From Chloroflexota bacterium (GTDB lineage Bacteria > Chloroflexota > Dehalococcoidia > Lucifugimonadales > Lucifugimonadaceae): a DNA stretch of 64,000 nucleotides. Within the stretch, counting starts at the first letter, position 1. Every line of letters begins with the position of its first letter. Position numbers and translations under genes: made by a program. This document shows, piece by piece, positions 1 through 64,000 of this stretch. Location: positions 40,844 through 104,843 of the forward strand of contig VXSB01000040.1 of assembly GCA_009838175.1 (NCBI GenBank), written 5' to 3'. The notes under the pieces are model-generated. The model was given only the letters and a program-made list of their open reading frames with translations, did no database searches and was not told the DNA's origin.

Positions 1-820
1 CGAATATGGTGGAGCGCTCGCCGAGGAAACGCGCGATCGATTCCGAAAAGAACTCGCGCTCGACCAACCCGTCGTATTCCAATATGTCATCTGGGTCGGC
101 CGATATCTCCGAGGCCAATACGGCGACAGCCTAATCCACCAACGCCCGGTCATCACAGTCGTCCAAGAACGGTTCTGGACATCGATCCAACTTGGCGTAA
201 TCGCCTGGACTTTCGGAACCATCTTAGGCGTGCCGTTAGGGATAGTGTCCGCCGTGCAACGAGGTCGCCCCCTTGACTACCTCGCCAGAGGCATAGCGTT
301 GATCGGACAGGCCGCTCCCGTCTTTTGGGTTGGGATAATGGCGATCCTTATTTTCTCCGGTGAACTGGAATGGTTGCCTTCGGGAACACGAGGCGACGGT
401 TTCGCTGTGAGAAACTACATCCTGCCCTCAATCGTCCTAGGATGGCTACCAGCGGCCGCGTACCTCCGGCTCACGCGATCATCGATGTTGGAGGTCCTTG
501 AATCCGAATATGTCAAGTTCGCCCGCGCAAAGGGGGTCGACTCGGGCTTTGTTATCTGGAAACACGCTTTCCGCAATGCGGTGATTCCGCCACTGACCCT
601 TTCGGGATTGATATTGATTGGGTTCATCAATGGCACCACGGTTATTGAAACGGTGTTTTCGTGGCCTGGACTGGGACGCGTCGCTGTACAGGCTGTGCAA
701 GGCAATGATTTTCCCCTCATATCTGCCATCACGTTCCTCACTGTCGTCCTATACGTCGTCGTCGTGCTGACGATGGATGTTCTTTACGCAATATTGGATC
801 CGAGGATCCGATATGCATAG
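1..820 (+). CDS. ABC transporter permease, DppB type (5' truncated by window edge)
   Basis: Inner-membrane permease of a dipeptide/oligopeptide-type ABC importer. The reading frame is already open at base 2 and continues into the ORF listed from 230, so the ATG-like start at 230 is not the true start; the beginning of the gene lies outside the window. The visible part carries the DppB core: the periplasmic 'GQYGDSLIHQRPV' segment, a membrane helix 'LGVPLGIVSAVQRG', and the cytoplasmic ATPase-coupling loop 'EYVKFARAKGVDSGFVIWKHAFRNAV', followed by 'FSWPGLGRVAVQAV' and the family ending 'YAILDPRIRY'. The DppC-type gene follows 9 bp later, so the two permeases are probably co-transcribed. The binding protein and ATPases of this system are not in the window. 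Substrate unknown. Confidence 0.93.
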   Translation, partial: EYGGALAEETRDRFRKELALDQPVVFQYVIWVGRYLRGQYGDSLIHQRPVITVVQERFWTSIQLGVIAWTFGTILGVPLGIVSAVQRGRPLDYLARGIALIGQAAPVFWVGIMAILIFSGELEWLPSGTRGDGFAVRNYILPSIVLGWLPAAAYLRLTRSSMLEVLESEYVKFARAKGVDSGFVIWKHAFRNAVIPPLTLSGLILIGFINGTTVIETVFSWPGLGRVAVQAVQGNDFPLISAITFLTVVLYVVVVLTMDVLYAILDPRIRYA

Positions 821-829
821 CCATTTGAG

Positions 830-1762
830 ATGACGACCGAATCGCGACAACAAACAATCAGCGACGCCGCGGCGGCGCCGACGGCCGCTGGTCGGCACCA
901 CACGCTGGGTTGGATCGGATACGGTTTCTACATCCTGCGACGCTGGCCGATCATCCCGGCATTGATCATAATCACCCTGTTGATTTGCGCAGTGTTTGCG
1001 CATCAGGTTGCGCCGCACGATCCATATGTCAACAATCTTCTCGACCGCAATACCGCTCCGTTGGCGACCGGCCAGTCGGGTCAGTTTTACTTATTGGGCA
1101 GTGATTTCATCGGGCGTGATTTGCTCAGTCGGATCATTCATGGGGCTCGAATATCGGCGATGGTGGTCGTGGTCTCTATCACCGTCGGCGTCAGCGTCGG
1201 CACAACTTGCGGTCTGCTCGCAGGATACTTCGGCAGGCATATCGACGAGATCATCATGCGCATCGTCGATGTCTGGGCAGCTTTGCCCTTCATCATGCTC
1301 GCGTTGATCGTCGTGAGCATCTTTGGTCAAGACCTTAGGATTCTCATCGCCCTCTTGGCGCTTATCTCATGGCCCGGCGCGGTACGTCTTGTCAGGGCCC
1401 AAACTTTGAGCTTGCGCGAATCCGACTATGTTCAGTTCGCCCGCGTGGCAGGCGCGTCGTCAACCCGCATCCTGCTTCGCCACATTCTCCCCGGAGTGAT
1501 CAATATCGTCGTCGTCAGCGCCACTCTTGGCGTCGGCGGCATTATCCTGACCGAAGCGACGCTGAGCTATCTGGCCGTGGGTATTCCACCACCTACGCCA
1601 GCATGGGGCGCGATGGTCGCCAACGGGCGGGAATACATAGGAGACGCTTGGTGGCTCTCCGCGATCCCGGGCATGGCAATATTCCTCGTCGTAATGGCGG
1701 GAAACTTCCTAGGCGACTGGATGCGGGATCGGTGGGACCCGAATTTGCGGCAGTTGGATTAG
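830..1762 (+). CDS. ABC transporter permease, DppC type
   Basis: Second inner-membrane permease of the same dipeptide-type importer, 310 aa, a normal length for the family. An N-terminal tail is followed by a first helix near residues 40-60 and the typical periplasmic stretch ending in 'LGSDFIGRDLLSRIIHGARI', which is the DppC hallmark. The coupling loop 'ESDYVQFARVAGASSTRILLRHILPG' and the C-terminal 'LSYLAVGIPPPTPAWGAM' and 'GDWMRDRWDPNLRQ' are also standard. It begins 9 bp after the DppB-type gene and is followed by a divergent permease-like fusion gene on the same strand. Confidence 0.93.
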   Translation: MTTESRQQTISDAAAAPTAAGRHHTLGWIGYGFYILRRWPIIPALIIITLLICAVFAHQVAPHDPYVNNLLDRNTAPLATGQSGQFYLLGSDFIGRDLLSRIIHGARISAMVVVVSITVGVSVGTTCGLLAGYFGRHIDEIIMRIVDVWAALPFIMLALIVVSIFGQDLRILIALLALISWPGAVRLVRAQTLSLRESDYVQFARVAGASSTRILLRHILPGVINIVVVSATLGVGGIILTEATLSYLAVGIPPPTPAWGAMVANGREYIGDAWWLSAIPGMAIFLVVMAGNFLGDWMRDRWDPNLRQLD

Positions 1763-1815
1763 TCTGTTTCGACAAACGTCCTGACGATGAAAAACATTTG
1801 AGATTCGTTCGGATC

Positions 1816-3936
1816 ATGGAACCACCCGATGCTCAGACCTCGGATCTAGAACCTCCGGACGGGCCAATAAATCCGTCCAACGCCACGCGGCGTAGCGCCG
1901 TCAAGAATGTGCTATCAGCATTAAATGGTTGGCAGGCAGTACCGGCGTTCATCATCGCTCTCTACCTATTTTTGGGCGTCTTCGGGCCTACATTGGCTCC
2001 ATTCAACCCCGAGATGTCTGACCTCAAACATCGGTTTTGCCCTCCGCTGGCGATCGACGCGTTAACGACATCAATTAGTTCCGCTTCGGATTGCAGTGCG
2101 ACCAATGTTTTCGGGACCGATCAAATCGGCAGAGACATTTTCTCAAGGTTGTTGCACGGAGCCCGGACCTCATTGTGGGTGGTTGGATTGAGCGTCTTCA
2201 CCGGCACTGCCGTAGGAAGTGTTGTGGGGGCAGTGGTTAATGGTTGGCGTCGAAAACTTCGGTTGGTTTCGTACGGGGTAGCGATTTTCACCATCGTCCC
2301 GTTCGCGGTCTTCGTATTCGCTCAACCCCACAGTCTGTACATTTACGGCGTGATCAATTCGGCCGTGGGGAGCAACGCGGTGGATTGGTCAGCTGTGGTG
2401 GCATTGTCGAGTTTCTCAGCAGTGCTGACGTTCGTGCTCGTCGCTGTTGCGTACCGGTATGACGAAGCGTGTCGCGTCTCGTGGGTTTCAGAAGTGGATG
2501 CCGCAGACAGGGCCAGCAGTTTCTGCGAGATTCATCGCAGACAGATTGTTGCTTTGGCGCCTTGGATCGGGTTGGCGGCAATCGCAAATTCCGCGTTGGT
2601 TTTCCTCGGCTCGGGGTCGCAGGCCTATCTGCTCTCAGCGATCACATGGTCGTTCGAATGGGAATATCTGCTTGAGCACATCGGAATGTTCAGCGCATTA
2701 TTGCCGATGGTTTTGTTCCCGATAGCCTTTGTGACATTCGGAGCGTGGTGGTTTGTGCGTCATGTTCGGGATAGGTTCAAAACGATTTCGGAAGTCTCAT
2801 CCGGTTCGGAAGACAAGGTTGATGATGGTGGGGAAGAGCTTGCGATCGACGTTTCCACACCAACCGATAGATGTCCAGACAGCGTTGAATCCGGACCACT
2901 TGGAAACGACGTCTTGATCGATTCCAGTTCGATCGCGAAAAGACGGCGTTGGATCGTGGTCATCATTGCCATCACTGCGGCAATCGCCGCCTTGCGCTTC
3001 GGAGGTGCAGAGGTGGTGCCGGTCGTCAGGGAACTGGCACAAGATAGTTACCAAAGCGCATCAACAGTGTCCCGGCAAGGGTGGGTAGAGGCGTCAAATT
3101 GTGCGACTGAGATGAGTTCAAGAGTGATGACCTTTAGGGCGTTGCCACCTGAAGAGCAGGAGATTAAAGCAAGTCAACGCTGTCTGGAGCTGTACTTCGA
3201 GCATCGAAACGCGCCGACGCACCGATTGACCATCGACTACGCTCTGCAATTCGTGCCGCAAACGTTGACGCTCGCGCTTATCGCCACCGTCGTGTCTACA
3301 GCTGTGTGGGTGGTTACCTCAGCGTCTGCGAACGTCGTGAGAAGGACAATTACTGCTTGCCTCATTCTGGTTGCGTTGCTGGGATTGATGTTGACGTTCG
3401 GATCTGGCGTATGGACCCTGGTCGTCTTGCAGTGGATCGATCCCGTGATTTCGGTGACACACGACAAAAGCATGGCAACCTCAAGAGCTCTCAACATCGT
3501 TCGCGACTTCTCCGTCGCGTTAGGCGTTACCTATCTGATGATAGCGATCTTGAAGCCGAACCTTAGACTGGGAAAAACGGTTCCGAAGATTAACGTTCTA
3601 TCGAATTGGTCTTCTTTTTTCGTTCCGTGCATCCTACACACGTCGGGGTTCCTGATCGTGTTTCACTACCACTTCCCCGCAAATTTCCTGTTTCTCGACG
3701 AACATTTGGGCGTGATCGTTAACCCCTCGGAGGAGGTGTACATTTCATCCCGTTCGCTAGTTCGATATTGGATATGGACCTATTGGTTTGCGCTGATCGG
3801 CTACGCCGCGATAGTTTTAGGCTTTTTCGCGGCGGGGATTTGGGGATTTAGGCGGTTCGTTGCAAGTGACCTATACGGCGTTGACTCAACGCTTGTCAGT
3901 CCAGATAATCCATCTCAGGACGCAGATCCCACCTGA
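1816..3936 (+). CDS. Large permease-like fusion protein (DppC-like half plus DppB-like half)
   Basis: The ORF track opens this frame at 1369, but that part overlaps the DppC gene; ATG 1816 is the first sensible start and gives 706 aa. The N-terminal half has a membrane helix near residues 40-60 and the DppC motif 'FGTDQIGRDIFSRLLHGA', but the coupling loop that normally contacts the ATPase is degenerate ('YRYDEACRVSWVSEVDAAD'). After an acidic, Ser-rich linker near residues 330-375 a second hydrophobic half follows; its 'DYALQFVPQTLTLALIATVV' resembles the start of a DppB-type core. About a dozen membrane helices are likely. Known permeases of this family are about 300 aa and separate. It may be a divergent fused permease or a decaying duplicate that kept its frame. 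Its last 41 bp overlap the convergent sulfatase gene. Confidence 0.72.
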   Translation: MEPPDAQTSDLEPPDGPINPSNATRRSAVKNVLSALNGWQAVPAFIIALYLFLGVFGPTLAPFNPEMSDLKHRFCPPLAIDALTTSISSASDCSATNVFGTDQIGRDIFSRLLHGARTSLWVVGLSVFTGTAVGSVVGAVVNGWRRKLRLVSYGVAIFTIVPFAVFVFAQPHSLYIYGVINSAVGSNAVDWSAVVALSSFSAVLTFVLVAVAYRYDEACRVSWVSEVDAADRASSFCEIHRRQIVALAPWIGLAAIANSALVFLGSGSQAYLLSAITWSFEWEYLLEHIGMFSALLPMVLFPIAFVTFGAWWFVRHVRDRFKTISEVSSGSEDKVDDGGEELAIDVSTPTDRCPDSVESGPLGNDVLIDSSSIAKRRRWIVVIIAITAAIAALRFGGAEVVPVVRELAQDSYQSASTVSRQGWVEASNCATEMSSRVMTFRALPPEEQEIKASQRCLELYFEHRNAPTHRLTIDYALQFVPQTLTLALIATVVSTAVWVVTSASANVVRRTITACLILVALLGLMLTFGSGVWTLVVLQWIDPVISVTHDKSMATSRALNIVRDFSVALGVTYLMIAILKPNLRLGKTVPKINVLSNWSSFFVPCILHTSGFLIVFHYHFPANFLFLDEHLGVIVNPSEEVYISSRSLVRYWIWTYWFALIGYAAIVLGFFAAGIWGFRRFVASDLYGVDSTLVSPDNPSQDADPT

Positions 3937-5425
3937 GAGAATCGGGTGGATCGATGTTCTTCGCCCACGCCTCCATCAACTCCTGCTCGCGCTTCAGTAT
4001 CCGCATCCGTTCCGCGATGTGGTCAGGATCCCAGCCGTCCAAAACCCGATCCATCAACTCATCCCTTACGCCCCTGCAACTCGGATCTTGTGCCCTGTCG
4101 TTAAGTTCGTGGGGATCTTCGGCTAGGTTGAAGAGTTGGGGTTCGAAGCCGTGGTAGTAGTTGAGTTTCCAGTCGCCGGAGCGGACCATGCGGTTTTGGA
4201 CGCCGCCGGGGCGGGCATGGATATCTGCGCCACCGAGGTTTGCGGATATGCCGGAGCCGACGGAGGAGTCGTTCATGCAGTACTCGCTGAAGACGGCGTC
4301 TTTCCAATCGGCAGTGTCCGGGTTATTGATGAGGTCGATGACGCTCATACCGTGGGATTGAGGCAGGGGTTGTGCGCCTGCGGCGTCTAGCATGGTTGCA
4401 GCTAGGTCGAATTGGTCGATTGGGGTGTCGATGACGCGGCCTTCGGCTAGGTGTCCGGGCCATGAGACTATGGCTGGGACGCGGGATGAGTCTTCGTAGA
4501 AGGTCTGCTTCCACCAAAGGCCGTGCTCCCCTACCTGCTCGCCGTGGTCGGAGGTGTAGATGATGATGGTGTTGTCCATGTAGCCGTTGGCGTCAAGGGC
4601 GTCGAGGATTTCGCCGATGAGCTGGTCGGTGCGGTCGCAGAGTGCCCAGTAAGCGATTCGGGAGCGCATGATTTCTTCGTCGGTGACTTCGACGATGCCG
4701 GTGCGCTCTCGCCACCACTGGATGTACGGGTGGCAGTCCTCAATCGGTTCGGTTGGTACGGTCGGCATGGGGACGCGGCCGTCGTATTTGTCGTAGTCGG
4801 CGGCGCGGGCGACGAATGGTTGGTGAGGGAGCATGAGGCCGATGGATAGGCAGAGCGGGGAGTCGTCGAGTCCGGAGCGGCGGGTGATGCCTTTGTTGTT
4901 TATGTAGTCAACCGCCGACTGCGTTACATATTCGTCGTGGACTTCGTAGGCGCTCTGGCCGCGTCCGGAAGCTTCTAAGCTGACGCGTGCAGGCCCAGCG
5001 GTGCCGTGCAACTGTCCGTGGTCTACTGGCCGCGGACTACCGGGGTAGTTGGGGCTGTGGTCGCCAACATACCGTCGGGAGAAGCCGTGGAGCTGATCGA
5101 CGCCGTTGTAGTGCATCCTGCCGATCTGGACCGGATCGTATCCCGCCGCGCCGAGGGAATGGGCATAGGTCGGGACCGCGGAGCTTAGGATCTGGTCGTT
5201 TGTCCAGACCTCGGTCTCAAACGGATATCGGCCCGTAACCAGAGCCGTCCGTGACGGAACGCAGATCGGCGAGCCGCAGTACGCGCCGGTGAAGATCGCA
5301 CCGTTTGCCGCCAATCGGTCGAGATTCGGTGTCTCTAAGACCTGATCCCCGTAGGCACCGATGACCGCTGGATTGTGCTGGTCGGACTGAATGTAGATGA
5401 TGTTGGGGAGTGAATTTTCGGGCAT
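3896..5425 (-). CDS. Sulfatase (arylsulfatase/choline-sulfatase-like, formylglycine type)
   Basis: Hydrolyses sulfate esters of an unidentified organic substrate. The track extends the frame to 5707, inside the upstream ATPase gene; ATG 5425 ('MPENSLPNIIYIQSDQ') starts 10 bp after the ATPase stop and gives 509 aa, normal for the family. Metal-binding D15-Q16 lie in 'QSDQHNP'. The activation motif C-x-P-S-R is 'CVPSR' at residues 55-59, so C55 should be converted to formylglycine. The second metal site is 'YTSDHGEQVGEHG'. No signal peptide is seen, so it is probably cytoplasmic. It is the last gene of the minus-strand operon SBP-DppB-DppC-DppD-DppF, which hints that the importer brings in a sulfated compound (inference). 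No formylglycine-generating enzyme is in the window. Confidence 0.9.
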   Translation of the reverse strand: MPENSLPNIIYIQSDQHNPAVIGAYGDQVLETPNLDRLAANGAIFTGAYCGSPICVPSRTALVTGRYPFETEVWTNDQILSSAVPTYAHSLGAAGYDPVQIGRMHYNGVDQLHGFSRRYVGDHSPNYPGSPRPVDHGQLHGTAGPARVSLEASGRGQSAYEVHDEYVTQSAVDYINNKGITRRSGLDDSPLCLSIGLMLPHQPFVARAADYDKYDGRVPMPTVPTEPIEDCHPYIQWWRERTGIVEVTDEEIMRSRIAYWALCDRTDQLIGEILDALDANGYMDNTIIIYTSDHGEQVGEHGLWWKQTFYEDSSRVPAIVSWPGHLAEGRVIDTPIDQFDLAATMLDAAGAQPLPQSHGMSVIDLINNPDTADWKDAVFSEYCMNDSSVGSGISANLGGADIHARPGGVQNRMVRSGDWKLNYYHGFEPQLFNLAEDPHELNDRAQDPSCRGVRDELMDRVLDGWDPDHIAERMRILKREQELMEAWAKNIDPPDSLRWDLRPEMDYLD

Positions 5426-5435
5426 GGCGGTTCGG

Positions 5436-6446
5436 TTAACTGGCGACTGGAGCACGGTTGGCGATTGGCATTTCGTCATAGAGGTAGCAGCTTGCGACGC
5501 GATCGTCGTTGATCTGGAACGCGGTCGGGTGCTCGTCGTGGCACCTGTCCATGACCTGCGGACAACGATCGGCGAATTTGCATCCGGTAGTTTCGCCAGA
5601 TTCGTCGATTGATAGGACTTCGTCGCCGCCTTCTTCCCATCCGCTATCCGCCCGCATTTGAGGGATCGATTCGACGAGGAGGCGAGTGTACGGGTGTTTG
5701 GGGTCACGGATAACGCGTTCGACGCTGCCCTGCTCTACCACTGAGCCCTTGTACATCACCAGAATATCGTCGCAGATCTGGTAGGCGGTAGTTAGGTCGT
5801 GTGTGACGTAGACGACTGATATGCCGAGGTCTCGGTTGAGGGTTCGGATCGATTCGAGGATGGTTGCTCGGAGTGATGCGTCGACCATTGAGACGGGTTC
5901 GTCGGCGAGGATGATGCGTGGTTTCAGTAGGAGTGCTCGTGCGACCATCATGCGCTGGCGTTGGCCGCCGCTGAGTTGGTGGGGGTAGCGTCCGAGCATT
6001 TCGTCGGGGCGCAATCCTACTGTTTCGAGCGCCTCTCTGATCAGCTGGACCCGCTCATCCCTCGAACTCGCAAGCCCGAACTTTTCGATGGCTACGTGGA
6101 GGAGGTGATCTGCTTTGTAGAAGGGGTTGTAGACCTCGAATGGGTCTTGGAAGATGGGCTGGACTTCGCGTCGGAAGTTTCGACGGTCGTTGCCGGACAT
6201 TCCAGAGACGTCTTGTCCGTCGTAGATGACGTTTCCTAATGTGGGTTTGATGACACCCAAGAGGAGTCTGGCCAAGGTCGTCTTGCCGCTGCCGCTCTCT
6301 CCTGCTACGGCGGTGATTGTCGGTCGATCTGCAGAAATCGCGAAAGTGACATCGTCAACCGCTACAGTGACGTTGGATCGGTTGAAGAGTCCGCCGCCAA
6401 AGACCTTGGTGACGTTTTGGAGTTCGAGAAGGTTAGGCAACTTCAC
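5436..6446 (-). CDS. ABC transporter ATP-binding protein, DppF/OppF type
   Basis: Cytoplasmic ATPase of the dipeptide-type importer, 336 aa. It shows Walker A 'GESGSGKTT', signature 'LSGGQRQRM', Walker B 'IILADEP' and the H-loop 'YVTHDL'. The family's C-terminal oligopeptide-transporter domain is present with its Cys motif 'CKFADRCPQVMDRC', which in relatives binds an FeS cluster. The start overlaps the end of the DppD-type gene by 14 bp, indicating translational coupling. It is the fifth gene of the operon and is followed 10 bp later by the sulfatase. Confidence 0.94.
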   Translation of the reverse strand: MKLPNLLELQNVTKVFGGGLFNRSNVTVAVDDVTFAISADRPTITAVAGESGSGKTTLARLLLGVIKPTLGNVIYDGQDVSGMSGNDRRNFRREVQPIFQDPFEVYNPFYKADHLLHVAIEKFGLASSRDERVQLIREALETVGLRPDEMLGRYPHQLSGGQRQRMMVARALLLKPRIILADEPVSMVDASLRATILESIRTLNRDLGISVVYVTHDLTTAYQICDDILVMYKGSVVEQGSVERVIRDPKHPYTRLLVESIPQMRADSGWEEGGDEVLSIDESGETTGCKFADRCPQVMDRCHDEHPTAFQINDDRVASCYLYDEMPIANRAPVAS

Positions 6447-7533
6447 TGCCCGCCATGGCTACGTCGGGGTCGAAAAGATGGCACATGACGTGACGGTTAT
6501 CGCCAATGTCTGTGTCTTTGGGTTCGAGTTCGTTGCACGGGCCTTCGACTGATGGACACCTCGGGGCGAAGACGCATCCGGGTGGGAGGTCAACCAAGGG
6601 CGGCGGGATGCCGGGGATACCTGTGAGGCGTTCGCGTTTCTCTTCGAGGTCTGGGACGCTGTTGATGAGGAGTTTGGTGTATGGGTGTTTAGGCTCTTCG
6701 ATGATTTGCTGGACAGTGCCGATGTCGACGAGTTTTCCGGCGTACATGACGCCGATACGGTCTGCGAATTGTGCGACTAGTCCCATGTCGTGTCCGATGA
6801 GAATGACTGCAGCACCTGTGTCACGTTGGACGCGGCTCAACGTCATCATTACCTGGCGTTGAACGACAACGTCCAAGGCGCTGGTAGGTTCGTCGGCGAC
6901 GATTACCTTGGGGTTCATGCTGGTGCCGGTGGCGATTGCGACACGTTGCTTCATTCCGCCGCTGAGTTCGTGCGGAAACATTCGGCCAACGTTTTCGCGG
7001 AGTCCGACGCGGAGAAGGAGGTCATAGACGTGACTGCGCAGGTTTTCTTTGGTGTCTTTGATTCCGTGGTCTATGAGGCCGTCGAAGATTTGGTCCTCAA
7101 TGCGCATCACGGGGTTCAATGCATTCATCGCGGATTGGGTGACCAAGGCGATCTCCGCGAGCCGTGCCAAGCGCATCTCTTCGTCGTCGAGCGGGACCAA
7201 ATCCCTGCCGTCGAGGAGGATCTGTCCGCCGTCGATGTAGCCTGGGGCTTTGGTGAGTTTCATCAACGCCATTCCGAGGGTTGTTTTGCCACAACCTGAT
7301 TCGCCGACGAGTGCTAGGCGTTCGCCTTGTTGCAAGGCGAAACTCACGCCGTCTACCGCTTTTACGACTCCTGCTTCGGAGTCGTAATAGACCTTCAGAT
7401 CTTTGACATCGATTGCCGGCAATGAAGAATCGCCCATGCCAGAGCGACGGAGATCATCAACAGTCGTCGGCATTTCGGATCGCGTTGATTGCTCGCGATC
7501 TGCAACGGCGTTAGTGGTTGTTTCTACTGCCAA
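6433..7533 (-). CDS. ABC transporter ATP-binding protein, DppD/OppD type
   Basis: Partner ATPase of the DppF-type protein, 366 aa. After a polar extension of about 40 residues, it has Walker A 'GESGCGKTT', the Q-loop segment 'TQSAMNALNPV', signature 'LSGGMKQRVAIA', Walker B 'VIVADEP' and the C-terminal 'GCVFAPRCPSVEGPC' oligopeptide-transporter motif. It abuts the upstream DppC gene with no gap and overlaps the downstream DppF gene by 14 bp. Substrate specificity lies in the binding protein, not here. Confidence 0.94.
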   Translation of the reverse strand: MAVETTTNAVADREQSTRSEMPTTVDDLRRSGMGDSSLPAIDVKDLKVYYDSEAGVVKAVDGVSFALQQGERLALVGESGCGKTTLGMALMKLTKAPGYIDGGQILLDGRDLVPLDDEEMRLARLAEIALVTQSAMNALNPVMRIEDQIFDGLIDHGIKDTKENLRSHVYDLLLRVGLRENVGRMFPHELSGGMKQRVAIATGTSMNPKVIVADEPTSALDVVVQRQVMMTLSRVQRDTGAAVILIGHDMGLVAQFADRIGVMYAGKLVDIGTVQQIIEEPKHPYTKLLINSVPDLEEKRERLTGIPGIPPPLVDLPPGCVFAPRCPSVEGPCNELEPKDTDIGDNRHVMCHLFDPDVAMAGSEVA

Positions 7534-8538
7534 CTAGAACCGTCTCCGCAACCGCGGGTTGGCCCATTCGTCCATTCCGCGTGACAGCATGAACAATCCG
7601 ATGAAGAGGATGACGATGACGACGATTGGAGGCGACCACCACCACCACCATCCATTGACGAGAGATCCGTACCAGATGTTGTGGTAGATCATCATTCCCA
7701 AGGTGTTGGAACTGAAGTCGCCGAGGCCAAGTGCTTCGAGTCCGATGGAGGCGAGTATGGCGGATGAGACGGCGAGGACGAAGTTTGCGACGATGAAGGG
7801 CATGAGGTTGGGCATCATCTCCTTCAAGATGACTTCTGGGCCGTTCATTCCCGAGAGTCGTGCCATCTCGACGTATGAGCGTTGTTTCATTACCAGGACT
7901 TGGGATCGGACGACTCTAGTGGGGCCAAGCCACGCGAGCATGGCGATGATGAGTGCGAGTTGGATGAAGGTCATCTCTCCTCCTCCGACTTCTCGCCAAG
8001 CGATGGTGATGATGATCAGGATCAATAAACCGGGGATGGTCTGCAAAGTGTCGACGATGAATCGGATTGCTGCGTCTAGGATACCGCCGTAGTAACCGGC
8101 TGCGAAAGCGAGGATGGTGCCGACGACGGTGCCAAGCGACCCGGCGATCAAGCCGATCATGATCGTTTGAGGGATCCCTTGCGAGAAGGAAGCCAGGATG
8201 TCCTTGCCTAGACGGTCGGTGCCTAAAAAGTGTTGACGCTCCTCGTTGTCGTAAGCGAAGCAGAGTTCGCGGGGGTTTTCGGAGCTGTAGCAGGGATGTG
8301 GGTTTTGGAGGGAAGGTCGTTTGTTGGGCGGTGCGAATGCTAGGTCTTTCGCGTCTTCAGGAGCAGTCATCAGGGTTCCGAATGCCCAGAACAGAATGAT
8401 GATTCCAAGTAACACGAACCCGGCGATAATCGACGGGTTCCGCTTCATGTACCGCCACAGTCCGGCGGCTTGGTTCAGCGTGTCGGAAGTGGGGCTACTG
8501 GAGGTTGCCAGCGGTTCTGTGGGTGCTGTGGTGGCCAT
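7534..8538 (-). CDS. ABC transporter permease, DppC type
   Basis: Inner-membrane permease, 334 aa. The N-terminal helix near residues 40-55 is followed by a periplasmic loop that contains two Cys ('PHPCYSSENPRELCFAYD') and ends in 'FLGTDRLGKDILASFSQGIP', the DppC motif. The coupling loop is 'RSYVEMARLSGMNGPEVILKEMMPN'. The C-terminal region has 'GLEALGLGDF' and a tryptophan-rich helix entry 'NGWWWWWSPP'. Close relatives of this variant occur again at 50915, so the two operons share a DppC subtype with the extra Cys loop. It sits 3 bp after the DppB gene and abuts the DppD gene. Confidence 0.93.
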   Translation of the reverse strand: MATTAPTEPLATSSSPTSDTLNQAAGLWRYMKRNPSIIAGFVLLGIIILFWAFGTLMTAPEDAKDLAFAPPNKRPSLQNPHPCYSSENPRELCFAYDNEERQHFLGTDRLGKDILASFSQGIPQTIMIGLIAGSLGTVVGTILAFAAGYYGGILDAAIRFIVDTLQTIPGLLILIIITIAWREVGGGEMTFIQLALIIAMLAWLGPTRVVRSQVLVMKQRSYVEMARLSGMNGPEVILKEMMPNLMPFIVANFVLAVSSAILASIGLEALGLGDFSSNTLGMMIYHNIWYGSLVNGWWWWWSPPIVVIVILFIGLFMLSRGMDEWANPRLRRRF

Positions 8539-8541
8539 GCC

Positions 8542-9555
8542 CTATGCAGATGAGTAGCTGATTCTGGGATCGAGCAGGGGGTAGATGACGTCGATCACGA
8601 GCATTGCAAAGGCGATGGCTAGGACGATGATGAATACGACGCCTTGGATGACGAAGTAGTCGAATCCTGTGATTGCTTCGTATAGGACTCTGCCAATCCC
8701 TGGATAACCGAATATCCGCTCCACTAATATCGCACCAGAAACGACGTGTGGGAGGGTTAATGCCAGCGCGGTCGTCTGAGGCAGTACGGCGTTGCGGACA
8801 GCGTAGCGAAAGAAAGCTCTAGCTTTGGTCAGACCTTTGGCTTCTGCTTGCAGCATGTAGTCCTCGCCCTGCATCGTGATCATCATTGATCGCATTCCAA
8901 GTGCCCAGAAGCCGATCGACGCCAGAACGATGGACAGGGCAGGTAGGAGCGAGTGTTTGAACACCTCCCACAGGAACCCGAAGTCGCTCCAATCTGGCAG
9001 TGTCGTAGGCGCGTAGCCGCCACCTAACGGGAGCAGTTTGGCTTGGAATGCCAAGAGCCAGATCAGTATCAGGCCCAGAAGGTAGTAAGGAACAGCGGCA
9101 AGGAGAAAGAATGGTGGAAGGATGAGTTCAAATGCTGCTTTGGGTCCGTGCTGCCAAGCCAAAACTGCACCGCCGAGGGTTCCGACAACAAAGGCTAGAA
9201 GAGTAGAGGTCACCAGCAAGCCGATCGACCATGGCATCGCTTGGTTGATGAGTTCGCTGACGCGCGTAGGGTATTTGGTGATCGATTCTCCGAAATCGAA
9301 TCTGACGGCGGTTGAGAGATATGTCAGATATTGAAGGACTAACGGACGATCCAGTCCGAATTTGGCGTTGTAGGTTTCGATGAGGGCTGCGTAATCTTCG
9401 GCTCGCGTCGTCACACCCTCGGCTGCGAGCAACTCAAGGCGGGTGGCAATCGGGTCTTGACCGGTGAATCTGGGGAGAAAGAAGTTGAACGATGTGGCGA
9501 CAAAAATTACAGCCACGAACATTCCGATCCGTCTCGCCAGATAATCTACGGTCAT
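8542..9555 (-). CDS. ABC transporter permease, DppB type
   Basis: Inner-membrane permease, 337 aa, with the family's first helix, the 'FFLPRFTGQDPI' loop and 'YLSTAVRFDFGESI' before the core. The coupling loop 'GEDYMLQAEAKGLTKARAFFRYAVRNA' and 'ILVERIFGYPGIGRVLYEAI' are intact, and the protein ends in the usual 'YPLLDPRISY'. It is the second gene of the operon; a 172-bp gap with a long hairpin separates it from the binding-protein gene upstream, and the DppC gene follows after 3 bp. Confidence 0.93.
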   Translation of the reverse strand: MTVDYLARRIGMFVAVIFVATSFNFFLPRFTGQDPIATRLELLAAEGVTTRAEDYAALIETYNAKFGLDRPLVLQYLTYLSTAVRFDFGESITKYPTRVSELINQAMPWSIGLLVTSTLLAFVVGTLGGAVLAWQHGPKAAFELILPPFFLLAAVPYYLLGLILIWLLAFQAKLLPLGGGYAPTTLPDWSDFGFLWEVFKHSLLPALSIVLASIGFWALGMRSMMITMQGEDYMLQAEAKGLTKARAFFRYAVRNAVLPQTTALALTLPHVVSGAILVERIFGYPGIGRVLYEAITGFDYFVIQGVVFIIVLAIAFAMLVIDVIYPLLDPRISYSSA

Positions 9556-9654
9556 CTCATTAACACTTCGCCGTATTGCGTCCCGATACGCGCCGATTCC
9601 AAGTTAACAGAACTGACCGGCGTGACAGGATGCCAGTCGGGAGATTGCGACTAG

Positions 9655-9700
9655 TTGCGGCGCCGGAATGATGGGTATTCGCTCCCATCCGACGCCGCAA
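9655..9700 (-). promoter_or_regulatory. Long imperfect hairpin between binding-protein and permease genes
   Basis: Two nested inverted repeats form one stem: outer arms TTGCGGCG / CGCCGCAA (8 bp) and inner arms GATGGG / CCCATC (6 bp), joined through small internal loops. No U-tract follows in the minus direction, so it is not a classical terminator. Placed just after the binding-protein stop codon, it could protect that mRNA 3' end or cause partial termination so that the binding protein is made in excess over the permeases, as is common in importer operons (inference). Confidence 0.5.
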
Positions 9701-9727
9701 CCAATGTTGCTTCCGCTAAAACGCGGA

Positions 9728-11644
9728 CTATTCCCTGCCGGTACCTTCCAGCTTGCTCAGGATGTACGGGAATCCTGTGTGCGGGTGGATGCCGTTCATG
9801 TAGGGCTCGTATCCCGGAGCGTCGCCAGGCCAGTTCTCCCAGTAGTACTCGTTACGAGTCACCCGGTTGAAGAACTCTACGAGCGGGACGTCCGGCTGGT
9901 CTTCCAACCAAATTCGAAGCGCCTGTTCGGTAAGGTCCAGGACCTTGTCGACATCAGGTTCTTCGGCCATCGACGCCACAACCGAATCGAATTCGGCATT
10001 CGAGTACGACCAGCGGTTAGCACCAGAATCGGTCGTGAACATCAGCAACGACCGATAGATGTCGCCTGACTGCGAGCCGTTGTGTCCGACGAGCGTGCAC
10101 TCATAGTCGCCACCCTTCCCGTTTCGGGCCCAGACGTCCGGGGGCTGTGCCCAAGATGACTCGATGCCGTGCTGCTCAAGCAAAGCGGCAACAACCGGAC
10201 CAAGGTCCGTGAAGTGCGCCGAGCTGATGATGTTGCACTTGACGATTTCGCCATTGGCGTCGGCCCAGAAGCCGTCAGAGTTCTTGGAGTAGCCGGCCTC
10301 TGTCATGAGGGCGTCGGCGGCATCTTTGTCATACTGACCAACTCCGTACTCTTGCCTCAGAGGCTCCATCGCCTCGTTGACGTGCTTCAGACCAGCGTAC
10401 TGCGGCCATGGCCAGTCGTTGATTCGGCCTTTGTTCAGGTAAGCCTGAGCATTGAGGCGGTCGCGGTCGATGTACTTGTTGATCGCTTTTCGAACGTTGG
10501 AGTTGTCCAGGTGCGGCTGCAGGTTGTTCAGGTGCAACGAGATCGGCCACCACGAAACCATGCCGTACTCCCCTTCTGGGTCGCGGCCGGTGTAGGTGGT
10601 CGTGTTCGGGTTCTCGCGCAGGATCGTCTCGACGGTGTCCACGCGCAAGTCGTGCGTCTCGTCGATTTGGTTCGTGATCATTGCCTGTGCGAACTGCGTG
10701 TCATCGTCAATGTTGTAGAGCACGTAGCGCTCGACTTCTTGGAACGGCACAAATCCGGTGGCGCAGCCCCAGTAGTCATCGCAATTCTTCACGCGGTCCA
10801 AGACTCGGCGGAAGTTGTCAGAGTAGGACAGTCGCCACGGGCCAGTCGTAACAGGACCGGCACCGTCGTTGTACGCGTCGTACTCGGCCCAGTTCTTGTC
10901 ATTCCAGACATGCTCCGGAACGATGTAGGTGCCAGAGTCGCCCTTGTAGATCACGACTTCAGCGTGGAATCTCGGCGCCGGGAAATTGAAGTGGACCTTT
11001 ACTGTCAGATCGTCAACAATCTCAGCTTCTTTAATGAAGGTCTGGAAGACTCCGCCGCCTCGAACTTCGCTGCCCAATTCGGCGAGGGTGTTGAACGTGT
11101 ATGCCACGTCCTCGGCGTTGAACTCTTCTCCGTCACTCCAGAGCACACCATCGCGCAGGTTGTAGGTCAACTCGGTCGCTGCCGCGTTGTAGGAGAAGTC
11201 TTCGGCCAGCCACGGGTAGCTGTTGCCGTTCAGGCTGTCTGCATAGAACAGCGGCTCGTGGAAGAAGATGACGCCCTTCTGGTGGGTTCCGCCGAGCGCG
11301 TACGGGCTCCACATACGGAGTGCAACGCCGCCGCCGAAGCGGGTACCGACGACAACGGTCTTGTTGCGCGGAACAGCCGAAACGACTTCGACTTCCTTGA
11401 TGACTTCCTTCTCTACCTCAACCTCCTTGACGACCTCAACCTCTTTCACCACCTCTACTTCTTTCTCAACCTCGACCTCTTTGACCACCTCAACCTCTTT
11501 CACCACTTCCACTTCTTTCTCAACGACGACCGTCTGGATAATCGTCTCAGGCTCAGAACTGCCACATGCCATTGCAAACGCAACAATCGCCAAAACGGGC
11601 AATACCAAGAGGCTCATCCGAGCTCGTTTCAAACTAGATTTCAA
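9728..11644 (-). CDS. ABC transporter substrate-binding lipoprotein (dipeptide/SBP family 5)
   Basis: Extracellular solute-binding protein that delivers substrate to the downstream DppBC permease. The track starts at 11875, but TTG 11644 is preferred: a GGAGGT ribosome site lies 6 bp upstream and the product then opens with a compact lipoprotein signal peptide, ending in lipobox 'AMAC'. This gives 638 aa. Residues about 35-85 are a low-complexity linker built from repeated EVEVVKE/EVEKE units. The rest is a standard family 5 fold with 'YNLRDGVLWSDGEEFNAEDV' and several inserts. It is the first gene of the operon and diverges from the ASPIC-domain lipoprotein gene. Substrate unknown; 'dipeptide' is only the family name. 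Confidence 0.93.
   Translation of the reverse strand: MKSSLKRARMSLLVLPVLAIVAFAMACGSSEPETIIQTVVVEKEVEVVKEVEVVKEVEVEKEVEVVKEVEVVKEVEVEKEVIKEVEVVSAVPRNKTVVVGTRFGGGVALRMWSPYALGGTHQKGVIFFHEPLFYADSLNGNSYPWLAEDFSYNAAATELTYNLRDGVLWSDGEEFNAEDVAYTFNTLAELGSEVRGGGVFQTFIKEAEIVDDLTVKVHFNFPAPRFHAEVVIYKGDSGTYIVPEHVWNDKNWAEYDAYNDGAGPVTTGPWRLSYSDNFRRVLDRVKNCDDYWGCATGFVPFQEVERYVLYNIDDDTQFAQAMITNQIDETHDLRVDTVETILRENPNTTTYTGRDPEGEYGMVSWWPISLHLNNLQPHLDNSNVRKAINKYIDRDRLNAQAYLNKGRINDWPWPQYAGLKHVNEAMEPLRQEYGVGQYDKDAADALMTEAGYSKNSDGFWADANGEIVKCNIISSAHFTDLGPVVAALLEQHGIESSWAQPPDVWARNGKGGDYECTLVGHNGSQSGDIYRSLLMFTTDSGANRWSYSNAEFDSVVASMAEEPDVDKVLDLTEQALRIWLEDQPDVPLVEFFNRVTRNEYYWENWPGDAPGYEPYMNGIHPHTGFPYILSKLEGTGRE
11388..11529 (-). 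repeat. In-gene tandem repeat encoding EVEVVKE linker
   Basis: A run of short degenerate DNA repeats inside the binding-protein gene (plus-strand look: 'acctcaacctctttcacc' and variants) encodes alternating 'EVEVVKEV' and 'EVEKEV' units for about 45 residues, directly after the lipidated Cys. It forms a charged spacer between membrane anchor and binding domain. Copy number is likely to vary between strains because the repeat units are so similar. Confidence 0.85.
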
Positions 11645-11650
11645 GTGCCA

Positions 11651-11656
11651 ACCTCC
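11651..11656 (-). promoter_or_regulatory. Ribosome binding site deciding the TTG start of the binding protein
   Basis: On the minus strand the sequence reads GGAGGT, then six bases, then TTG. This is the best Shine-Dalgarno in the upstream part of the frame and supports the TTG start at 11644 over the upstream start used in the ORF track. Confidence 0.7.
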
Positions 11657-11861
11657 AAATTCAAGGGCGGGTATTACGAGAGCGGTTTTGACCACCCATC
11701 GAAACAACATTCGATTAACGCCATTCTGGCGTTCCACCTTTTCGACTCTAATTTCTGATTGGTTGATGGTCAAACCAAGCGCGCCCAAGCATACGTATCG
11801 ATTCAATGCGTGTTGTACGCTGAAAAACTTAGGTGCATTACCCAAAACCACCATAAACCTG

Positions 11862-14138
11862 ATGCAAATCGTCACTCAATTATCGCGTTCCAGCAACCGC
11901 ACGGCTCTACTAGCTGCACTCTCTGGCGCAGTCATCGCGGCTGTCGCCCTGCTGCCTGTTGCTTGCACCAGTGAAGATCCAACCGCGACTCCGCAACCGA
12001 CCGCTTCGCCACCTACTGCCACTCCAGAATCGCCGCAATCTGCGCCACAGGACGGTCCGCAAACATCGGCGCAATCCATTGACGAGATGATGAACGAACC
12101 TATCCAACCGTTCACAAACATCGCACCACTCGTCTTGGTGGACCAGAAAACTGGCGAAGACTTGTGGATGATCGAGAACCGGCATCCCGGCGTAGCGATC
12201 TTCGACTATGACCGCGATGGTGACATGGATTTCTATGTCACTTCCGCAGAAATCAATGCTCTACTTCCCGATACCACCGGTGGCCCCAACCGTCTCTTTC
12301 GAAACGACGGAGATCATGTCTATACCGAAGTCGCAGAAGAGGCGGGCGTCGATCTCCCAATAGCCAACAGCACTGGCGTCGCAGCATGTGACATCGACAA
12401 TGACGGTTATCAAGACCTATACGTCGCCTCATATGGCAGGATCGGCGACAACTTAGACTATCGAGCCGCTCGATTTTACTCCGAACTTCCTGACATCATT
12501 AAGGACCGAATCTTTAGGAACTTAGGCGACGGAACCTTTGAAGAGATAACAGAATCTGCCCTTGGGGATGCCGCAAATCTTCGCTCCGGTTTCAGCGTCG
12601 GTTGCGCCGACGTCAATAACGATGGGTGGATCGACATATTTGTCAGCAATCGAGTCGATCAAGACTTCCTTTGGTTCAACCGTCCCGACCATCATGGCCA
12701 CTACAACGTCCTGTACATAAACAATGGGGACTTGACCTTCACGGACGTGACTGAAGAAGCAGGACTGCTCTACGGTCCGATCCTTATGCGAGACCCATTC
12801 GGAGACGATATCGGATGGCCAGATCCTGTAACCGGCAAAATCGTGCCCGGGTATAACCCGGACCTCATCGATGCCTCCGGCGAGTACGTCGGCGAACCCA
12901 CAGGACAAACCCTCGCCGCACTTTTCTTCGACCACGACGATGACGGTGATGCCGATCTGTGGCTCGCAGATGACGGCAGCAGGTTGAAGGTCTTTCGCAA
13001 CGACTCGACCCAAACCAACATCAAATTCACTCAGATCAGCCGCGCAATGGGTGTCGACATGATGGGTGCGTGGATGGGTTTCGCGCTCGGAGATTACGAC
13101 AACGACCTCGATCTGGACATCTTCGTCACCAACATCGGCTACCATCCTCTCACTCGTGAAGCACCGACAACGCCTTCCGGCGACTGCGCATACGGACACC
13201 AGTACGGATGGGGAACCTGCTTCCACTTCCTGTTACGCAACGACGGCATTCGCGATGTCGAAGGAGTCGGAACCGTCGGCGTCTTCAACGACATCGCCGG
13301 TGCGACCTACGTTGCAGCGAACGAAGTGATGCCGCCAATGGCCCTCGATCCAACCCAGATCGACGAGGAGTGGCAGGTGCCGACAGGGCTTGCCGCCTAC
13401 GACTTCGGTTTCGGCACCGTATTTTTCGACTACGAAAACGACGGTGACCAAGACCTGTACTGGCTTGGCGCGATGTCCGACCGCGGCGAAGCTCCAAGTG
13501 GACACCTCTTCCCCGGCGCGGGACGCATGTTAAGAGGAAACGGTGCTGGAGACTTTCAAGACATCACCGTAGAGGCCCGTGTGCTCGACATCCTCGGAGT
13601 CGACTACTCCATCCTCGATCCCGACGACCCCAAATTCGACCGATCCGAACAACGCATCAGCCCGGCGTTCCACGAGAACGGCAAGGGGCTCGCCAAAGGC
13701 GACCTTAACGGTGACGGATACGTAGACCTAATCGGTACCAACAGCAACGGATGCCGGCTCGCGGGACAGAACGAGTGCAACTGGGAAGCCGGACCGCTCT
13801 TCATGTGGATGAACGCTGGCGGTGACCGCAGCTGGCTCACGCTTCGGCTCATCGGCGGAATGGCCGATGGCAATACCGGCAGCAACGCCGACGGCATCGG
13901 CGCACGCATCTATGTCGAATACACCAACGAAGACGGTTCCACTGGCGAGCAAGTCCAGGAACTCACTGGAAGTTCAACCTTCCTTTCGATGAACAGTCTT
14001 GAGCTCACATTCGGCCTCGGCAATGCCAGCAACGTGGACAAAATCACGATCGAGTGGCCAAGCGGCATTGACCAAGAGATCGAAGATGTCGCCGTGAATC
14101 AGCGCATCGAAATCACTGAAGGTCAACCATTGGAGTAA
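11862..14138 (+). CDS. VCBS/FG-GAP repeat lipoprotein with ASPIC/UnbV domain (CRTAC1-like)
   Basis: The track frame begins at 11268 inside the divergent gene; ATG 11862 gives 758 aa with a signal peptide and lipobox 'PVAC'. A Pro/Thr-rich linker ('PTATPQPTASPPTATPE') follows. The body holds repeated Asp-rich calcium-binding loops of the FG-GAP/VCBS kind, for example 'DYDRDGDMDFYV', 'DIDNDGYQDLYVASYG', 'DHDDDGDADLWLADDG' and 'DLNGDGYVDL', as expected for a beta-propeller. The C-terminus has the ASPIC/UnbV signature around 'LELTFGLGNASNVDKITIEW'. The protein should be exported and membrane-anchored; the function is not established for this family. It is divergent from the ABC operon and is followed by a hypothetical gene after 34 bp. 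Confidence 0.9.
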   Translation: MQIVTQLSRSSNRTALLAALSGAVIAAVALLPVACTSEDPTATPQPTASPPTATPESPQSAPQDGPQTSAQSIDEMMNEPIQPFTNIAPLVLVDQKTGEDLWMIENRHPGVAIFDYDRDGDMDFYVTSAEINALLPDTTGGPNRLFRNDGDHVYTEVAEEAGVDLPIANSTGVAACDIDNDGYQDLYVASYGRIGDNLDYRAARFYSELPDIIKDRIFRNLGDGTFEEITESALGDAANLRSGFSVGCADVNNDGWIDIFVSNRVDQDFLWFNRPDHHGHYNVLYINNGDLTFTDVTEEAGLLYGPILMRDPFGDDIGWPDPVTGKIVPGYNPDLIDASGEYVGEPTGQTLAALFFDHDDDGDADLWLADDGSRLKVFRNDSTQTNIKFTQISRAMGVDMMGAWMGFALGDYDNDLDLDIFVTNIGYHPLTREAPTTPSGDCAYGHQYGWGTCFHFLLRNDGIRDVEGVGTVGVFNDIAGATYVAANEVMPPMALDPTQIDEEWQVPTGLAAYDFGFGTVFFDYENDGDQDLYWLGAMSDRGEAPSGHLFPGAGRMLRGNGAGDFQDITVEARVLDILGVDYSILDPDDPKFDRSEQRISPAFHENGKGLAKGDLNGDGYVDLIGTNSNGCRLAGQNECNWEAGPLFMWMNAGGDRSWLTLRLIGGMADGNTGSNADGIGARIYVEYTNEDGSTGEQVQELTGSSTFLSMNSLELTFGLGNASNVDKITIEWPSGIDQEIEDVAVNQRIEITEGQPLE

Positions 14139-14172
14139 CCTTCCAACATCCGCATTCACTGGCGACCGAAGC

Positions 14173-14895
14173 GTGCTACAGCCACAGAGACCAGACAATT
14201 TAGATCCGCAGGTCGAACGCGCCATCGCGATGACGCGCATCATCAGACCTCCGCGCAAAACTCTCTCGACGTTCGGATCCACCGTCATCAATTACCACGT
14301 CGTCTCGCAGCCCGTCTATGAAGGCATCTTCGAAGACGAGCACAAAGACACCGTAATCAGACACGGCTTGGTCAGAGCCGACCGGCCGCAGATCGTCACA
14401 CCCGGATATCTGTCCCGCTCTGAGGGTTTCGGACAAGAAGCCTCCGAATACCTCGATTACTTGACCAATCGATACGGCTCGGATGTGCCGGGACTTCTCT
14501 ACAAATACAAGAACGAACCGCAGTCCACCGACACCGTCACCGGCGAACCCATTCAAGTTGCCGCCAAAATCCGTGACGAGATCGAACGCGACGACAAGCC
14601 GCTCCATGCTGTTCTCCTCGGGGTCGATGAACTCTGGGACGTCTCCGTAATGAAGTTCATCTACGAGTTCACTAACGAATCGGCTAAATCAAACTTCAGC
14701 GAACTCAACGAGCGCAACCTCCTTGACGACGAAGGCGGCGTTCCACGCGACGCGCGTCTCCGCATCGAAGACCTGTTGCGAAGGGCGCATCGCCGCGAGG
14801 TGGACCCGTCGGACGTTCACGAGGAACTGATGCGTTGGGGCCTCTTCGAGGAATATCAGGAACAGTTTTTCAGGCTCTTCCGCCGCGACCGTTAG
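14173..14895 (+). CDS. Hypothetical protein, 240 aa
   Basis: Not recognised. The GTG start at 14173 is the only early start; the product is soluble, with no signal peptide or membrane helix. The N-terminal part contains 'IRPPRKTLSTFGSTVINYHV', and the C-terminal third is rich in Arg and Glu with predicted helices ('RIEDLLRRAHRREVDPSDVHEEL'). Codon use matches its neighbours, and the frame is clean over its whole length, so it is probably a real gene. It follows the VCBS lipoprotein on the same strand and its last 4 bp overlap the convergent nicotinamidase. Confidence 0.75.
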   Translation: MLQPQRPDNLDPQVERAIAMTRIIRPPRKTLSTFGSTVINYHVVSQPVYEGIFEDEHKDTVIRHGLVRADRPQIVTPGYLSRSEGFGQEASEYLDYLTNRYGSDVPGLLYKYKNEPQSTDTVTGEPIQVAAKIRDEIERDDKPLHAVLLGVDELWDVSVMKFIYEFTNESAKSNFSELNERNLLDDEGGVPRDARLRIEDLLRRAHRREVDPSDVHEELMRWGLFEEYQEQFFRLFRRDR

Positions 14896-15533
14896 GCGTC
14901 CCGCACCTCGACACCCGCTTCGATCATCGCATCGATCGCCAGGTCCGAATCTCCCGGTTCCAAATCCACACTCTTCATGCAGTTGCAGTAGACGACGGTC
15001 GAGAAACCGCGCTTGCGAGCGTCAAGAGCCGTCTCTTTCACGCAGTAGTCAGTCGCAATGCCAACCACATCAACCCGTTCTACACCGCGCGCTCGAAGTA
15101 TCCGCTCCATCGCCGTATCTGACGAGTTCCCAGTCTGAGGGTCACGGACGGAGAATCCGGAATAACCATCTTCACCACCCGTACCCTTACGAACGAAGTC
15201 CGCGTCTGGTGCAACGGCAAGCTCCCTGTAGAATTCGGCACCCCAAGTATCGCCAACGCAATGCACCGGCCAGATGCCACCATCCTTCGCGAAGTGCGGC
15301 GTAACCTCTGGATGCCAGTCCTGTGTGTAGACAACCAACCTTCCCTCGGACCGAGCATCGGAAATCATGCGGTTGATGTTAGGCACGACTGACTCCGCAT
15401 CTTGGACGTAGAGGCTCCCACACGAATCCACAAAGTCGTTCTGTACATCGACAACGATGAGCGCGGTGTTTTGTTTGGACAAGGTGACCAACTCGCTGAA
15501 CTTCGGAGCGTCGTCTGACTTAGATTTTCGCAT
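14892..15533 (-). CDS. pncA: Nicotinamidase (isochorismatase-like hydrolase)
   Basis: Deamidates nicotinamide to nicotinate for NAD salvage; cytoplasmic, 213 aa. The catalytic triad of the family is visible: D29 in 'IVVDVQNDF', K116 in 'VRKGTGG' and C164 in 'GIATDYCVKETALDA'. The metal-binding set D72-x-H74 in 'TQDWHP' and H91 in 'WPVHCV' separates nicotinamidases from other isochorismatase-fold enzymes. The next enzyme of the pathway, nicotinate phosphoribosyltransferase, is encoded about 9 kb away at 24775. The gene is divergent from the Gfo/Idh/MocA gene with a 77-bp shared upstream region. Confidence 0.9.
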   Translation of the reverse strand: MRKSKSDDAPKFSELVTLSKQNTALIVVDVQNDFVDSCGSLYVQDAESVVPNINRMISDARSEGRLVVYTQDWHPEVTPHFAKDGGIWPVHCVGDTWGAEFYRELAVAPDADFVRKGTGGEDGYSGFSVRDPQTGNSSDTAMERILRARGVERVDVVGIATDYCVKETALDARKRGFSTVVYCNCMKSVDLEPGDSDLAIDAMIEAGVEVRDA

Positions 15534-15610
15534 ATCCTATGTGCAGCAGATCGCACGACGGTGCAGGTCTGCCCAAATAAGACGACGGAATCAGACGAAA
15601 GGCATATGAG

Positions 15611-16780
15611 ATGACTGGCCGATACAAGGCGGCAATCGTGGGTTGCGGCGGCATCGCGCAGGCGCACATGGATGGATACTCGATGGTCGACGACGTCGAC
15701 GTAGTCGCATGTGTCGATCCGATCCCAGAAGCGCGCCAGATGTACATGGACGACTGGGGAATCCCTCAGTCATACGCCACCTTGGAAGAATGTGCTTACG
15801 ACGCCGAACCCGACATCGTCAGCGTGTGCACTTGGCACCTCTTGCACGACCCATTGACCGTCGAGGCTGCTGGATACCCGTCGATCAAAGCCATCATCTG
15901 CGAAAAACCAATGGCGATTGGCATGGGACGCGCCAACCGGATGGTCGAAGCGTGCGATGCGAATGACACCAAACTCGTCATAAGTCACCAACGCCGCTTC
16001 ACGCCTGGATGGAACAAAGCCAAAGAACTCGTCGAAGCCGGCGCGATCGGCATACCGCTCCGCGTCGACATTCGAGTAAAAGAGGGTCTCGCTAACTGGG
16101 CGACCCATTCCATCGACGGCGCAAAGTTCATCCTCGGCGACCCAAAGCCGCGATGGGTCATGGGCGCTGTCCAGCGAACCACCGACAAACATGAGCGGAA
16201 CACTCCGATCGAAGACTCCTGCATAGGCCTCGTCATGTTTGACGATCCGCTACAGTTCTTCATACAGTCCGACCTCTGGGACAACGATTGCGATGCCGGC
16301 AAGTTCTTCATCCGCGGAACCGAAGGCATGCTCCATGTCCGTGAGACCGTATTGAAACTCTTCAACGCCGAAACCGACGGTTGGAAAAGCATCGATCTCG
16401 ATCTGCAAGAAGGCGATCAGGCTATCGGCGGAAATATGAACGCTAAACAGGTTGAAGAACTCGTCCGTTGGCTCGATGGCGGCCCCGAACACCGCAATGC
16501 CGGGCACATCGCTCGAGACACCGTAGAGATCATGATGGCGATGTACGAATCGGCGCGTCAGAACAAGGTCATCTATATGCCGATGGAGGAGCAGGAATAC
16601 CCCCTCGAGCTCATGATCGAAGAAGGCAAGGTGGTCGTTGAAGAGCCGGGGCGGTACGACATCCGCGGTTTCTTGGACCGCAGCAACATCGACGAGGCCC
16701 GCTACGCGCAGTTGAAAGAAGACGGCGTTAGCCATCACCAGGCGATGCGCATCCTACACGACGAGATGGCGCGCGGCTAG
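15611..16780 (+). CDS. Gfo/Idh/MocA family oxidoreductase
   Basis: NAD(P)-dependent dehydrogenase of sugars or sugar-like compounds, 389 aa. The N-terminal Rossmann motif is 'AAIVGCGGIAQAHMDGY'; the family's E-K-P motif appears as 'IICEKPMAIG' near residue 100, and 'LVISHQRRFTPGWNKAKELV' is the usual start of the second domain. The C-terminus is longer than average and acidic. The ATG at 15611 follows a purine-rich stretch. Substrate cannot be named from sequence. It is a single gene, convergent with the TIGR00266 gene. Confidence 0.9.
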   Translation: MTGRYKAAIVGCGGIAQAHMDGYSMVDDVDVVACVDPIPEARQMYMDDWGIPQSYATLEECAYDAEPDIVSVCTWHLLHDPLTVEAAGYPSIKAIICEKPMAIGMGRANRMVEACDANDTKLVISHQRRFTPGWNKAKELVEAGAIGIPLRVDIRVKEGLANWATHSIDGAKFILGDPKPRWVMGAVQRTTDKHERNTPIEDSCIGLVMFDDPLQFFIQSDLWDNDCDAGKFFIRGTEGMLHVRETVLKLFNAETDGWKSIDLDLQEGDQAIGGNMNAKQVEELVRWLDGGPEHRNAGHIARDTVEIMMAMYESARQNKVIYMPMEEQEYPLELMIEEGKVVVEEPGRYDIRGFLDRSNIDEARYAQLKEDGVSHHQAMRILHDEMARG

Positions 16781-16800
16781 GTTTAGGCGACTGTCAAGGC

Positions 16801-16821
16801 AATCGAGACGACCTCTCGATT
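16801..16821 (+). terminator. Short hairpin after the oxidoreductase gene
   Basis: Perfect 7-bp arms AATCGAG / CTCGATT with a 7-base loop, 20 bp after the stop codon at 16780 and between two convergent genes. There is no following T-run, so termination is only a possibility. Confidence 0.3.
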
Positions 16822-16941
16822 ACTGATGACAATTTCGCAAAACCAGAGACGGTACACCGACGTTACGCCTGCACATTTCAACCCAAACACGCTCCATCCA
16901 ATTGGCATTGGATCAAGCGCGTTCCAAATTGACAAATTCGG

Positions 16942-17703
16942 TTATTGGCTGCTCGGCATCTTCGAGTAGATGTGGTGCGCCAGACGTCCAATCGGCATCG
17001 ATTGCAGCCACACCTTGCCATGCCCCTGTAACGTAGCGAGGAACAACCCTTCGCCTCCTGCCAGCATCGATTTCAGATTGCCGGCACGCTGGATGTCGTA
17101 CTCGATGCCCTCTTGGAAGGCGACGATGCAGCCGGAGTCTACGCGCAGTCGTTCGCCTTGCAAATCCCGCTCGATGATGGTGCCGCCAGCGGACATGAAG
17201 ATGTGTCCGTTCCCTTGGACTTTTTGCAGGATGAAACCCTCGCCACCGAAAAATCCAGCGCCTAAGTTCCTCTGGAACGCGACCGTGATCCCAGTGTCGC
17301 CCGAACCGCACAGGAAAGCGTCTCGTTGAGCTAAAACGGTGCCACCCAAACCGCCAAGGTCGATCGACACGATCTTGCCCGGGGCTTCCGACGAGAAAGC
17401 GACGATTTGACTCTGATTGCTAGCGTTCTGGAAATGCGTGACAAAGATGCTCTCACCTGCCAGCATCCGAGCACCGGCGTTCATGAGGCCGCCAAGTAAT
17501 CCTCCACCACCGCCACCGGGTCGTTTGCCCATCTTCGACTCGAACTCGATACCGGGTTCCATGTACATCATCGCACCAGCTTCACCGATAATCTCTTCAC
17601 CCGGAGCAAGCCGGATCTCAAGCATCTGCAGATCGTCACCGATGATGCGGTACTGGAAGTTACCGGCACTCATAACGTCTGTCGCCTCGTTGGTGTAGCG
17701 CAT
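16942..17703 (-). CDS. TIGR00266 / AIM24 family protein
   Basis: A 253-aa beta-rich protein of the AIM24 family, whose biochemical role is not known. Typical features are 'GEEIIGEAGAMMYMEPGIEF', a glycine-rich stretch 'RPGGGGGGLLGGL', and repeated 'GGEGFILQKVQGNGHIFMSAGG' and 'GGEGLFLATLQGHGKVWLQS' segments that mark the internal pseudo-symmetry. No signal peptide is present. The start could be ATG 17703 or ATG 17673 ('MSAGNFQYRI'); the second fits the family's usual N-terminus about as well. It stands alone and is divergent from the DUF1330 gene. Confidence 0.88.
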   Translation of the reverse strand: MRYTNEATDVMSAGNFQYRIIGDDLQMLEIRLAPGEEIIGEAGAMMYMEPGIEFESKMGKRPGGGGGGLLGGLMNAGARMLAGESIFVTHFQNASNQSQIVAFSSEAPGKIVSIDLGGLGGTVLAQRDAFLCGSGDTGITVAFQRNLGAGFFGGEGFILQKVQGNGHIFMSAGGTIIERDLQGERLRVDSGCIVAFQEGIEYDIQRAGNLKSMLAGGEGLFLATLQGHGKVWLQSMPIGRLAHHIYSKMPSSQ

Positions 17704-17894
17704 TTGTTGAACCGATCCTTTCGAGATTACCTAGCGGTAGAGACTTCATATCCGTACTTATAAAATCTACGATCAGGCGAAATTATGAGATTGTTGGCAA
17801 CCGTATAGGGATTCATCAGCGCTCTCGACAACGGACACATCCTGCCGCGACCCGGTAACATCGTTCTTACAAAACCGAGAAAGCGAAGCGTGCA

Positions 17895-18182
17895 ATGGCC
17901 GCATACGTGATAACAGATGTAGAGATCACCGATTCGGAGATGTTCGCCGAGTTTCGAGAACGGTTGGATCCAACCGTTGCGGCTCATGGCGGCACATTCA
18001 TCGTAAGGGGTGAGAACATCACGGTCGTCCAGGGTGACTGGCATCCAAGACGCATAGCGATGATCGAATTTCCAAATCTCAAAGCCGCCAACTCATGGTT
18101 ACATTCCTCCGAGTTTGGCGCACTCCGAGAGATCCTGGATAAATCCTCTAACACCAACCTCGTAATCGTTGACGGAATTTAG
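17895..18182 (+). CDS. DUF1330 family protein
   Basis: A 95-aa ferredoxin-like-fold protein of the DUF1330 family, function unknown. Supporting features are 'AAYVITDVEITDSEMFAEF', 'VAAHGGTFIVRG' and 'IAMIEFPNLKAANSWLHSSEF', with the length typical of the family. It is monocistronic and convergent with the Lhr helicase gene. Confidence 0.87.
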   Translation: MAAYVITDVEITDSEMFAEFRERLDPTVAAHGGTFIVRGENITVVQGDWHPRRIAMIEFPNLKAANSWLHSSEFGALREILDKSSNTNLVIVDGI

Positions 18183-18234
18183 AGCAAATTGAGGCCTGTC
18201 GCACCGATCGCAACCGGTCTACGACTGGTGTCCA

Positions 18235-21200
18235 TCAATCCTGACCGCTGATCACCGTATTTGGCAGGTTCAACGCATCGATCACCATGTTCGGATAATC
18301 CCGTCGGAATCCGACTCTTGACAGCATTTCCGCGGCTGATGAAGCGATCACGGGTTCGCCGTTCCATTCGCCTATAACCACACGCCTCGTCGTCGATGTC
18401 TGCGCGATCACACGCACCAAAGCCCGTATCCCTTCCTCGATCACCGCGTCCGATGCATCACCGGTCATGATACGCGCTCCGTTCGAGTAAGCCACCATCA
18501 CCGGGACTCCACCTGCGAACACCACGCGGGTGCTCGAATTGCGACTGAAATCCAGCAGCCCAGATTCCGCCTCGTTGGAGACGGATGCCAACCTACGGTC
18601 AAAGATGTACACAGGATCGGTAGCCGTAACTATCAATGGCACTGTATCCCCGTCTAGCCGCCCATCGGATCGCATCGTATCGACAAATTCGACGCCTGCG
18701 AATTGGACTCCAGGAAGTCCGTTGACGAAGTAACCGCGACGGACTACGCCGCGCAGTTCCATCAGATTCAGCGCGTTGTAGATCGATCGCCAATCCCAAC
18801 CCAATTGGTCGATCTCAATCGCGCGCCGAGTAACGACGCCATGCCGCCTCAAAAGCGCTTCCGCTCGCTTGTCCGCAAGTTGTGCTTCGCCTAACTCTGG
18901 ACCCAAGAATGAAAACCGGGATGTGGCAGACCAGTTGACACTTGGCGCCAAGACGTTCTGCGCCTCACGAAAACGATGAGCGAATTGCCGCCGCGCTCCT
19001 GAACGTGATCGGAAATGTCGAGACCGGTTTCTAGGACCACCGTCCGTTGCCGGACTCACCCCACGCATCGCCGTCGAGTTCGATATCGCCATCGCCGCAC
19101 GCCAAGAATCGCCAGTGATCAGACCCGCCAATGCCAAGTCGCGTATGGCGGTTGCCAACTCGGAAGGCGTCATGCCCGGCAGTCCCGCAAGAATAGTCTC
19201 GGAATCGACAACGCCTTCACTAACTATGAACTCGTACACACGCTCCGTCTCTGCCGTCACACCTTCGGCACCCGCCAGTATGCTTTCCACCGTCGAACTA
19301 GGCAGATACGCCCGCGCGTCTCCAGCGCGAACCAGCGCGACACTTCGAGCACCTTCCGATTCGCCCTGGCAGAACACCCATGCAAACTCACCGTCTCTGA
19401 CCATTCGGTCTAGATCAACGCTTTTGAACCCATCAACACGCGCAGGCAACACATCCCGCGCCCAACGCTGAACCGGAATCGACACGCCCTGCAGCACATC
19501 CAACGCATCGACAGTCGCATCGCGTTCAGTATCATCCGTGGCGCCCGCGATTCGATGCAGTCGCAACATCGCAGCTTGGTATCGCAGAGGATCAGATGGC
19601 CGCACTTCTGAGCGGAGAATCGAAAGAGTGCGTTCCTGAATTCGCACTAATGTTGACAGATCCAGCCATTCCTCTACTCCTTCATCCCTGAAGTAACCCT
19701 TTGCGGCTTGCGAATCCGCCAACATCTCATCCAACGCGTCCCGTAGCGGCTCAGACGCGATCGGATACCGCGCCTGCAAAACTCCAACCGACACCGGGCC
19801 GTTGCAAGCCAGATATCGTGCCACTACTCGCCTAACAGCCCCATAGTCGCATAGATCCGCAATCGCTTGCCGATACTCTTCAGCGAGGCTAGCTGCGATC
19901 CATCTCGATTCGTTCGATCCATCAACTTCGAACTCGACACGCTCCGCCCTCCCCTGCGATTCCAGATCCGTAATCCAACCTTCCCATCCATCCTCGCTAC
20001 GCTCCGCAATCTCGTCGTACGACAGATCGCCAATCTCGCTCAAGAGCTGCGCCAACTCGGTCTCGGTCCTCGCCCTCATTCCAACCGCCGTGCGTCCTGC
20101 CAACGATGAAACGTCATCAATAGCCTCAACCCTCAACAATCCCGCCGCTTCGGGATTTCGGAACAACTGCGCGAGCGCCTCTCGGTCGATGTTGAGCGAT
20201 CGAAGTCCGCGTTCCGCTTTCGGGGTGTCCCACTGGTACATCCAGAAATCGATGAAATTGTGTTCCAGCGACCTCGCAACCGGAGATGGAACGTCAGATT
20301 CGACGAACTTGACCTCGATTGCTCCAGATTGGACGCGCTCCAAAACGCGCCCCAAACCCGGCATGTCCATATAGTCCTCAAGCGCGTCACGATACGACTC
20401 CAATACGATCGGGAAATCAGGGAACGACTTCGCGATCGCCAGCAGGTCCTTCGAGCGCAACCGCTGCAACCAAAACGGCGTTCGACGAAACTGCCCTAAA
20501 CTCGGCAGTAGCAATGCCCGATAAGCGTTTTGCCTGAAGACCGCGCCGAACAGCGGCGAATCGATCATGCCTTCCAAGACGTGTTCTTTCACCGATTCCC
20601 CCGACATCTCTTCGATGAATTCAACATCCGAAGCACCATCGCCCTGCGGCAACCTGAACATGAAACCGTCGTCCGAGACCTGCACCTCCGGTTCGATTTT
20701 CCGACGCTCCAGCAACTCGCGGGCAATCGCCACTGACCACGGGCCATTTATCCGTCCGCCAAACGGCGAGTGCACCACGATTCGTTGGTCGCCGATCGAA
20801 TCTTGATATGTCTCAACAATTACCGTCTTGTCGGATGAGATATCACCCGACCACTGGATCTGCCTCCGAATGTATCCGATGATCTGCCTCGCCCCGGCCT
20901 CATCGACCGGAAACTCCGACATCAACCACTCGACAACCTCTGCTGGCGTTTCCTCCTCGCCTACATACGGCATCAACCTCCCCGCGGCCTCCGCTCGAAA
21001 CTCCGCCAACGCTTCTGAAAGATCTAGTGGTCGCCACGGAAAGTCCCCGCGCCAAAACGGCATCCGAGGTAGAGCCCCCGGCGCAGGCTCGGCGATCACG
21101 CGATCATCATCGATCTTCGCAACACGCCAAACCTGACTCCCCAACATGAATGCATCGCCTTCGCCCGACTCGAACACGAACTCCTCGTCCAACTCCCCGA

Positions 21201-22863
21201 CGCGTGTCTTTCGGTCCGGAAGCACGACCGGGAACAATCCACGATCCACAATCGCTCCACCATTGCTGATCGCCATCATCCGAGTTCCCGGCAACTGCTG
21301 CAGCACATCCCGCGTCTCATCCCAGTGAATCCGGGCTCGCAACGTAGAAAACAGTTCGCGCGGATAGTGACCCGAAACCAACTTCACAACACCTTCGAAG
21401 TTCGGATACGTCAACTCACCGTATGGATACGCGCCCTTGATGACTCGATAAAGCTCTCGCATCGGCCAGTCCTGCACCGCAACCGCCGCAACGATCTGTT
21501 GCGCCAACACGTCGAGCGAGTTTCGTGGCACCTCAACCGCCTCCACTTGCCGCTCCTGCATCCCTCTAGCCACAACCGCCGCTTCGATCAAATCCTCCGG
21601 ATGCGTGCCGTAGATCTTTCCATAACTCGTCTCACCGACGCTGTGCCCCGCCCGTCCGACACGTTGCAATCCTTGCGTGACCGTCTTTGGCGATTGCAGC
21701 TGCACAACGAGATCTATGCTCCCGATGTCGATACCAAGCTCCAACGAGCTTGTTCCGACCAGTGCTGGCAACTCACCCGCCTTCAGCTTCTCCTCAATGT
21801 CGCGTCGCAACGTATCCGACAAACTGCCGTGATGCGCCATGAACGGACCATCCTCAGTGCCAGTTCCGATCTCGCCGCTACCGACAGCTACACCGTCATT
21901 CTCCCCCTGCTCTCGCGCCGACCACACAGCGTTCAGACGGTCAGCGGCATTCTCTGCCTGACGACGGCTGTTAGAGAACACCAACGTGGTGTCATGACCT
22001 TCGATGTCGTCCAACACCCTCGGTATCAGCTTCGGCCATATCGAACTTGGGTCTCCGTCATCGGTATCCGACATTCCGTGGACACTGATCTCGATCTTCT
22101 TAGACCCCGGACAGTCAACGATCGAAACTGGCCTCGGCTCAACGATTAACTTGCCGTTGTCGCCCCCGGCCGACGACACGTTCTGTCCTCCCAACAGACG
22201 CGCAACTTCTGTCAATGGTCGCTGCGTAGCCGAAAGTCCGATACGCTGGAACCCCGGTGCGATCTGCTCCAAGCGCTCTAACGTGATGCTCAGATGAACG
22301 CCACGCTTGTTCGCGCACAGCGTGTGGATCTCGTCTACTATCACCGTCTCGACCGTGCTCAAGATGCTCCGCGCACGAGGCGACGTCAATATCAGGTAGA
22401 GCGACTCTGGCGTGGTGATGAGAATGTGCGGTGGATTCCTGACCATTCGAGCCCGGCCTGAAGACGGGGTATCACCCGTCCGCACATCTGCTCGTACCTT
22501 GGGGATTTCAACACTCAGCGATTTCGCCGCCGTCTCGATACCCCGCATCGGCTCTTCCAAGTTCCGCTCCACATCGTAGCCAAGAGCTTTCAACGGCGAG
22601 ATATAGAGCGCCCTGATCCCCTTCCGTTTCGACAGCGCAACATCCGAGTACAGCCCATCGAGTGCCGAGAGAAACGCCGCCAACGTCTTACCCGAACCAG
22701 TAGGCGAATGAATCAGGACATTTTCACCGCTCTTGATCCGCGGCCAAGCCTCCCGCTGCGGTTCCGTCGCCACTCCATGACATTCCCTAAACCACCGCGC
22801 GACCGGCGCGCTGAACAGCCCGACGACATCAGTATCGTTATCTGTTGAAACAGTTCGTACCAT
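18235..22863 (-). CDS. lhr: Lhr-type ATP-dependent helicase (large)
   Basis: Superfamily 2 DNA helicase thought to act in DNA repair, 1542 aa, the full length of bacterial long Lhr proteins. Walker A is 'SPTGSGKT' (residues 53-60), the DExH box is 'VIVDEIHTL', and motif VI is 'QRVGRAGHSVG'. 'LVGTSSLELGIDIGSIDLVVQLQSPK' is the typical Lhr motif V region. The C-terminal half contains the winged-helix and Lhr C-terminal domains, including a distinctive 'PFGGRINGPWSVAIARELLE'. A small membrane-protein gene lies 53 bp upstream on the same strand. Confidence 0.93.
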   Translation of the reverse strand: MVRTVSTDNDTDVVGLFSAPVARWFRECHGVATEPQREAWPRIKSGENVLIHSPTGSGKTLAAFLSALDGLYSDVALSKRKGIRALYISPLKALGYDVERNLEEPMRGIETAAKSLSVEIPKVRADVRTGDTPSSGRARMVRNPPHILITTPESLYLILTSPRARSILSTVETVIVDEIHTLCANKRGVHLSITLERLEQIAPGFQRIGLSATQRPLTEVARLLGGQNVSSAGGDNGKLIVEPRPVSIVDCPGSKKIEISVHGMSDTDDGDPSSIWPKLIPRVLDDIEGHDTTLVFSNSRRQAENAADRLNAVWSAREQGENDGVAVGSGEIGTGTEDGPFMAHHGSLSDTLRRDIEEKLKAGELPALVGTSSLELGIDIGSIDLVVQLQSPKTVTQGLQRVGRAGHSVGETSYGKIYGTHPEDLIEAAVVARGMQERQVEAVEVPRNSLDVLAQQIVAAVAVQDWPMRELYRVIKGAYPYGELTYPNFEGVVKLVSGHYPRELFSTLRARIHWDETRDVLQQLPGTRMMAISNGGAIVDRGLFPVVLPDRKTRVGELDEEFVFESGEGDAFMLGSQVWRVAKIDDDRVIAEPAPGALPRMPFWRGDFPWRPLDLSEALAEFRAEAAGRLMPYVGEEETPAEVVEWLMSEFPVDEAGARQIIGYIRRQIQWSGDISSDKTVIVETYQDSIGDQRIVVHSPFGGRINGPWSVAIARELLERRKIEPEVQVSDDGFMFRLPQGDGASDVEFIEEMSGESVKEHVLEGMIDSPLFGAVFRQNAYRALLLPSLGQFRRTPFWLQRLRSKDLLAIAKSFPDFPIVLESYRDALEDYMDMPGLGRVLERVQSGAIEVKFVESDVPSPVARSLEHNFIDFWMYQWDTPKAERGLRSLNIDREALAQLFRNPEAAGLLRVEAIDDVSSLAGRTAVGMRARTETELAQLLSEIGDLSYDEIAERSEDGWEGWITDLESQGRAERVEFEVDGSNESRWIAASLAEEYRQAIADLCDYGAVRRVVARYLACNGPVSVGVLQARYPIASEPLRDALDEMLADSQAAKGYFRDEGVEEWLDLSTLVRIQERTLSILRSEVRPSDPLRYQAAMLRLHRIAGATDDTERDATVDALDVLQGVSIPVQRWARDVLPARVDGFKSVDLDRMVRDGEFAWVFCQGESEGARSVALVRAGDARAYLPSSTVESILAGAEGVTAETERVYEFIVSEGVVDSETILAGLPGMTPSELATAIRDLALAGLITGDSWRAAMAISNSTAMRGVSPATDGGPRNRSRHFRSRSGARRQFAHRFREAQNVLAPSVNWSATSRFSFLGPELGEAQLADKRAEALLRRHGVVTRRAIEIDQLGWDWRSIYNALNLMELRGVVRRGYFVNGLPGVQFAGVEFVDTMRSDGRLDGDTVPLIVTATDPVYIFDRRLASVSNEAESGLLDFSRNSSTRVVFAGGVPVMVAYSNGARIMTGDASDAVIEEGIRALVRVIAQTSTTRRVVIGEWNGEPVIASSAAEMLSRVGFRRDYPNMVIDALNLPNTVISGQD

Positions 22864-22916
22864 CGCTCAAAACCACGGTACGAGTTTAAACGCGTGTTGC
22901 AACGCTTGGCGCGGGC

Positions 22917-23339
22917 CTAGCTCCCGCCGCCGCTCCAGATTCGCCGTCCCACGATCAACGCCAGCACCGTGTACAGCATATCCATCACCGGGAAGTAGAT
23001 GATGTGCGAATTGACTGACAATCCCGTCTCGCTGTCCGGATTCAACTGCCAGAACCACTCCCAAAAGAACAGACTTGCCAACACAATCCCGCCGTAGAAA
23101 ACAAACGAAGTCCTCAAATAGGTCGGCGTATCCACCTCGTGCTCGCTGATCGCACGTTTCCGCAGGATCCCCACGACCAAGACGATCACTACGCCGGCCG
23201 CCATAAAGTAGTTAACGATCTCCCAAACCGGATAATCCGGTGATCCATCGTGATATAGCGGAGTCACCGCCAAGTGAACTGCCACTACTATCGCCGTTAC
23301 AACCAGAAACGCTCCTACGATCTTTCTCACGATCTCCAT
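22917..23339 (-). CDS. Small membrane protein, function unknown
   Basis: A 140-aa protein with four predicted membrane helices near residues 8-28, 40-60, 78-95 and 112-130, and a Trp-rich 'FFWEWFWQLNPDSETG' between helices 3 and 4. The frame starts at ATG 23339, preceded by a purine-rich 'AGGAGGACAACCGAC' that provides a strong ribosome site. No family recognised. It sits between the Lhr gene and the iron alcohol dehydrogenase gene on the same strand. Confidence 0.78.
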   Translation of the reverse strand: MEIVRKIVGAFLVVTAIVVAVHLAVTPLYHDGSPDYPVWEIVNYFMAAGVVIVLVVGILRKRAISEHEVDTPTYLRTSFVFYGGIVLASLFFWEWFWQLNPDSETGLSVNSHIIYFPVMDMLYTVLALIVGRRIWSGGGS

Positions 23340-23397
23340 GTCGGTTGTCCTCCTGCTAATGCTGCGAACCGCAAGTCATTTCTTCGTTCAAAATCGT

Positions 23398-24681
23398 CTA
23401 CCAAAGCTCCAGCGAAGCTTCAAACAGTGATCGCAACTCCTCAGCGCCAGTCGGCCTCGGTGCTAATTTCGTGACTCGATGCTGTGGCAATGTCCCGGCG
23501 ACGAAAGCATCAATGTCCGACTCGTCGTACCCCACGCCGCTCAACCCGTTCGGCATTCCCAAATCCTGCAACAACTGAATAATATGCCCCGCCAATATCT
23601 CGCCCGCATCTTCGTCATCCACACCAGCAACATCCGCGCCCATCAACCTCGCCGCCTCAATATGCCTAGCCGGATTGGCCGACGCCGTGTAACGAAATAC
23701 CGCAGGCGCGTTCAATATCACCGACAACCCGTGCGGAATGATCGGCTTGTCGTCGGGATATCCTTCCGGCTGGAAATCTCTCGCGTTCCCTGCGACTGGA
23801 TACGACATCCCGTGAGGCAGGTGAACCCCGGCGGTGCCGAATCCAACGCCCGCAGCTGTCGCCGCAAGACACATATTCGCTCGCGCCTCGTCGTCTTCAG
23901 GATCATTAACTGCGCGTCTAATGTTCTGAGAAACAATCTCTATCGCCTTCGCCGCCCATACGTCGCTCATCGGGTTCGACCCTTGATACGCCGGGCGATG
24001 CGCCGGATCGATCGGTGCCTCGCGCCGTGTATACGGCAACGCGGTGTACGACTCCAATCCATGACACAACACGTCAAATCCGCTGAAAGCCGCCACGTTC
24101 CGCGGCATCGATCGCGTGTTCTCCGGATCCACCAACCCCATGTGCGGCTTCAGTGCACGGTTCGCAATCCCCGTCTTGGCATGCATTTCCTTCATGTCAA
24201 AGATCGACACACCCGAAGTCTCGCTACCCGTACCCGCAGTTGTTGGCACCGCGATCAACGGCTTCAACGCGCCAGGCACCGGCGTCCCCTTCCCTATCGG
24301 TGCATTCACATATTCCAGAAACTCCGCCGGATACGTGTCGTACAGATTCGCCGCCTTTGCCGTATCCATGACCGACCCGCCACCGACTGCTACAAAGCCG
24401 TCAAAATCGCCCTGCTCGGCGAACTGAATCGCGTCCGCGAAAGACGCATCCGTAGGCTCTACGCTGACATCGGCGTAGACCACGCACTCAATGCCCTCGT
24501 CCCGCAACGACTGCAACCCAGTCGTAACCGCCGTAGATTCGAGGAGCGATTGGTCGGTCAACACCATCGCCTTTTTGACACCGAGTCGCCTCATCTCGAA
24601 ACCAAGTTCCGCGGTCACACCAAACCCGAACTTGATGCTCGCAGCATCCATCGCAAACGCAGTTTCCAGTGCCTGAGACAT
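23398..24681 (-). CDS. Iron-containing alcohol dehydrogenase, hydroxyacid-oxoacid transhydrogenase-like
   Basis: 427 aa when started at ATG 24681, which has GGAGA about 6 bp upstream; the track start at 24714 is less likely. 'GGGSVMDTAKAANLY' is the nucleotide-binding motif; His residues in 'FDVLCHGLESYT', 'LPHGMSYPVAGN' and 'IPHGLSVILNAPAVF' match the metal site of group III alcohol dehydrogenases. The stretch 'HRPAYQGSNPMSDVWAAKAI' closely resembles the animal mitochondrial enzyme ADHFE1, which transfers hydride between 4-hydroxybutyrate and 2-oxoglutarate without free cofactor. That specific reaction is inference from resemblance. The gene is divergent from nicotinate phosphoribosyltransferase. 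Confidence 0.88.
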   Translation of the reverse strand: MSQALETAFAMDAASIKFGFGVTAELGFEMRRLGVKKAMVLTDQSLLESTAVTTGLQSLRDEGIECVVYADVSVEPTDASFADAIQFAEQGDFDGFVAVGGGSVMDTAKAANLYDTYPAEFLEYVNAPIGKGTPVPGALKPLIAVPTTAGTGSETSGVSIFDMKEMHAKTGIANRALKPHMGLVDPENTRSMPRNVAAFSGFDVLCHGLESYTALPYTRREAPIDPAHRPAYQGSNPMSDVWAAKAIEIVSQNIRRAVNDPEDDEARANMCLAATAAGVGFGTAGVHLPHGMSYPVAGNARDFQPEGYPDDKPIIPHGLSVILNAPAVFRYTASANPARHIEAARLMGADVAGVDDEDAGEILAGHIIQLLQDLGMPNGLSGVGYDESDIDAFVAGTLPQHRVTKLAPRPTGAEELRSLFEASLELW

Positions 24682-24774
24682 CCCGTTTCTCCGATTGATT
24701 GCTCGCCGAATCACACCCGTGGCTGGTCGTCAGCATTAAAGTATGCACCAACCCGCCATTCTTACCGCCAAGTC

Positions 24775-26118
24775 GTGAACCAATACCGAAAAGAGCTCAG
24801 CGTCGATCTCTATGAGTTGACGATGTCCCAGGTCTTCTGGCGGCGCGGCATGGATTCGTCCGCGACATTCAGCCTCTTCTTCCGCGGCTACCCCAAAGAC
24901 CGTGCCTACTACATCGCCAGCGGCATCGATGACGCTCTTGATTTCCTCGAAGACTTCCACTTTTCAGCTGACGAAATCCGAGCCATCCGCAACGTCACGC
25001 CCCTATCCGACGAATTTGTCGACTTCCTCACCGATTTCAGTTTCAGCGGGACAGTCAGGGCCGTCCCCGAAGGCAGCATCGTTTTCGCGGCCGAACCGCT
25101 CATCGAAGTCACCGGAACCTTGATCGAGACCCAGATCGTCGAGACGATGCTCTTGAACATCGTCACTACCGCATCGCTCTTGGCAACCAAAGCTGCTCGC
25201 ATCGTCCAAGCCGCTGATGGCAGACCCGTTGTAGATTTCGGGTCGCGTCGCACACACGGCGAAGATGCCGCGATTGAAGCCGCACGTGCCAGCTACATCT
25301 CAGGCTTCGCAGGCACCAGTAACGTCAAAGCCGCCGCGCTCCACGGCATTCCCGCATATGGAACCATGGCGCACTCGTTTATTCAAGCCTTCGATAACGA
25401 AGTGACAGCCTTCGCAACCTACGCCGACGAATTTCCTGAAACCACAACGTTTCTAGTCGACACCTACGACACCTTGGACGGAGTTCGCAACGCCATCCGC
25501 GTCGCCGAACAAGCACGTTCGCGCGGCACCAACGTCAACGCGATACGCCTCGACAGCGGAGATTTAGCCGAGTTGGCGCGGGCGGCTCGCGCACTAATGG
25601 ACGAGGCTGGCTTTCCTCAGATTCGAATCATGGCAAGCGGAGGTCTCGACGAACACAGCATCTCGCAGTTAGTCGCATCCTGCGCGCCCATCGACGCGTT
25701 CGGCGTCGGAACACGATTCGGCACTTCCGCAGATGCCCCGTACATCGATTCGGTCTACAAACTCGTCGAGATCGACGGTCGTCCAGTAATCAAGCTCAGC
25801 ACCTCCAAAGTCACCAAACCCTGGGCCAAGCAGGTGTTTCGGCGCTTCGAGGACGGCATGATGCGCGGCGACGTTATTACAAGATCGACTTCACAGGCGC
25901 CTAGCGGTTACCCGAATCGCATGCTTAGTACCGTGATGAAATCAGGCGAGCGACTCAAACAGAACGAATCCATCGCGACCATCAGAGAACGCGTCGCCTC
26001 GGGCGTCAACACCGTCCCAGAAGACTGCCGCAATCTCCAAGACACAGCCATATACCCAGTCGAATACTCTGATGATCTGACCATCGCCAAACTCAATGTC
26101 CCGAATCAACATGATTGA
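24775..26118 (+). CDS. pncB: Nicotinate phosphoribosyltransferase
   Basis: Makes nicotinate mononucleotide from nicotinate and PRPP in NAD salvage. The track opens the frame at 23479 within the opposite gene, but the family N-terminus 'LSVDLYELTMSQVFWRRGM' requires a start just before it; GTG 24775 gives 447 aa. Core motifs include 'VDFGSRRTHGEDAAIEAARA' (with the active-site His), 'TSNVKAAALHGIPAYGTMAHS', 'IRLDSGDLAEL' and 'IMASGGLDEHSI'. It complements the nicotinamidase at 14892. The following gene overlaps its end by 23 bp, so the flavoprotein may be translationally coupled to it. Confidence 0.92.
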   Translation: MNQYRKELSVDLYELTMSQVFWRRGMDSSATFSLFFRGYPKDRAYYIASGIDDALDFLEDFHFSADEIRAIRNVTPLSDEFVDFLTDFSFSGTVRAVPEGSIVFAAEPLIEVTGTLIETQIVETMLLNIVTTASLLATKAARIVQAADGRPVVDFGSRRTHGEDAAIEAARASYISGFAGTSNVKAAALHGIPAYGTMAHSFIQAFDNEVTAFATYADEFPETTTFLVDTYDTLDGVRNAIRVAEQARSRGTNVNAIRLDSGDLAELARAARALMDEAGFPQIRIMASGGLDEHSISQLVASCAPIDAFGVGTRFGTSADAPYIDSVYKLVEIDGRPVIKLSTSKVTKPWAKQVFRRFEDGMMRGDVITRSTSQAPSGYPNRMLSTVMKSGERLKQNESIATIRERVASGVNTVPEDCRNLQDTAIYPVEYSDDLTIAKLNVPNQHD

Positions 26119-28579
26119 ATCCTCATTACCAAGTCACGCCCGCGTCGTCGTCATCGGCGCCGGAATAGCGGGATGTAGCGTCGCGTATCACCTCACAAAG
26201 CTCGGTTGGCGTGACATCGTCGTCGTCGATCAGGGACCGCTGTTCGAGACTGGCGGATCCACAACGCACGCACCCGGCGGTGTGTTCCAGATCAACGCCT
26301 CAAAAACCATAACTGGGTTTGCCCGATACACCGTAGACGAGTGGGCAGAGTTGCAGCTAGACGGCGAGCCGTGCACGAATCCGGTCGGCAGCCTCGAAGT
26401 GGCATGGACCCCGGAGCGCCTCACAGACCTCAAACGCAAATCCGGATATGGGCAGAGCTGGGGCATCGAATCTCACGTCATTACCGCGACTGAGGCCCGC
26501 GAATTCGTACCAATGCTTTCCGAGCGGATCTTGGGTGCACTCTACGTACCGTCAGACATCCAAACTCCCGCGACTAGACCGGCGGAGGCGATGGCGCGAG
26601 CCGCAATGACAAGCGGAGCGTCGTTTCACGGCGGCGTCAAAGTTACGGGTTTCAAAATCGCTAATCGACAGATCCAAGGCGTTGAGACCACACACGGCGA
26701 TATCGCAACCGATCTTGTCGTGTCTGCGGTCGGAATATGGGGGCCCAATATCGGGAACCTCGCCGATGTACCGATACCGCTCTCGCCGATGCAGCACATC
26801 TACGCCGTCACCGAGCCATTGCCGGAACTCGAGGGCGCAACTTCTGATATCGCAATGCCGCTGGTCCGCCACCAAGACCGCTCGATGTACTTTCGGCAGG
26901 AACGCGACTCTTTTGGCATCGGCTCCTATCTCCACGAACCGCTCATCCTTGACTCTGAGGAAATTCTGGACCTCGACGACGCGCCAATCACACCCGCGGA
27001 GATGTCGTTTACAGCCAACCACTTCAAAGCGGCTCAGCAAGCCGCGGGCGAGGTGATGCCTTGCCTCGATGGTGTCGGATTGACTCGAAAATTCAACGGC
27101 CTATTCTCCTTCACTACCGATGGTTTCCCGATCCTCGGCGAATCTCCTCAGTTGCGCGGCTTCTGGTCGGCGCAGGCGGTTTGGATCACGCACGCTGGTG
27201 GCGTGGGCAAAGCTGTCGCCGAGTGGATTGTCAACGGTGAACCAACTGAGGACCTCCATGAGTGCGACATAAACCGTTTTCACCCTCACGCTTACAGCCG
27301 TCAATACGTCCGAGCCCGCGCCGCCCAGCAGTATCGCGAGGTCTACGACATCATCCACCCGCTGCAACAGATCACGGAACCGCGAAACTTACGCCTCACG
27401 CCATTTCACTCACGCCATGAAGACCTAAGCGCAGTCTTTTTCGAAGACTCCGGATGGGAACGTCCGCGATGGTACGCCTCAAACGAACACCTGCTCCAGT
27501 CCTTGCCCGTCAAAGGCGCCTCACGTCGTGGCTGGGAAGCTCGCGAATGGTCTCCCATCATCGCGGCAGAGCATGTCGCCACGCGCGAACGCGTCGCCAT
27601 GTTCGACCTCACACCACTCGCCAAGTTCGAGGTCAGCGGCCGAGGGTCCGTAGCTGCTCTCCAACATCTCGCCGCCAATCAACTGGATAGGCCGATCGGC
27701 TCCATCACTTACACCCCATTGCTAACACCTGCTGGTGGAATCAAGTGCGATCTCACGATAACGAGATTGGACCATGACCGCTTTCTGATCGTAACGGGCG
27801 GAGGAACGCGCTACCACGATCTGAAATGGATCAATTCCAACGTGCCGTACGACGGTTCAGTATCCATCGCTGACGCATCTTCCGACCTCTGCTGCATCGG
27901 TTTGTGGGGGCCAAAAGCCAGAGAGACACTGCGCCGCGTCTGCGACATCGACGTGTCAAATCAGGCATTTCCCTACATGACCGCTAAACGCATAATCATC
28001 GGCGATGTCCCGGCTATAGCGCTACGCATCTCTTACGTCGGTGAATTGGGATGGGAGATATACGCCCCGATCGAGTACGGAATGCGACTGTGGGACGTTC
28101 TTGGGGAAGCAGGCGAACCACATGGCTTAATCGCCGCCGGCACCGCCGCATTCGAGTCACTGCGCCTCGAAAAGGGCTACCGACTCTGGGGGAACGACAT
28201 CCACACCGAATTCAACCCCTACGAAGCAGGCACCGAATTCGCTGTAAAGATGAACAAAAGCGACTTCATCGGCAAGTCATCACTTCAAGCAACTCAAGCA
28301 AATGGCATAAGCCGAAAGCTCAGTTGCATCACACTTAACGACAGTGACCGCGTCGTGATGGGCAAAGAGCCGATCATGTCAGGTGACCGCGTCCTAGGCT
28401 ATGTGACCAGCGCCAACTATGGACATTCCATCGGCCGCGGAATAGCTTACGGCTACCTACTAAACTCCCACGCGACGCCCGGCACTTCCGTAGACATCGT
28501 CTACTTCGGCGAACGGCTACGAAGCACTGTTGCTCATGAACCGCTCTACGATCCAAAAGGCTACAAACTAAGGATTTAA
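26096..28579 (+). CDS. FAD-dependent dimethylglycine/sarcosine dehydrogenase-like protein with GcvT domain
   Basis: Oxidative N-demethylase type enzyme, 827 aa. The N-terminal half is a DAO-type FAD domain with 'VVVIGAGIAGCSVAYHL' and 'GGSTTHAPGG'; H59 occupies the place of the His that carries covalent FAD in dimethylglycine dehydrogenase. The C-terminal half (from about residue 430) is an aminomethyltransferase-like folate domain, including 'SYVGELGWEIYAPIEYG' and 'ESLRLEKGYRLWGNDI'. Relatives remove a methyl group and pass it to tetrahydrofolate. An alternative start is ATG 26111. The next gene is another GcvT-fold protein (DmdA-like) 18 bp downstream, suggesting one operon for methylated substrates. 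Exact substrate not determined. Confidence 0.88.
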   Translation: MSRINMIESSLPSHARVVVIGAGIAGCSVAYHLTKLGWRDIVVVDQGPLFETGGSTTHAPGGVFQINASKTITGFARYTVDEWAELQLDGEPCTNPVGSLEVAWTPERLTDLKRKSGYGQSWGIESHVITATEAREFVPMLSERILGALYVPSDIQTPATRPAEAMARAAMTSGASFHGGVKVTGFKIANRQIQGVETTHGDIATDLVVSAVGIWGPNIGNLADVPIPLSPMQHIYAVTEPLPELEGATSDIAMPLVRHQDRSMYFRQERDSFGIGSYLHEPLILDSEEILDLDDAPITPAEMSFTANHFKAAQQAAGEVMPCLDGVGLTRKFNGLFSFTTDGFPILGESPQLRGFWSAQAVWITHAGGVGKAVAEWIVNGEPTEDLHECDINRFHPHAYSRQYVRARAAQQYREVYDIIHPLQQITEPRNLRLTPFHSRHEDLSAVFFEDSGWERPRWYASNEHLLQSLPVKGASRRGWEAREWSPIIAAEHVATRERVAMFDLTPLAKFEVSGRGSVAALQHLAANQLDRPIGSITYTPLLTPAGGIKCDLTITRLDHDRFLIVTGGGTRYHDLKWINSNVPYDGSVSIADASSDLCCIGLWGPKARETLRRVCDIDVSNQAFPYMTAKRIIIGDVPAIALRISYVGELGWEIYAPIEYGMRLWDVLGEAGEPHGLIAAGTAAFESLRLEKGYRLWGNDIHTEFNPYEAGTEFAVKMNKSDFIGKSSLQATQANGISRKLSCITLNDSDRVVMGKEPIMSGDRVLGYVTSANYGHSIGRGIAYGYLLNSHATPGTSVDIVYFGERLRSTVAHEPLYDPKGYKLRI

Positions 28580-28597
28580 TCGAATCGAGGTAAACAA

Positions 28598-29842
28598 GTG
28601 CCACAAACTCTAGCCATCGACGGACTCAAGACCCGCCACTGGCCCATCAACTTGCGACAGAGCGGCAACAGCGACGCTCGGATTCTCATCTCCACGCGGA
28701 TCAGGAAGTCACCCTGGTGGCACCTCTCAAAAGCCGCCGGATGCTGGGCATACACAACCTATAACCACATCTACCACCCGCGCGCCTACATCAAACCTGA
28801 AGACGGCGGGTTACTGGCCGAATACGAATTCCTTACACAACACGTCAGCATGTGGGATGTCGCAGTTGAACGGCAGATCAGAGTCAAAGGGCCCGATGCC
28901 GCCGAATTCGTGAACCTCTTGATCACTCGCGACGTCCATAAGCTCCTCCCAAACATGCAGGCGCGGTATGTGATCCTCTGCAACCAATACGGCGGCATTA
29001 TCAACGATCCCGTCCTGCTCCGGGTCGCCGACGATGAGTTCTGGTTCAGCATCTCGGATTCCGACGTTCTACTCTGGGCACAAGGCGTCAACTCGTTCGC
29101 CAAATTCAACGTCGAAATCCATGAGATAGATGTTTCGCCCCTTCAAATTCAAGGTCCCAAATCGGTCCTGCTTATGGAAAAGATGTTCGGCTCATACGTC
29201 CGAGAAATCCCCTACTACGGCCTCGTCCACGACACGCTAAACGGTCACAAAGTCACAATTTCTAGAACCGGATTCTCTGCAGAGATCGGGTTCGAGATCT
29301 ATCTCCACGACGCCACGCTGCACGCCGACGATGTCTGGCCATACATCCTCGAACAAGGCAAGGAATTCAACCTCGGCGTAATCGCACCCAGCCACATCCG
29401 AAGACTTGAAGCCGGCATCCTCTCCTATGGCCAAGACATGGACATCGAGAACAATCCCTTTGAAGTCCGGCTAGGCTGGCAGGTCGACCTAACCAAAGAA
29501 TCTGACTTCATCGGCAAAGATGCCCTCACCAAGATCAAGCAGGACGGCGTCAAACAGCGTCTCGTCGGTCTCAAGCTCGGTGGGAAACCGATCACTTGGT
29601 ACAACGAGGACTTCTACCTAGTCAAAGACTCAGGCTCCAGGGATGATGTAGGTTACGTGACCAGCGCGTTCTGGTCCCCAAACGTTGGATCAAACATCGC
29701 CCTAGCTGTCATGCCGAAAACCCATTGGAAACGCGGCACGAACGTCAACGTTCAACTCCCAAATGACGGCATCGTGGACGCGTCCGTCGTACGTGTGCCC
29801 TTCTTCGATCCGACGAAAGAAGTGCCCAAAACAGCGCTCTGA
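28598..29842 (+). CDS. DmdA-like tetrahydrofolate-dependent demethylase (GcvT family)
   Basis: 414 aa, GTG start with 'GAGGTAAACAA' directly upstream. The protein has the GcvT fold, but resembles dimethylsulfoniopropionate demethylase DmdA more than glycine-cleavage T protein: 'STRIRKSPWW' near the N-terminus, 'YTTYNHIYHPRAY', 'HVSMWDVAVERQIRVKG', 'FWFSISDSDVLLWAQGV' and 'LQIQGPKSVLLMEKMFG' all have close counterparts in the SAR11 enzyme as I recall it. DmdA moves a methyl group from DMSP to tetrahydrofolate. Several DmdA-like side branches have other or unknown substrates, so DMSP activity is not certain. It lies between the DMGDH-like gene and hydroxypyruvate isomerase. Confidence 0.8.
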   Translation: MPQTLAIDGLKTRHWPINLRQSGNSDARILISTRIRKSPWWHLSKAAGCWAYTTYNHIYHPRAYIKPEDGGLLAEYEFLTQHVSMWDVAVERQIRVKGPDAAEFVNLLITRDVHKLLPNMQARYVILCNQYGGIINDPVLLRVADDEFWFSISDSDVLLWAQGVNSFAKFNVEIHEIDVSPLQIQGPKSVLLMEKMFGSYVREIPYYGLVHDTLNGHKVTISRTGFSAEIGFEIYLHDATLHADDVWPYILEQGKEFNLGVIAPSHIRRLEAGILSYGQDMDIENNPFEVRLGWQVDLTKESDFIGKDALTKIKQDGVKQRLVGLKLGGKPITWYNEDFYLVKDSGSRDDVGYVTSAFWSPNVGSNIALAVMPKTHWKRGTNVNVQLPNDGIVDASVVRVPFFDPTKEVPKTAL

Positions 29843-29928
29843 AAATCTTTTCGTCCTTCTGGACAACCACTCAGTTATAACCTTGATCTGAGATCCATAA
29901 GTGCTCATATCTGAACGGAGAAGAACCA

Positions 29929-30708
29929 TTGACCTTGAAAATCGCCGCAAATCTCACCATGATGTTCAACGAGCACGAATTCATGGACCGATTCTCGGCC
30001 GCTGCGCGTTGCGGCTTTAAGGGCGTGGAATACCTCTTCCCCTACGACTACCCAGCCGAAGCTATACGCGAACAACTGGATGCAAACGGGTTAAAGCAAG
30101 TCCTCTTCGATTTCCCTGCCGGAGACTGGGCAGCCGGCGACCGCGGCATTGCAGTACAGCCCAACCGCGTAGGGGGATTCCAAGACGGCGTCGGCTTGGC
30201 GGTCGAATATGCTGAAACCCTCGGCTGCGAACGTTTGACCTGCCTGGCCGGAATTCCCGACGATGGCACCGATTCGGAAGTCGCCGAGCAAACCATGATC
30301 CGCAACCTGCAATTTGCAGCAGATGCCGCCGCTCGTATTGGCGCCACCGTTCTCGTCGAACCCCTCAACACCCGAGACGTTCCCGGAACTCACGTCTCGA
30401 AATCAGCGCACGGCGCGCAACTCGTTCAAGCCGCCGATCGCAAAAACGTACGCCTCCAATTCGACGTCTACCACACTCAAATCATGGAAGGCGATATCGC
30501 AACCAAATTCTCCAAGCTTTTGCCGATCATCGGACACGTCCAAATCGCTGACAACCCAGGTCGGCATGAACCCGGTTCGGGAGAAATCAACTACCCGTTC
30601 GTTTTGGATCACATCGAAAACAGCGGTTACGACGGTTGGATCGGTGCCGAATACATGCCCGCTGGCGACACCGAAAGCGGCTTGGGCTGGTTCAAGCAGT
30701 ACTTATAG
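29929..30708 (+). CDS. hyi: Hydroxypyruvate isomerase family protein
   Basis: Interconverts hydroxypyruvate and tartronate semialdehyde, or acts on a related 2-oxo sugar acid; 259 aa, TIM barrel. TTG start at 29929 follows 'GGAGAAGAACCA'. Family motifs are 'AANLTMMFNEHEFMDRF', 'LVEPLNTRDVPGTHV', 'LQFDVYHTQIMEGDI', 'GHVQIADNPGRHEPGSGEIN' and 'YDGWIGAEYMP'; the Glu, Asp and His of the metal site are present. It is the last gene of the pncB-DMGDH-DmdA-like group (86 bp gap), which may link one-carbon and glyoxylate metabolism (inference). Confidence 0.9.
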   Translation: MTLKIAANLTMMFNEHEFMDRFSAAARCGFKGVEYLFPYDYPAEAIREQLDANGLKQVLFDFPAGDWAAGDRGIAVQPNRVGGFQDGVGLAVEYAETLGCERLTCLAGIPDDGTDSEVAEQTMIRNLQFAADAAARIGATVLVEPLNTRDVPGTHVSKSAHGAQLVQAADRKNVRLQFDVYHTQIMEGDIATKFSKLLPIIGHVQIADNPGRHEPGSGEINYPFVLDHIENSGYDGWIGAEYMPAGDTESGLGWFKQYL

Positions 30709-30768
30709 GAACGGACTAGACCCCGTAAACCTTAGCGCTGATCTGTTTCCTGCGCGTAGTTGAACAGA

Positions 30769-32688
30769 TCAAGCCGTCGCCGCGAGGTCTTGGTCGGCAG
30801 ATCCGCCGCGCACTCTGGCTGCCACATCCGGGAAGTACGTATCCAGAACGTGATCGACTATGCCCTCAGCGTCTAGCTGCAACTGCCGACGCTGATCCGC
30901 AGCAGTCCCGTGCTCGATAAACGCATCCGGCATACCGACCCGGTGAACCATGACGTCATCCAACCCAGCATCCTTCAAGGTCTCCAATACCGCAGAACCG
31001 AATCCACCTGCCAGCACGTTCTCTTCAACCGTCACGATCTGTCGAGTTTTACGCGCCGTTTCAAATATCAACTCAGTGTCGAGCGGCTTGGCATAAACCG
31101 GATCTACTACTCCGCACGAGATCCCGTACTCCGCAAGTACCTCCGCCGCCTCAACTGCCGCACTGCAAGACTTGCCAAGCGCAAATATCGATACGTCCTC
31201 ACCATCCATCAACACCGAACCTTTGCCGATCTGAACTTCGTGTAACTCCTCGTCAAGAGGAACTCCCACCGCGGTCCCACGCGCAATGCGAATCGCAAAC
31301 GGTCCGTCGTACTTGTAGGCCGTGTAAACCAGATGCTGCAATTGGTTCTCGTCACGCGGTGCCGCTACGATTGCATTCGGCAGGCACCTCAGATACGTGA
31401 TATCGAACGCTCCGTGGTGCGTCTTCCCATCCTCGCCAACGATCCCAGCTCGATCCGCAATCAACTTGACCGGCAGATTCTGCAAGCAGATGTCGTGAAG
31501 TATCTGATCGAATGCCCTCTGCATGAACGTTGAATATATCGATACGAACGGCTTCAGATCCTTCGACGCCATCCCCGCCGCCATGCTCACCGCGTGCTGC
31601 TCGGCAATCCCGACATCGAATACTCGGTCCGGAAACTCGTGCATCACATCCACCAAACCCGTGCCCTCAAGCATCGCCGCGCTTATCCCCACGACCGATT
31701 CGTCTTCACGCATTATCTTTGCCAAGGTTTCCGAGAACACCTTCGAATACGTTGGCGCTCCCGACGAATCACCGAGCGGTGAACTCGGCTGGTGGAACTT
31801 GACCGGGTCATCTTCCGCCGGTTCGAACCCATGACCCTTGTGCGTCACAATGTGAATCAACGGCACAGATCCGGTTGAGGTCTTCGCCTGCCTTAGCGTC
31901 TCTTCCAACTGCTTGAAATCATGGCCATCGATCGGTCCCAGATACTGGAAACCCATCTCCGTCCATAACATCGTCGGAACGATCAATCCTGCCAACCCGG
32001 TATTGAATCGCTTGACGATCCGATACATCAACTCGCCAGTCGGGACTCGTTGGGAGATCGACTTCATCCGCTCAATCATCGACTGAAATTCGGGATGCGT
32101 TATCAACCGCTTCCGCCAGTTCGTCAGGAAGCCGATGTTCTCCGAGATCGACATCCCGTTGTCATTTAGGACAACGATCATGCGCTCTGGATTCAGATGA
32201 ACAATATTGTTGAGCGCTTCGAAACTAGAGCCAGAAGTCATTGCACCATCACCAACCACCGCAATCGTCCATGAATCGTCCTTCTGATTAACCGCACTCT
32301 GCGCGATACCAAGGGCTATCGACAGCCCGGTACCCGCATGACCAGCCGCCAAGGTGTCATGCTCGCTCTCTTTCGGCTCACCGAATCCTGACAACCCACC
32401 TTCCAATCGAATGTCCTGAAACTCATCCCGACGCCCCGTAACCAGCTTGTGCGTGTACATCTGGTTGGTTGTGTCCCACACCATGCTGTCTTGCGGGCTC
32501 TCAAACACCCTGTGCAGCGCCAACGTCAGCTCAACCACACCTAGATTGGAAGCAAGATGGCCGCCGCGCTCGGTGATGACCGAGATGATGGTGTCTCGAG
32601 CCTCCTGTGCGACCTGCTCTAGCTCCTCATAGCCCAAATCTTTCAGATCACTTGGAGCATCTATACGGTCCAATATACGGTCAGTCAT
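30769..32688 (-). CDS. dxs: 1-deoxy-D-xylulose-5-phosphate synthase
   Basis: First enzyme of the MEP isoprenoid pathway: condenses pyruvate with glyceraldehyde 3-phosphate using thiamine diphosphate. 639 aa, normal length. 'HLASNLGVVELTLALHRVF' and 'GHAGTGLSIALG' mark the N-terminal domain; 'VVGDGAMTSGSSFEALNN' is the thiamine diphosphate motif; 'DVGIAEQHAVSMAAGMA' holds the catalytic Glu of the transketolase-like pyrimidine domain, and 'HRVGMPDAFIEHGT' is in the C-terminal domain. An extended -10 (TGG-TATATT) lies about 85 bp upstream. The gene is divergent from the SulP transporter. Confidence 0.95.
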   Translation of the reverse strand: MTDRILDRIDAPSDLKDLGYEELEQVAQEARDTIISVITERGGHLASNLGVVELTLALHRVFESPQDSMVWDTTNQMYTHKLVTGRRDEFQDIRLEGGLSGFGEPKESEHDTLAAGHAGTGLSIALGIAQSAVNQKDDSWTIAVVGDGAMTSGSSFEALNNIVHLNPERMIVVLNDNGMSISENIGFLTNWRKRLITHPEFQSMIERMKSISQRVPTGELMYRIVKRFNTGLAGLIVPTMLWTEMGFQYLGPIDGHDFKQLEETLRQAKTSTGSVPLIHIVTHKGHGFEPAEDDPVKFHQPSSPLGDSSGAPTYSKVFSETLAKIMREDESVVGISAAMLEGTGLVDVMHEFPDRVFDVGIAEQHAVSMAAGMASKDLKPFVSIYSTFMQRAFDQILHDICLQNLPVKLIADRAGIVGEDGKTHHGAFDITYLRCLPNAIVAAPRDENQLQHLVYTAYKYDGPFAIRIARGTAVGVPLDEELHEVQIGKGSVLMDGEDVSIFALGKSCSAAVEAAEVLAEYGISCGVVDPVYAKPLDTELIFETARKTRQIVTVEENVLAGGFGSAVLETLKDAGLDDVMVHRVGMPDAFIEHGTAADQRRQLQLDAEGIVDHVLDTYFPDVAARVRGGSADQDLAATA

Positions 32689-32772
32689 TAATTTCGACCT
32701 CCCACATGGGGCGCAGCGTCGTTTCTACCCTTCTCTGCTTCACTTCACGATCCTCATTTTCGCATGTACTGA

Positions 32773-32781
32773 AATATACCA
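32773..32781 (-). promoter_or_regulatory. Extended -10 element upstream of dxs
   Basis: On the minus strand the sequence reads TGG-TATATT, an extended -10 form, 85-93 bp before the dxs start. No good -35 hexamer is found at 16-18 bp, as expected for an extended -10 promoter. The rest of the 276-bp region between dxs and the SulP gene shows nothing else I can support. Confidence 0.4.
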
Positions 32782-32964
32782 CAGCCTAGGTTTCTGATAC
32801 ATCGGCTCACTTGCCACTGACGCGGCATTCTGAGCACCGCTAAAACCCAAAATGCTTACGCTTTTCCAAGAAATTGTGGTGACTCCAGTTACTCACTGTT
32901 AACTAATACCGCGTAACATGGCTTCATCCATTAACGGCAAGCAACCAAGTAACCGGTACTGAAG

Positions 32965-34629
32965 TTGCAAAACATCATCCAAAGATTCAGTTTCGATTAC
33001 GATCTTGAAACGCTAAAAGGCGATATCTTCGGCGGACTCACCGCAACCGTCGTTGGACTCCCCGTCGCCCTCGCATTTGGCGTCGCATCAGGTCTCGGCG
33101 CCATCGCCGGTATCTACGGCGCTATCGCTGTCGGATTCTTCGCCGCTGTATTCGGGGGTACCAAATCTCAGATTTCCGGACCTACCGGTCCCATGGCCGT
33201 CGCTATGGCCGCCGTCGTAACCCTCGCCGGACCTGACAACCTCGGCGAAGCATTCGGCATTGTCGTTCTCGCAGGCATCATACAGATCCTCCTCGGCGTC
33301 CTGAAAATCGGACGATTCGTCGCATACACGCCATACTCCGTCATCTCCGGATTCATGTCCGGCATAGGCGTAATAATCATCATCCTCCAAATCCTCCCCT
33401 TCATCGGTGCAGAAGGCGTTTCCGGCGGACCCGTCGGCGCCATCCGCGCCATACCGGATGCAATACAGGACATCAATTTCGGCGCCTTAGCCATTGCCGC
33501 TGCCACTCTCGCAGTAGGCATACTATGGCCAGAAAAACTGCATCGATATTTCCCTTCTACTCTAGCTGCGCTAGGCATCGGCACTCTACTCGGCGTTCTA
33601 TGGCTCACCAGCGCTCCCGTCATTGGCCAAGTACCCTCCGGACTGCCAAGCCTTCACATCCCGCAAATCTCCGGCGACTTCCTCGTAAAAGCCGTACAAC
33701 CCGCCCTCATCATCGCCTTACTCGGTTCCATCGACAGCCTCTTAACTTCGCTCATCGCCGACTCGATGACACGTACACGGCACAACGCCAACAGGGAACT
33801 CGTCGGACAAGGCATCGGTAACACCATCGCTGGATTCATCGGCGGACTGCCAGGCGCAGGCGCAACCCTTGGAACCGTCGTCAACCTACGTGCCGGTGGT
33901 TCCACCCCAGTCTCGGGCGCAATTCGAGCCGGCATCCTCCTCACTCTGGTCCTCGGACTCGGACAATACGTCCAGAACATCCCTCTCGCTGCCCTGGCAG
34001 GCATTCTCCTAAAGGTGGGTTGGGACATCATCGACTGGCGATTCATCACGCGCATCCATCGCGTACAAGTCGAACACCTCATCGTCATGGTCATCACCAT
34101 GTTTTTGACGGTGTTCCTCGACCTCGTAACCGCCGTCGCCATAGGACTCATCGCCGCCGGAATGGCAACCGCAAAGCAACTCGAAAGACTCGAACTCGAC
34201 AGCGTAGTCTCAGTACCTATACTCGACCAGGTATTCTTCACCGGATACAAGGCCGCCCAATCGATTGATATGTTCTCGGCACGAGTCGGAGTCATCGCCC
34301 TGAGGGGAAGCTTCACGGTCTCATCGTCCAGCCGACTTATCACCACTATCAGCGAAGACATCCGTGAACACGAAGTCGTGATCCTAGACTTTACGGATAC
34401 CGTCTTCATCGACGACAGCGCCGCACTGGTCGTCGAGCAAATGATCGACGTCGCCATCACGGAAAACACCGAATGCATACTTGCGGGACTCGGCGGAGTC
34501 CCCGAAACCGCTCTGCGCGCACTCAACGCTATCGACAAAGTCCCGGAAGAACACATCGTCGACAACTTGGAAAGCGCGAAAATAGTAGCACTCGAAATGC
34601 TCGGCCTCGAAACCGAACGCGAATCCTAA
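32965..34629 (+). CDS. SulP family anion transporter with STAS domain
   Basis: Inner-membrane anion transporter (sulfate, bicarbonate or dicarboxylate in relatives), 554 aa. The start is TTG 32965; no better start is near. The membrane part opens with 'GDIFGGLTATVVGLPVALAFG' and has the SulP motif 'GGTKSQISGPTGPMAVAMAAVV'; 'ALLGSIDSLLTSLIADSMT' and 'QGIGNTIAGFIGGLPGAGAT' follow. The C-terminal 110 residues form a cytoplasmic STAS domain with 'VVILDFTDTVFIDDSAALVVE'. Substrate is not evident. The gene is monocistronic, followed by the promoter of the peroxiredoxin-like selenoprotein gene. Confidence 0.91.
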   Translation: MQNIIQRFSFDYDLETLKGDIFGGLTATVVGLPVALAFGVASGLGAIAGIYGAIAVGFFAAVFGGTKSQISGPTGPMAVAMAAVVTLAGPDNLGEAFGIVVLAGIIQILLGVLKIGRFVAYTPYSVISGFMSGIGVIIIILQILPFIGAEGVSGGPVGAIRAIPDAIQDINFGALAIAAATLAVGILWPEKLHRYFPSTLAALGIGTLLGVLWLTSAPVIGQVPSGLPSLHIPQISGDFLVKAVQPALIIALLGSIDSLLTSLIADSMTRTRHNANRELVGQGIGNTIAGFIGGLPGAGATLGTVVNLRAGGSTPVSGAIRAGILLTLVLGLGQYVQNIPLAALAGILLKVGWDIIDWRFITRIHRVQVEHLIVMVITMFLTVFLDLVTAVAIGLIAAGMATAKQLERLELDSVVSVPILDQVFFTGYKAAQSIDMFSARVGVIALRGSFTVSSSSRLITTISEDIREHEVVILDFTDTVFIDDSAALVVEQMIDVAITENTECILAGLGGVPETALRALNAIDKVPEEHIVDNLESAKIVALEMLGLETERES

Positions 34630-34665
34630 GCCAGCCGCACCACGGAAGCAACCCAAACGTCGCAC

Positions 34666-34671
34666 TATAAT
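34666..34671 (+). promoter_or_regulatory. -10 element (TATAAT) of the selenoprotein gene
   Basis: A perfect TATAAT lies 47 bp before ATG 34718, in the short gap after the SulP gene. The distance to the start codon matches other genes of this window with clear -10 boxes. No convincing -35 is seen. Confidence 0.45.
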
Positions 34672-34717
34672 CCCTAGCACCCGCTATACCAACCCCGACT
34701 AACCGCGTAGATAGCTA

Positions 34718-35200
34718 ATGTCCGCAAAACTCCAACAGGGCGACCGCCTGCCGCAACTCAAATTCAAACTCGTCGACGGTGATGAACTCAACCTACCTCG
34801 CGGCATGTCATCCCGATACCTCGCCCTTCTTTTCTTCCGCGGCACCTGGTGAAGCTACTGCCGAAGGCAGCTAGTTAGCTACCAAGAGCGCCTTGACGAA
34901 CTCGAAGCCCTCGGTGCTGACATCATCGCCGCAACCGTCGGAACTCAAGATGAAGTCAAAGCCATGCGCGACGAACTTGGACTCACTTTCCCCGTCGCAT
35001 ACGGCCTCACCGAATCCGAGTTCGAACCACTCGGCGGATGGTGGACAACCGATCACCACGGCCGCTACATGCAACCAGTCGAACTCTTGATCTCACGCGG
35101 CGGCGTGGTCTTCGGCTCCATGTACGCCTCCGGCCCAGTCGGGCGAATGTCCGTCGACGAAGTCCTCGTCGCAATTAGGGGTCGGGAACAACGCAGTTAA
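34718..35200 (+). CDS. Peroxiredoxin-like (AhpC/TSA) selenoprotein with UxxC motif; in-frame TGA read as Sec45
   Basis: Thiol-redox protein of the AhpC/TSA peroxiredoxin-like group, 160 aa if the in-frame TGA at 34850-34852 is read as selenocysteine. Reading from ATG 34718: 'MSAKLQQGDRLPQLKF...', then 'LLFFRGTW-U-SYCRRQL', then 'LGADIIAATVGTQDEVKAM' and 'LGLTFPVAYGL', to the stop at 35200. Relatives have 'GxWCPYCRxQL' here, so the TGA falls exactly on the first catalytic Cys and gives U45-S-Y-C48. The frame is clean on both sides, and the codons after the TGA match the family for more than 110 residues. A hairpin with a GAA loop begins straight after the TGA (separate entry). The ORF track sees only the part from 34964. 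A nonsense mutation is the alternative, but the position makes that unlikely. No selA, selB, selC or selD is in the window. Confidence 0.85.
34853..34876 (+). promoter_or_regulatory. Candidate bacterial SECIS hairpin directly after the Sec codon
   Basis: Bases 34853-34862 (AGCTACTGCC) pair with 34866-34876 (GGCAGCTAGTT), leaving a GAA triloop at 34863-34865, one bulged C at 34871 and one G-U pair: ten base pairs in all. A G at the first loop position and a small bulge are features of bacterial SECIS elements. The loop is somewhat nearer the UGA than in E. coli fdhF. An alternative fold pairs AGCTA with TAGCT at 34876-34880. Confidence 0.65.
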
Positions 35201-35287
35201 CATCTCGGTTTGGCTACCCAATCATTGGGTTCGGCTCAAACCATCGCTCCTTCTCACGAAACTCGCACTGGTCGTGAAAATACCACT

Positions 35288-35314
35288 AAAATAGTTTGCA
35301 ATACAAACTATTTT
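35288..35314. promoter_or_regulatory. Perfect inverted-repeat operator
   Basis: AAAATAGTTTG and CAAACTATTTT form a perfect palindrome with 11-bp arms around a 5-base centre (CAATA). It covers the -35 and most of the spacer of the promoter below, 85 bp before the membrane-protein gene whose partner encodes a winged-helix regulator. It is the likely binding site for that regulator, acting as a repressor (inference from position). Confidence 0.75.
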
Positions 35315-35324
35315 GCGCTACAAT
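35296..35324 (+). promoter_or_regulatory. Promoter of the membrane protein / regulator pair
   Basis: TTGCAA (35296-35301) and TACAAT (35319-35324) are separated by exactly 17 bp. They read toward the ATG at 35399, which has AGGA upstream ('GAAAGGACTCCA'). The palindromic operator overlaps the -35 hexamer and the spacer. Confidence 0.65.
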
Positions 35325-35398
35325 CAATTCAAATCCTGTGTGACACCTTGACGGCCCACAAGTGTCGAGGCCGCTAAACACTCTACGAAAGGACTCCA

Positions 35399-36019
35399 AT
35401 GCAATCTACAAATGACTCCTCTCCAGAAAACAGTTGGAACACCATCCATGACACCATGGACCAGTCGCGTAGCTCCATGTACCTTGCAGGAATGGACACC
35501 ATCCTGCTCATGTGGGGCGGACTCATGGCCCTTAGCTATCTCGGCCAATTCGCGATCATGTCGCTCGCTAGTGACTTTGTTGATCGCAGTCCATGGGTCT
35601 TCGCTCCATTTTGGTTGGTTGTCGTCGCGATAGGCATGGTAGCCAGCAGTATCATCGGACACCGCGCGAGCAAGAGTCGATCCGATGGGGACGCGGCTCG
35701 GAATGCAGGACTTCGCGTGTTCGCATTTTGGATCGTCGTAGTCGCCGCAGCCTTTCTGATTCCCGGCGCGGCTGGGCTTTGGAACGACGACACAGCCTCC
35801 AGCATCCCGGGCGTTGCCATCGGTATCATCGCCCTCGGATACACGCTATTCGGAATCATGCACCGCCCCGCGCTTGCAGTTGTCGGTATAGGAATCGCAG
35901 CCGCGTACTTCATTCCCGACTACCTTCTAGACGATATCGCGGCAGCAGCAACTGCGGTATTAATGTTGGCGGTGGTTTTCGCCGGCGCGTTCTGGCTTCG
36001 GAAGAGCGGCGTCGCATGA
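35399..36019 (+). CDS. Membrane protein partnered with a winged-helix regulator
   Basis: 206 aa, six predicted membrane helices after a 30-residue polar N-terminus ('NTIHDTMDQSRSSMYLAG'). Helices include 'TILLMWGGLMALSYLGQF', 'FWLVVVAIGMVASSIIG' and 'FAFWIVVVAAAFLIPGAAG'. No enzymatic motif is visible and I do not recognise a named family. Its stop codon overlaps the ATG of the regulator gene (ATGA), so the two are made together. The upstream palindromic operator suggests autoregulation of the pair. Confidence 0.8.
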   Translation: MQSTNDSSPENSWNTIHDTMDQSRSSMYLAGMDTILLMWGGLMALSYLGQFAIMSLASDFVDRSPWVFAPFWLVVVAIGMVASSIIGHRASKSRSDGDAARNAGLRVFAFWIVVVAAAFLIPGAAGLWNDDTASSIPGVAIGIIALGYTLFGIMHRPALAVVGIGIAAAYFIPDYLLDDIAAAATAVLMLAVVFAGAFWLRKSGVA

Positions 36020-36330
36020 CCCAAGAGCCTCTCGTTCTCGACGAGATCATCCATCAGCCGGTGAGGTTGAGGATCATGACGATGCTCGTCTCTATCCCCG
36101 AATCCGACCGCGTGACGTACGGATTCGTGCAAAAGTCCTTGGATCTAACCGGCGGGAATCTGACGACCCATATACGGAAACTTGAAAACGCCGACTATCT
36201 AAACGTCACCAAAGAGTTCCACAACCAGAAACCTAGGACGTGGATTCAAGCGACCGTGGCAGGACGTCAAGCCTTCGCCAAATACTTCACCAACCTTCAA
36301 AAGGTCCTCAGTTGGCATCCCGAGTCTTGA
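36016..36330 (+). CDS. Winged-helix transcriptional regulator (HTH_27 / ArsR-MarR-like)
   Basis: 104 aa DNA-binding protein. ATG 36016 overlaps the stop of the membrane-protein gene; the longer track frame from 35593 is a shadow upstream of this point. 'LDEIIHQPVRLRIMTMLVSI' is the first helix pair, 'YGFVQKSLDLTGGNLTTHIRKLENADYLNV' the helix-turn-helix, and 'KPRTWIQATVAGRQAFAKY' the wing and following helix, typical of small regulators with a winged-helix DNA-binding domain. It has no ligand-binding domain or Cys cluster. The perfect palindrome at 35288-35314 is its most likely operator. Confidence 0.87.
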   Translation: MTQEPLVLDEIIHQPVRLRIMTMLVSIPESDRVTYGFVQKSLDLTGGNLTTHIRKLENADYLNVTKEFHNQKPRTWIQATVAGRQAFAKYFTNLQKVLSWHPES

Positions 36331-36332
36331 TG

Positions 36333-36983
36333 TCAGTACATGTGCGGCTGCAAAGCTGCGGCGAGAGTCAGTTCGATGTCTTGGATCGCTTGTGTCATCG
36401 CTTGACCGATAAGGTCAAGACGCTTGACCTGATCGATACGGGGAGTTACAGATTCCAACTCCTGTGAAGACAGCAGCGTCTTGAATATCCCGCAAGCGTC
36501 GGCAAGACAGATAATTACGATGTCGCGTGGATCTGGTATCTCGTCACTGAAGAGGACGCCCATGATCCGCAGCTTGACTTCGCGTTGCGCCTGACCGTCG
36601 ATCGTCGGATATCGCCTCGACTTGAAGACCCACATGAAGCGGTCGTCAACCTGCTCTAAAATTCCCTGCTCGATTAGCCTTCGCAGAGCCTCTTCGCGCA
36701 ACTCCGACGCCTTGACAGCGGTACGCTCCACCCAGAACCGCGCATCGTTTCCTCCCACTTCCGCGATATCCGCCAGCGTCGGATCCAACAGCGAGTCACC
36801 AGTCGGGGTTTCGTCGATAAGAATCAGGTTGTCCAAGTCAGTGTCGATGCGATTCTCCAGAGCCAGATCCATCAGAACTCCACCTGCTAGCGCGTAGTCC
36901 AACGAAACATTCGGCAGACGCGCGAAACGTCCATCATCGTCGTTCAACAACAGCAGGATGATTTCCTCGGTGAATCTGAGCAT
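36333..36983 (-). CDS. GPP34 (GOLPH3-like) family phosphoprotein domain protein
   Basis: 216 aa from ATG 36983, preceded by 'AAGGAAAGAGAAATCGCG'; the track start at 37067 adds a non-family N-terminus. The family opens with 'MLRFTEEIILLLLNDDDGRF', then 'YALAGGVLMDLALENRIDTD' and 'GVLFSDEIPDPRDIVIICLADACGIF'. In eukaryotes GPP34 proteins bind phosphoinositides at the Golgi; bacterial members, known mainly from actinobacteria, have no settled role and may bind membranes. The gene converges on the regulator gene with only a 2-bp gap. Confidence 0.85.
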   Translation of the reverse strand: MLRFTEEIILLLLNDDDGRFARLPNVSLDYALAGGVLMDLALENRIDTDLDNLILIDETPTGDSLLDPTLADIAEVGGNDARFWVERTAVKASELREEALRRLIEQGILEQVDDRFMWVFKSRRYPTIDGQAQREVKLRIMGVLFSDEIPDPRDIVIICLADACGIFKTLLSSQELESVTPRIDQVKRLDLIGQAMTQAIQDIELTLAAALQPHMY

Positions 36984-37104
36984 CGCGATTTCTCTTTCCT
37001 TGAATTGACAGCGCCTCGAAGCGTTGCCCATTTCGACCCGGAACACACGGGCAATTTTGAACGTCATTATATTCGGGCTGAAACAAAGTCTCGCTTGATT
37101 CAGA

Positions 37105-37181
37105 CTCCCCCTTTTCGTACAGACGAAAGGGGGTTAGGGGGTATGCGCGTCTAGACGAAAGAGGGCGGGAAGTATGCGCAG
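37105..37181 (+). repeat. Palindromic intergenic repeat, family A' (CCCCTTTTCGT...ACGAAAGGGG)
   Basis: CCCCCTTTTCGT, a 4-base loop, ACGAAAGGGGG, then 'TTAGGGGGTATGCGCG' and a partial second copy ('GACGAAAGAGGGCGGGAAGTATGCGCAGGG'). The same family occurs at 46099 and 46779. It fills much of the 382-bp gap between the GPP34 gene and the RdhA-like gene. Confidence 0.75.
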
Positions 37182-37312
37182 GGTTGGGGAAGGGATCACA
37201 GCACATCATCCAAAACCATCGCAATCACAGTTCAAAAAACGTTTCACGACATTTGAGTCCCATCTTTGCAATGATTTCGCTGTACAGACGGGATTCGATG
37301 TGCGCGACGCGC

Positions 37313-37318
37313 TATAAT
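37313..37318 (+). promoter_or_regulatory. -10 element (TATAAT) of the RdhA-like gene
   Basis: A perfect TATAAT in 'GCGCGCTATAATGCGCC', 48 bp before ATG 37366. A GC-rich palindrome-like tract (GCGCGTATGCGCGC) follows in the leader. No clear -35 hexamer. Confidence 0.45.
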
Positions 37319-37365
37319 GCGCCCCAAAGCGCGCGTATGCGCGCCTGTAAAGAAGAGGTTTGAAG

Positions 37366-38613
37366 ATGGCCAAGTCAGTAAATCACGTCGTAACCAGGCC
37401 GGGACGCAGACACAGCGATCCTGAAACGGCGATACCAGTCGCGAAAGATCTGGTAACCACGCCTGGCTCGCCGACCATCGACGGCGATGTCTCCTACTAC
37501 AGCCGGGAATACCCGATCGAGTCCCAGACCATCGAAAAAGCCGCCGACCGCGAGTGGGGTTGGACCGTCTACATCAAAGAGGTCTACGACTACCGGAAGA
37601 AGCACGACGAGGTCAGCGAGCCATTGATCGAAGCGGCTTGGGTCTCAGGCGACATCGAACCAACTGCCGAGCCGGACCTCGAGCACGACGTCACGACCGA
37701 CATTCGAGAGAAAGCCCGAGAGTTGGGTTTCGGAGAGGTTGGCTACACAAGGTACGACCGCAGATACACGTACCAGAGCAAGAAGGGCTGGGTCAAATTC
37801 AATAACGCGATCTGCTTGGCGCTGGAGCAGGACTACTGGCAAACCCAGACCATCCCGAGCTTGGAAGCGGAGTTCGCACACTTCGGAACCTACGAGATCG
37901 CGGGTGCTTTGGCGCTAGATCTCGCTGAGCACATTCGCTCCCTCGGGTACCACGCCCAAGTTCACAGCCCCAACGACAACAGCGGCGCATTCATTCCTCT
38001 ATTCGTCGAAGCAGGCCTCGGTCAGCTTGGCGCGAACGGTCAGCTGCTTTCCCCGCACTTCGGCTCGCGGGCGCGGCTGATGCTAATCACCACCGATGCG
38101 CCAGTTGTTCACGATGAACCAGTCGACTACGGCATCAACAAGTTCTGCGAAGAGTGCCAAGTCTGCGTTGTCCGCTGCCCAGCCCGTGCGCTTCTACGTG
38201 AAAAGGTATGGTACCGCGGCGTTAAGAAGAACAAGCTCGTTTACGACCGCTGCCGACCAGTGATGGTTACCTACGAAGGATGCGCCGTCTGCATGAAGGT
38301 CTGCCCGGTCCAACGCTACGGCATGAAGCCCGTGATGGAACACTACATCGAGACCAGCGAGATCCTCGGAAAAGGCACACCGAACCTCGAGGGTTACGAA
38401 CTGCGAGGCAAAGGCTACTTCGGCCCCGGAAAGTTACCCCACTTCACGCGTGAAGAGTTCGAAATCCCTCACGGAACTAAAGAGGAACATCTCTTACAAC
38501 AATTCAAAGAAAAGCTGGAGAAGAACGGGACGACCGACGCCGAAGAAGCACTAGAGTTTGCCAACGAACTTAAACGCATCGTAGAAGCGGGTGTCTCTCG
38601 CACAGACGAATGA
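37366..38613 (+). CDS. Reductive-dehalogenase-like FeS protein (soluble, two 4Fe-4S clusters)
   Basis: 415 aa from ATG 37366, with AGAGG about 8 bp upstream; the TTG in the track two codons earlier is weaker. Cluster 1 is 'FCEECQVCVVRCP' (C261, C264, C267, C271), matching the FCx2Cx2Cx3CP motif of reductive dehalogenases. Cluster 2 is C296-x9-C306-x2-C309-x3-C313 ('CAVCMKVCP'). Upstream, 'HAQVHSPNDNSGAFIPLFVEAGLGQLGANGQLLSP' looks like the cobalamin-binding region shared by RdhA and epoxyqueuosine reductase QueG. There is no Tat signal and no RdhB anchor gene, so respiratory dehalogenation is unlikely; a cytoplasmic B12-dependent reductase is a better guess. It has its own promoter. Confidence 0.82.
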   Translation: MAKSVNHVVTRPGRRHSDPETAIPVAKDLVTTPGSPTIDGDVSYYSREYPIESQTIEKAADREWGWTVYIKEVYDYRKKHDEVSEPLIEAAWVSGDIEPTAEPDLEHDVTTDIREKARELGFGEVGYTRYDRRYTYQSKKGWVKFNNAICLALEQDYWQTQTIPSLEAEFAHFGTYEIAGALALDLAEHIRSLGYHAQVHSPNDNSGAFIPLFVEAGLGQLGANGQLLSPHFGSRARLMLITTDAPVVHDEPVDYGINKFCEECQVCVVRCPARALLREKVWYRGVKKNKLVYDRCRPVMVTYEGCAVCMKVCPVQRYGMKPVMEHYIETSEILGKGTPNLEGYELRGKGYFGPGKLPHFTREEFEIPHGTKEEHLLQQFKEKLEKNGTTDAEEALEFANELKRIVEAGVSRTDE

Positions 38614-38667
38614 CCCGCGCGGTCCTACTACTTACCCGACCAATCCTTCAATCTTCCCCGGACAACG

Positions 38668-38859
38668 ATGTTCCAAAAAGACACGCTCGACGCCCTTTTC
38701 GCGGAACTGGAAATTAACTACGGACAAACCACCGAGTACGACCAGTTGCTCCGCGAAACCCACCTCGGCATCGCCCTGTCAGACGCTGACCGAGACTTCG
38801 ACGGTCAAGTCGACCAACGCGTCTCATCCCTAATAAAAAAACACCGGGACGACAGCTAA
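38668..38859 (+). CDS. Small hypothetical protein, 63 aa
   Basis: Not recognised. A highly charged, probably helical protein ('DTLDALFAELEINYGQTTEY', 'DADRDFDGQVDQRVSSLIKK'). It lies 54 bp after the RdhA-like gene on the same strand with a plain ATG and no strong ribosome site. Composition looks protein-like, but nothing else confirms expression. Confidence 0.45.
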   Translation: MFQKDTLDALFAELEINYGQTTEYDQLLRETHLGIALSDADRDFDGQVDQRVSSLIKKHRDDS

Positions 38860-38860
38860 C

Positions 38861-38899
38861 CTCATCCTGACCCTCTCGGGTCGAGGGAGAGGGATGATA
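38861..38899 (-). repeat. Palindromic intergenic repeat, family C (inverted copy)
   Basis: Read on the minus strand: CTATCATCCCTCTCCCTCGACCCGAGAGGGTCAGGATGAGG, a variant of the CCCTCTCCC...GGGAGAGGG...GGTGAGGGTGA unit found at 42048, 45208, 55551, 58187 and 59411. Confidence 0.65.
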
Positions 38900-38985
38900 G
38901 GCGTTAAGTTGCATTAGGATTACGACCGGGATGGGCCGTGTTCAGTCCCATTCCCGATTGTCAACAAGTGGGAGGATAGGCTTCA

Positions 38986-39858
38986 TTGGGAATCCCACAC
39001 CGAAGAGTGCGCCGGGATATGCTGCCCATCGCCGTACTCGTCGTTATGGCCACGACCATCCTATCGGGCCCGTCGGCGGTGCTCGCACAAGGTGGAGATG
39101 AGGTCGATCTCAGCTTCGACTTCGAGAGCGACGCCCAGGGATGGATGGTGGGGTTCGCAGATCTGCCCGTCGACTACGACAACTCGATCTACGAGCTGGA
39201 CCACCAGCATCGCACGCTCCCCGACGGTCTTGAAGGCAGTGGCATCTATGTTCAGGGACACAACCGCAGCGACGACCTGTTCGTATTCCTAAAGAGACGC
39301 GTTGATGGGCTGAAGCCGAACACGACATATGCGGTCTCTGTGTCCATTGACCTAGCTACCAACGTGTCGGCCGGGTTGATCGGTATAGGTGGCTCGCCCG
39401 GCGAGAGCGTCTTTGTGAAGGCAGGAGCGTCCACCGTCGAGCCGTTGGCCAAGGAGGACGGCAACCGGTATCTCAGGATGAACATCGACAAGGGCAACCA
39501 GTCCAGAGGCGGCGAATCCATGGTGGTTCTAGGCAACGTCGCTCACCCCGGGGTCCAGAAACGAGAGTACCGCATCAAGGCTCTCAACAACGGCGGCCTG
39601 CATCTGAGCGTGACCACGGACAGCGAAGGAGCGGTCTGGCTGATTGTCGGCACCGACTCCGGCTTCGAAGGTCTGAGCGGGCTGTATTACGATCGCATCG
39701 CTTACACCCTGAGCCCAGTGCCGGTGGAGCCTCCAAGTACTCCAAGAACCGGCGGCTACGGCCCGCCTCTCTGGGCGTTGGCTCTAATTGGCGGATTCAG
39801 CGTGGCCCTTGCTGGTTTGGGGATAGTTGTTGTTTTGCGTCGGCGTGCTATGTCGTGA
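38986..39858 (+). CDS. Exported, C-terminally anchored protein of unknown function
   Basis: 290 aa. TTG start at 38986 has GGAGG about 11 bases upstream; ATG 39019 is an alternative. A signal peptide ends near 'LSGPSAVLAQGG'. The extracytoplasmic part is beta-rich ('SFDFESDAQGWMVGFADLP', 'GLKPNTTYAVSVSIDLATN', 'WLIVGTDSGFEGLSGLYYDR'), consistent with a carbohydrate-binding-like or lectin-like jelly roll. A Pro-rich spacer precedes a final membrane helix and a basic tail ('VVVLRRRAMS'), so the domain is displayed on the cell surface. Family not recognised. Confidence 0.8.
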   Translation: MGIPHRRVRRDMLPIAVLVVMATTILSGPSAVLAQGGDEVDLSFDFESDAQGWMVGFADLPVDYDNSIYELDHQHRTLPDGLEGSGIYVQGHNRSDDLFVFLKRRVDGLKPNTTYAVSVSIDLATNVSAGLIGIGGSPGESVFVKAGASTVEPLAKEDGNRYLRMNIDKGNQSRGGESMVVLGNVAHPGVQKREYRIKALNNGGLHLSVTTDSEGAVWLIVGTDSGFEGLSGLYYDRIAYTLSPVPVEPPSTPRTGGYGPPLWALALIGGFSVALAGLGIVVVLRRRAMS

Positions 39859-39860
39859 TC

Positions 39861-40028
39861 CTAACTCCCCTCAATCTGAACCGTGATGATGTCCACACCG
39901 TGGACCTTCTGGTGACGAATGGTGGAGGTGTGGTGGCGCGACAGCCACAATGAAAGATCATCGACAGTCGGCACAGCAGCCTCATGAGTCAGAAACGACA
40001 ACTCGATGATGGTCTCCTCGGTCAACAT
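39861..40028 (-). CDS. Possible small protein, 55 aa (below ORF-track cutoff)
   Basis: ATG 40028 to TAG 39861 encodes 'MLTEETIIELSFLTHEAAVP...', ending '...GVDIITVQIEGS'. GGGAGGG lies about 10 bp upstream. The sequence has a natural amphipathic pattern and converges on the anchored protein gene with a 2-bp gap. Support is from composition only. The remaining 310 bp up to the flavoprotein gene show nothing else I can support except a TTGACA at 40219-40224 with no good -10 partner. Confidence 0.35.
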   Translation of the reverse strand: MLTEETIIELSFLTHEAAVPTVDDLSLWLSRHHTSTIRHQKVHGVDIITVQIEGS

Positions 40029-40338
40029 CCATCCCTGACCCTCCCGATGATGTAGCCTCCCCCTGCTCTGCGTTCAGGTAGCAGTCGGTGTCCCCGGCAG
40101 CAGGCTGGCGCACAAATACTCTTTCATTCCGCCTCGCGTTATGCCAACCTCCGGCAACAGCACTTACGAGACGATGACACCCCCTTCGGCGGCGATAGTT
40201 GTGAGTCAATTTGCTTGGTTGACAGCGCCAATAATGATACTATGTCTCAATAGAATGTCGGCCGCAACCTCGATGAGCAGAACATGCGGCAGCAGTTCGA
40301 AAAATGCCTGATTTGAGTGTCGGACAAGAGGAGACCGC

Positions 40339-41469
40339 ATGATCGTGACCGAGAGGAATGAAATCGTCTATGACGTAGTGGTTGTCGGCGCTGGTGCCGC
40401 AGGCGTCGGTGTTGCGGTGGCTCTCAAGCATGCTGGCATCGAGAACTTCGTAGTTTGCGAGCGTCATACGGTCGGCGCATCGTTCGTCTCGTGGCCGGCC
40501 GAGACCCGCTTCATCACGCCCTCGTACCCAACCAATTCGATCGGCATGCTCGATTTGAACTCGATTGCGATTGGAACTTCACCCGCGTTCAGTTTGGAGG
40601 TCGAGCATCCGACGGGTGAAGAGTACGCGATGTATTTGCGTGTAGTCGCACAATTCTTCGGGTTACCTGTTCGCCCAAATACCGACGTAGTGCGGGTAGC
40701 AAAGGTTGACGACGGATTTCACATCGATACGCCCGACGAGACCTTGCGAGCCAAGCACGTCATTTGGGCCGCTGGCGAGTTTCAATACCCGCGCTTAAAT
40801 GGGTTTGTTGGCAGCGAATTGTGCCGCCATACCGCCACCATCGCCAGCTACGACGAGCTTGAAGGTGACGATTTCATCGTTGTGGGTGGTTACGAAAGTG
40901 GCGTCGACGTGGCCTATCACCTAGCGCGTCGCGGCAAACGAGTGCGGGTGTTCGACAAGAATCGCCCGTGGGTGGACGAAAGCTCCGATCCCAGCGTCGC
41001 GCTTTCCCCCTTTACGCTCGAACGGGTACGTGATAACCGGTTTTTCAAGCAAGTGGAACTGTATCCGTACATGCCCATCGAATCGGTCACGCGCGTCGAC
41101 GACACGTATGAAGTCACGGCTCGGGACGGAAATCGGTTTCAGACCCGCGTCCAGCCACTATTTGCAGGCGGATTTGAGGGGAGTCAAAAGTTAGTCGCAG
41201 ATCTGTTTGAAAGACGTGAAGATGGCTCTCTGCTTCTGAGCGAACACGATGAATCGACCATCGTGCCGGGAGTGTTTCTCTGCGGCCCCGCAGTTCGCCA
41301 CGACAAACAGGTCTTCTGCTTTATCTTCAAATATCGACAACGATTCGCCGTTGTCGCCAAAGCAATTGCGACCTCGCTGGGTCTGACGGCGGAAGCATTG
41401 GAAGCGTATCGCAGTTGGGGCATGTATCTCGATGACCTTTCCAACTGCGGTGAGGAGTGCGTATGTTAA
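40339..41469 (+). CDS. FAD/NAD(P)-dependent oxidoreductase (flavin monooxygenase-like)
   Basis: 376 aa flavoprotein. FAD motif 'VVVVGAGAAGVGVAVALKHAG' at the N-terminus, second dinucleotide motif 'FIVVGGYESGVDVAYHLARRGKRV' near residue 185, and 'VPGVFLCGPAVRHDKQVFCFI' near the C-terminus, where the FAD ribityl contact usually lies. The C-terminus ends in an unusual Cys-rich tail 'NCGEECVC'. Relatives include flavin monooxygenases and thioredoxin-reductase-like YpdA proteins; the substrate is unknown. The next gene, a small membrane protein, overlaps by 7 bp. Confidence 0.85.
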   Translation: MIVTERNEIVYDVVVVGAGAAGVGVAVALKHAGIENFVVCERHTVGASFVSWPAETRFITPSYPTNSIGMLDLNSIAIGTSPAFSLEVEHPTGEEYAMYLRVVAQFFGLPVRPNTDVVRVAKVDDGFHIDTPDETLRAKHVIWAAGEFQYPRLNGFVGSELCRHTATIASYDELEGDDFIVVGGYESGVDVAYHLARRGKRVRVFDKNRPWVDESSDPSVALSPFTLERVRDNRFFKQVELYPYMPIESVTRVDDTYEVTARDGNRFQTRVQPLFAGGFEGSQKLVADLFERREDGSLLLSEHDESTIVPGVFLCGPAVRHDKQVFCFIFKYRQRFAVVAKAIATSLGLTAEALEAYRSWGMYLDDLSNCGEECVC

Positions 41470-41690
41470 CGGGAAACAACCAAAGCGCCGCCGCTCCTAG
41501 CGCGGTGCGAAGCCGACTAGCCAGGGTGCGGAGCATCAAGTGGCTCGGGCAAACGACGGCCAGCGTTTGCTGGATTGGCAGCTTGCTGACTTCCGGGATC
41601 GGATCCACTGGGGATTGGTTGCAGCTGTGTGCTGCATCCGCATGGCTACTGGCCAACATCACAGCCATTTTGACTGCTGAGGCTGATTGA
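41463..41690 (+). CDS. Small membrane protein coupled to the flavoprotein
   Basis: 75 aa, starting at ATG 41463 inside the end of the flavoprotein gene. After a basic N-terminus ('VRSRLARVRSIKWLG') there are two predicted membrane helices around 'TASVCWIGSLLTSGIG' and 'LQLCAASAWLLANITAILTA'. The overlap indicates co-translation and suggests that it anchors or serves the flavoprotein; no known family. Confidence 0.6.
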   Translation: MLTGNNQSAAAPSAVRSRLARVRSIKWLGQTTASVCWIGSLLTSGIGSTGDWLQLCAASAWLLANITAILTAEAD

Positions 41691-41902
41691 TGTGTCGGTA
41701 GCACTTTAAGCGGTCGGCATGACGGTTTAGCGAATAGGACCATCAAAAGGCCGAATTGCCCACGTCCGCGCAGGTCTGCAACCCAGTACGGCTAGCGGGT
41801 GATCCTAATGGCCAGTCGGCCGTCGCCGGAAGTTTCAGGGAAGAGGCAGAAATACAGAGCCAGCGCAGACGCAATCTGAAAGATTATTGATCTACTCAAT
41901 TC

Positions 41903-41977
41903 TGGTGGAGCTGACGGGATTCGAACCCGTGACTTCCTGCTTGCAAAGCAGGCGCTCTCCCACTGAGCTACAGCCCC
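41903..41977 (-). tRNA. tRNA-Ala (anticodon TGC), CCA encoded
   Basis: The minus strand reads GGGGCTGTAGCTCAGTGGGA... with acceptor stem GGGGCTG / CAGCTCC, D-arm GCTC...GAGC, anticodon stem CCTGC-TTTGCAA-GCAGG (anticodon TGC), T-arm ACGGG-TTCGAAT-CCCGT, discriminator A and an encoded CCA end. All stems pair fully. Length 75 with CCA. Confidence 0.97.
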
Positions 41978-42047
41978 ACACCTAAAGTCTATATCTGCCC
42001 CTTGCCCCTTTCAGGCAGTGAAGGAGTACCCCAAGGACGGGAGAAGA

Positions 42048-42090
42048 ATCCCCTCTCCCTTGATGGAAGAGGGCTAGGGTGAGGGTGACC
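42048..42090 (+). repeat. Palindromic intergenic repeat, family C
   Basis: CCCCTCTCCCTTGATGGAAGAGGGCTAGGGTGAGGGTGA: a short stem (CCCTCT / AGAGGG) followed by GGTGAGGGTGA. It lies between the tRNA and the first lipoprotein gene. The rest of that 460-bp gap (41691-42150) shows only the tRNA. Confidence 0.8.
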
Positions 42091-42150
42091 GGCAGTGACG
42101 TTTCTACGAGTTTAGTTATCATTCATACAAACCAAAATCCGCGCCATTAG

Positions 42151-42735
42151 ATGCTCCGTAACTGCTACATTTCCCTGCTCACACTCCTAATCTGCGGACT
42201 CGTCGCCACAGCCGTTTTGATCGCCTGCGGCTCCACCGATGGAGCCACCACTAACAGCGCCGAACAGGGATTCCAACAGGTAATGGATATCGAGATGACC
42301 TTTGACCCCGACGATCTGAGCGCAATCGGCTTCAAAAAAGCGCGCAGCTACGATCTCGAAGGATTACCAGGAGCCAGCGACGCGATATTCGGGTTCTGGC
42401 GCATCGCGTCCGGCGACCCCATCGACTACGAAGTACGCTTCTACGCCAATCACGCCGATGCAGTGGCACTTGGCACCGCCCTCGCTGAAGAAGGCTCTGG
42501 CGCCGATGCGGTCCTCGATGAGGACGAGGCAACCTACAAAGAAGGCGTCAAAGATCGACGCATGATCGTAGGATCCGGTATCGGCGGCGGTGCCCGCAGC
42601 GGCACAGGGCCGCGTTACGGCGGATACGCCATCTACGGGAATATCGTGATGCTTTGCGCTGGAGCAGCAGGTGATCAGGCGTTGGAGCGGTGCGAAGAAT
42701 TGGCAACCGCGCTAAGCGAATCGGCAGGCAATTGA
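42151..42735 (+). CDS. Paralogous lipoprotein family, member 1
   Basis: 194 aa exported lipoprotein: signal peptide with lipobox 'LIAC', Ser/Thr-rich linker, then the family domain. Shared motifs (seen in all full-length members) are an N-terminal 'DDLSAIGFKKARSYDLEGLPGA', the central 'YEVRFYANHADAVALG', 'EGVKDRR', and the C-terminal 'YGGYAIYGNIVMLCAG' with a second Cys about 13 residues later ('ERCEELATAL'), probably forming a disulfide outside the cytoplasm. No known domain recognised. First of seven plus-strand members; its stop overlaps the start of member 2 (TTGA). Confidence 0.82.
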   Translation: MLRNCYISLLTLLICGLVATAVLIACGSTDGATTNSAEQGFQQVMDIEMTFDPDDLSAIGFKKARSYDLEGLPGASDAIFGFWRIASGDPIDYEVRFYANHADAVALGTALAEEGSGADAVLDEDEATYKEGVKDRRMIVGSGIGGGARSGTGPRYGGYAIYGNIVMLCAGAAGDQALERCEELATALSESAGN

Positions 42736-43289
42736 GCACCACGATCAAAGCCCTCGCTTTCACTGCGCTGCTGTTGACGGCGTTGGCTATAGGTTGCGGC
42801 TCCAGCGATGGAAACGGAGGCGATAGTTCAACCAGTTCCGAGCCAGAGACCGATGCCAGGATCTTCGATCGCGAGACGACGCTGTCAGGCGACGATCTGG
42901 TAGCACTAGGCATGAAATCTGGCAAGACGTATGATGTCTCAACGTTGCCCGGTGGCGTTGAGGCGCGTCTCCTCTACTGGCGTGTAAACAACATCGCCGT
43001 GGAGTACGAAGCTCGCTTTTACGAGACGCATCAAGATGCGGTAACCCAAGGCACTGCCCCCGCGGAAGAAGGAAGCGGCGAAGATGCCGTCATCGATGAG
43101 GATGAAGCGGTTTACAAAGAGGGTATCCGAGATCGCAGGAAGGTTTTCAAATACCCAAATTCAGTGTTGAAACCGAAGTATGGCGCGTTCGGAATCTACG
43201 GCAACATGGTCGTTCTGTGCGAGGGTAAAGACGATGTCGAAGGATGGGATCGATGTTCTGCGCTGATCGAGGCGCTTGATAATCGCTGA
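42732..43289 (+). CDS. Paralogous lipoprotein family, member 2
   Basis: 185 aa from TTG 42732, which overlaps the stop of member 1; the GTG at 42690 in the track would give an atypically long n-region. Signal peptide ends in lipobox 'AIGC'. Family motifs: 'GDDLVALGMKSGKTYDVSTL', 'YEARFYETHQDAVTQG', 'EGIRDRR', 'YGAFGIYGNMVVLCEGKDD' and 'WDRCSALIEALDNR'. Closest to member 3, with which it shares the last 'LIEALDNR' and much of the centre, so the two probably arose by recent duplication. Confidence 0.8.
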   Translation: MSTTIKALAFTALLLTALAIGCGSSDGNGGDSSTSSEPETDARIFDRETTLSGDDLVALGMKSGKTYDVSTLPGGVEARLLYWRVNNIAVEYEARFYETHQDAVTQGTAPAEEGSGEDAVIDEDEAVYKEGIRDRRKVFKYPNSVLKPKYGAFGIYGNMVVLCEGKDDVEGWDRCSALIEALDNR

Positions 43290-43314
43290 AGGTCGAAAGC
43301 ACACCGACAGCAAA

Positions 43315-43875
43315 TTGATCGGCATATTCAAAACCCTCGCTTCCACCGCACTGCTATTGACGGCGTTGTCAATAGCTTGCGGATCCAGCGATGGAGGCAG
43401 GGCTGGCGCTGGTATCGCGGACATTTCGCAGGTTGAAGCCAATACCAGAATATTGGACCGTGATGTAACGCTGTCAGGTGACGATCTGCTCTCACTCGGC
43501 TTGAAATCCGGTAAGAAGTACGACGTTACAGACCTTCCCGGAGCTGTCGCCAATCGCGTCTTCTTCTGGCGTGTCAACGATATCCCCATTCAATACGAAG
43601 CCCGGTTCTATGAATCCCATGCCTCCGCAACAGAGCTTGGACCTGAACCGGCCGAAGAAGGTAGCGGCGAAGGCGCAATTCTCGATGCCGATGACGCGGT
43701 GTACAAAGAAGGTGTCAGAGATCGGCGAACGGTATTCGACTTCCGAGGCACACCAAGACCGAGATACGGCACCTACGCCATCTATGCAAACATGGTCGTA
43801 CTCTGCGAGGGCCGCGACGATGCCGAAGCATGGGATCGTTGCACCGCGCTTATCGAAGCACTAGACAATCGATGA
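43315..43875 (+). CDS. Paralogous lipoprotein family, member 3
   Basis: 186 aa from TTG 43315, giving a compact signal peptide 'MIGIFKTLASTALLLTALS...' with lipobox 'SIAC'; TTG 43276, overlapping member 2, is an alternative. Motifs: 'GDDLLSLGLKSGKKYDVTDL', 'YEARFYESHASATELG', 'EGVRDRR', 'YGTYAIYANMVVLCEGRDD', 'WDRCTALIEALDNR'. The stop TGA overlaps the ATG of member 4. Confidence 0.8.
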   Translation: MIGIFKTLASTALLLTALSIACGSSDGGRAGAGIADISQVEANTRILDRDVTLSGDDLLSLGLKSGKKYDVTDLPGAVANRVFFWRVNDIPIQYEARFYESHASATELGPEPAEEGSGEGAILDADDAVYKEGVRDRRTVFDFRGTPRPRYGTYAIYANMVVLCEGRDDAEAWDRCTALIEALDNR

Positions 43876-44426
43876 GACCAGCAGCCGCTTTAATCGTCCT
43901 GCTCGCAATCGCAGTGATGTTGTTCGCGTGCGGCAGTCAACCAGCGGCAGAGGAGTTAGTCCAACCCAACGACGTAGGCCCGCAATCCCAATTCGTCAAG
44001 CCTTCTGATCGCATATTTGCGATAGATGACTTTGAGGCAGCAGGCTTGAAATACTCTAAGGATTACAAGACCGAAGGGCTGCCCGCAGCTACTCGTGTGT
44101 CCCTGTTCTTCTGGAAGATCGATGGGACTCCGGTCCAGTACGAAGTCAGATTTTACGCCTCGCACGATGAAGCTGTTTCAGCCGGAACGTCGTATGTCAT
44201 TGAGGGAGCCGGACCCGAGGCGATCATCGACCCGGATTTCGCACGCTACACCGAAGGCTTGCGAGACCGCCGAACGATCGTTCATACCCGTGGCTCGCCA
44301 ACGCCAAGATACGGGGATTTCGTCATCTACGGCAACATGATCGCCCTTTGCGAAGGACGAGACGCAGAGCAAGGTTCGCAACGATGCGCCAAACTCGTTG
44401 AGGCTTTGGACTTGTCTGAAGACTAG
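43872..44426 (+). CDS. Paralogous lipoprotein family, member 4
   Basis: 184 aa from ATG 43872 (ATGA overlap with member 3). Signal peptide with lipobox 'LFAC'. Motifs: 'IDDFEAAGLKYSKDYKTEGL', 'YEVRFYASHDEAVSAG', 'EGLRDRR', 'YGDFVIYGNMIALCEGRDA', 'QRCAKLVEALDLSED'. It ends the tightly coupled part of the cluster; a 123-bp gap follows. Confidence 0.82.
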   Translation: MRPAAALIVLLAIAVMLFACGSQPAAEELVQPNDVGPQSQFVKPSDRIFAIDDFEAAGLKYSKDYKTEGLPAATRVSLFFWKIDGTPVQYEVRFYASHDEAVSAGTSYVIEGAGPEAIIDPDFARYTEGLRDRRTIVHTRGSPTPRYGDFVIYGNMIALCEGRDAEQGSQRCAKLVEALDLSED

Positions 44427-44549
44427 TCGGCGCTCCGTCGCAAAGTTCGCTTCGCTAGTTGATAACATATTTAGAAACATACACACATGCGTCAAAATTA
44501 CCGCGAAGCCCCGATTGCGGTAGCCCCCTATGTTCAGGAGCACGAAGAG

Positions 44550-45194
44550 ATGATGCTAAAAAGAGTACGGATGCTCGGATTGCGGAAATTCGGGCTGATT
44601 ACGATGTTGTCCGTTATAGCCTTCGCGATGGCTTGCGGTAGCGCCGAAAGCAACGTTGAGGACGGCAATGCCGGTAGCGGCGATGGTGGCGGTGTCGCCG
44701 CCGCGGTTGAAGATGTCTCAAGCGGCCCGCCCGGCGTCGAGATAATTTCGACCGATGCCGTATACACGGTCGACGACCTCATCAACACCCCCAACTACAA
44801 GAAGAGCAAGAACTACAAGGTCGAAGGATTGGACGAAGCGACCGACGCCGTATATGGCTTCTTCGGCCCCGATCCATACGATCGTCAGGAGTTCGAAGCC
44901 CGCTTCTACCCCGATCACGAAACCGCCATCACCGTCGGTGTCGACTTCGCCGACGAGGCAACCGGCCCAGACGCAGTGATCGCCAAAGACATTCAGCGGT
45001 GGGATGAGGGACTCGTCCAACGGCGTGCATGCTCTGGCAACACCCGCGGCTCTCACCACTCCGGCAAATGCGACAACGCCAAATATGGCGACTACGTCAT
45101 CGCCGGCAACATGGTGCTCCTCTGTCAAGGTAAAAACTCCGAGATCTCCCTCGCCAACTGCAACGCCTTAATGGAAGCCCTGCAATCGCAGTAG
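44550..45194 (+). CDS. Paralogous lipoprotein family, member 5
   Basis: 214 aa from ATG 44550, which has AGGAG 9 bp upstream; the track start at 44487 lacks one. Signal peptide with lipobox 'AMAC', then a Gly/Ser linker. Motifs: 'VDDLINTPNYKKSKNYKVEGL', 'FEARFYPDHETAITVG', 'KYGDYVIAGNMVLLCQGKNS', 'ANCNALMEALQSQ'. It has two extra Cys in the segment before the last motif ('RACSGN...GKCDNAKYG'), as does member 7; this defines a sub-branch with a possible second disulfide. Confidence 0.82.
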   Translation: MMLKRVRMLGLRKFGLITMLSVIAFAMACGSAESNVEDGNAGSGDGGGVAAAVEDVSSGPPGVEIISTDAVYTVDDLINTPNYKKSKNYKVEGLDEATDAVYGFFGPDPYDRQEFEARFYPDHETAITVGVDFADEATGPDAVIAKDIQRWDEGLVQRRACSGNTRGSHHSGKCDNAKYGDYVIAGNMVLLCQGKNSEISLANCNALMEALQSQ

Positions 45195-45460
45195 TGAGGA
45201 AGACCAAATCCCCTCTCCCTCGATGGGAGAGGGTTAGGGTGAGGGTGATCGGCTACATCGCTTTCGGCGTCGCATCCTCCCTATTCTTCGTTGCATGCGG
45301 CAACGCCGATTCAGCCGATTCCTGCGGTTCCGGCAGATGCAACATCGCAAAATACGGCGACTACGTGATCGCTGGCAATTTGGTGCTACTATGCCAAGGC
45401 AGGGACTCCGAAACCGCTTTGCAAAACTGCGAAGCACTTCACGCAGCCTTGCAGAACTGA
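45194..45460 (+). CDS. Paralogous lipoprotein family, member 6 (internally deleted)
   Basis: 88 aa as listed. The N-terminal 'KSPLPRWERVRVRV' is the translation of a family C repeat; the likely working start is GTG 45239 or 45245 within the repeat, giving signal peptide 'MIGYIAFGVASSLFFVAC'. After the lipobox there are only about 15 residues before the C-terminal motif 'KYGDYVIAGNLVLLCQGRDS' and 'QNCEALHAAL'; the central 'YEVRFY' region is missing. The preserved part is nearest to member 5. It is either a remnant or a mini-version still exported; the frame is intact. Confidence 0.62.
   Translation: MRKTKSPLPRWERVRVRVIGYIAFGVASSLFFVACGNADSADSCGSGRCNIAKYGDYVIAGNLVLLCQGRDSETALQNCEALHAALQN
45208..45250 (+). 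repeat. Palindromic repeat, family C, overlapping the start of lipoprotein member 6
   Basis: ATCCCCTCTCCCTCGATGGGAGAGGGTTAGGGTGAGGGTGATC, nearly the same as the copy at 42048. Its 3' half (AGGGTGAGGGTG) supplies both a purine-rich ribosome-site-like sequence and candidate GTG start codons for the truncated lipoprotein. Confidence 0.85.
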
Positions 45461-45483
45461 TATCGACCGACATCGAGGACGGT

Positions 45484-46068
45484 ATGTCAAACGACACAAA
45501 GTCATTTCGCTCAATTCATGCCTTGGCGATAACGATTTGTTTGGCCGTCACGATGGTCATCACTGCCTCCACGGCCTGCGGTTCCGACACTGGCAGTGGC
45601 AGTGGAGGCGGCGATGCTCCGGCAGAAGGCGGCGACCCTCGCATAAGAAGCTCCGAAGGCACCTACTCGATCGATGACCTTAAGACCGCGGGCGTCAAGG
45701 CAAACAAGGACTACGACGTCGAAGACCTGCCCGGAGCCGATGCTGCTTGGCGGGTCATCTATAACCGCCTCGATTACGAGGTCCGCTTCTACCCCGACCA
45801 CCAAACGCTATTGGACGAAGGCATATCCTACGTCGAGCACGTCACCGGCGATGACGCAGTAGTCATTGGAGACGACGTGATCTGGGAAGAAGGCGCCAAA
45901 GACCGACGACGTTGCAGCCGTGACGCCGACACCCCACACTCCGGCTGCTCCTACTCCCCCCGCTACTGGGACTACGTAGTCGTCGGCAACATGATCCTCA
46001 TGTGCGAAGGCCTCGAAAGCAAACAGTCCATCGACAACTGCGACAACCTCCTCCAACAACTGCCTTAA
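45484..46068 (+). CDS. Paralogous lipoprotein family, member 7
   Basis: 194 aa from ATG 45484, preceded by GAGGACGGT; the track frame from 45295 covers the previous gene. Signal peptide with lipobox 'STAC', Gly/Ser linker, then 'IDDLKTAGVKANKDYDVEDLPGA', 'YEVRFYPDHQTLLDEG', 'EGAKDRR', a Cys pair 'RRCSRDADTPHSGCSY', and 'YWDYVVVGNMILMCEGLES' with 'DNCDNLLQQL'. Last member on the plus strand; repeats follow before two members in the opposite direction. Confidence 0.82.
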   Translation: MSNDTKSFRSIHALAITICLAVTMVITASTACGSDTGSGSGGGDAPAEGGDPRIRSSEGTYSIDDLKTAGVKANKDYDVEDLPGADAAWRVIYNRLDYEVRFYPDHQTLLDEGISYVEHVTGDDAVVIGDDVIWEEGAKDRRRCSRDADTPHSGCSYSPRYWDYVVVGNMILMCEGLESKQSIDNCDNLLQQLP

Positions 46069-46098
46069 CCCCCGCTAAAGAAGCAGAATCCTAACACA

Positions 46099-46150
46099 GC
46101 CCCTTTCGTGGGACGAAAGGGGCGCGAACGCAGTGAGCGGGGTATGCGCG
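46099..46150 (+). repeat. Palindromic repeat, family A'
   Basis: CCCCTTTCGT-GGG-ACGAAAGGGG (perfect 10-bp arms) followed by 'CGCGAACGCAGTGAGCGGGGTATGCGCG'. It lies between the convergent lipoprotein members 7 and 8; the hairpin might also slow transcription from both sides. Confidence 0.85.
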
Positions 46151-46187
46151 GACGGGTGGCGGGGCCCGTCATTCCAACTCCGGCACT

Positions 46188-46252
46188 GTCATTCCCGCGC
46201 AGGCGGGAATCCAGCACCGCCAGCGTCATTCCGGCGGAAGCCGGAATCCAGA
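46188..46252 (+). repeat. Two tandem palindromic repeats, family B (GTCATTCCCGCG..GGCGGGAATCCAG)
   Basis: First copy GTCATTCCCGCGCAGGCGGGAATCCAG, second copy GTCATTCCGGCGGAAGCCGGAATCCAG. The arms differ between copies but stay complementary (CCCGC/GCGGG against CCGGC/GCCGG), so the hairpin is conserved. Other copies at 53001, 55408 and, degraded, 54194. Confidence 0.85.
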
Positions 46253-46269
46253 GGGACAGGGGATCCTGA

Positions 46270-46845
46270 TCATTCCCCAGATTCCGTCGCCTCGATCAAC
46301 TCGATGCAATCGTCGGTCGATACTTCACACATCATCACCAAATTCCCAGCCACCAGATACCCCCCGTACACCCGCCGACTCGCGAACCCCGAGCCATCGT
46401 GAACCGTACGGTCCAACGCCTCTTCCGCAGAAGCCGTCCCGTCGTTCATCGCGGCTTCATGTGACGGATACCGCCGAATCTCAACGTCGCGGCGATTGTA
46501 GAAACCGTAGCGAGCCTCAAGGGCGTTAGGCAACGTATCGATTTCATAGATCTGATGTTGCTTCCAACCGGCCTCAATGAACTCTTCGTAGCCAAATTCT
46601 CGGTTCGGTCGTGTCCAAGCACTTATCTCTGGACGGTCACCTATCACGTTAATCCCCGTCTCATCAATAACTTCCGTCGTATCGGTCACACCGCCCTCGG
46701 AAGCATTGCCACCACATGCGAACGCTACCGCAACTACGATTGGGACAACAACCGCAAACCAAGCTCGCAGAACACGCTTGCCCCTTTCGTGCGACGAAAA
46801 CGGCGCGAGTGAAGCGAGCGGGGTATGCCCGAAAAATCGCTTCAT
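46270..46845 (-). CDS. Paralogous lipoprotein family, member 8
   Basis: 191 aa from ATG 46845, which overlaps the stop of member 9. The first 23 residues ('FFGHTPLASLAPFSSHERGK') are the translation of a family A' repeat; GTG 46773 would give the cleaner signal peptide 'MLRAWFAVVVPIVVAVAFAC', and the repeat's AAGGGG would then serve as ribosome site. Domain motifs: 'YEEFIEAGWKQHQIYEIDTL', 'VEIRRYPSHEAAMNDG', 'YGGYLVAGNLVMMCEVSTDDC'. Members 8 and 9 share a shorter C-terminus (C-x6-C) and form their own branch. Confidence 0.78.
   Translation of the reverse strand: MKRFFGHTPLASLAPFSSHERGKRVLRAWFAVVVPIVVAVAFACGGNASEGGVTDTTEVIDETGINVIGDRPEISAWTRPNREFGYEEFIEAGWKQHQIYEIDTLPNALEARYGFYNRRDVEIRRYPSHEAAMNDGTASAEEALDRTVHDGSGFASRRVYGGYLVAGNLVMMCEVSTDDCIELIEATESGE
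46779..46826 (-). repeat. Palindromic repeat, family A', within the 5' end of lipoprotein member 8
   Basis: Plus-strand view: GCCCCTTTCGTGCGACGAAAACGGCGCGAGTGAAGCGAGCGGGGTATGC. One arm has decayed (ACGAAAACGG instead of ACGAAAGGGG). The repeat falls between two candidate start codons of the gene. Confidence 0.75.
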
Positions 46846-47369
46846 TGCGCGATCTGGTCTAGGAGATCGGTGCAGTCAGTAACCGAGATCTCACACAGCA
46901 TCACCGTGTTCCCAGCTACCACGTACGCACCATACAAAGTCACACTCGAAAATCCCGCACCTCTGCCCGACAGCTTTTCAGTCTCGATCGCCATCTCCGC
47001 AGACTCCCTACCGGCAGCCATAGCTACATCGTGCGACGGATAAACCCGTATCTCGATGTCCTTGCGGTTATAGAACCCAAAATACGCACCAGTTGCCTCC
47101 GGCAAGGTATCGAGCGGCCACTCCTTATTCTTCTTCCAACCCGCTTCGATGAAATCATCGATTGTGAACACGCTGCCCGGCCTCGTAGAAGCACGTAGCT
47201 CCGCCCTATCCCCGATCGTCACAACCGCGTTTTCATCCACCGCCGCAACCGCAGGTTCGCCGTCTCCCCCATCCCCCGGTTCATCACTTGCACTGCCACA
47301 ACCGATCACGAAACTGGCGACCGTCAAAACCAACAGTGAAGCGAAGATCGATTTTGCATTGATTAACAT
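46842..47369 (-). CDS. Paralogous lipoprotein family, member 9
   Basis: 175 aa, ATG 47369. Signal peptide with lipobox 'VIGC', acidic Gly-rich linker, then 'IDDFIEAGWKKNKEWPLDTL', 'IEIRVYPSHDVAMAAG' and 'YGAYVVAGNTVMLCEISVTDC'. It is the first gene of a two-gene minus-strand operon with member 8 (4-bp ATGA overlap). The 217-bp gap up to the binding-protein gene shows nothing I can support. Confidence 0.82.
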   Translation of the reverse strand: MLINAKSIFASLLVLTVASFVIGCGSASDEPGDGGDGEPAVAAVDENAVVTIGDRAELRASTRPGSVFTIDDFIEAGWKKNKEWPLDTLPEATGAYFGFYNRKDIEIRVYPSHDVAMAAGRESAEMAIETEKLSGRGAGFSSVTLYGAYVVAGNTVMLCEISVTDCTDLLDQIAQ

Positions 47370-47586
47370 GATCCGGCTCCGATCCAGCGCAGGTAGATTA
47401 ACGCTATCCTAGCGCATCTCCACTAACATCACAGTCCATCACGATAATCGGCGCAATCAGCGGTTCAGACAACAACGCGCCGAAGCGGCCGGGCCTAGTT
47501 TCCCAGACCCGACCGCTTCTAATTCCATCGGGTTGTTCGGCTGCCAGCGCCATTCCGGCTGGGCAACCGATTCAACTCAATTCGCT

Positions 47587-49500
47587 TTAGCTCGCCGGCT
47601 CAAGCATGTGAATCACCAGCGACCAAGTCAGGTGCCACCACGCCTCGTTAACGTAACCAGTCACGTCAAGCGCACCCTGAGAGGCATCGCCCTGCGGCCA
47701 GCCATCCCAGCGCGCCGTGTTCATGATGATCCGGTGGTAGAACTCCAAGATCGGAACGTCCGGCAACTCGGTCAGCCAGATCGTCGCCGCCTGGCGCCAG
47801 AGATCGTACATCTCAGCCGTGTTGTCAGGCGACGTCTTCGCAACCTCGTCCGTCAACTCGTCCCACTCTTCGTTTTCCCAGTGGTAGAAGTTCACCTGGT
47901 GACCGCCAGGAATGTTCACAGACGATGACTGGTAGAGCTTCATCGTGAAGTACGGGTCACGGACTGAACCGCCGTGTCCGAACATCAGGCACTCGAAGTT
48001 ACCCTCTGCCATTCGGCTCGAGGCATCGGTCGGCTGACCGTAGTCGGCCTGGATGCCGTGGTTCACTAGCTGCTGTGCAACTGCGGGTCCAAGGTCAACC
48101 CATGGGTTGAAACCGACGATTTCACAGTTGACCGTGTTGCCACCAGAGTCTTCCCACATGCCATCGGAGTTCTTCGTGAAGCCCGCGCCTTCCATCAACT
48201 CATCACCGCGGTCAGGATCGTAGTCGAGCGTGGAGCGCCCAATCTCTTCCATGACTTCGGTTGCGATGTCGAAGTACGGCTGGAGCGGAGGATACTGCGG
48301 CATGGTCAGCGGGTTGAAGGCCGCCGCACCGTCGTATGCCAGCTCACGCAGTTCCGCACGGTCAAGGTAGAACGAGATCGCCCAGCGAACGTCCGGGTTG
48401 TCGTACGGACCGAACTTACCGCTCGTGTTGAACGCGATAGATACGGGCCACCAGTCGACGTAACCGTAAGGCTCGCCACGACCGGAGTGCGTAATAAGGT
48501 CTTCGTTCTGGTCAAGAGTCTCAGCGATCAGCGACGGAGTCGTCATCGCGGCACCGTCGATCTGGTCGTTGATCAATGCCTGGGCACGCTGTTCCTGCGG
48601 GACACCAGGGATATAGATGATCCGCTTGACACGCGGCAGACGACCGTAGTCGCCCAAGTCGGCAACGCCTTCGCCCCACCACGAGTCGCGGCGGTCGAAG
48701 ATCTTCTGCTCGGTCGAGGTCGTTACCTGCCACGGACCAGTCGAGAGCGGCCAGCCATTGTCGCGGTTGTAGTCACCAAAGGTGGTCCAGTCGCGACCGT
48801 TGTAGTGGTGCTCGGGAACGATGTAGACACCAATGTCGAACTTGTAGGTCAGCAGGAAGAAGAAGCGCGGGTCTGGGCGTAGCAGGTTCACCTTGGCGGT
48901 GTACTTGTCGACCAGTTCGGCGTTGTCCATCGCGGCGTCAACGTCTTTACCCCAGCGGACCTGTTCCTTGAGTTCCTTGAGCGTGTTCAAGGTGTAGACA
49001 ACGTCTTCGCAGTCGAAGTCTTCGCCGTCGCTCCAGGAGATGCCTTCGCGACAGTTAATGGTGAGCTCGGTGAAGTCGTCGTTGTAGCTGTAGTCCTCGG
49101 CCAGCCACATGATCTCCTCGTCAGCGAACGCCGAGAAGAATGCGAGAGGCTCGAAGATCAAGTTTGGACCCTGCTGGTGGTTGGCACCAATGGCGTATGG
49201 GTTCCACAGTTCATGGTCGATAAATCGCCCCTCTGAACCGCCGTGGAACAGCTTCAAAGTGTCTTCATCAGCGACATCGCCTGGATCGAAGACCATACCC
49301 ATGGCCTCAGACGGCGGCGGAGGTTCCGGTGTCGCGGTCGGCGGGACTGCAGTCGCGGTAGCCGGAACTGAAGTCGCAGTCGGCGGGACGGGTGTGGCGG
49401 TGGGCTCTTCCTCACCACAAGCGATGACGACGCCAAGCACCATCACGCTCGCAAGGATTGCCAACAAACCATACCGCCCGAATTTAACGGGGAGATTCAT
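47587..49500 (-). CDS. ABC transporter substrate-binding lipoprotein (SBP family 5)
   Basis: 637 aa exported binding protein of the third dipeptide-type system. Signal peptide with lipobox 'VIAC', then an acidic patch and a Thr/Pro/Ala linker ('PTATPVPPTATSVPATATAV'). Mature domain motifs: 'NCREGISWSDGEDFDCEDVVYTLNTLKEL' and 'YDGAAAFNPLTMPQYPPLQPYF'. Unlike the first operon, this gene is divergent from its permease/ATPase genes, with a shared 249-bp control region that holds a perfect palindrome. Substrate unknown. Confidence 0.92.
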   Translation of the reverse strand: MNLPVKFGRYGLLAILASVMVLGVVIACGEEEPTATPVPPTATSVPATATAVPPTATPEPPPPSEAMGMVFDPGDVADEDTLKLFHGGSEGRFIDHELWNPYAIGANHQQGPNLIFEPLAFFSAFADEEIMWLAEDYSYNDDFTELTINCREGISWSDGEDFDCEDVVYTLNTLKELKEQVRWGKDVDAAMDNAELVDKYTAKVNLLRPDPRFFFLLTYKFDIGVYIVPEHHYNGRDWTTFGDYNRDNGWPLSTGPWQVTTSTEQKIFDRRDSWWGEGVADLGDYGRLPRVKRIIYIPGVPQEQRAQALINDQIDGAAMTTPSLIAETLDQNEDLITHSGRGEPYGYVDWWPVSIAFNTSGKFGPYDNPDVRWAISFYLDRAELRELAYDGAAAFNPLTMPQYPPLQPYFDIATEVMEEIGRSTLDYDPDRGDELMEGAGFTKNSDGMWEDSGGNTVNCEIVGFNPWVDLGPAVAQQLVNHGIQADYGQPTDASSRMAEGNFECLMFGHGGSVRDPYFTMKLYQSSSVNIPGGHQVNFYHWENEEWDELTDEVAKTSPDNTAEMYDLWRQAATIWLTELPDVPILEFYHRIIMNTARWDGWPQGDASQGALDVTGYVNEAWWHLTWSLVIHMLEPAS

Positions 49501-49618
49501 TGTTCTATCTTCCTCATCTCTTGTATCTGCAAGTCAAGCGAAAATCTTATATCGGTATTACGAACACACAGCAAACCGCGCGACGAATCCCGAATCGCTT
49601 GACAACGATCAACACTTC

Positions 49619-49647
49619 ATTCTGTACTCTAGATTGACAATTGTCAA
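49619..49647 (-). promoter_or_regulatory. Promoter of the binding protein, overlapping a perfect palindrome
   Basis: TTGACAATTGTCAA (49634-49647) is a perfect 14-bp palindrome. On the minus strand its TTGACA is followed after exactly 17 bp by CAGAAT (4 of 6 matches to TATAAT), reading toward the binding-protein gene. The symmetric TTGACA on the plus strand has no good -10. The palindrome may be a -35 on both strands or an operator for the divergent transport genes. Confidence 0.55.
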
Positions 49648-49749
49648 CCTGTTTTACCCATCGATTTTCGATCAGAACCATCCCCTTCGCGAAGCGGCAG
49701 GCAGGGGTGCCAGAAACTTGCACATATCCTTCCAACTAGATACAATCGC

Positions 49750-50913
49750 TTGAGATGTTGGTTTGGTGCTCCACGTTATGGGTCGCCGTCGGCATTTCAA
49801 CCACCCTCACGAACTTTGGGCGACGATTCTTTGGCAACTAGCTCGAACTCGCGGCGAAACCCCGCGTTGACTGGACGTCAAAACCCCGTTTTGACGTTCC
49901 TATCCGCGTTTTTCGGCAACTTCATCGTTCAAAGATTCCTGCTTTTCCTGCTAACCGTTTGGGTCGCTGCGACGGTCATTTTCATCCTTCCACGTCTAAC
50001 CGGACAAGACCCGGTGAAAGAAAAGCTGCTACTTGAAGCACAGCGCGGTGGATCTGTTCAGGCCGGCATGAACGAAATGGCGCAGGAGTACTCTGCCAGA
50101 CTCGGTCTCGATCTTCCTATCCAAGAGCAGTACATCAATTACATAACTGATCTGGCCCGATTAGATTTCGGTTACTCCATCGCATACTTCCCGAGAACCG
50201 TCAATGAAATCATCTTGGATTCCATCGTCTGGTCGATCGGGTTGATGACCGTTACGCTCTTTTTGGCCTTCGTTCTAGGTACTGGCGCTGGCGCCCTTTT
50301 GGGTTGGTCACGCTCACCCGGATGGCTGAGCTATGCCTTTATGCCCCTGCTCACTTTGTCTGCAATACCCCAGTACATGCTCGGACTAGTGCTGATGTTT
50401 ATCTTCGCAATCATCCTTAACTGGTTGCCCTTCTTCGGCGCTTACAGCCCCGGCAATCTGCCGGAATGGAGCCTGGGCTTTGTTCTCGACGTTTTGAGGC
50501 ATGCCATCCTCCCGGCACTCGCAATTCTCTTCTCCGCGGTCGGCTTTTGGGCCATCGGCATGAGAGGCATGATGGTCAACACACAAGGCGAGGACTTCAT
50601 GATCCAAGCCGATGCCAAAGGCCTCAACGGCACTCGGATATTCGTCCGCTACGCCATCCGCAACGCCCTATTGCCACAGGTCACTGGTTTAGCGATCTCA
50701 TTCGGCACGCTGCTCACCGGCGCCGTTCTCGTAGAGGTGCTATTCCAGTACCCCGGTCTCGGGAACACTCTCTTCTATGCCATTAGAGTGTCCGATTTCT
50801 TCCAGATAACCGGGATCGTCATGACCATCATCATCTCGCTGGCCATGGCCACGATGATCGTCGACTTGGTCTATCCCCTGATCGATCCCCGCGTCAAATA
50901 TACGCAGAGCTGA
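49750..50913 (+). CDS. ABC transporter permease, DppB type
   Basis: 387 aa as listed; the first 45-50 residues are outside the family and the start is uncertain (TTG 49750 has no ribosome site). The conserved part begins at 'NFIVQRFLLFLLTVWVAATVIFI'. Then 'LPRLTGQDPVKEKLL', the helix region, the coupling loop 'GEDFMIQADAKGLNGTRIFVRYAIRNALL', 'VLVEVLFQYPGLGNTLFYAI' and the end 'YPLIDPRVKY'. It resembles the DppB at 8542 (same 'FTGQDP/LTGQDP' loop type), so the two operons are probably related by duplication. The next gene starts 1 bp after its stop. Confidence 0.9.
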   Translation: MRCWFGAPRYGSPSAFQPPSRTLGDDSLATSSNSRRNPALTGRQNPVLTFLSAFFGNFIVQRFLLFLLTVWVAATVIFILPRLTGQDPVKEKLLLEAQRGGSVQAGMNEMAQEYSARLGLDLPIQEQYINYITDLARLDFGYSIAYFPRTVNEIILDSIVWSIGLMTVTLFLAFVLGTGAGALLGWSRSPGWLSYAFMPLLTLSAIPQYMLGLVLMFIFAIILNWLPFFGAYSPGNLPEWSLGFVLDVLRHAILPALAILFSAVGFWAIGMRGMMVNTQGEDFMIQADAKGLNGTRIFVRYAIRNALLPQVTGLAISFGTLLTGAVLVEVLFQYPGLGNTLFYAIRVSDFFQITGIVMTIIISLAMATMIVDLVYPLIDPRVKYTQS

Positions 50914-50914
50914 T

Positions 50915-51961
50915 ATGGCAAGAGCGACTGGTACAAGAAATCTCACCATGGGAACCCGAGCGCGCCTAGCCCGGCGACGTTGGGGAGGCTTCTACCAAGA
51001 GCGCATCGAACCGATTTTTCTGTACGGTCGGCGCAACCCTTCGCTGATCGTCGGACTCGCCATGCTTGGCACCCTTCTGTTGTTCACTGTCATCGGCCTG
51101 TTCGGTTACGCTCAACTGGAACCTCACACCAACGATCCATCCCAGAACTCGCGTTTGGATGCCTTCGTAAGCGGCGGTGCCCCGGTCGGAGATAAGCGCT
51201 TGCCTCCATCGTGGTGCACGTGGTGTGAGGACATCGCAGAGCTTGAAGGCGATAAGAAGCCGACGCTTTTCCAGTACCCCATGGGCACCGACACTCAGGC
51301 GCGTGATCTATTTGCAACCAACCTCAGAGGCATTCCCCTAACACTCGGCACCGGACTCATCGCAGGACTATTGTCTGTCGGCATCGGCACCGTCACAGCT
51401 TTCGTTGCTGCTTACTATCGCGGCGTGCCAGACGTGGCCATTAGATTGCTGACCGACGTCGGTATCTCCATACCCGGCCTCTTAATCCTCATAATCATCA
51501 GGATCCAGCTTGGGACCGAATTGCTTTGGTGGCAGTTGGGCGCCGGTCTCGCGGCCGTCGGATGGGTCTTCTCGTCACGAACCGTACGCTCTCAAGTTCT
51601 GGTCTTGCGAGAACAGCCCTATGTCGAGATCGCACGACAGTCAGGCATGTCCGGTCTAGCGATCATCTTCCGCGAAATGATGCCCAACTTGATCCCCTAC
51701 ATCACCGCCAGCTTCGTAGCCTCCGTCGCCGGCTCCATCCTGGCATCCATCGGCCTTGAAGCGCTCGGCCTCGGAGACTTTTCATCGCCGTCGCTTGGAA
51801 TGACCGTCTACTGGGTGATCCAGTTCGGCGCTATCACACTCGGCATGTGGTGGTGGTGGCTATTCCCGTTGGCATTCATCGTCATCATCTTCGTCAGCCT
51901 ATTCCTGATCTCCGCCGGTTTGGACGAATGGTCCAACCCCAGACTACGCAGACAGGTATAA
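50915..51961 (+). CDS. ABC transporter permease, DppC type
   Basis: 348 aa. After a basic N-terminus the first helix and a long periplasmic loop with a Cys pair ('PPSWCTWCEDIAELEGD') lead to 'GTDTQARDLFATNLRGIP', a slightly altered DppC motif. The coupling loop 'QPYVEIARQSGMSGLAIIFREMMPNL' and 'GLEALGLGDFSSPSLGMTVYW' closely match the DppC at 7534. Ends 'DEWSNPRLRRQV'. Third-system permease, 23 bp before the DppD gene. Confidence 0.93.
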   Translation: MARATGTRNLTMGTRARLARRRWGGFYQERIEPIFLYGRRNPSLIVGLAMLGTLLLFTVIGLFGYAQLEPHTNDPSQNSRLDAFVSGGAPVGDKRLPPSWCTWCEDIAELEGDKKPTLFQYPMGTDTQARDLFATNLRGIPLTLGTGLIAGLLSVGIGTVTAFVAAYYRGVPDVAIRLLTDVGISIPGLLILIIIRIQLGTELLWWQLGAGLAAVGWVFSSRTVRSQVLVLREQPYVEIARQSGMSGLAIIFREMMPNLIPYITASFVASVAGSILASIGLEALGLGDFSSPSLGMTVYWVIQFGAITLGMWWWWLFPLAFIVIIFVSLFLISAGLDEWSNPRLRRQV

Positions 51962-51983
51962 GCCTCAGCGATAAAACTCCAGA

Positions 51984-53072
51984 ATGGTTACCATCGAACA
52001 AGAAACACGCTCCTCAAATGCGTCCGGAGACGACGAGTTTGCGCTCCGCGTCGAGGACCTCAAGGTCTACTACGGCACGCCACGCGGCACCGTAAAGGCC
52101 GTTGATGGCGTCTCGTTCAATCTGAAGCAAGGCGAACGCTTCGCGCTCGTCGGCGAATCTGGCAGCGGCAAGAGCACCCTCGCCATGGCCATCATGCGCT
52201 TGACCCGCGAACCCGGACACATCGCTGGTGGACACATCTACCTCAACGGCCGCGACGTCGTCGATATGCCGGAAAAAGAGATACGATCCATCCGTCTCCG
52301 CGAGATGGCCCTCGTTCCTCAAGGAGCGATGAACTCCCTCAACCCCGTCATGCGCGTCGGCGACCAGATCATCGACGGCATCATGGACCACGTCCTACCA
52401 GGCGAGAGCCCGCCCAACAAATCAGAAATTGACGAGCGTATCCACGACCTGTTGATCCGCGTCGGACTCGATCCGAACGTCGCTCGCCTGCACCCCCACG
52501 AACTCAGTGGCGGTATGAAGCAGCGCGTCGCAATGGCCATTGCCATCTCCCTCGACCCCAATATCATCGTCGCAGACGAACCCACAAGCGCACTCGACGT
52601 CGTCGTCCAAAGACAAATCATGCAGACCCTCGGACGGCTGCAAGAAGGCTTGGAAGCGGCGGTTCTCCTCGTAGGTCACGACATGGGGCTGGTCGCGCAA
52701 TTCGCCGACACCATCGGCGTCATGTACGCCGGAAAACTCGTCGAAGTCGGTTCCGTACCGGACGTGTTCAAAGACCCCAAACATCCGTACACCCAACTCC
52801 TAATCGAGAGCCTGCCGTCGTTCGACATCAGTCGACAATTCGTCGGCATACCGGGTATGCAACCCGCCCTCCTGAACCTGCCCCCCGGCTGTTCCTTCAA
52901 CCCGCGTTGCCCATCCGTCCACGAGCGTTGCTTCCGAGAAGTACCGGCATTCCTACCCATCGACGGCCGCGGCGTGGCGTGCCACCTATACGATGAAACC
53001 GTCATTCCCGCGCAAACCCCCGTCATTCCCGCGAAGGCGGGAATCCAGAGGGACGAGGAGGTGACCAATTGA
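51984..53072 (+). CDS. ABC transporter ATP-binding protein, DppD type, with repeat-encoded C-terminus
   Basis: 362 aa. Walker A 'GESGSGKST', signature 'LSGGMKQRVAMA', Walker B 'IIVADEP' and the C-terminal 'CSFNPRCPSVHERC' motif are all present. The last 25 residues ('VIPAQTPVIPAKAGIQ...') are the translation of two family B palindromic repeats that have entered the 3' end of the gene without breaking the frame; the fold should be complete before this tail. The repeat is followed by GAGGAGGTGACC, which is the ribosome site of the DppF gene, whose TTG overlaps this stop. Confidence 0.92.
   Translation: MVTIEQETRSSNASGDDEFALRVEDLKVYYGTPRGTVKAVDGVSFNLKQGERFALVGESGSGKSTLAMAIMRLTREPGHIAGGHIYLNGRDVVDMPEKEIRSIRLREMALVPQGAMNSLNPVMRVGDQIIDGIMDHVLPGESPPNKSEIDERIHDLLIRVGLDPNVARLHPHELSGGMKQRVAMAIAISLDPNIIVADEPTSALDVVVQRQIMQTLGRLQEGLEAAVLLVGHDMGLVAQFADTIGVMYAGKLVEVGSVPDVFKDPKHPYTQLLIESLPSFDISRQFVGIPGMQPALLNLPPGCSFNPRCPSVHERCFREVPAFLPIDGRGVACHLYDETVIPAQTPVIPAKAGIQRDEEVTN
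53001..53052 (+). repeat. Family B palindromic repeats inside the DppD gene
   Basis: GTCATTCCCGCGCAAACCCCC (partial copy) then GTCATTCCCGCGAAGGCGGGAATCCAGAGGG (full copy). Both lie within the coding frame and encode the tail of the ATPase. Confidence 0.88.
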
Positions 53073-54106
53073 GCGAATTCATGCGACTCGATCACGTCAC
53101 TCGAACATTCGGTGGCGGAGCCTTTTCAACTAAACCGCCAATCGTCGCGGTCGACGATGTGTCCATCTCGATCGACGAGGACGAACCCAAAATCACAACC
53201 ATCGCCGGCGAGAGCGGATCCGGCAAGACGACCTTGGCGCGATTGCTAATGGGAACCATCAAACCCACCTTCGGCACGATGTACTACCGCGGCAACGATT
53301 TCTCCAAGCTGTCCCGCGGAGATTCGTGGAAGTTCAAACAAGAAGTGCAGTCCATCTATCAAGACCCATTCGGCTCCTACAACCCCTTCTACAAAGTCGA
53401 TCACGTTCTCGAAACTCCCATCAACCGCTTCAAACTCGCGACATCGAGAACCGCTAAGACCGCCATGATCGAAGAAGCCTTGGCGATGGTAGGCCTCCAG
53501 CCAGGCGACACCTTGGGACGTTTCCCACACCAACTCAGCGGTGGACAGCGCCAACGCATCATGGTCGCCCGCGCCCTCTTGATTAAACCCCGCCTAATCC
53601 TCGCCGACGAACCCGTCTCGATGGTTGATGCCTCCCTACGAGCCACAATCCTCGATTCCATACGTCGCCTCAACCGCGAGATCGGCATATCCGTCATCTA
53701 CATCACCCACGACCTAACCACCGCGCTCCAAATCAGCGACAACATCCTCGTCATGTACCGAGGCTCGGTAGTCGAATCAGGCGCTGTAGAACGCGTAATC
53801 CTCGAACCCAAACATCCTTATACCCAACTCCTAATCGAATCCATCCCCCAACCCGATCCCGACAACAAGTGGGGCGACGAACCACCCACACCGCGCTTCG
53901 AAGACTTCTCCTCAATGTTCGGTTGCAAGTTCGCAGACCGTTGCCCACACGTCATGGACATCTGCAACGAAGAGCAACCGCCCGGCTACCGCCTAGAGCA
54001 GCACCGCCAAGCCCAGTGCTACCTCTACCAAGACGAAGCCAGCGAAATGGAAGACCCCGACCTAGCCTCAATCTTCCAAGACCGCCGAGCCGAACTGAAC
54101 GTCTAA
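53069..54106 (+). CDS. ABC transporter ATP-binding protein, DppF type
   Basis: 345 aa. TTG 53069 overlaps the DppD stop and has a near-perfect AGGAGGTGA ribosome site just upstream; ATG 53081 is an internal alternative. Walker A 'GESGSGKTT', signature 'LSGGQRQRI', Walker B 'LILADEP', H-loop 'YITHDL', and C-terminal 'CKFADRCPHVMDIC'. Last gene of the third dipeptide-type system; a family A repeat follows. Confidence 0.93.
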   Translation: MSEFMRLDHVTRTFGGGAFSTKPPIVAVDDVSISIDEDEPKITTIAGESGSGKTTLARLLMGTIKPTFGTMYYRGNDFSKLSRGDSWKFKQEVQSIYQDPFGSYNPFYKVDHVLETPINRFKLATSRTAKTAMIEEALAMVGLQPGDTLGRFPHQLSGGQRQRIMVARALLIKPRLILADEPVSMVDASLRATILDSIRRLNREIGISVIYITHDLTTALQISDNILVMYRGSVVESGAVERVILEPKHPYTQLLIESIPQPDPDNKWGDEPPTPRFEDFSSMFGCKFADRCPHVMDICNEEQPPGYRLEQHRQAQCYLYQDEASEMEDPDLASIFQDRRAELNV

Positions 54107-54115
54107 CCCCGAATC

Positions 54116-54175
54116 CTCCCCTTCGCGAAGCGAGGGGGACGCGTGCAAGCGTAGCGAGCACGCAGGGGGTTCATG
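54116..54175 (+). repeat. Bipartite palindromic repeat, family A
   Basis: CTCCCCTTCGCGAAGCGAGGGGG (first hairpin) then ACGCGTGCAAGCGTAGCGAGCACGC (second hairpin) and AGGGGGTTCATGC. Located just after the DppF stop. Related copies at 56837, 58103, 59333 and, inverted, 62879. A degraded family B copy (CGTCATTCCGAGCGTAGCCTAGGAATCTC) follows at 54193-54221. Confidence 0.85.
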
Positions 54176-54252
54176 CACTGAGTGCCCCGTCACGTCATTC
54201 CGAGCGTAGCCTAGGAATCTCTCTTATAACCTCCTCTAACCCCGCGTCTGCG

Positions 54253-54259
54253 CTAAAAT
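54253..54259 (+). promoter_or_regulatory. -10-like element (CTAAAAT) of the first enolase-superfamily gene
   Basis: CGCTAAAATC lies 42 bp before ATG 54301. The same CTAAAAT or TTAAAAT sequence stands at nearly the same distance before the genes at 55745, 59614 and (minus strand) 63702. No consistent -35 is visible. Confidence 0.5.
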
Positions 54260-54300
54260 CCCGATACCAGATTCACACGAACCCAAGGAAATCCCCTCAA

Positions 54301-55386
54301 ATGAAAATCACCGGCGTCGAATACACCCCACTGAAAAACGGCAGAGTCATAATCCAAGTCCGCACCGACAAAGACATCACTGGCTACGCCGAACTCCCAC
54401 GACACTCCGATTCCTTTGAGGGATACCTCGAATCGACCATCAATCCTCTCCTGATCGGCGAAGACCCCCGTCAGATCAACCGCCACTGGGAAACCCTGTA
54501 CCTCGGCTACGGAGACCGCGTCACCAAGGTTCCTCCACACACAGTAGGAGCCATCGACACCGCTCTCTGGGACATCCTCGGAAAAGAGACCGGGCTCCCC
54601 TGCTACACCCTAATGGGCGGCGCAGCTCGCCTCGAAATCCCCCTCTACTGGAGCGTCGGATGGGGATGGAAGAAGACTCCCGACCAGATGCTCGACGACG
54701 TCATGGACGGATGGGACCAGGGATACAAGGCATACAAGCTCCGCATGGACTGGAAGAACTTCCGACAAGACGCCAATCCCGCAAACGACCTCGCCATATT
54801 CAAACTCGTCCGAGACTTCCTACCTGACGATATCTACCTCGGTTTCGACGCCAACAACGGATATTCCGTAGCTACAGCCATCCAGATTGGTCGCGCAATG
54901 GAGAACTACGGACGCATCGACCACTTCGAAGAGCCGCTACCGCACTACGACCTGCCCGGACTCCGCCAAGTCGTCGACGCCCTAGACGTCGCCGTCGCCA
55001 CCGGCGAACAGGACCATGACCGCTGGCGCTTCCGAGACATCATCCAGATCGGCAACCCCGACATCCTCCAACCCGACGTCCTCAACGCCAGCGGCCCATC
55101 CGAGGTCCTCAAGATCTTCGCCCTCGCCACCACCCACAACAAACCCTTAATGCCCCACTGCCCCAGCGCTGGCATCAAGTCCATGTCGTCCCTCCACTGC
55201 TACGCCACCGTCGGGAACGCCACCCGGCCCCACGAATACTCAACCGAATTCGCACCGCCACTCGACGAAGTCGCCGAACTCTACGGCGAACACGTCCTAC
55301 CCAAAAACGGCGTCATGACCCTCACCGACAAACCCGGCCTAGGCATCGACATGAACGAAGCCGCCCTAGCCAAACAATCCGCCTGA
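54301..55386 (+). CDS. Mandelate racemase/muconate lactonizing enzyme family protein, paralog 1
   Basis: Enolase-superfamily enzyme (probably an acid-sugar dehydratase or racemase), 361 aa from ATG 54301; the track frame begins inside the DppF gene. N-terminal capping domain 'MKITGVEYTPLKNGRVIIQV'; then the barrel with K146-x-R148 ('YKLRMD'), metal ligands D183 in 'GFDANNGYS', E210/E211 in 'HFEEPLP' and E236 in 'TGEQD'. The strand-end 'LMPHCPSAGIKS' closes the site. The substrate cannot be told from sequence. First of three closely related tandem genes, each with repeats in between. Confidence 0.9.
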   Translation: MKITGVEYTPLKNGRVIIQVRTDKDITGYAELPRHSDSFEGYLESTINPLLIGEDPRQINRHWETLYLGYGDRVTKVPPHTVGAIDTALWDILGKETGLPCYTLMGGAARLEIPLYWSVGWGWKKTPDQMLDDVMDGWDQGYKAYKLRMDWKNFRQDANPANDLAIFKLVRDFLPDDIYLGFDANNGYSVATAIQIGRAMENYGRIDHFEEPLPHYDLPGLRQVVDALDVAVATGEQDHDRWRFRDIIQIGNPDILQPDVLNASGPSEVLKIFALATTHNKPLMPHCPSAGIKSMSSLHCYATVGNATRPHEYSTEFAPPLDEVAELYGEHVLPKNGVMTLTDKPGLGIDMNEAALAKQSA

Positions 55387-55407
55387 CCCTCGCAGGGGGT
55401 TCATACC

Positions 55408-55464
55408 GTCATCCCCGCGAAGCCTGCCCCGTACCACGATACGGAGGCGGGAATCCAGAGGGGC
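55408..55464 (+). repeat. Family B repeat split by family D element
   Basis: GTCATCCCCGCGA, then the 26-bp family D element (55421-55446, AGCCTGCCCCGTACCACGATACGGAG), then GCGGGAATCCAGAGG. Removing the element with one AG restores the usual family B sequence. Part of the 358-bp repeat nest between paralogs 1 and 2, which holds no gene. Confidence 0.8.
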
Positions 55465-55477
55465 GGAGACGGGTCAC

Positions 55478-55540
55478 CCGTCAACGGCGGAAATGTCCGG
55501 AGCCTGCCCCGCACCCCGATATGGGGCACAAAGGGGGCGT
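55478..55540 (+). repeat. Family E repeat split by family D element
   Basis: CCCGTCAACGGCGGAAATGTCCGG, then AGCCTGCCCCGCACCCCGATATGGGG (55501-55526), then CACAAAGGGGGC. The undivided family E form is seen at 56941 (CCCCCGCTAGCGGGGGAAATGTCCGAAGGACAAAGGGGGC) and, diverged, at 55612-55656. Confidence 0.75.
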
Positions 55541-55550
55541 GGCCCCAAGC

Positions 55551-55595
55551 AAATCCGCTCTCCCTAGATGGCAGAGGGCCACGGTGAGGATGAAA
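55551..55595 (+). repeat. Family C repeat (diverged)
   Basis: GCAAATCCGCTCTCCCTAGATGGCAGAGGGCCACGGTGAGGATGA. Stem and tail match the copies at 42048 and 45208 with several substitutions. Confidence 0.65.
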
Positions 55596-55611
55596 AGTCG
55601 ACGTGCCAAAG

Positions 55612-55656
55612 GGTTTCCCCCGTCAACGGGAGAAATGTACGAAGGACTAAGGCGGC
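55612..55656 (+). repeat. Family E repeat (diverged)
   Basis: TTTCCCCCGTCAACGGGAGAAATGTACGAAGGACTAAGGCGGCG: hairpin CCCCCGT..ACGGGAG followed by the GAAATGTNCGAAGGAC tail. Confidence 0.65.
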
Positions 55657-55695
55657 GCACGAACCTACGGCTCACTTAGCCATGACTGAATTACG

Positions 55696-55702
55696 CTAAA
55701 AT
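55696..55702 (+). promoter_or_regulatory. -10-like element (CTAAAAT) of enolase-superfamily paralog 2
   Basis: TACGCTAAAATCCGATTAG, 43 bp before ATG 55745; closely matches the element before paralog 1 including the following 'AGATTCAC' leader, so promoter and leader were duplicated together with the gene. Confidence 0.5.
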
Positions 55703-55744
55703 CCGATTAGTAGATTCACCCCTCAAACTCACGGAAAGCCATCC

Positions 55745-56830
55745 ATGAAAATCACCGCTTTCGACATCACGCCTCTCAAGATCGGCAGAGCCATCCTCCA
55801 GATCCGCACCGACAAAGGCATCACCGGCGTCGCCGAACTCTCCCGACGCTCCGGCGCCTTCGAAGCCTATCTCGAATCGACCGTCAAACCCCTGCTCATC
55901 GGCGAAGACCCCCGCAAGATCGACCGCCACTGGGAAACCCTCTACCTCGGCGACGAAGAGCAAATCACAAAGCTCCCGCCACACGTCGTCGGTGTCATCG
56001 ACATCGCCCTCTGGGATATCCTCGGTAAAGATGCGGGGATGCCCTGCCACGCTCTGATGGGTGGCGCAGCCCGCCTCGACATCCCCCTATACTGGAGCGT
56101 AGGACTCGGCTGGATCAAAACCCCAGACCAGATGCTCGACGACGTCATGGACGGCTGGGAGCAGGGATACAAAGCCTTCAAGATCCGCATGGACTGGCGA
56201 TCATACAGACAGGACTCCAATCCCGCCAAAGACCTCCAGATGTTCAAGCTGGTTCGCGACTTCCTGCCCAACAACATCTACCTCGGCTTCGACGCCAACA
56301 ACGGCTACTCAGTCCCAACCGCTATCCAACAGGGACGCGCCTTCGAAGACTACGGACGCATCGACCACTTCGAGGAACCGCTCCCCCAGTACGATCTCCC
56401 CGGACTCCGACAAGTCGCCGATGCCCTAGATGTAGCAGTATCCACCGGTGAACAAGACTGGGACCGTTGGCGCTTCCGAGACGTCATCCAACTCGGCAAC
56501 CCCGACATTCTCCAACCCGACATCCTCGGTGCTTCCGGCCCCTCCGAAATCCTGAAAATCTACACCCTAGCCACCACACACAACAAACCCATAATGCCGC
56601 ACTCACCAAGCGCCGGCATCAACAGCATCGCATCCATCCACTGCTACTCCTCCATCAAGAATGCCATCCGACCTCACGAGTTCTCCACCGAATTCGCACC
56701 GCCCCTCGACGACATCGCAGAACTCTACGGCGAACACGTCATCCCCCACAACGGCACCATCACCCTAACCGACAAACCCGGCCTAGGCATCGACCTAAAC
56801 GAAGCCGCCCTAGCCAAATACGCAGAGTAA
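55745..56830 (+). CDS. Mandelate racemase/muconate lactonizing enzyme family protein, paralog 2
   Basis: 361 aa, ATG 55745. Same architecture as paralog 1: 'MKITAFDITPLKIGRAILQI', 'YWSVGLGWIKTPDQMLDDVM', 'FKIRMDWRSYRQD' (K-x-R), 'LGFDANNGYSVPTAIQQG', 'HFEEPLPQYDLPG', 'STGEQDWDRWRF' and 'IMPHSPSAGINSIASIHCY'. All catalytic-site residues of paralog 1 are conserved. Its last ~150 bp and the following repeat are almost identical to those of paralog 3, which points to recent duplication or gene conversion. Confidence 0.9.
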   Translation: MKITAFDITPLKIGRAILQIRTDKGITGVAELSRRSGAFEAYLESTVKPLLIGEDPRKIDRHWETLYLGDEEQITKLPPHVVGVIDIALWDILGKDAGMPCHALMGGAARLDIPLYWSVGLGWIKTPDQMLDDVMDGWEQGYKAFKIRMDWRSYRQDSNPAKDLQMFKLVRDFLPNNIYLGFDANNGYSVPTAIQQGRAFEDYGRIDHFEEPLPQYDLPGLRQVADALDVAVSTGEQDWDRWRFRDVIQLGNPDILQPDILGASGPSEILKIYTLATTHNKPIMPHSPSAGINSIASIHCYSSIKNAIRPHEFSTEFAPPLDDIAELYGEHVIPHNGTITLTDKPGLGIDLNEAALAKYAE

Positions 56831-56836
56831 ACCCAC

Positions 56837-56898
56837 CCTCCCCTTTTTGCGCAGCAAAAGGGGGACGCGCAAGCGAAGCGAGCGCAGGGGGTTCATGC
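56837..56898 (+). repeat. Bipartite palindromic repeat, family A, shared with paralog 3
   Basis: CCCTCCCCTTTTTGCGCAGCAAAAGGGGGACGCGCAAGCGAAGCGAGCGCAGGGGGTTCATGCCTACG; identical to the copy at 58103. A family B fragment (CGTCATTCCCGCGAAGGGGAATCCAG, 56902-56927) and a family E copy (56941-56982) follow. Confidence 0.88.
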
Positions 56899-56940
56899 CT
56901 ACGTCATTCCCGCGAAGGGGAATCCAGAAGCAAGGACCTA

Positions 56941-56982
56941 GGGTTCCCCCGCTAGCGGGGGAAATGTCCGAAGGACAAAGGG
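56941..56982 (+). repeat. Family E repeat (complete form)
   Basis: GGTTCCCCCGCTAGCGGGGGAAATGTCCGAAGGACAAAGGGG: perfect CCCCCGCTAGCGGGGG hairpin followed by a second small palindrome GTCCGAAGGAC. This is the reference for the copy interrupted at 55478. Confidence 0.8.
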
Positions 56983-57008
56983 GGCCCCGAGCACAGGAAA
57001 TACCCACC

Positions 57009-58097
57009 ATGAAAATAACCGCATTCGACATCACCCACATGAAACGTGGCAGATCGATACTACAGATCCGCACTGACAAAGGCATCACCGGGCTCGCCGA
57101 GGCCGACGGACATCTCTTCGAAGCCTTCCTGAGAGACACCATCGAACCCCTACTCATCGGCGAAGACCCCCGACAGATCGACCGCCACTGGGAAACCCTC
57201 TACCTAGGCTCTCAGAAACAGATACCCCGCGAATCCAAGCTCCGACCCCAGATCGTCGGCGCCGTCGACATCGCACTCTGGGACATCCTCGGGAAAGATG
57301 CCGGCCTACCCTGCCACGCCCTCATGGGCGGCGCCGCCCGATTCGACATCCCCCTGTACTGGAGCGTCGGATCGGGCTGGAAGAAGACCCCCGACCAAAT
57401 GCTCGACGACGTCATGGACGGTTGGGACCAAGGCTACAAGTCCTACAAGATCCGCATGGACTGGAAGAACTACCGCCAAGACGCCAACCCCGCCAACGAC
57501 CTCGCCATATTCAAACTCGTCCGAGACTTCCTACCAAACAACATCTATCTCGGCTTCGACGCAAACAACGGCTACTCCGTACCCACAGCCATCCAACAAG
57601 GCCGCGCATTCGAAGACTACGGACGCATCGACCACTTCGAAGAGCCGCTGCCTCAATACGACCTACCCGGCCTCCGACAAGTCACCGACGCCCTCGACGT
57701 CGCCATCTCCACCGGCGAACAGGACCAAGACCGCTGGCGATTCCGCGACATCATCCAGATCGGCAACCCCGACATCCTCCAGCCCGACATCCTCAACGCC
57801 GGCGGCCCATCCGAAATCCTCAAGATCTACGAACTCGCCACCACCCACAACAAACCCATAATGCCCCACTCCCCCAACGCCGGAATAAACAGCATCGCAT
57901 CCATCCACTGCTACTCCTCCATCAAGAACGCCATCCGCCCACACGAATTCTCCACCGAATTCGCACCGCCCCTAGACGACATCGCAGAACTCTACGGCGA
58001 ACACATAATCCCCCACAACGGCACCATCACCCTAACCGACAAACCCGGCCTAGGCATCGACCTAAACGAAGCCGCCCTAGCCAAATACGCAGAGTAA
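57009..58097 (+). CDS. Mandelate racemase/muconate lactonizing enzyme family protein, paralog 3
   Basis: 362 aa from ATG 57009; the longer track frame reads through repeats. 'MKITAFDITHMKRGRSILQI', 'YWSVGSGWKKTPDQMLDDVM', 'YKIRMDWKNYRQD', 'LGFDANNGYSVPTAIQQG', 'HFEEPLPQYDLPG', 'STGEQDQDRWRF', 'IMPHSPNAGINSIASIHCY'. The loop after residue 65 has four extra residues ('SQKQIPRESKLRPQ') compared with paralogs 1 and 2, the most likely specificity difference. The C-terminal third is nearly the same as paralog 2 at DNA level. Confidence 0.9.
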   Translation: MKITAFDITHMKRGRSILQIRTDKGITGLAEADGHLFEAFLRDTIEPLLIGEDPRQIDRHWETLYLGSQKQIPRESKLRPQIVGAVDIALWDILGKDAGLPCHALMGGAARFDIPLYWSVGSGWKKTPDQMLDDVMDGWDQGYKSYKIRMDWKNYRQDANPANDLAIFKLVRDFLPNNIYLGFDANNGYSVPTAIQQGRAFEDYGRIDHFEEPLPQYDLPGLRQVTDALDVAISTGEQDQDRWRFRDIIQIGNPDILQPDILNAGGPSEILKIYELATTHNKPIMPHSPNAGINSIASIHCYSSIKNAIRPHEFSTEFAPPLDDIAELYGEHIIPHNGTITLTDKPGLGIDLNEAALAKYAE

Positions 58098-58102
58098 ACC
58101 CA

Positions 58103-58165
58103 CCCTCCCCTTTTTGCGCAGCAAAAGGGGGACGCGCAAGCGAAGCGAGCGCAGGGGGTTCATGC
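58103..58165 (+). repeat. Bipartite palindromic repeat, family A
   Basis: Same sequence as 56837-56898, also directly after a stop codon (CGCAGAGTAAACCCACCCTCC). Part of the duplicated block with paralog 3. Confidence 0.88.
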
Positions 58166-58186
58166 CTACGCAACACACCATGTCCC

Positions 58187-58247
58187 CTATCCCTCGATGG
58201 GAGAGAACTAGAGCCTGCCCCGAACTCGATCCGGAGATGAGGGTGAA
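58187..58247 (+). repeat. Family C repeat split by family D element
   Basis: CCCCTATCCCTCGATGGGAGAGAACTAG, then AGCCTGCCCCGAACTCGATCCGGAG (58212-58236), then ATGAGGGTGAA. The insertion point is the same as in the copy at 59411. Confidence 0.8.
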
Positions 58248-58350
58248 CCCAACCCCGACGTGCCAACAACGCTTTACGATCATCAAAACCACAAACCACC
58301 ACCACCTAATCCCCCCAATCCTCAAATCCCCGTAATCCCCGGTTCAGACA

Positions 58351-58833
58351 ATGTCCAACTCCCCCATCCCCCGCCACTTCACCGCCACCGGATTCGTCGT
58401 AAACGGCGACGCCACCCTCCTCCACTGGCACCACCGCGTCCAAGCCTGGCTAGCCCCCGGCGGACACGTCGAACCCAACGAAGACCCTGTCCAAGCTGTC
58501 CTACGCGAAGTCAAAGAAGAAACAGGTTTCGACGTCCAACTAATACCTACCCAAACCACCCCTGAAACCTCCAACCTCGACCAAGTTGCCGCACCCCGCA
58601 CCATCCTCATCGAAGACGTCTACGACGAAAAAGTCGGCAAACACCAACACATCGACATGATCTACTTCTGCCACATCCCAGGCCCGCGCCCCACTGCACC
58701 CGATGGTTGGGTCTGGTTCACTGCTGACGACCTCTCAAACGGCCGGGCAGCGACCAACCCAGACGGAATAAACGAAGCGCCGCCCGAGGATGTAGTGACT
58801 TTAGGTTTAGAGGGAATACACGCAGCGGGGTAG
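58351..58833 (+). CDS. NUDIX hydrolase
   Basis: Cleaves nucleoside-diphosphate-linked compounds in relatives; substrate unknown. 160 aa, ATG 58351. Complete Nudix box 'GGHVEPNEDPVQAVLREVKEETGF' is at residues 37-60 (G-x5-E-x7-R-E-x2-E-E-x-G), after 'HFTATGFVVNGDATLLHWH'. A loop 'DEKVGKHQHIDMIYFC' follows. It converges on a second Nudix gene with a 13-bp gap. Confidence 0.9.
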   Translation: MSNSPIPRHFTATGFVVNGDATLLHWHHRVQAWLAPGGHVEPNEDPVQAVLREVKEETGFDVQLIPTQTTPETSNLDQVAAPRTILIEDVYDEKVGKHQHIDMIYFCHIPGPRPTAPDGWVWFTADDLSNGRAATNPDGINEAPPEDVVTLGLEGIHAAG

Positions 58834-58846
58834 CGTCTTACAACAC

Positions 58847-59287
58847 CTACTTCACCACAAACCCTCCACTCTCTTTCACCCTCAAACAATCCTCAACCGT
58901 CTCCAGATACATCCCCATCAAATCCGGCAACCCCCGCACCTCATCCACCGAAAACCACCGCGCATCGTCCGTCTCATTCGTGGTTGTCCGCAACTCCCCG
59001 CCCCACTCATCCACTCGATACGCCACCGTGAGTAGCTGCGCGTCAGGACGCGTCGGCGCAGTAAACCGCGGCTCCGAGTAAATGGCGAACGCCACCGACG
59101 ACTCAACCACCAGCCCCGTCTCCTCCCAAACCTCCCGCGCCATACACTCCGTAACCGACTCCCCCGGCTCCATCCCACCAGCCGGCAACGCCCACTGCTT
59201 GTTATCCCCCCGCCGTATCAACAAAATCCGCCCACCACCATCAAAAATCACCGCCCGCGCCGCAGGCACTATGTAACTCGGAACCAT
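58847..59287 (-). CDS. NUDIX hydrolase
   Basis: 146 aa from ATG 59287, with GGGAG 5 bp upstream; the TTG one codon earlier in the track is less likely. Nudix box 'GGMEPGESVTECMAREVWEETGL' is complete, after 'ARAVIFDGGGRILLIRRGDN'. It differs clearly from the convergent neighbour (58351), so the two are not a recent duplication. Substrate unknown. Confidence 0.9.
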   Translation of the reverse strand: MVPSYIVPAARAVIFDGGGRILLIRRGDNKQWALPAGGMEPGESVTECMAREVWEETGLVVESSVAFAIYSEPRFTAPTRPDAQLLTVAYRVDEWGGELRTTTNETDDARWFSVDEVRGLPDLMGMYLETVEDCLRVKESGGFVVK

Positions 59288-59332
59288 CAAAACTCCCTTT
59301 CTAGTCGAGACCTTGCAAACCTATCATCGTTC

Positions 59333-59393
59333 CCTCCCCTTCGCGAAGCGAGGGGGACGCGTGCAAGCGAAGCGGCGCACGCAGGGGGTGCTC
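59333..59393 (+). repeat. Bipartite palindromic repeat, family A
   Basis: CCTCCCCTTCGCGAAGCGAGGGGGACGCGTGCAAGCGAAGCGGCGCACGCAGGGGGTGC. Closest to the copy at 54116. It lies in the 326-bp gap between the Nudix gene and ilvD, which otherwise contains the family C/D composite and a -10 element. Confidence 0.82.
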
Positions 59394-59410
59394 GGCTTCA
59401 GCAACGATCA

Positions 59411-59490
59411 TCCCCTCTCCCCCAAAAGAGTACGAAAACAGCGAGAGAGGGCTAGAGCCTGCCCCGGACTTGATCCGGGGGTGAGGGTGA
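59411..59490 (+). repeat. Family C repeat split by family D element
   Basis: TCCCCTCTCCC...GAGAGAGGGCTAG, then AGCCTGCCCCGGACTTGATCCGGGG (59456-59480), then GTGAGGGTGA. Here the family D element has a perfect CCCCGG / CCGGGG stem. Confidence 0.82.
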
Positions 59491-59564
59491 AATGGGACAA
59501 AAGGGAGGGGGGCAATCCCACCAATCCCTAAATCCCCGTAATCCCCGGTTCAAACTCCCCCTCT

Positions 59565-59570
59565 TAAAAT
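59565..59570 (+). promoter_or_regulatory. -10-like element (TAAAAT) upstream of ilvD
   Basis: CTCTTAAAATGAATAC. TAAAAT overlaps the ATG at 59569 used by the ORF track, which argues for the ATG at 59614 as the true start. The 43-bp distance from the element to ATG 59614 agrees with the other TAAAAT genes here. Confidence 0.45.
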
Positions 59571-59613
59571 GAATACATCAACTCAACCGTACTTCACCAA
59601 GAAAGCGGCAACA

Positions 59614-61335
59614 ATGGCAACGCAATCAACTCGACGCGCTGGCGCAAAGCGGAACGGTCGCGCACCGGGCAAGTGGCGATCTTGGGAAACCACCGAGGGC
59701 GTGATCCGTGCGCCCCACCGCTCCATGATGCGCGCCATGGGCATGTCCGATGCCGACATCGACGCTCCATTCGTAGGCGTCGCTTCCACCCACAACGAAG
59801 TAACTCCTTGCAACGCCGGTATCAAGCCGCTCGTCGACGAGATCAAGGTCGGCGTCCGCTCCTCCGGTGGATCACCCTTCGAATTCGGCACCATCACCGT
59901 ATCCGACGCCATCTCAATGGGCACCGAAGGTATGCGCGGCTCGCTGATAAGTCGAGAGATCATCGCCGACTCCATCGAGACCGTCTGCTTCGCCGAGCGC
60001 TACGACGGACTAGTCGCGGCGGCCGGCTGCGACAAATCCCTGCCCGGAGCCATGATGGCCATGGCCCGACTCGACATCCCATCCGTCTTCGTCTACGGCG
60101 GCTCCATCCTTCCCGGACACTGGAAAGGCGAGGACATCCAGATCCAGACCGTCTTCGAAGCCGTCGGACAGATCCAAGCCGGTCAAATGGACGAAGACGA
60201 ACTATACGGCATCGAAACCAACGCGTGCCCCGGACCCGGCTCGTGCGGCGGCATGTTCACCGCCAACACCATGTCCTCCATTGGTGAAGCCCTCGGACTC
60301 TCTCTGCCCGGCGCGGCATCCGAGCCGAACGTCGACCAGCGCAAACGTGCATCTTCTCGACATGCCGGCATCGCCGTGATGAACCTGCTGCGTAAAGGCA
60401 TCTACCCGCGCGACATCCTCACCCGCGAAGCCTTCGAAAACGCCGTAACCCTAGTTGTTGCCATGGGCGGATCGACCAACACCGCGCTCCACCTGCCAGC
60501 CATCGCACACGAAGCCGGCATCGACCTCACCCTCGACGACATTCACGCCATCTCGATGCGCACCCCGCTCATCGCCGACATGAAGCCGGGCGGCAAATAC
60601 GTCATGTTCGACCTCGACCGCGTCGGCGGCGTTCCTCTCGTCACCAAGCGACTCCTCGACGCCGGACTCATCCACGGCGACTGCATGACCGTCACAGGAC
60701 AAACCATGGCCGAAAACCTCGCCGACGTAGACCCCAATCCGGACGAAAACAACGTCGTCCGACTCGTCGAAGACCCGCTCTCCGAGAACGGTGGACTAGT
60801 CATCCTCCACGGCAATCTAGCCCCTGACGGATGCGTCCTCAAAGTCGCCGGACATCAGTTCGGCGCACGCTTCTCCGGACCAGTGAAGGTCTACGACCAG
60901 GAGGAACAGGTCATGGCCGCCCTCCAGCGACGCGAGATCGAAGCCGGAGACGTCATCGTCATCCGCTACGAAGGACCCAAAGGCGGACCCGGCATGAGAG
61001 AGATGCTGGCGGTGACGGGTGCGCTCGTCGGACAAGGCCTCGGTGAAAAGGTATACCTCATCACCGATGGACGCTTCTCCGGCGGCTCCCACGGATCCAT
61101 CATTGGACACGTCGGCCCCGAAGCCGCAGTCGGCGGCCCCATCGCCGCAGTCCAAGACGGAGACACCATCGAAATCAACCTCGACGACTTCGAGTTGAAC
61201 GTGAAGATTTCGAAAGAGGAGCTACAGAACCGATTGAGCCAGTGGCAACCCAAACCCCCATCCTACACACGGGGATCGCTGAGCAAGTACATCAAATTGG
61301 TTCAACCAGCGAGTACAGGCGCGGTTACGGGTTAA
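59614..61335 (+). CDS. ilvD: Dihydroxy-acid dehydratase (IlvD/Edd family)
   Basis: Dehydrates 2,3-dihydroxy acids in branched-chain amino-acid synthesis; FeS enzyme, 573 aa from ATG 59614 (588 aa from 59569). Cluster-binding Cys occur in '[11 protein letters not shown]', '[19 protein letters not shown]' and '[19 protein letters not shown]'; the C-terminal motif '[22 protein letters not shown]' contains the catalytic Ser. The sequence fits true IlvD well. Because it stands next to enolase-type and RraA-type genes, a role in sugar-acid dehydration, known for other IlvD/Edd members, cannot be excluded. Confidence 0.92.
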
Positions 61336-61382
61336 GGGATTCGAAAGCAAATCGATTGCGGTAGATGCGATCAACTATCTGC

Positions 61383-61388
61383 TATATT
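61383..61388 (+). promoter_or_regulatory. -10-like element (TATATT) upstream of the RraA-like pair
   Basis: TATATT in 'CTGCTATATTCACCC', 50 bp before ATG 61438 and after the ilvD stop, consistent with a separate promoter for the two RraA-like genes. Confidence 0.35.
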
Positions 61389-61437
61389 CACCCTCTAGCG
61401 GCACAGGTGATGCCGCGCCCAAAAAGTGAGGTCTGCC

Positions 61438-62148
61438 ATGCCCCTGAAAACCGTCGCTCCTGAAATCCTTGAAGGCCTTGCTGAGTTCGATTCGGCCACT
61501 GTGCAGAATGCGGCGGCGATTGTGTATGGGGGATATATCTCTGAGCACATCGACTACTCGGGGCCCGATCTGAACCCTTATCTCTACGATCTCGACGGTT
61601 CGGGTAGAGCTACCGTCGGATATGCGATGACTTCTACTTGGACGCCGTTGCATGAGCCGGTTCCGGAGGTTAGTGGTCGGCACGACTACATGGACTCGAT
61701 CGCTTACGCCAACGCGCCCACGATCGTGGTGCAGCAGGATATCGATCTGCCGCCTCGACGCGGTGCGATCATCGGCGATGGCATGGCTTACCAGATGGTG
61801 GCATTAGGCGCTGTCGGTGCGGTTACTGACGGCAACGCACGCGATGTTCCGGGTATCAAGAAGGCTGGCTTGGCCCTGTGGGCGACCGGTCGAGTTCCCG
61901 GACACGGGCCATTCAATATGATCGATCACGGTGTTCCGGTCGAGGTGGCTGGACTCCGTATCTTGCCGGGTGACATCCTCGTATGCGACGGCGACGGTGT
62001 AACCCGCGTCCCCGTAGATCAAGCCGAGGACATCTTGAAACAGGGTCACGAGGTTCGCGAGCGAGAGGGTAAGACCTTCGCCTACTTCTCGAAGCCTGGT
62101 TTCACGTTGGACGACTGGGAGAACTACAAGGCCAACGGCGTCGGATGA
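61438..62148 (+). CDS. RraA-like family protein (aldolase/regulator fold), paralog 1
   Basis: 236 aa from ATG 61438, with GAGGT 5 bp upstream. The RraA-like fold in other bacteria includes 4-hydroxy-4-methyl-2-oxoglutarate/oxaloacetate aldolases and the RNase E inhibitor RraA. The metal/pyruvate-site motif is 'GAVTDGNARDVPGIKKAGL' (G-x3-D-G-x2-R-D), followed by 'ALWATGRVPGHGPFNMIDHG' and 'VEVAGLRILPGDILVCDGDG'. N-terminus 'EILEGLAEFDSATVQNAAA' is typical. Enzymatic aldolase-type function is more likely than RNase control in this context (inference). Overlaps paralog 2 by 4 bp. Confidence 0.87.
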   Translation: MPLKTVAPEILEGLAEFDSATVQNAAAIVYGGYISEHIDYSGPDLNPYLYDLDGSGRATVGYAMTSTWTPLHEPVPEVSGRHDYMDSIAYANAPTIVVQQDIDLPPRRGAIIGDGMAYQMVALGAVGAVTDGNARDVPGIKKAGLALWATGRVPGHGPFNMIDHGVPVEVAGLRILPGDILVCDGDGVTRVPVDQAEDILKQGHEVREREGKTFAYFSKPGFTLDDWENYKANGVG

Positions 62149-62855
62149 AGACGGTCGCGCCTGAAATCCTCGAGGGTCTCGCCGATTTTGATTCGGCGAC
62201 GGTCCAGAACGCTGCCGCCATCGTGTACGGCGGCTACATATCCGAGCACATCGACTACTCCGGTCCGGACTTGAAGCCGTATCTCTGGAACCGAGACGGA
62301 TCGGGTAAAGCCGTCGTCGGATATGCGATGACATCCACTTGGATGCCTATTAATGGCATAGATGGCCGTTCGCAAGAACCGAGGGGACGCTGGGAATACT
62401 ACGACGCCATCGCAAATCTCGATGCTCCGACCATCGTCGTGCAGAAGGATATCGACACGCCTTGCCGACGCGCCGCGATCCTCGGCGATGAGATGGCGCA
62501 CCAAATGTCGGCGATCGGCGCGGTTGGAGTCGTAGTCGACGGCAACGCCCGCGACATTCCGGGCATCGATCGCGCAGGGTTGTCGCTGTGGGCGACTGGG
62601 CGTGTGCCTGGTCACGCTTACTTCGCGATGATCGATCACAGCATCCCGGTGGTTGTCGCTGGTTTGCGGGTTTTGCCGGGGGATATTCTGGTGTGCGATG
62701 GGGATGGGGTTACTCGGGTGCCGGTTGATGTTGCGGAGGATGTTCTGAAGACTGCTGCGGAGGTTCGGGAGCGGGAGGGTGCGGGTTTCGCGTATTTCTC
62801 GAAGCGGGACTTTTCGATTGAGGATTGGGAGAAGTACAAGAGGGATGGAGTATAG
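62145..62855 (+). CDS. RraA-like family protein (aldolase/regulator fold), paralog 2
   Basis: 236 aa, ATG 62145 overlapping the stop of paralog 1 (ATGA). Very similar along the whole length: 'EILEGLADFDSATVQNAAA', 'GYISEHIDYSGPDLKPYLW', 'VVVDGNARDIPGIDRAGL', 'VVVAGLRVLPGDILVCDGDG'. The active-site Gly, Asp and Arg are conserved. The pair arose by tandem duplication and may form a hetero-oligomer, since the family builds trimers or hexamers (inference). The codon use in the last third is richer in GT-ending codons than the first part. Confidence 0.87.
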   Translation: MKTVAPEILEGLADFDSATVQNAAAIVYGGYISEHIDYSGPDLKPYLWNRDGSGKAVVGYAMTSTWMPINGIDGRSQEPRGRWEYYDAIANLDAPTIVVQKDIDTPCRRAAILGDEMAHQMSAIGAVGVVVDGNARDIPGIDRAGLSLWATGRVPGHAYFAMIDHSIPVVVAGLRVLPGDILVCDGDGVTRVPVDVAEDVLKTAAEVREREGAGFAYFSKRDFSIEDWEKYKRDGV

Positions 62856-62878
62856 TTCCTACGTGAGTTGACGGTCGT

Positions 62879-62938
62879 GCACCCCTTGCGAGCGTCGCTT
62901 CGCTTGCTCGCGTCCCCCTCGCTGTGCGAGGGGGAGGG
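62879..62938 (-). repeat. Bipartite palindromic repeat, family A (inverted)
   Basis: Minus strand: CCCTCCCCCTCGCACAGCGAGGGGGACGCGAGCAAGCGAAGCGACGCTCGCAAGGGGTGCACG. Lies between the convergent RraA-like and SDR genes. Confidence 0.8.
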
Positions 62939-62943
62939 ATCGG

Positions 62944-63702
62944 TTAGCGGGTGAAGACGGGGCCTCGCATTACTTTGGCGGCGTCGCTTGCCATGAAGGT
63001 TGCGATTCTGGCGACGTCTTCGGGATCGGCGAGGTTGGCGATTGCGGCGTCGTATGCGGCTTGATCGCCGGTTATTTCGAGTTGCTGGCGGAGGTTTTCG
63101 AGGACCATCGGGGTGCGGGTTCGACCGGGTACGATGTCTTGGACGCGGATTTTGGACATGTCGATATGGCGCTGCATGACCATGGTGAATCCGTGTACGG
63201 CTCCCTTTGATGCTCCGTAGGCGTATGAGGATGAGCCTGCGGTGACGCCGGCTCCGGAAGCGGTGGTGATGATTGTTCCGCCGTTTGGTTGGTTATTCAT
63301 GTGGGTGACGACCTGTTTGGCGATGAGGTAGGTGCCTTTGAGGTTGGTGTCGAGGACGCGATCCCAGGTGACTTCTTCGAAGGATTCAATGGGTTCGAAC
63401 GCTCCGTGCAGGATGCCGGCGAAGTGGAGTAGGACGTCGATGCCTTGCATCCACTGGACGGCGGCGGCGACTCCGCCTTCGACGCTGGCGCGGTCGGCGA
63501 TGTCGACGTGCCAGCATTTGGCGATGGTCGAACCGGTAGCGGAGTTGATAGTGTTGGCAGTGTCCTGCGCTTCGGTGTCGGCAACGTCGAAGATTGCGAT
63601 AGCTTCGGCGTTGCATTCGGCGGCCATGATGGCGGTCGATCTTCCGATGCCGGTGGCGGCGCCGGTGATGATGATGCGTTTTCCGGTTAGGTCAGAGGGC
63701 AT
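62944..63702 (-). CDS. Short-chain dehydrogenase/reductase (SDR)
   Basis: NAD(P)-dependent oxidoreductase, 252 aa, classical SDR. Cofactor motif 'ITGAATGIGRS' (TGxxxGxG), 'LHFAGILHG' (NAG-like motif, here FAG), catalytic Ser in 'ITTASGAG' and Tyr-x3-Lys in 'YAYGASKGAVHGF'. The C-terminus 'VARIATFMASDAAKVMRGPVFTR' lacks the usual 'DGG' ending. It probably reduces or oxidises an intermediate made by the neighbouring enolase- or RraA-type enzymes (inference). Confidence 0.9.
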   Translation of the reverse strand: MPSDLTGKRIIITGAATGIGRSTAIMAAECNAEAIAIFDVADTEAQDTANTINSATGSTIAKCWHVDIADRASVEGGVAAAVQWMQGIDVLLHFAGILHGAFEPIESFEEVTWDRVLDTNLKGTYLIAKQVVTHMNNQPNGGTIITTASGAGVTAGSSSYAYGASKGAVHGFTMVMQRHIDMSKIRVQDIVPGRTRTPMVLENLRQQLEITGDQAAYDAAIANLADPEDVARIATFMASDAAKVMRGPVFTR

Positions 63703-63737
63703 GGTGTCGGCCTAGGTGATTCAATTCGGTTCGTTCG

Positions 63738-63744
63738 ATTTTAG
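63738..63744 (-). promoter_or_regulatory. -10-like element (CTAAAAT) of the SDR gene
   Basis: Minus strand CCCTAAAATCGAACG, 36 bp before ATG 63702. Matches the elements before the enolase-superfamily genes in sequence and approximate spacing. Confidence 0.45.
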
Positions 63745-63821
63745 GGGATATTGAATTGGGTTGAGCATGATCGGAATGATCGGTTGTGGTTGGTTTATAG
63801 GGAGCGGCTTTGCCGCCGGGG

Positions 63822-63905
63822 TGCATACCCCTGCGATCTCTTGTGTCGGTATTTTGGGCTCGCTCGCGTCCCCCTTATTTGTGTCCCATTTTGGGCGGAG
63901 GGGAG
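63822..63905 (-). repeat. Degenerate family A repeat (inverted)
   Basis: Plus-strand view: TGCATACCCCTGCGATCTC...GGGCTCGCTCGCGTCCCCCTTATTTGTGTCCCATTTTGGGCGGAGGGGAG. It keeps the order of family A parts in reverse but with decayed arms. Confidence 0.5.
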
Positions 63906-63951
63906 TTTGTTCAGGGCGTGTTTGTATGTCCACTTGGGGTGGCTTTTTGCT

Positions 63952-63979
63952 GCCGGGCCTTCCGTGGGGAAGGCCCGGC
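63952..63979. repeat. Strong inverted repeat at window end
   Basis: GCCGGGCCTTCC-GTGG-GGAAGGCCCGGC: perfect 12-bp arms, 4-base loop. The adjoining T-run (CTTTTT) is on the 5' side in plus orientation, so it is not a standard terminator in either direction. The gap 63703-64000 holds no gene that I can support. Confidence 0.6.
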
Positions 63980-64000
63980 GGCCAGGGTCTTCGGGCCCGT

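Follow-up and report, generated by a model that had tools for sequence, protein, structure and literature searches.

The gene at 34718-35200 on the forward strand of the window, the 64,000-nucleotide stretch of DNA analysed here, is predicted to encode a Prx-like (AhpC/TSA) selenoprotein, and its SelB-recruiting SECIS in this genus is assigned, with a probability of roughly two in three, to a short hairpin at 34866-34883 (hairpin B) that would have replaced the hairpin conserved in the rest of the family. With TGA read as selenocysteine (Sec), the ORF yields a protein of 160 aa carrying the motif W-U-S-Y-C, in which residue 45 is encoded by the TGA at 34850-34852 (forward strand). The product matches PF00578 with an E value of 4e-14 and contains both an AhpC/TSA domain and U-x-x-C; judged from its sequence, it is a peroxiredoxin-like UxxC selenoprotein that fits the known marine Prx-like family. 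Under the standard code (table 11), only a 78-aa ORF starting at 34964 is left at this locus. A long membrane-protein ORF (32965-34629), SulP-type anion transporter-like by eye, precedes the gene on the same strand, with 88 bases between its end and the gene. A scan of the window at the Rfam gathering thresholds gave a tRNA as the sole match, and a literature search on SAR202 and selenocysteine found nothing relevant.

The Sec codon is settled as far as sequence allows by the conservation of the TGA in homologs and by the Sec machinery of the genome. In a set of 250 genomes from the order, almost every close homolog has a single in-frame TGA at the Sec site; about 100 homologs have this single TGA at the residue-45 site with the frame open on both sides, all seven members of the window's genus share it, and the named TGA relatives are Chloroflexi/Dehalococcoidia MAGs. 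The exceptions are TGC (Cys) in two homologs (L032 and L039) and TCA in one tandem copy, and TGC also occupies the site in distant homologs, providing the Cys counterparts by which a selenoprotein family is recognized. The TCA (Ser) copy, L080 (G096:C43:48353-49014), differs at this position by one base from the Sec codon, adjoins a TGA copy at G096:C43:47916-48386 and retains much of the downstream sequence. The genome encodes SelA (518.8 bits), SelB (331.9 bits, above the family cut-off), SelD (367.3 bits, its own gene having an in-frame TGA) and a tRNA-Sec with the anticodon UCA. We therefore regard it as near certain that the TGA at 34850-34852 is a Sec codon, selenium incorporation being a prediction.

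The window's genome (G000) contains at least seven other genes that look like selenoprotein genes, each with an in-frame TGA, on contigs C45, C9, C7, C34 and C57 (loci L183, L180, L181, L182 and L019). They include three tandem Prx-like genes, a T-G-G-U Prx-like gene, thioredoxin-fold genes with Y-C-U-I-N-C and Y-T-U-Y-N-C, and SelD. Seven of them (C45 x3, C9, C7, C34 and SelD) were examined for loops, and the best model-conforming loop lies 20-32 nt after the UGA.

The signal downstream of the UGA is most clearly defined outside the window's genus. In 99 distinct TGA homologs, the bases after the UGA mostly read N12-CGGC-AGUUR-GCCG. Numbering from the base after the TGA (+1 = 34853), this sequence forms a hairpin (hairpin C) at +11 to +27, corresponding to 34863-34879 of the forward strand, with the loop AGUUR at +17 to +21. 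Among 26 diverse sequences, positions 11-16 pair with 22-27 in 89.7% of cells compared with 72.5% after shuffling, a value reached in 0 of 500 shuffles, and sliding the hairpin lowers pairing to at most 48%. Changes on both sides of a pair number 23 where 8.6 are expected, and RNAalifold recovers hairpin C de novo. The four core pairs occur together in 76 of the 99 Sec homologs and in 1 of 76 Cys homologs; the Leu codon in the loop is TTR in 99/99 Sec homologs and in 19/64 Cys homologs, although most of the Cys homologs are more distant, which weakens this control. The loop starts 16 nt after the UGA with G in second position, as in the bacterial model, so that hairpin C combines appropriate spacing, a loop G, covariation and absence from Cys homologs, and is predicted to bind SelB. 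Four loci (L070, L099, L109 and L044) rebuild the family SECIS, either including a bulge or using an AGUU loop of 4 nt (CGCC-AGUU-GGCG, for instance); the helix geometry drifts there while the AGUU loop remains. Comparison across the family thus identifies hairpin C as its putative SECIS.

Hairpin C is lost in the window's genus. The seven species (L024-L030) share AGCTAYTGCCGNAGGCAGCTRG(KY)AGCTACCA, in which hairpin B, GGcAGCU-AGUU-AGCUaCC, occupies +14 to +31 (34866-34883, forward strand) with its loop at +21 to +24 (34873-34876). Its stem is intact in 7/7 species and every variable position falls outside it; the stem being invariant, B does not covary within the seven. Measured against the model (16-37 nt spacing, a 3-9 nt loop, G in the first two positions and at least 4 bp), hairpin B has a 20-nt spacing, the loop AGUU with G second, and 4 bp followed by 2 bp beyond a mismatch. 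Its energy, -5.9 kcal/mol alone and -7.3 with extra context pairs, falls short of the model's limit of at most -7.5 kcal/mol, and its strength was not significant against synonymous shuffles (p 0.11). The genus also has tandem Prx paralogs, and these share the loop register of B: in 17 distinct sequences, positions 15-20 pair with 26-31 and loops (AGGUG, CGUCG or similar) fall at +21 to +25, the stems covarying by exchange of AU/GC and GC/CG pairs. Comparison shows that B is intact and C absent in this genus; the 4-nt register shift presumably ran from C to B. The preference for B as the SelB-recruiting element is based on the stem intact in all seven species, the register of the paralogs, the model spacing and loop G, and the covariation of C together with its loss in Cys homologs. 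SelB with GTP and Sec-tRNA(Sec) would then be recruited by a short in-ORF mRNA hairpin, most likely B in this genus.

The original prediction had named another structure, a hairpin directly after the TGA at 34853-34876 (+1 to +24; hairpin A, forward strand), as a bacterial SECIS. The sequence after the TGA is AGCTACTGCC GAA GGCAGCTAGTT, the two arms pairing across the GAA loop (34863-34865). All of the described pairs are present: ten base pairs (10/14, 9/15, 8/16, 7/17, 6/18, 5/20, 4/21, 3/22, 2/23 and 1/24), including one G-U (2/23), with C19 bulged. These pairs are included in the RNAfold MFE structure, which has a z score of -1.85 and is equalled in 11/200 dinucleotide shuffles. Protein-preserving shuffles of synonymous codons gave an early hairpin as strong as A with p = 0.022, which is nominally unusual and not decisive. 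Part of A is forced by the protein, since Y-C-R-R-Q encoded as TAC TGC CGN RGG CAG yields CUGCC/GGCAG. The part of the original prediction that stands is that the UGA is a Sec codon followed closely by its signal, the SECIS very likely lying within +1 to +31. Hairpin A itself has a UGA-to-loop spacing of 10 nt, outside the 16-37 nt of the model, while agreeing with the model in its loop G (GAA, first two positions) and energy (-10.6 kcal/mol against the limit of -7.5). The test by which the SECIS call was to fall, a lack of conserved pairing in TGA homologs, went against it: among 26 diverse Sec homologs, pairing was 71.5% compared with 71.9% in shuffled columns, with a single both-side change. 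Within the genus, the inner eight pairs are held in 7/7 species, whereas pair 2-23 is broken in 5/7 and pair 1-24 in 2/7; most homologs also lack these two outer pairs. The persistence of the inner pairs in the family follows from the conserved Tyr, Cys and Gln codons, which permit little else.

It is unlikely, in our judgement, that hairpin A, or an extended fold enclosing the UGA (hairpin D, described below), is the functional SECIS and that SelB tolerates a GNA triloop and a spacing this short. Such a reading would draw on the greater stability of A (-9.6 to -10.6 kcal/mol), its p value of 0.022, the retention of most of its pairs in the genus, the choice of D by RNAalifold on the genus, and the explanation that D provides for AGC being fixed as the codon of Ser1 and of Ser9. 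Taken alone, the dinucleotide- and synonymous-shuffle energy tests in the window do favour A over B and leave the choice of SECIS unsettled, and the seven genus sequences, in which neither hairpin covaries, are too few to decide between them. The short spacing of A, its lack of covariation in the family, its outer pairs broken within the genus, and a 5' arm that would occupy the mRNA channel of the ribosome at decoding nevertheless make it probable that A is not the SelB-binding element. The proposal that a lineage-specific SelB could explain the short spacing found no support: in the seven other Sec genes examined in this genome the loops lie 20-32 nt after the UGA, which does not speak for a SelB of this lineage reading a loop at +11; any early hairpin in those seven is weaker than A (C9 and C7 have no appreciable one), and the SelB has ordinary C-terminal winged-helix domains (SelB-wing_2 and SelB-wing_3).

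Hairpins A and B overlap and compete. Fold D (34847-34884, forward strand), an alternative ground state around the UGA, combines UGGU/ACCA, AGCUA/UAGCU and CUGCC-GNA-GGCAG; it extends A by pairing AGCU at +1 to +4 with AGCU at +25 to +28. RNAalifold on the genus gives its AGCU/AGCU and CUGCC/GGCAG parts without covariation, and the UGGU/ACCA part, read from the sequence, resembles the RNAfold MFE. In free RNA the probability of A is 0.63-0.99 and that of B at most 0.03. When the first 13 nt (+1 to +13) are hidden, B reaches 0.60-1.00 in six species and 0.11 in the seventh (L025), and the result in the six further favours B. Work in E. coli leads one to expect that the lower part of a SECIS unwinds within the mRNA tunnel (PMC4513850). 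Between +1 and +11, the choice of synonymous codon is unusually constant, with 6 of 10 invariant-residue codons fixed compared with 16 of 79 elsewhere. Hairpin B covers most of the fixed codons, and the invariant AGC of Ser1 fits only A or D, so that selection may act on the masking fold as well. A or D is the predicted free-mRNA fold, which the ribosome would melt as the UGA reaches the A site, and B may become exposed only after A has melted. It is a tentative and rather doubtful extension of this refolding model that A/D hides B as a gate, that melting of the first ~13 nt lets SelB be recruited at decoding and not before, and that the arrangement arose with the 4-nt downstream shift of the SECIS. 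Points against B are its weak energy, the dominance of A in free RNA, the invariant AGC of Ser1, for which A/D accounts and B does not, the low value in L025 and the poor hairpin of C45a.

The weakness of B, and hairpins in C45a and C45b that are not significant by energy, would also agree with Sec insertion depending little on one hairpin, SelB tolerating weak and variable structures while the codons are held by other constraints. We consider this improbable, as C strongly covaries in relatives and is absent from Cys homologs, and strong model-conforming hairpins follow the UGA in C45c, C9, C7 and SelD of the same genome. The reading of the TGA as a normal stop codon, or as an error of sequencing or assembly, followed by a chance hairpin, a notion to which the partly forced pairing and the 11/200 shuffles lend something, is ruled out for practical purposes by the same TGA in the seven genus members and ~100 homologs with open frames and by the complete Sec machinery.

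If hairpin B serves the genus and hairpin C the family, the gene cleanly illustrates how a SECIS maintained by covariation throughout a family can shift its register in a single genus, and such natural register variants make the spacing limits of SelB recognition testable. The masking fold, if real, bears on the timing of SelB recruitment to mRNA. The survey further documents a Prx-like selenoprotein as common in an uncultured Dehalococcoidia order, in genomes where the standard code would split the gene.

Prx-like UxxC selenoproteins have been described from Sargasso Sea and GOS marine metagenomes (PMC1088965; 'Prx-like 1', pfam00578, PMC2398784). The present gene shares with them the AhpC/TSA domain, U-x-x-C, a marine-type lineage and an in-frame UGA with a hairpin after it inside the ORF; the likeness to 'Prx-like 1' is one of domain and motif, the subfamily being placed without a tree. 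The family is known, and what appears to be new is a member whose genus probably carries its SECIS in another register than the family at large. Compared with the bacterial SECIS consensus model (16-37 nt from UGA to loop, MFE at most -7.5 kcal/mol; PMC13188914, Fig 2A), B is alike in its 4-nt loop with G second and then U and its 20-nt spacing, and differs in an energy of about -6 kcal/mol and a C-A mismatch after 4 bp. Hairpin C resembles that model in its 5-nt loop AGUUR and 16-nt spacing, whereas A departs from it in its 10-nt spacing. The upper hairpin of the E. coli fdhF SECIS, GGUUGC-AGGUCU-GCACC, begins about 11 nt after the UGA. Hairpin B is similar in being a short upper hairpin ~11-14 nt after the UGA with a loop of the AGGU/AGUU type, AGGUG occurring in the genus paralogs; unlike fdhF, its loop is smaller and the predicted free-RNA fold is a competing hairpin rather than the lower part of the same one.
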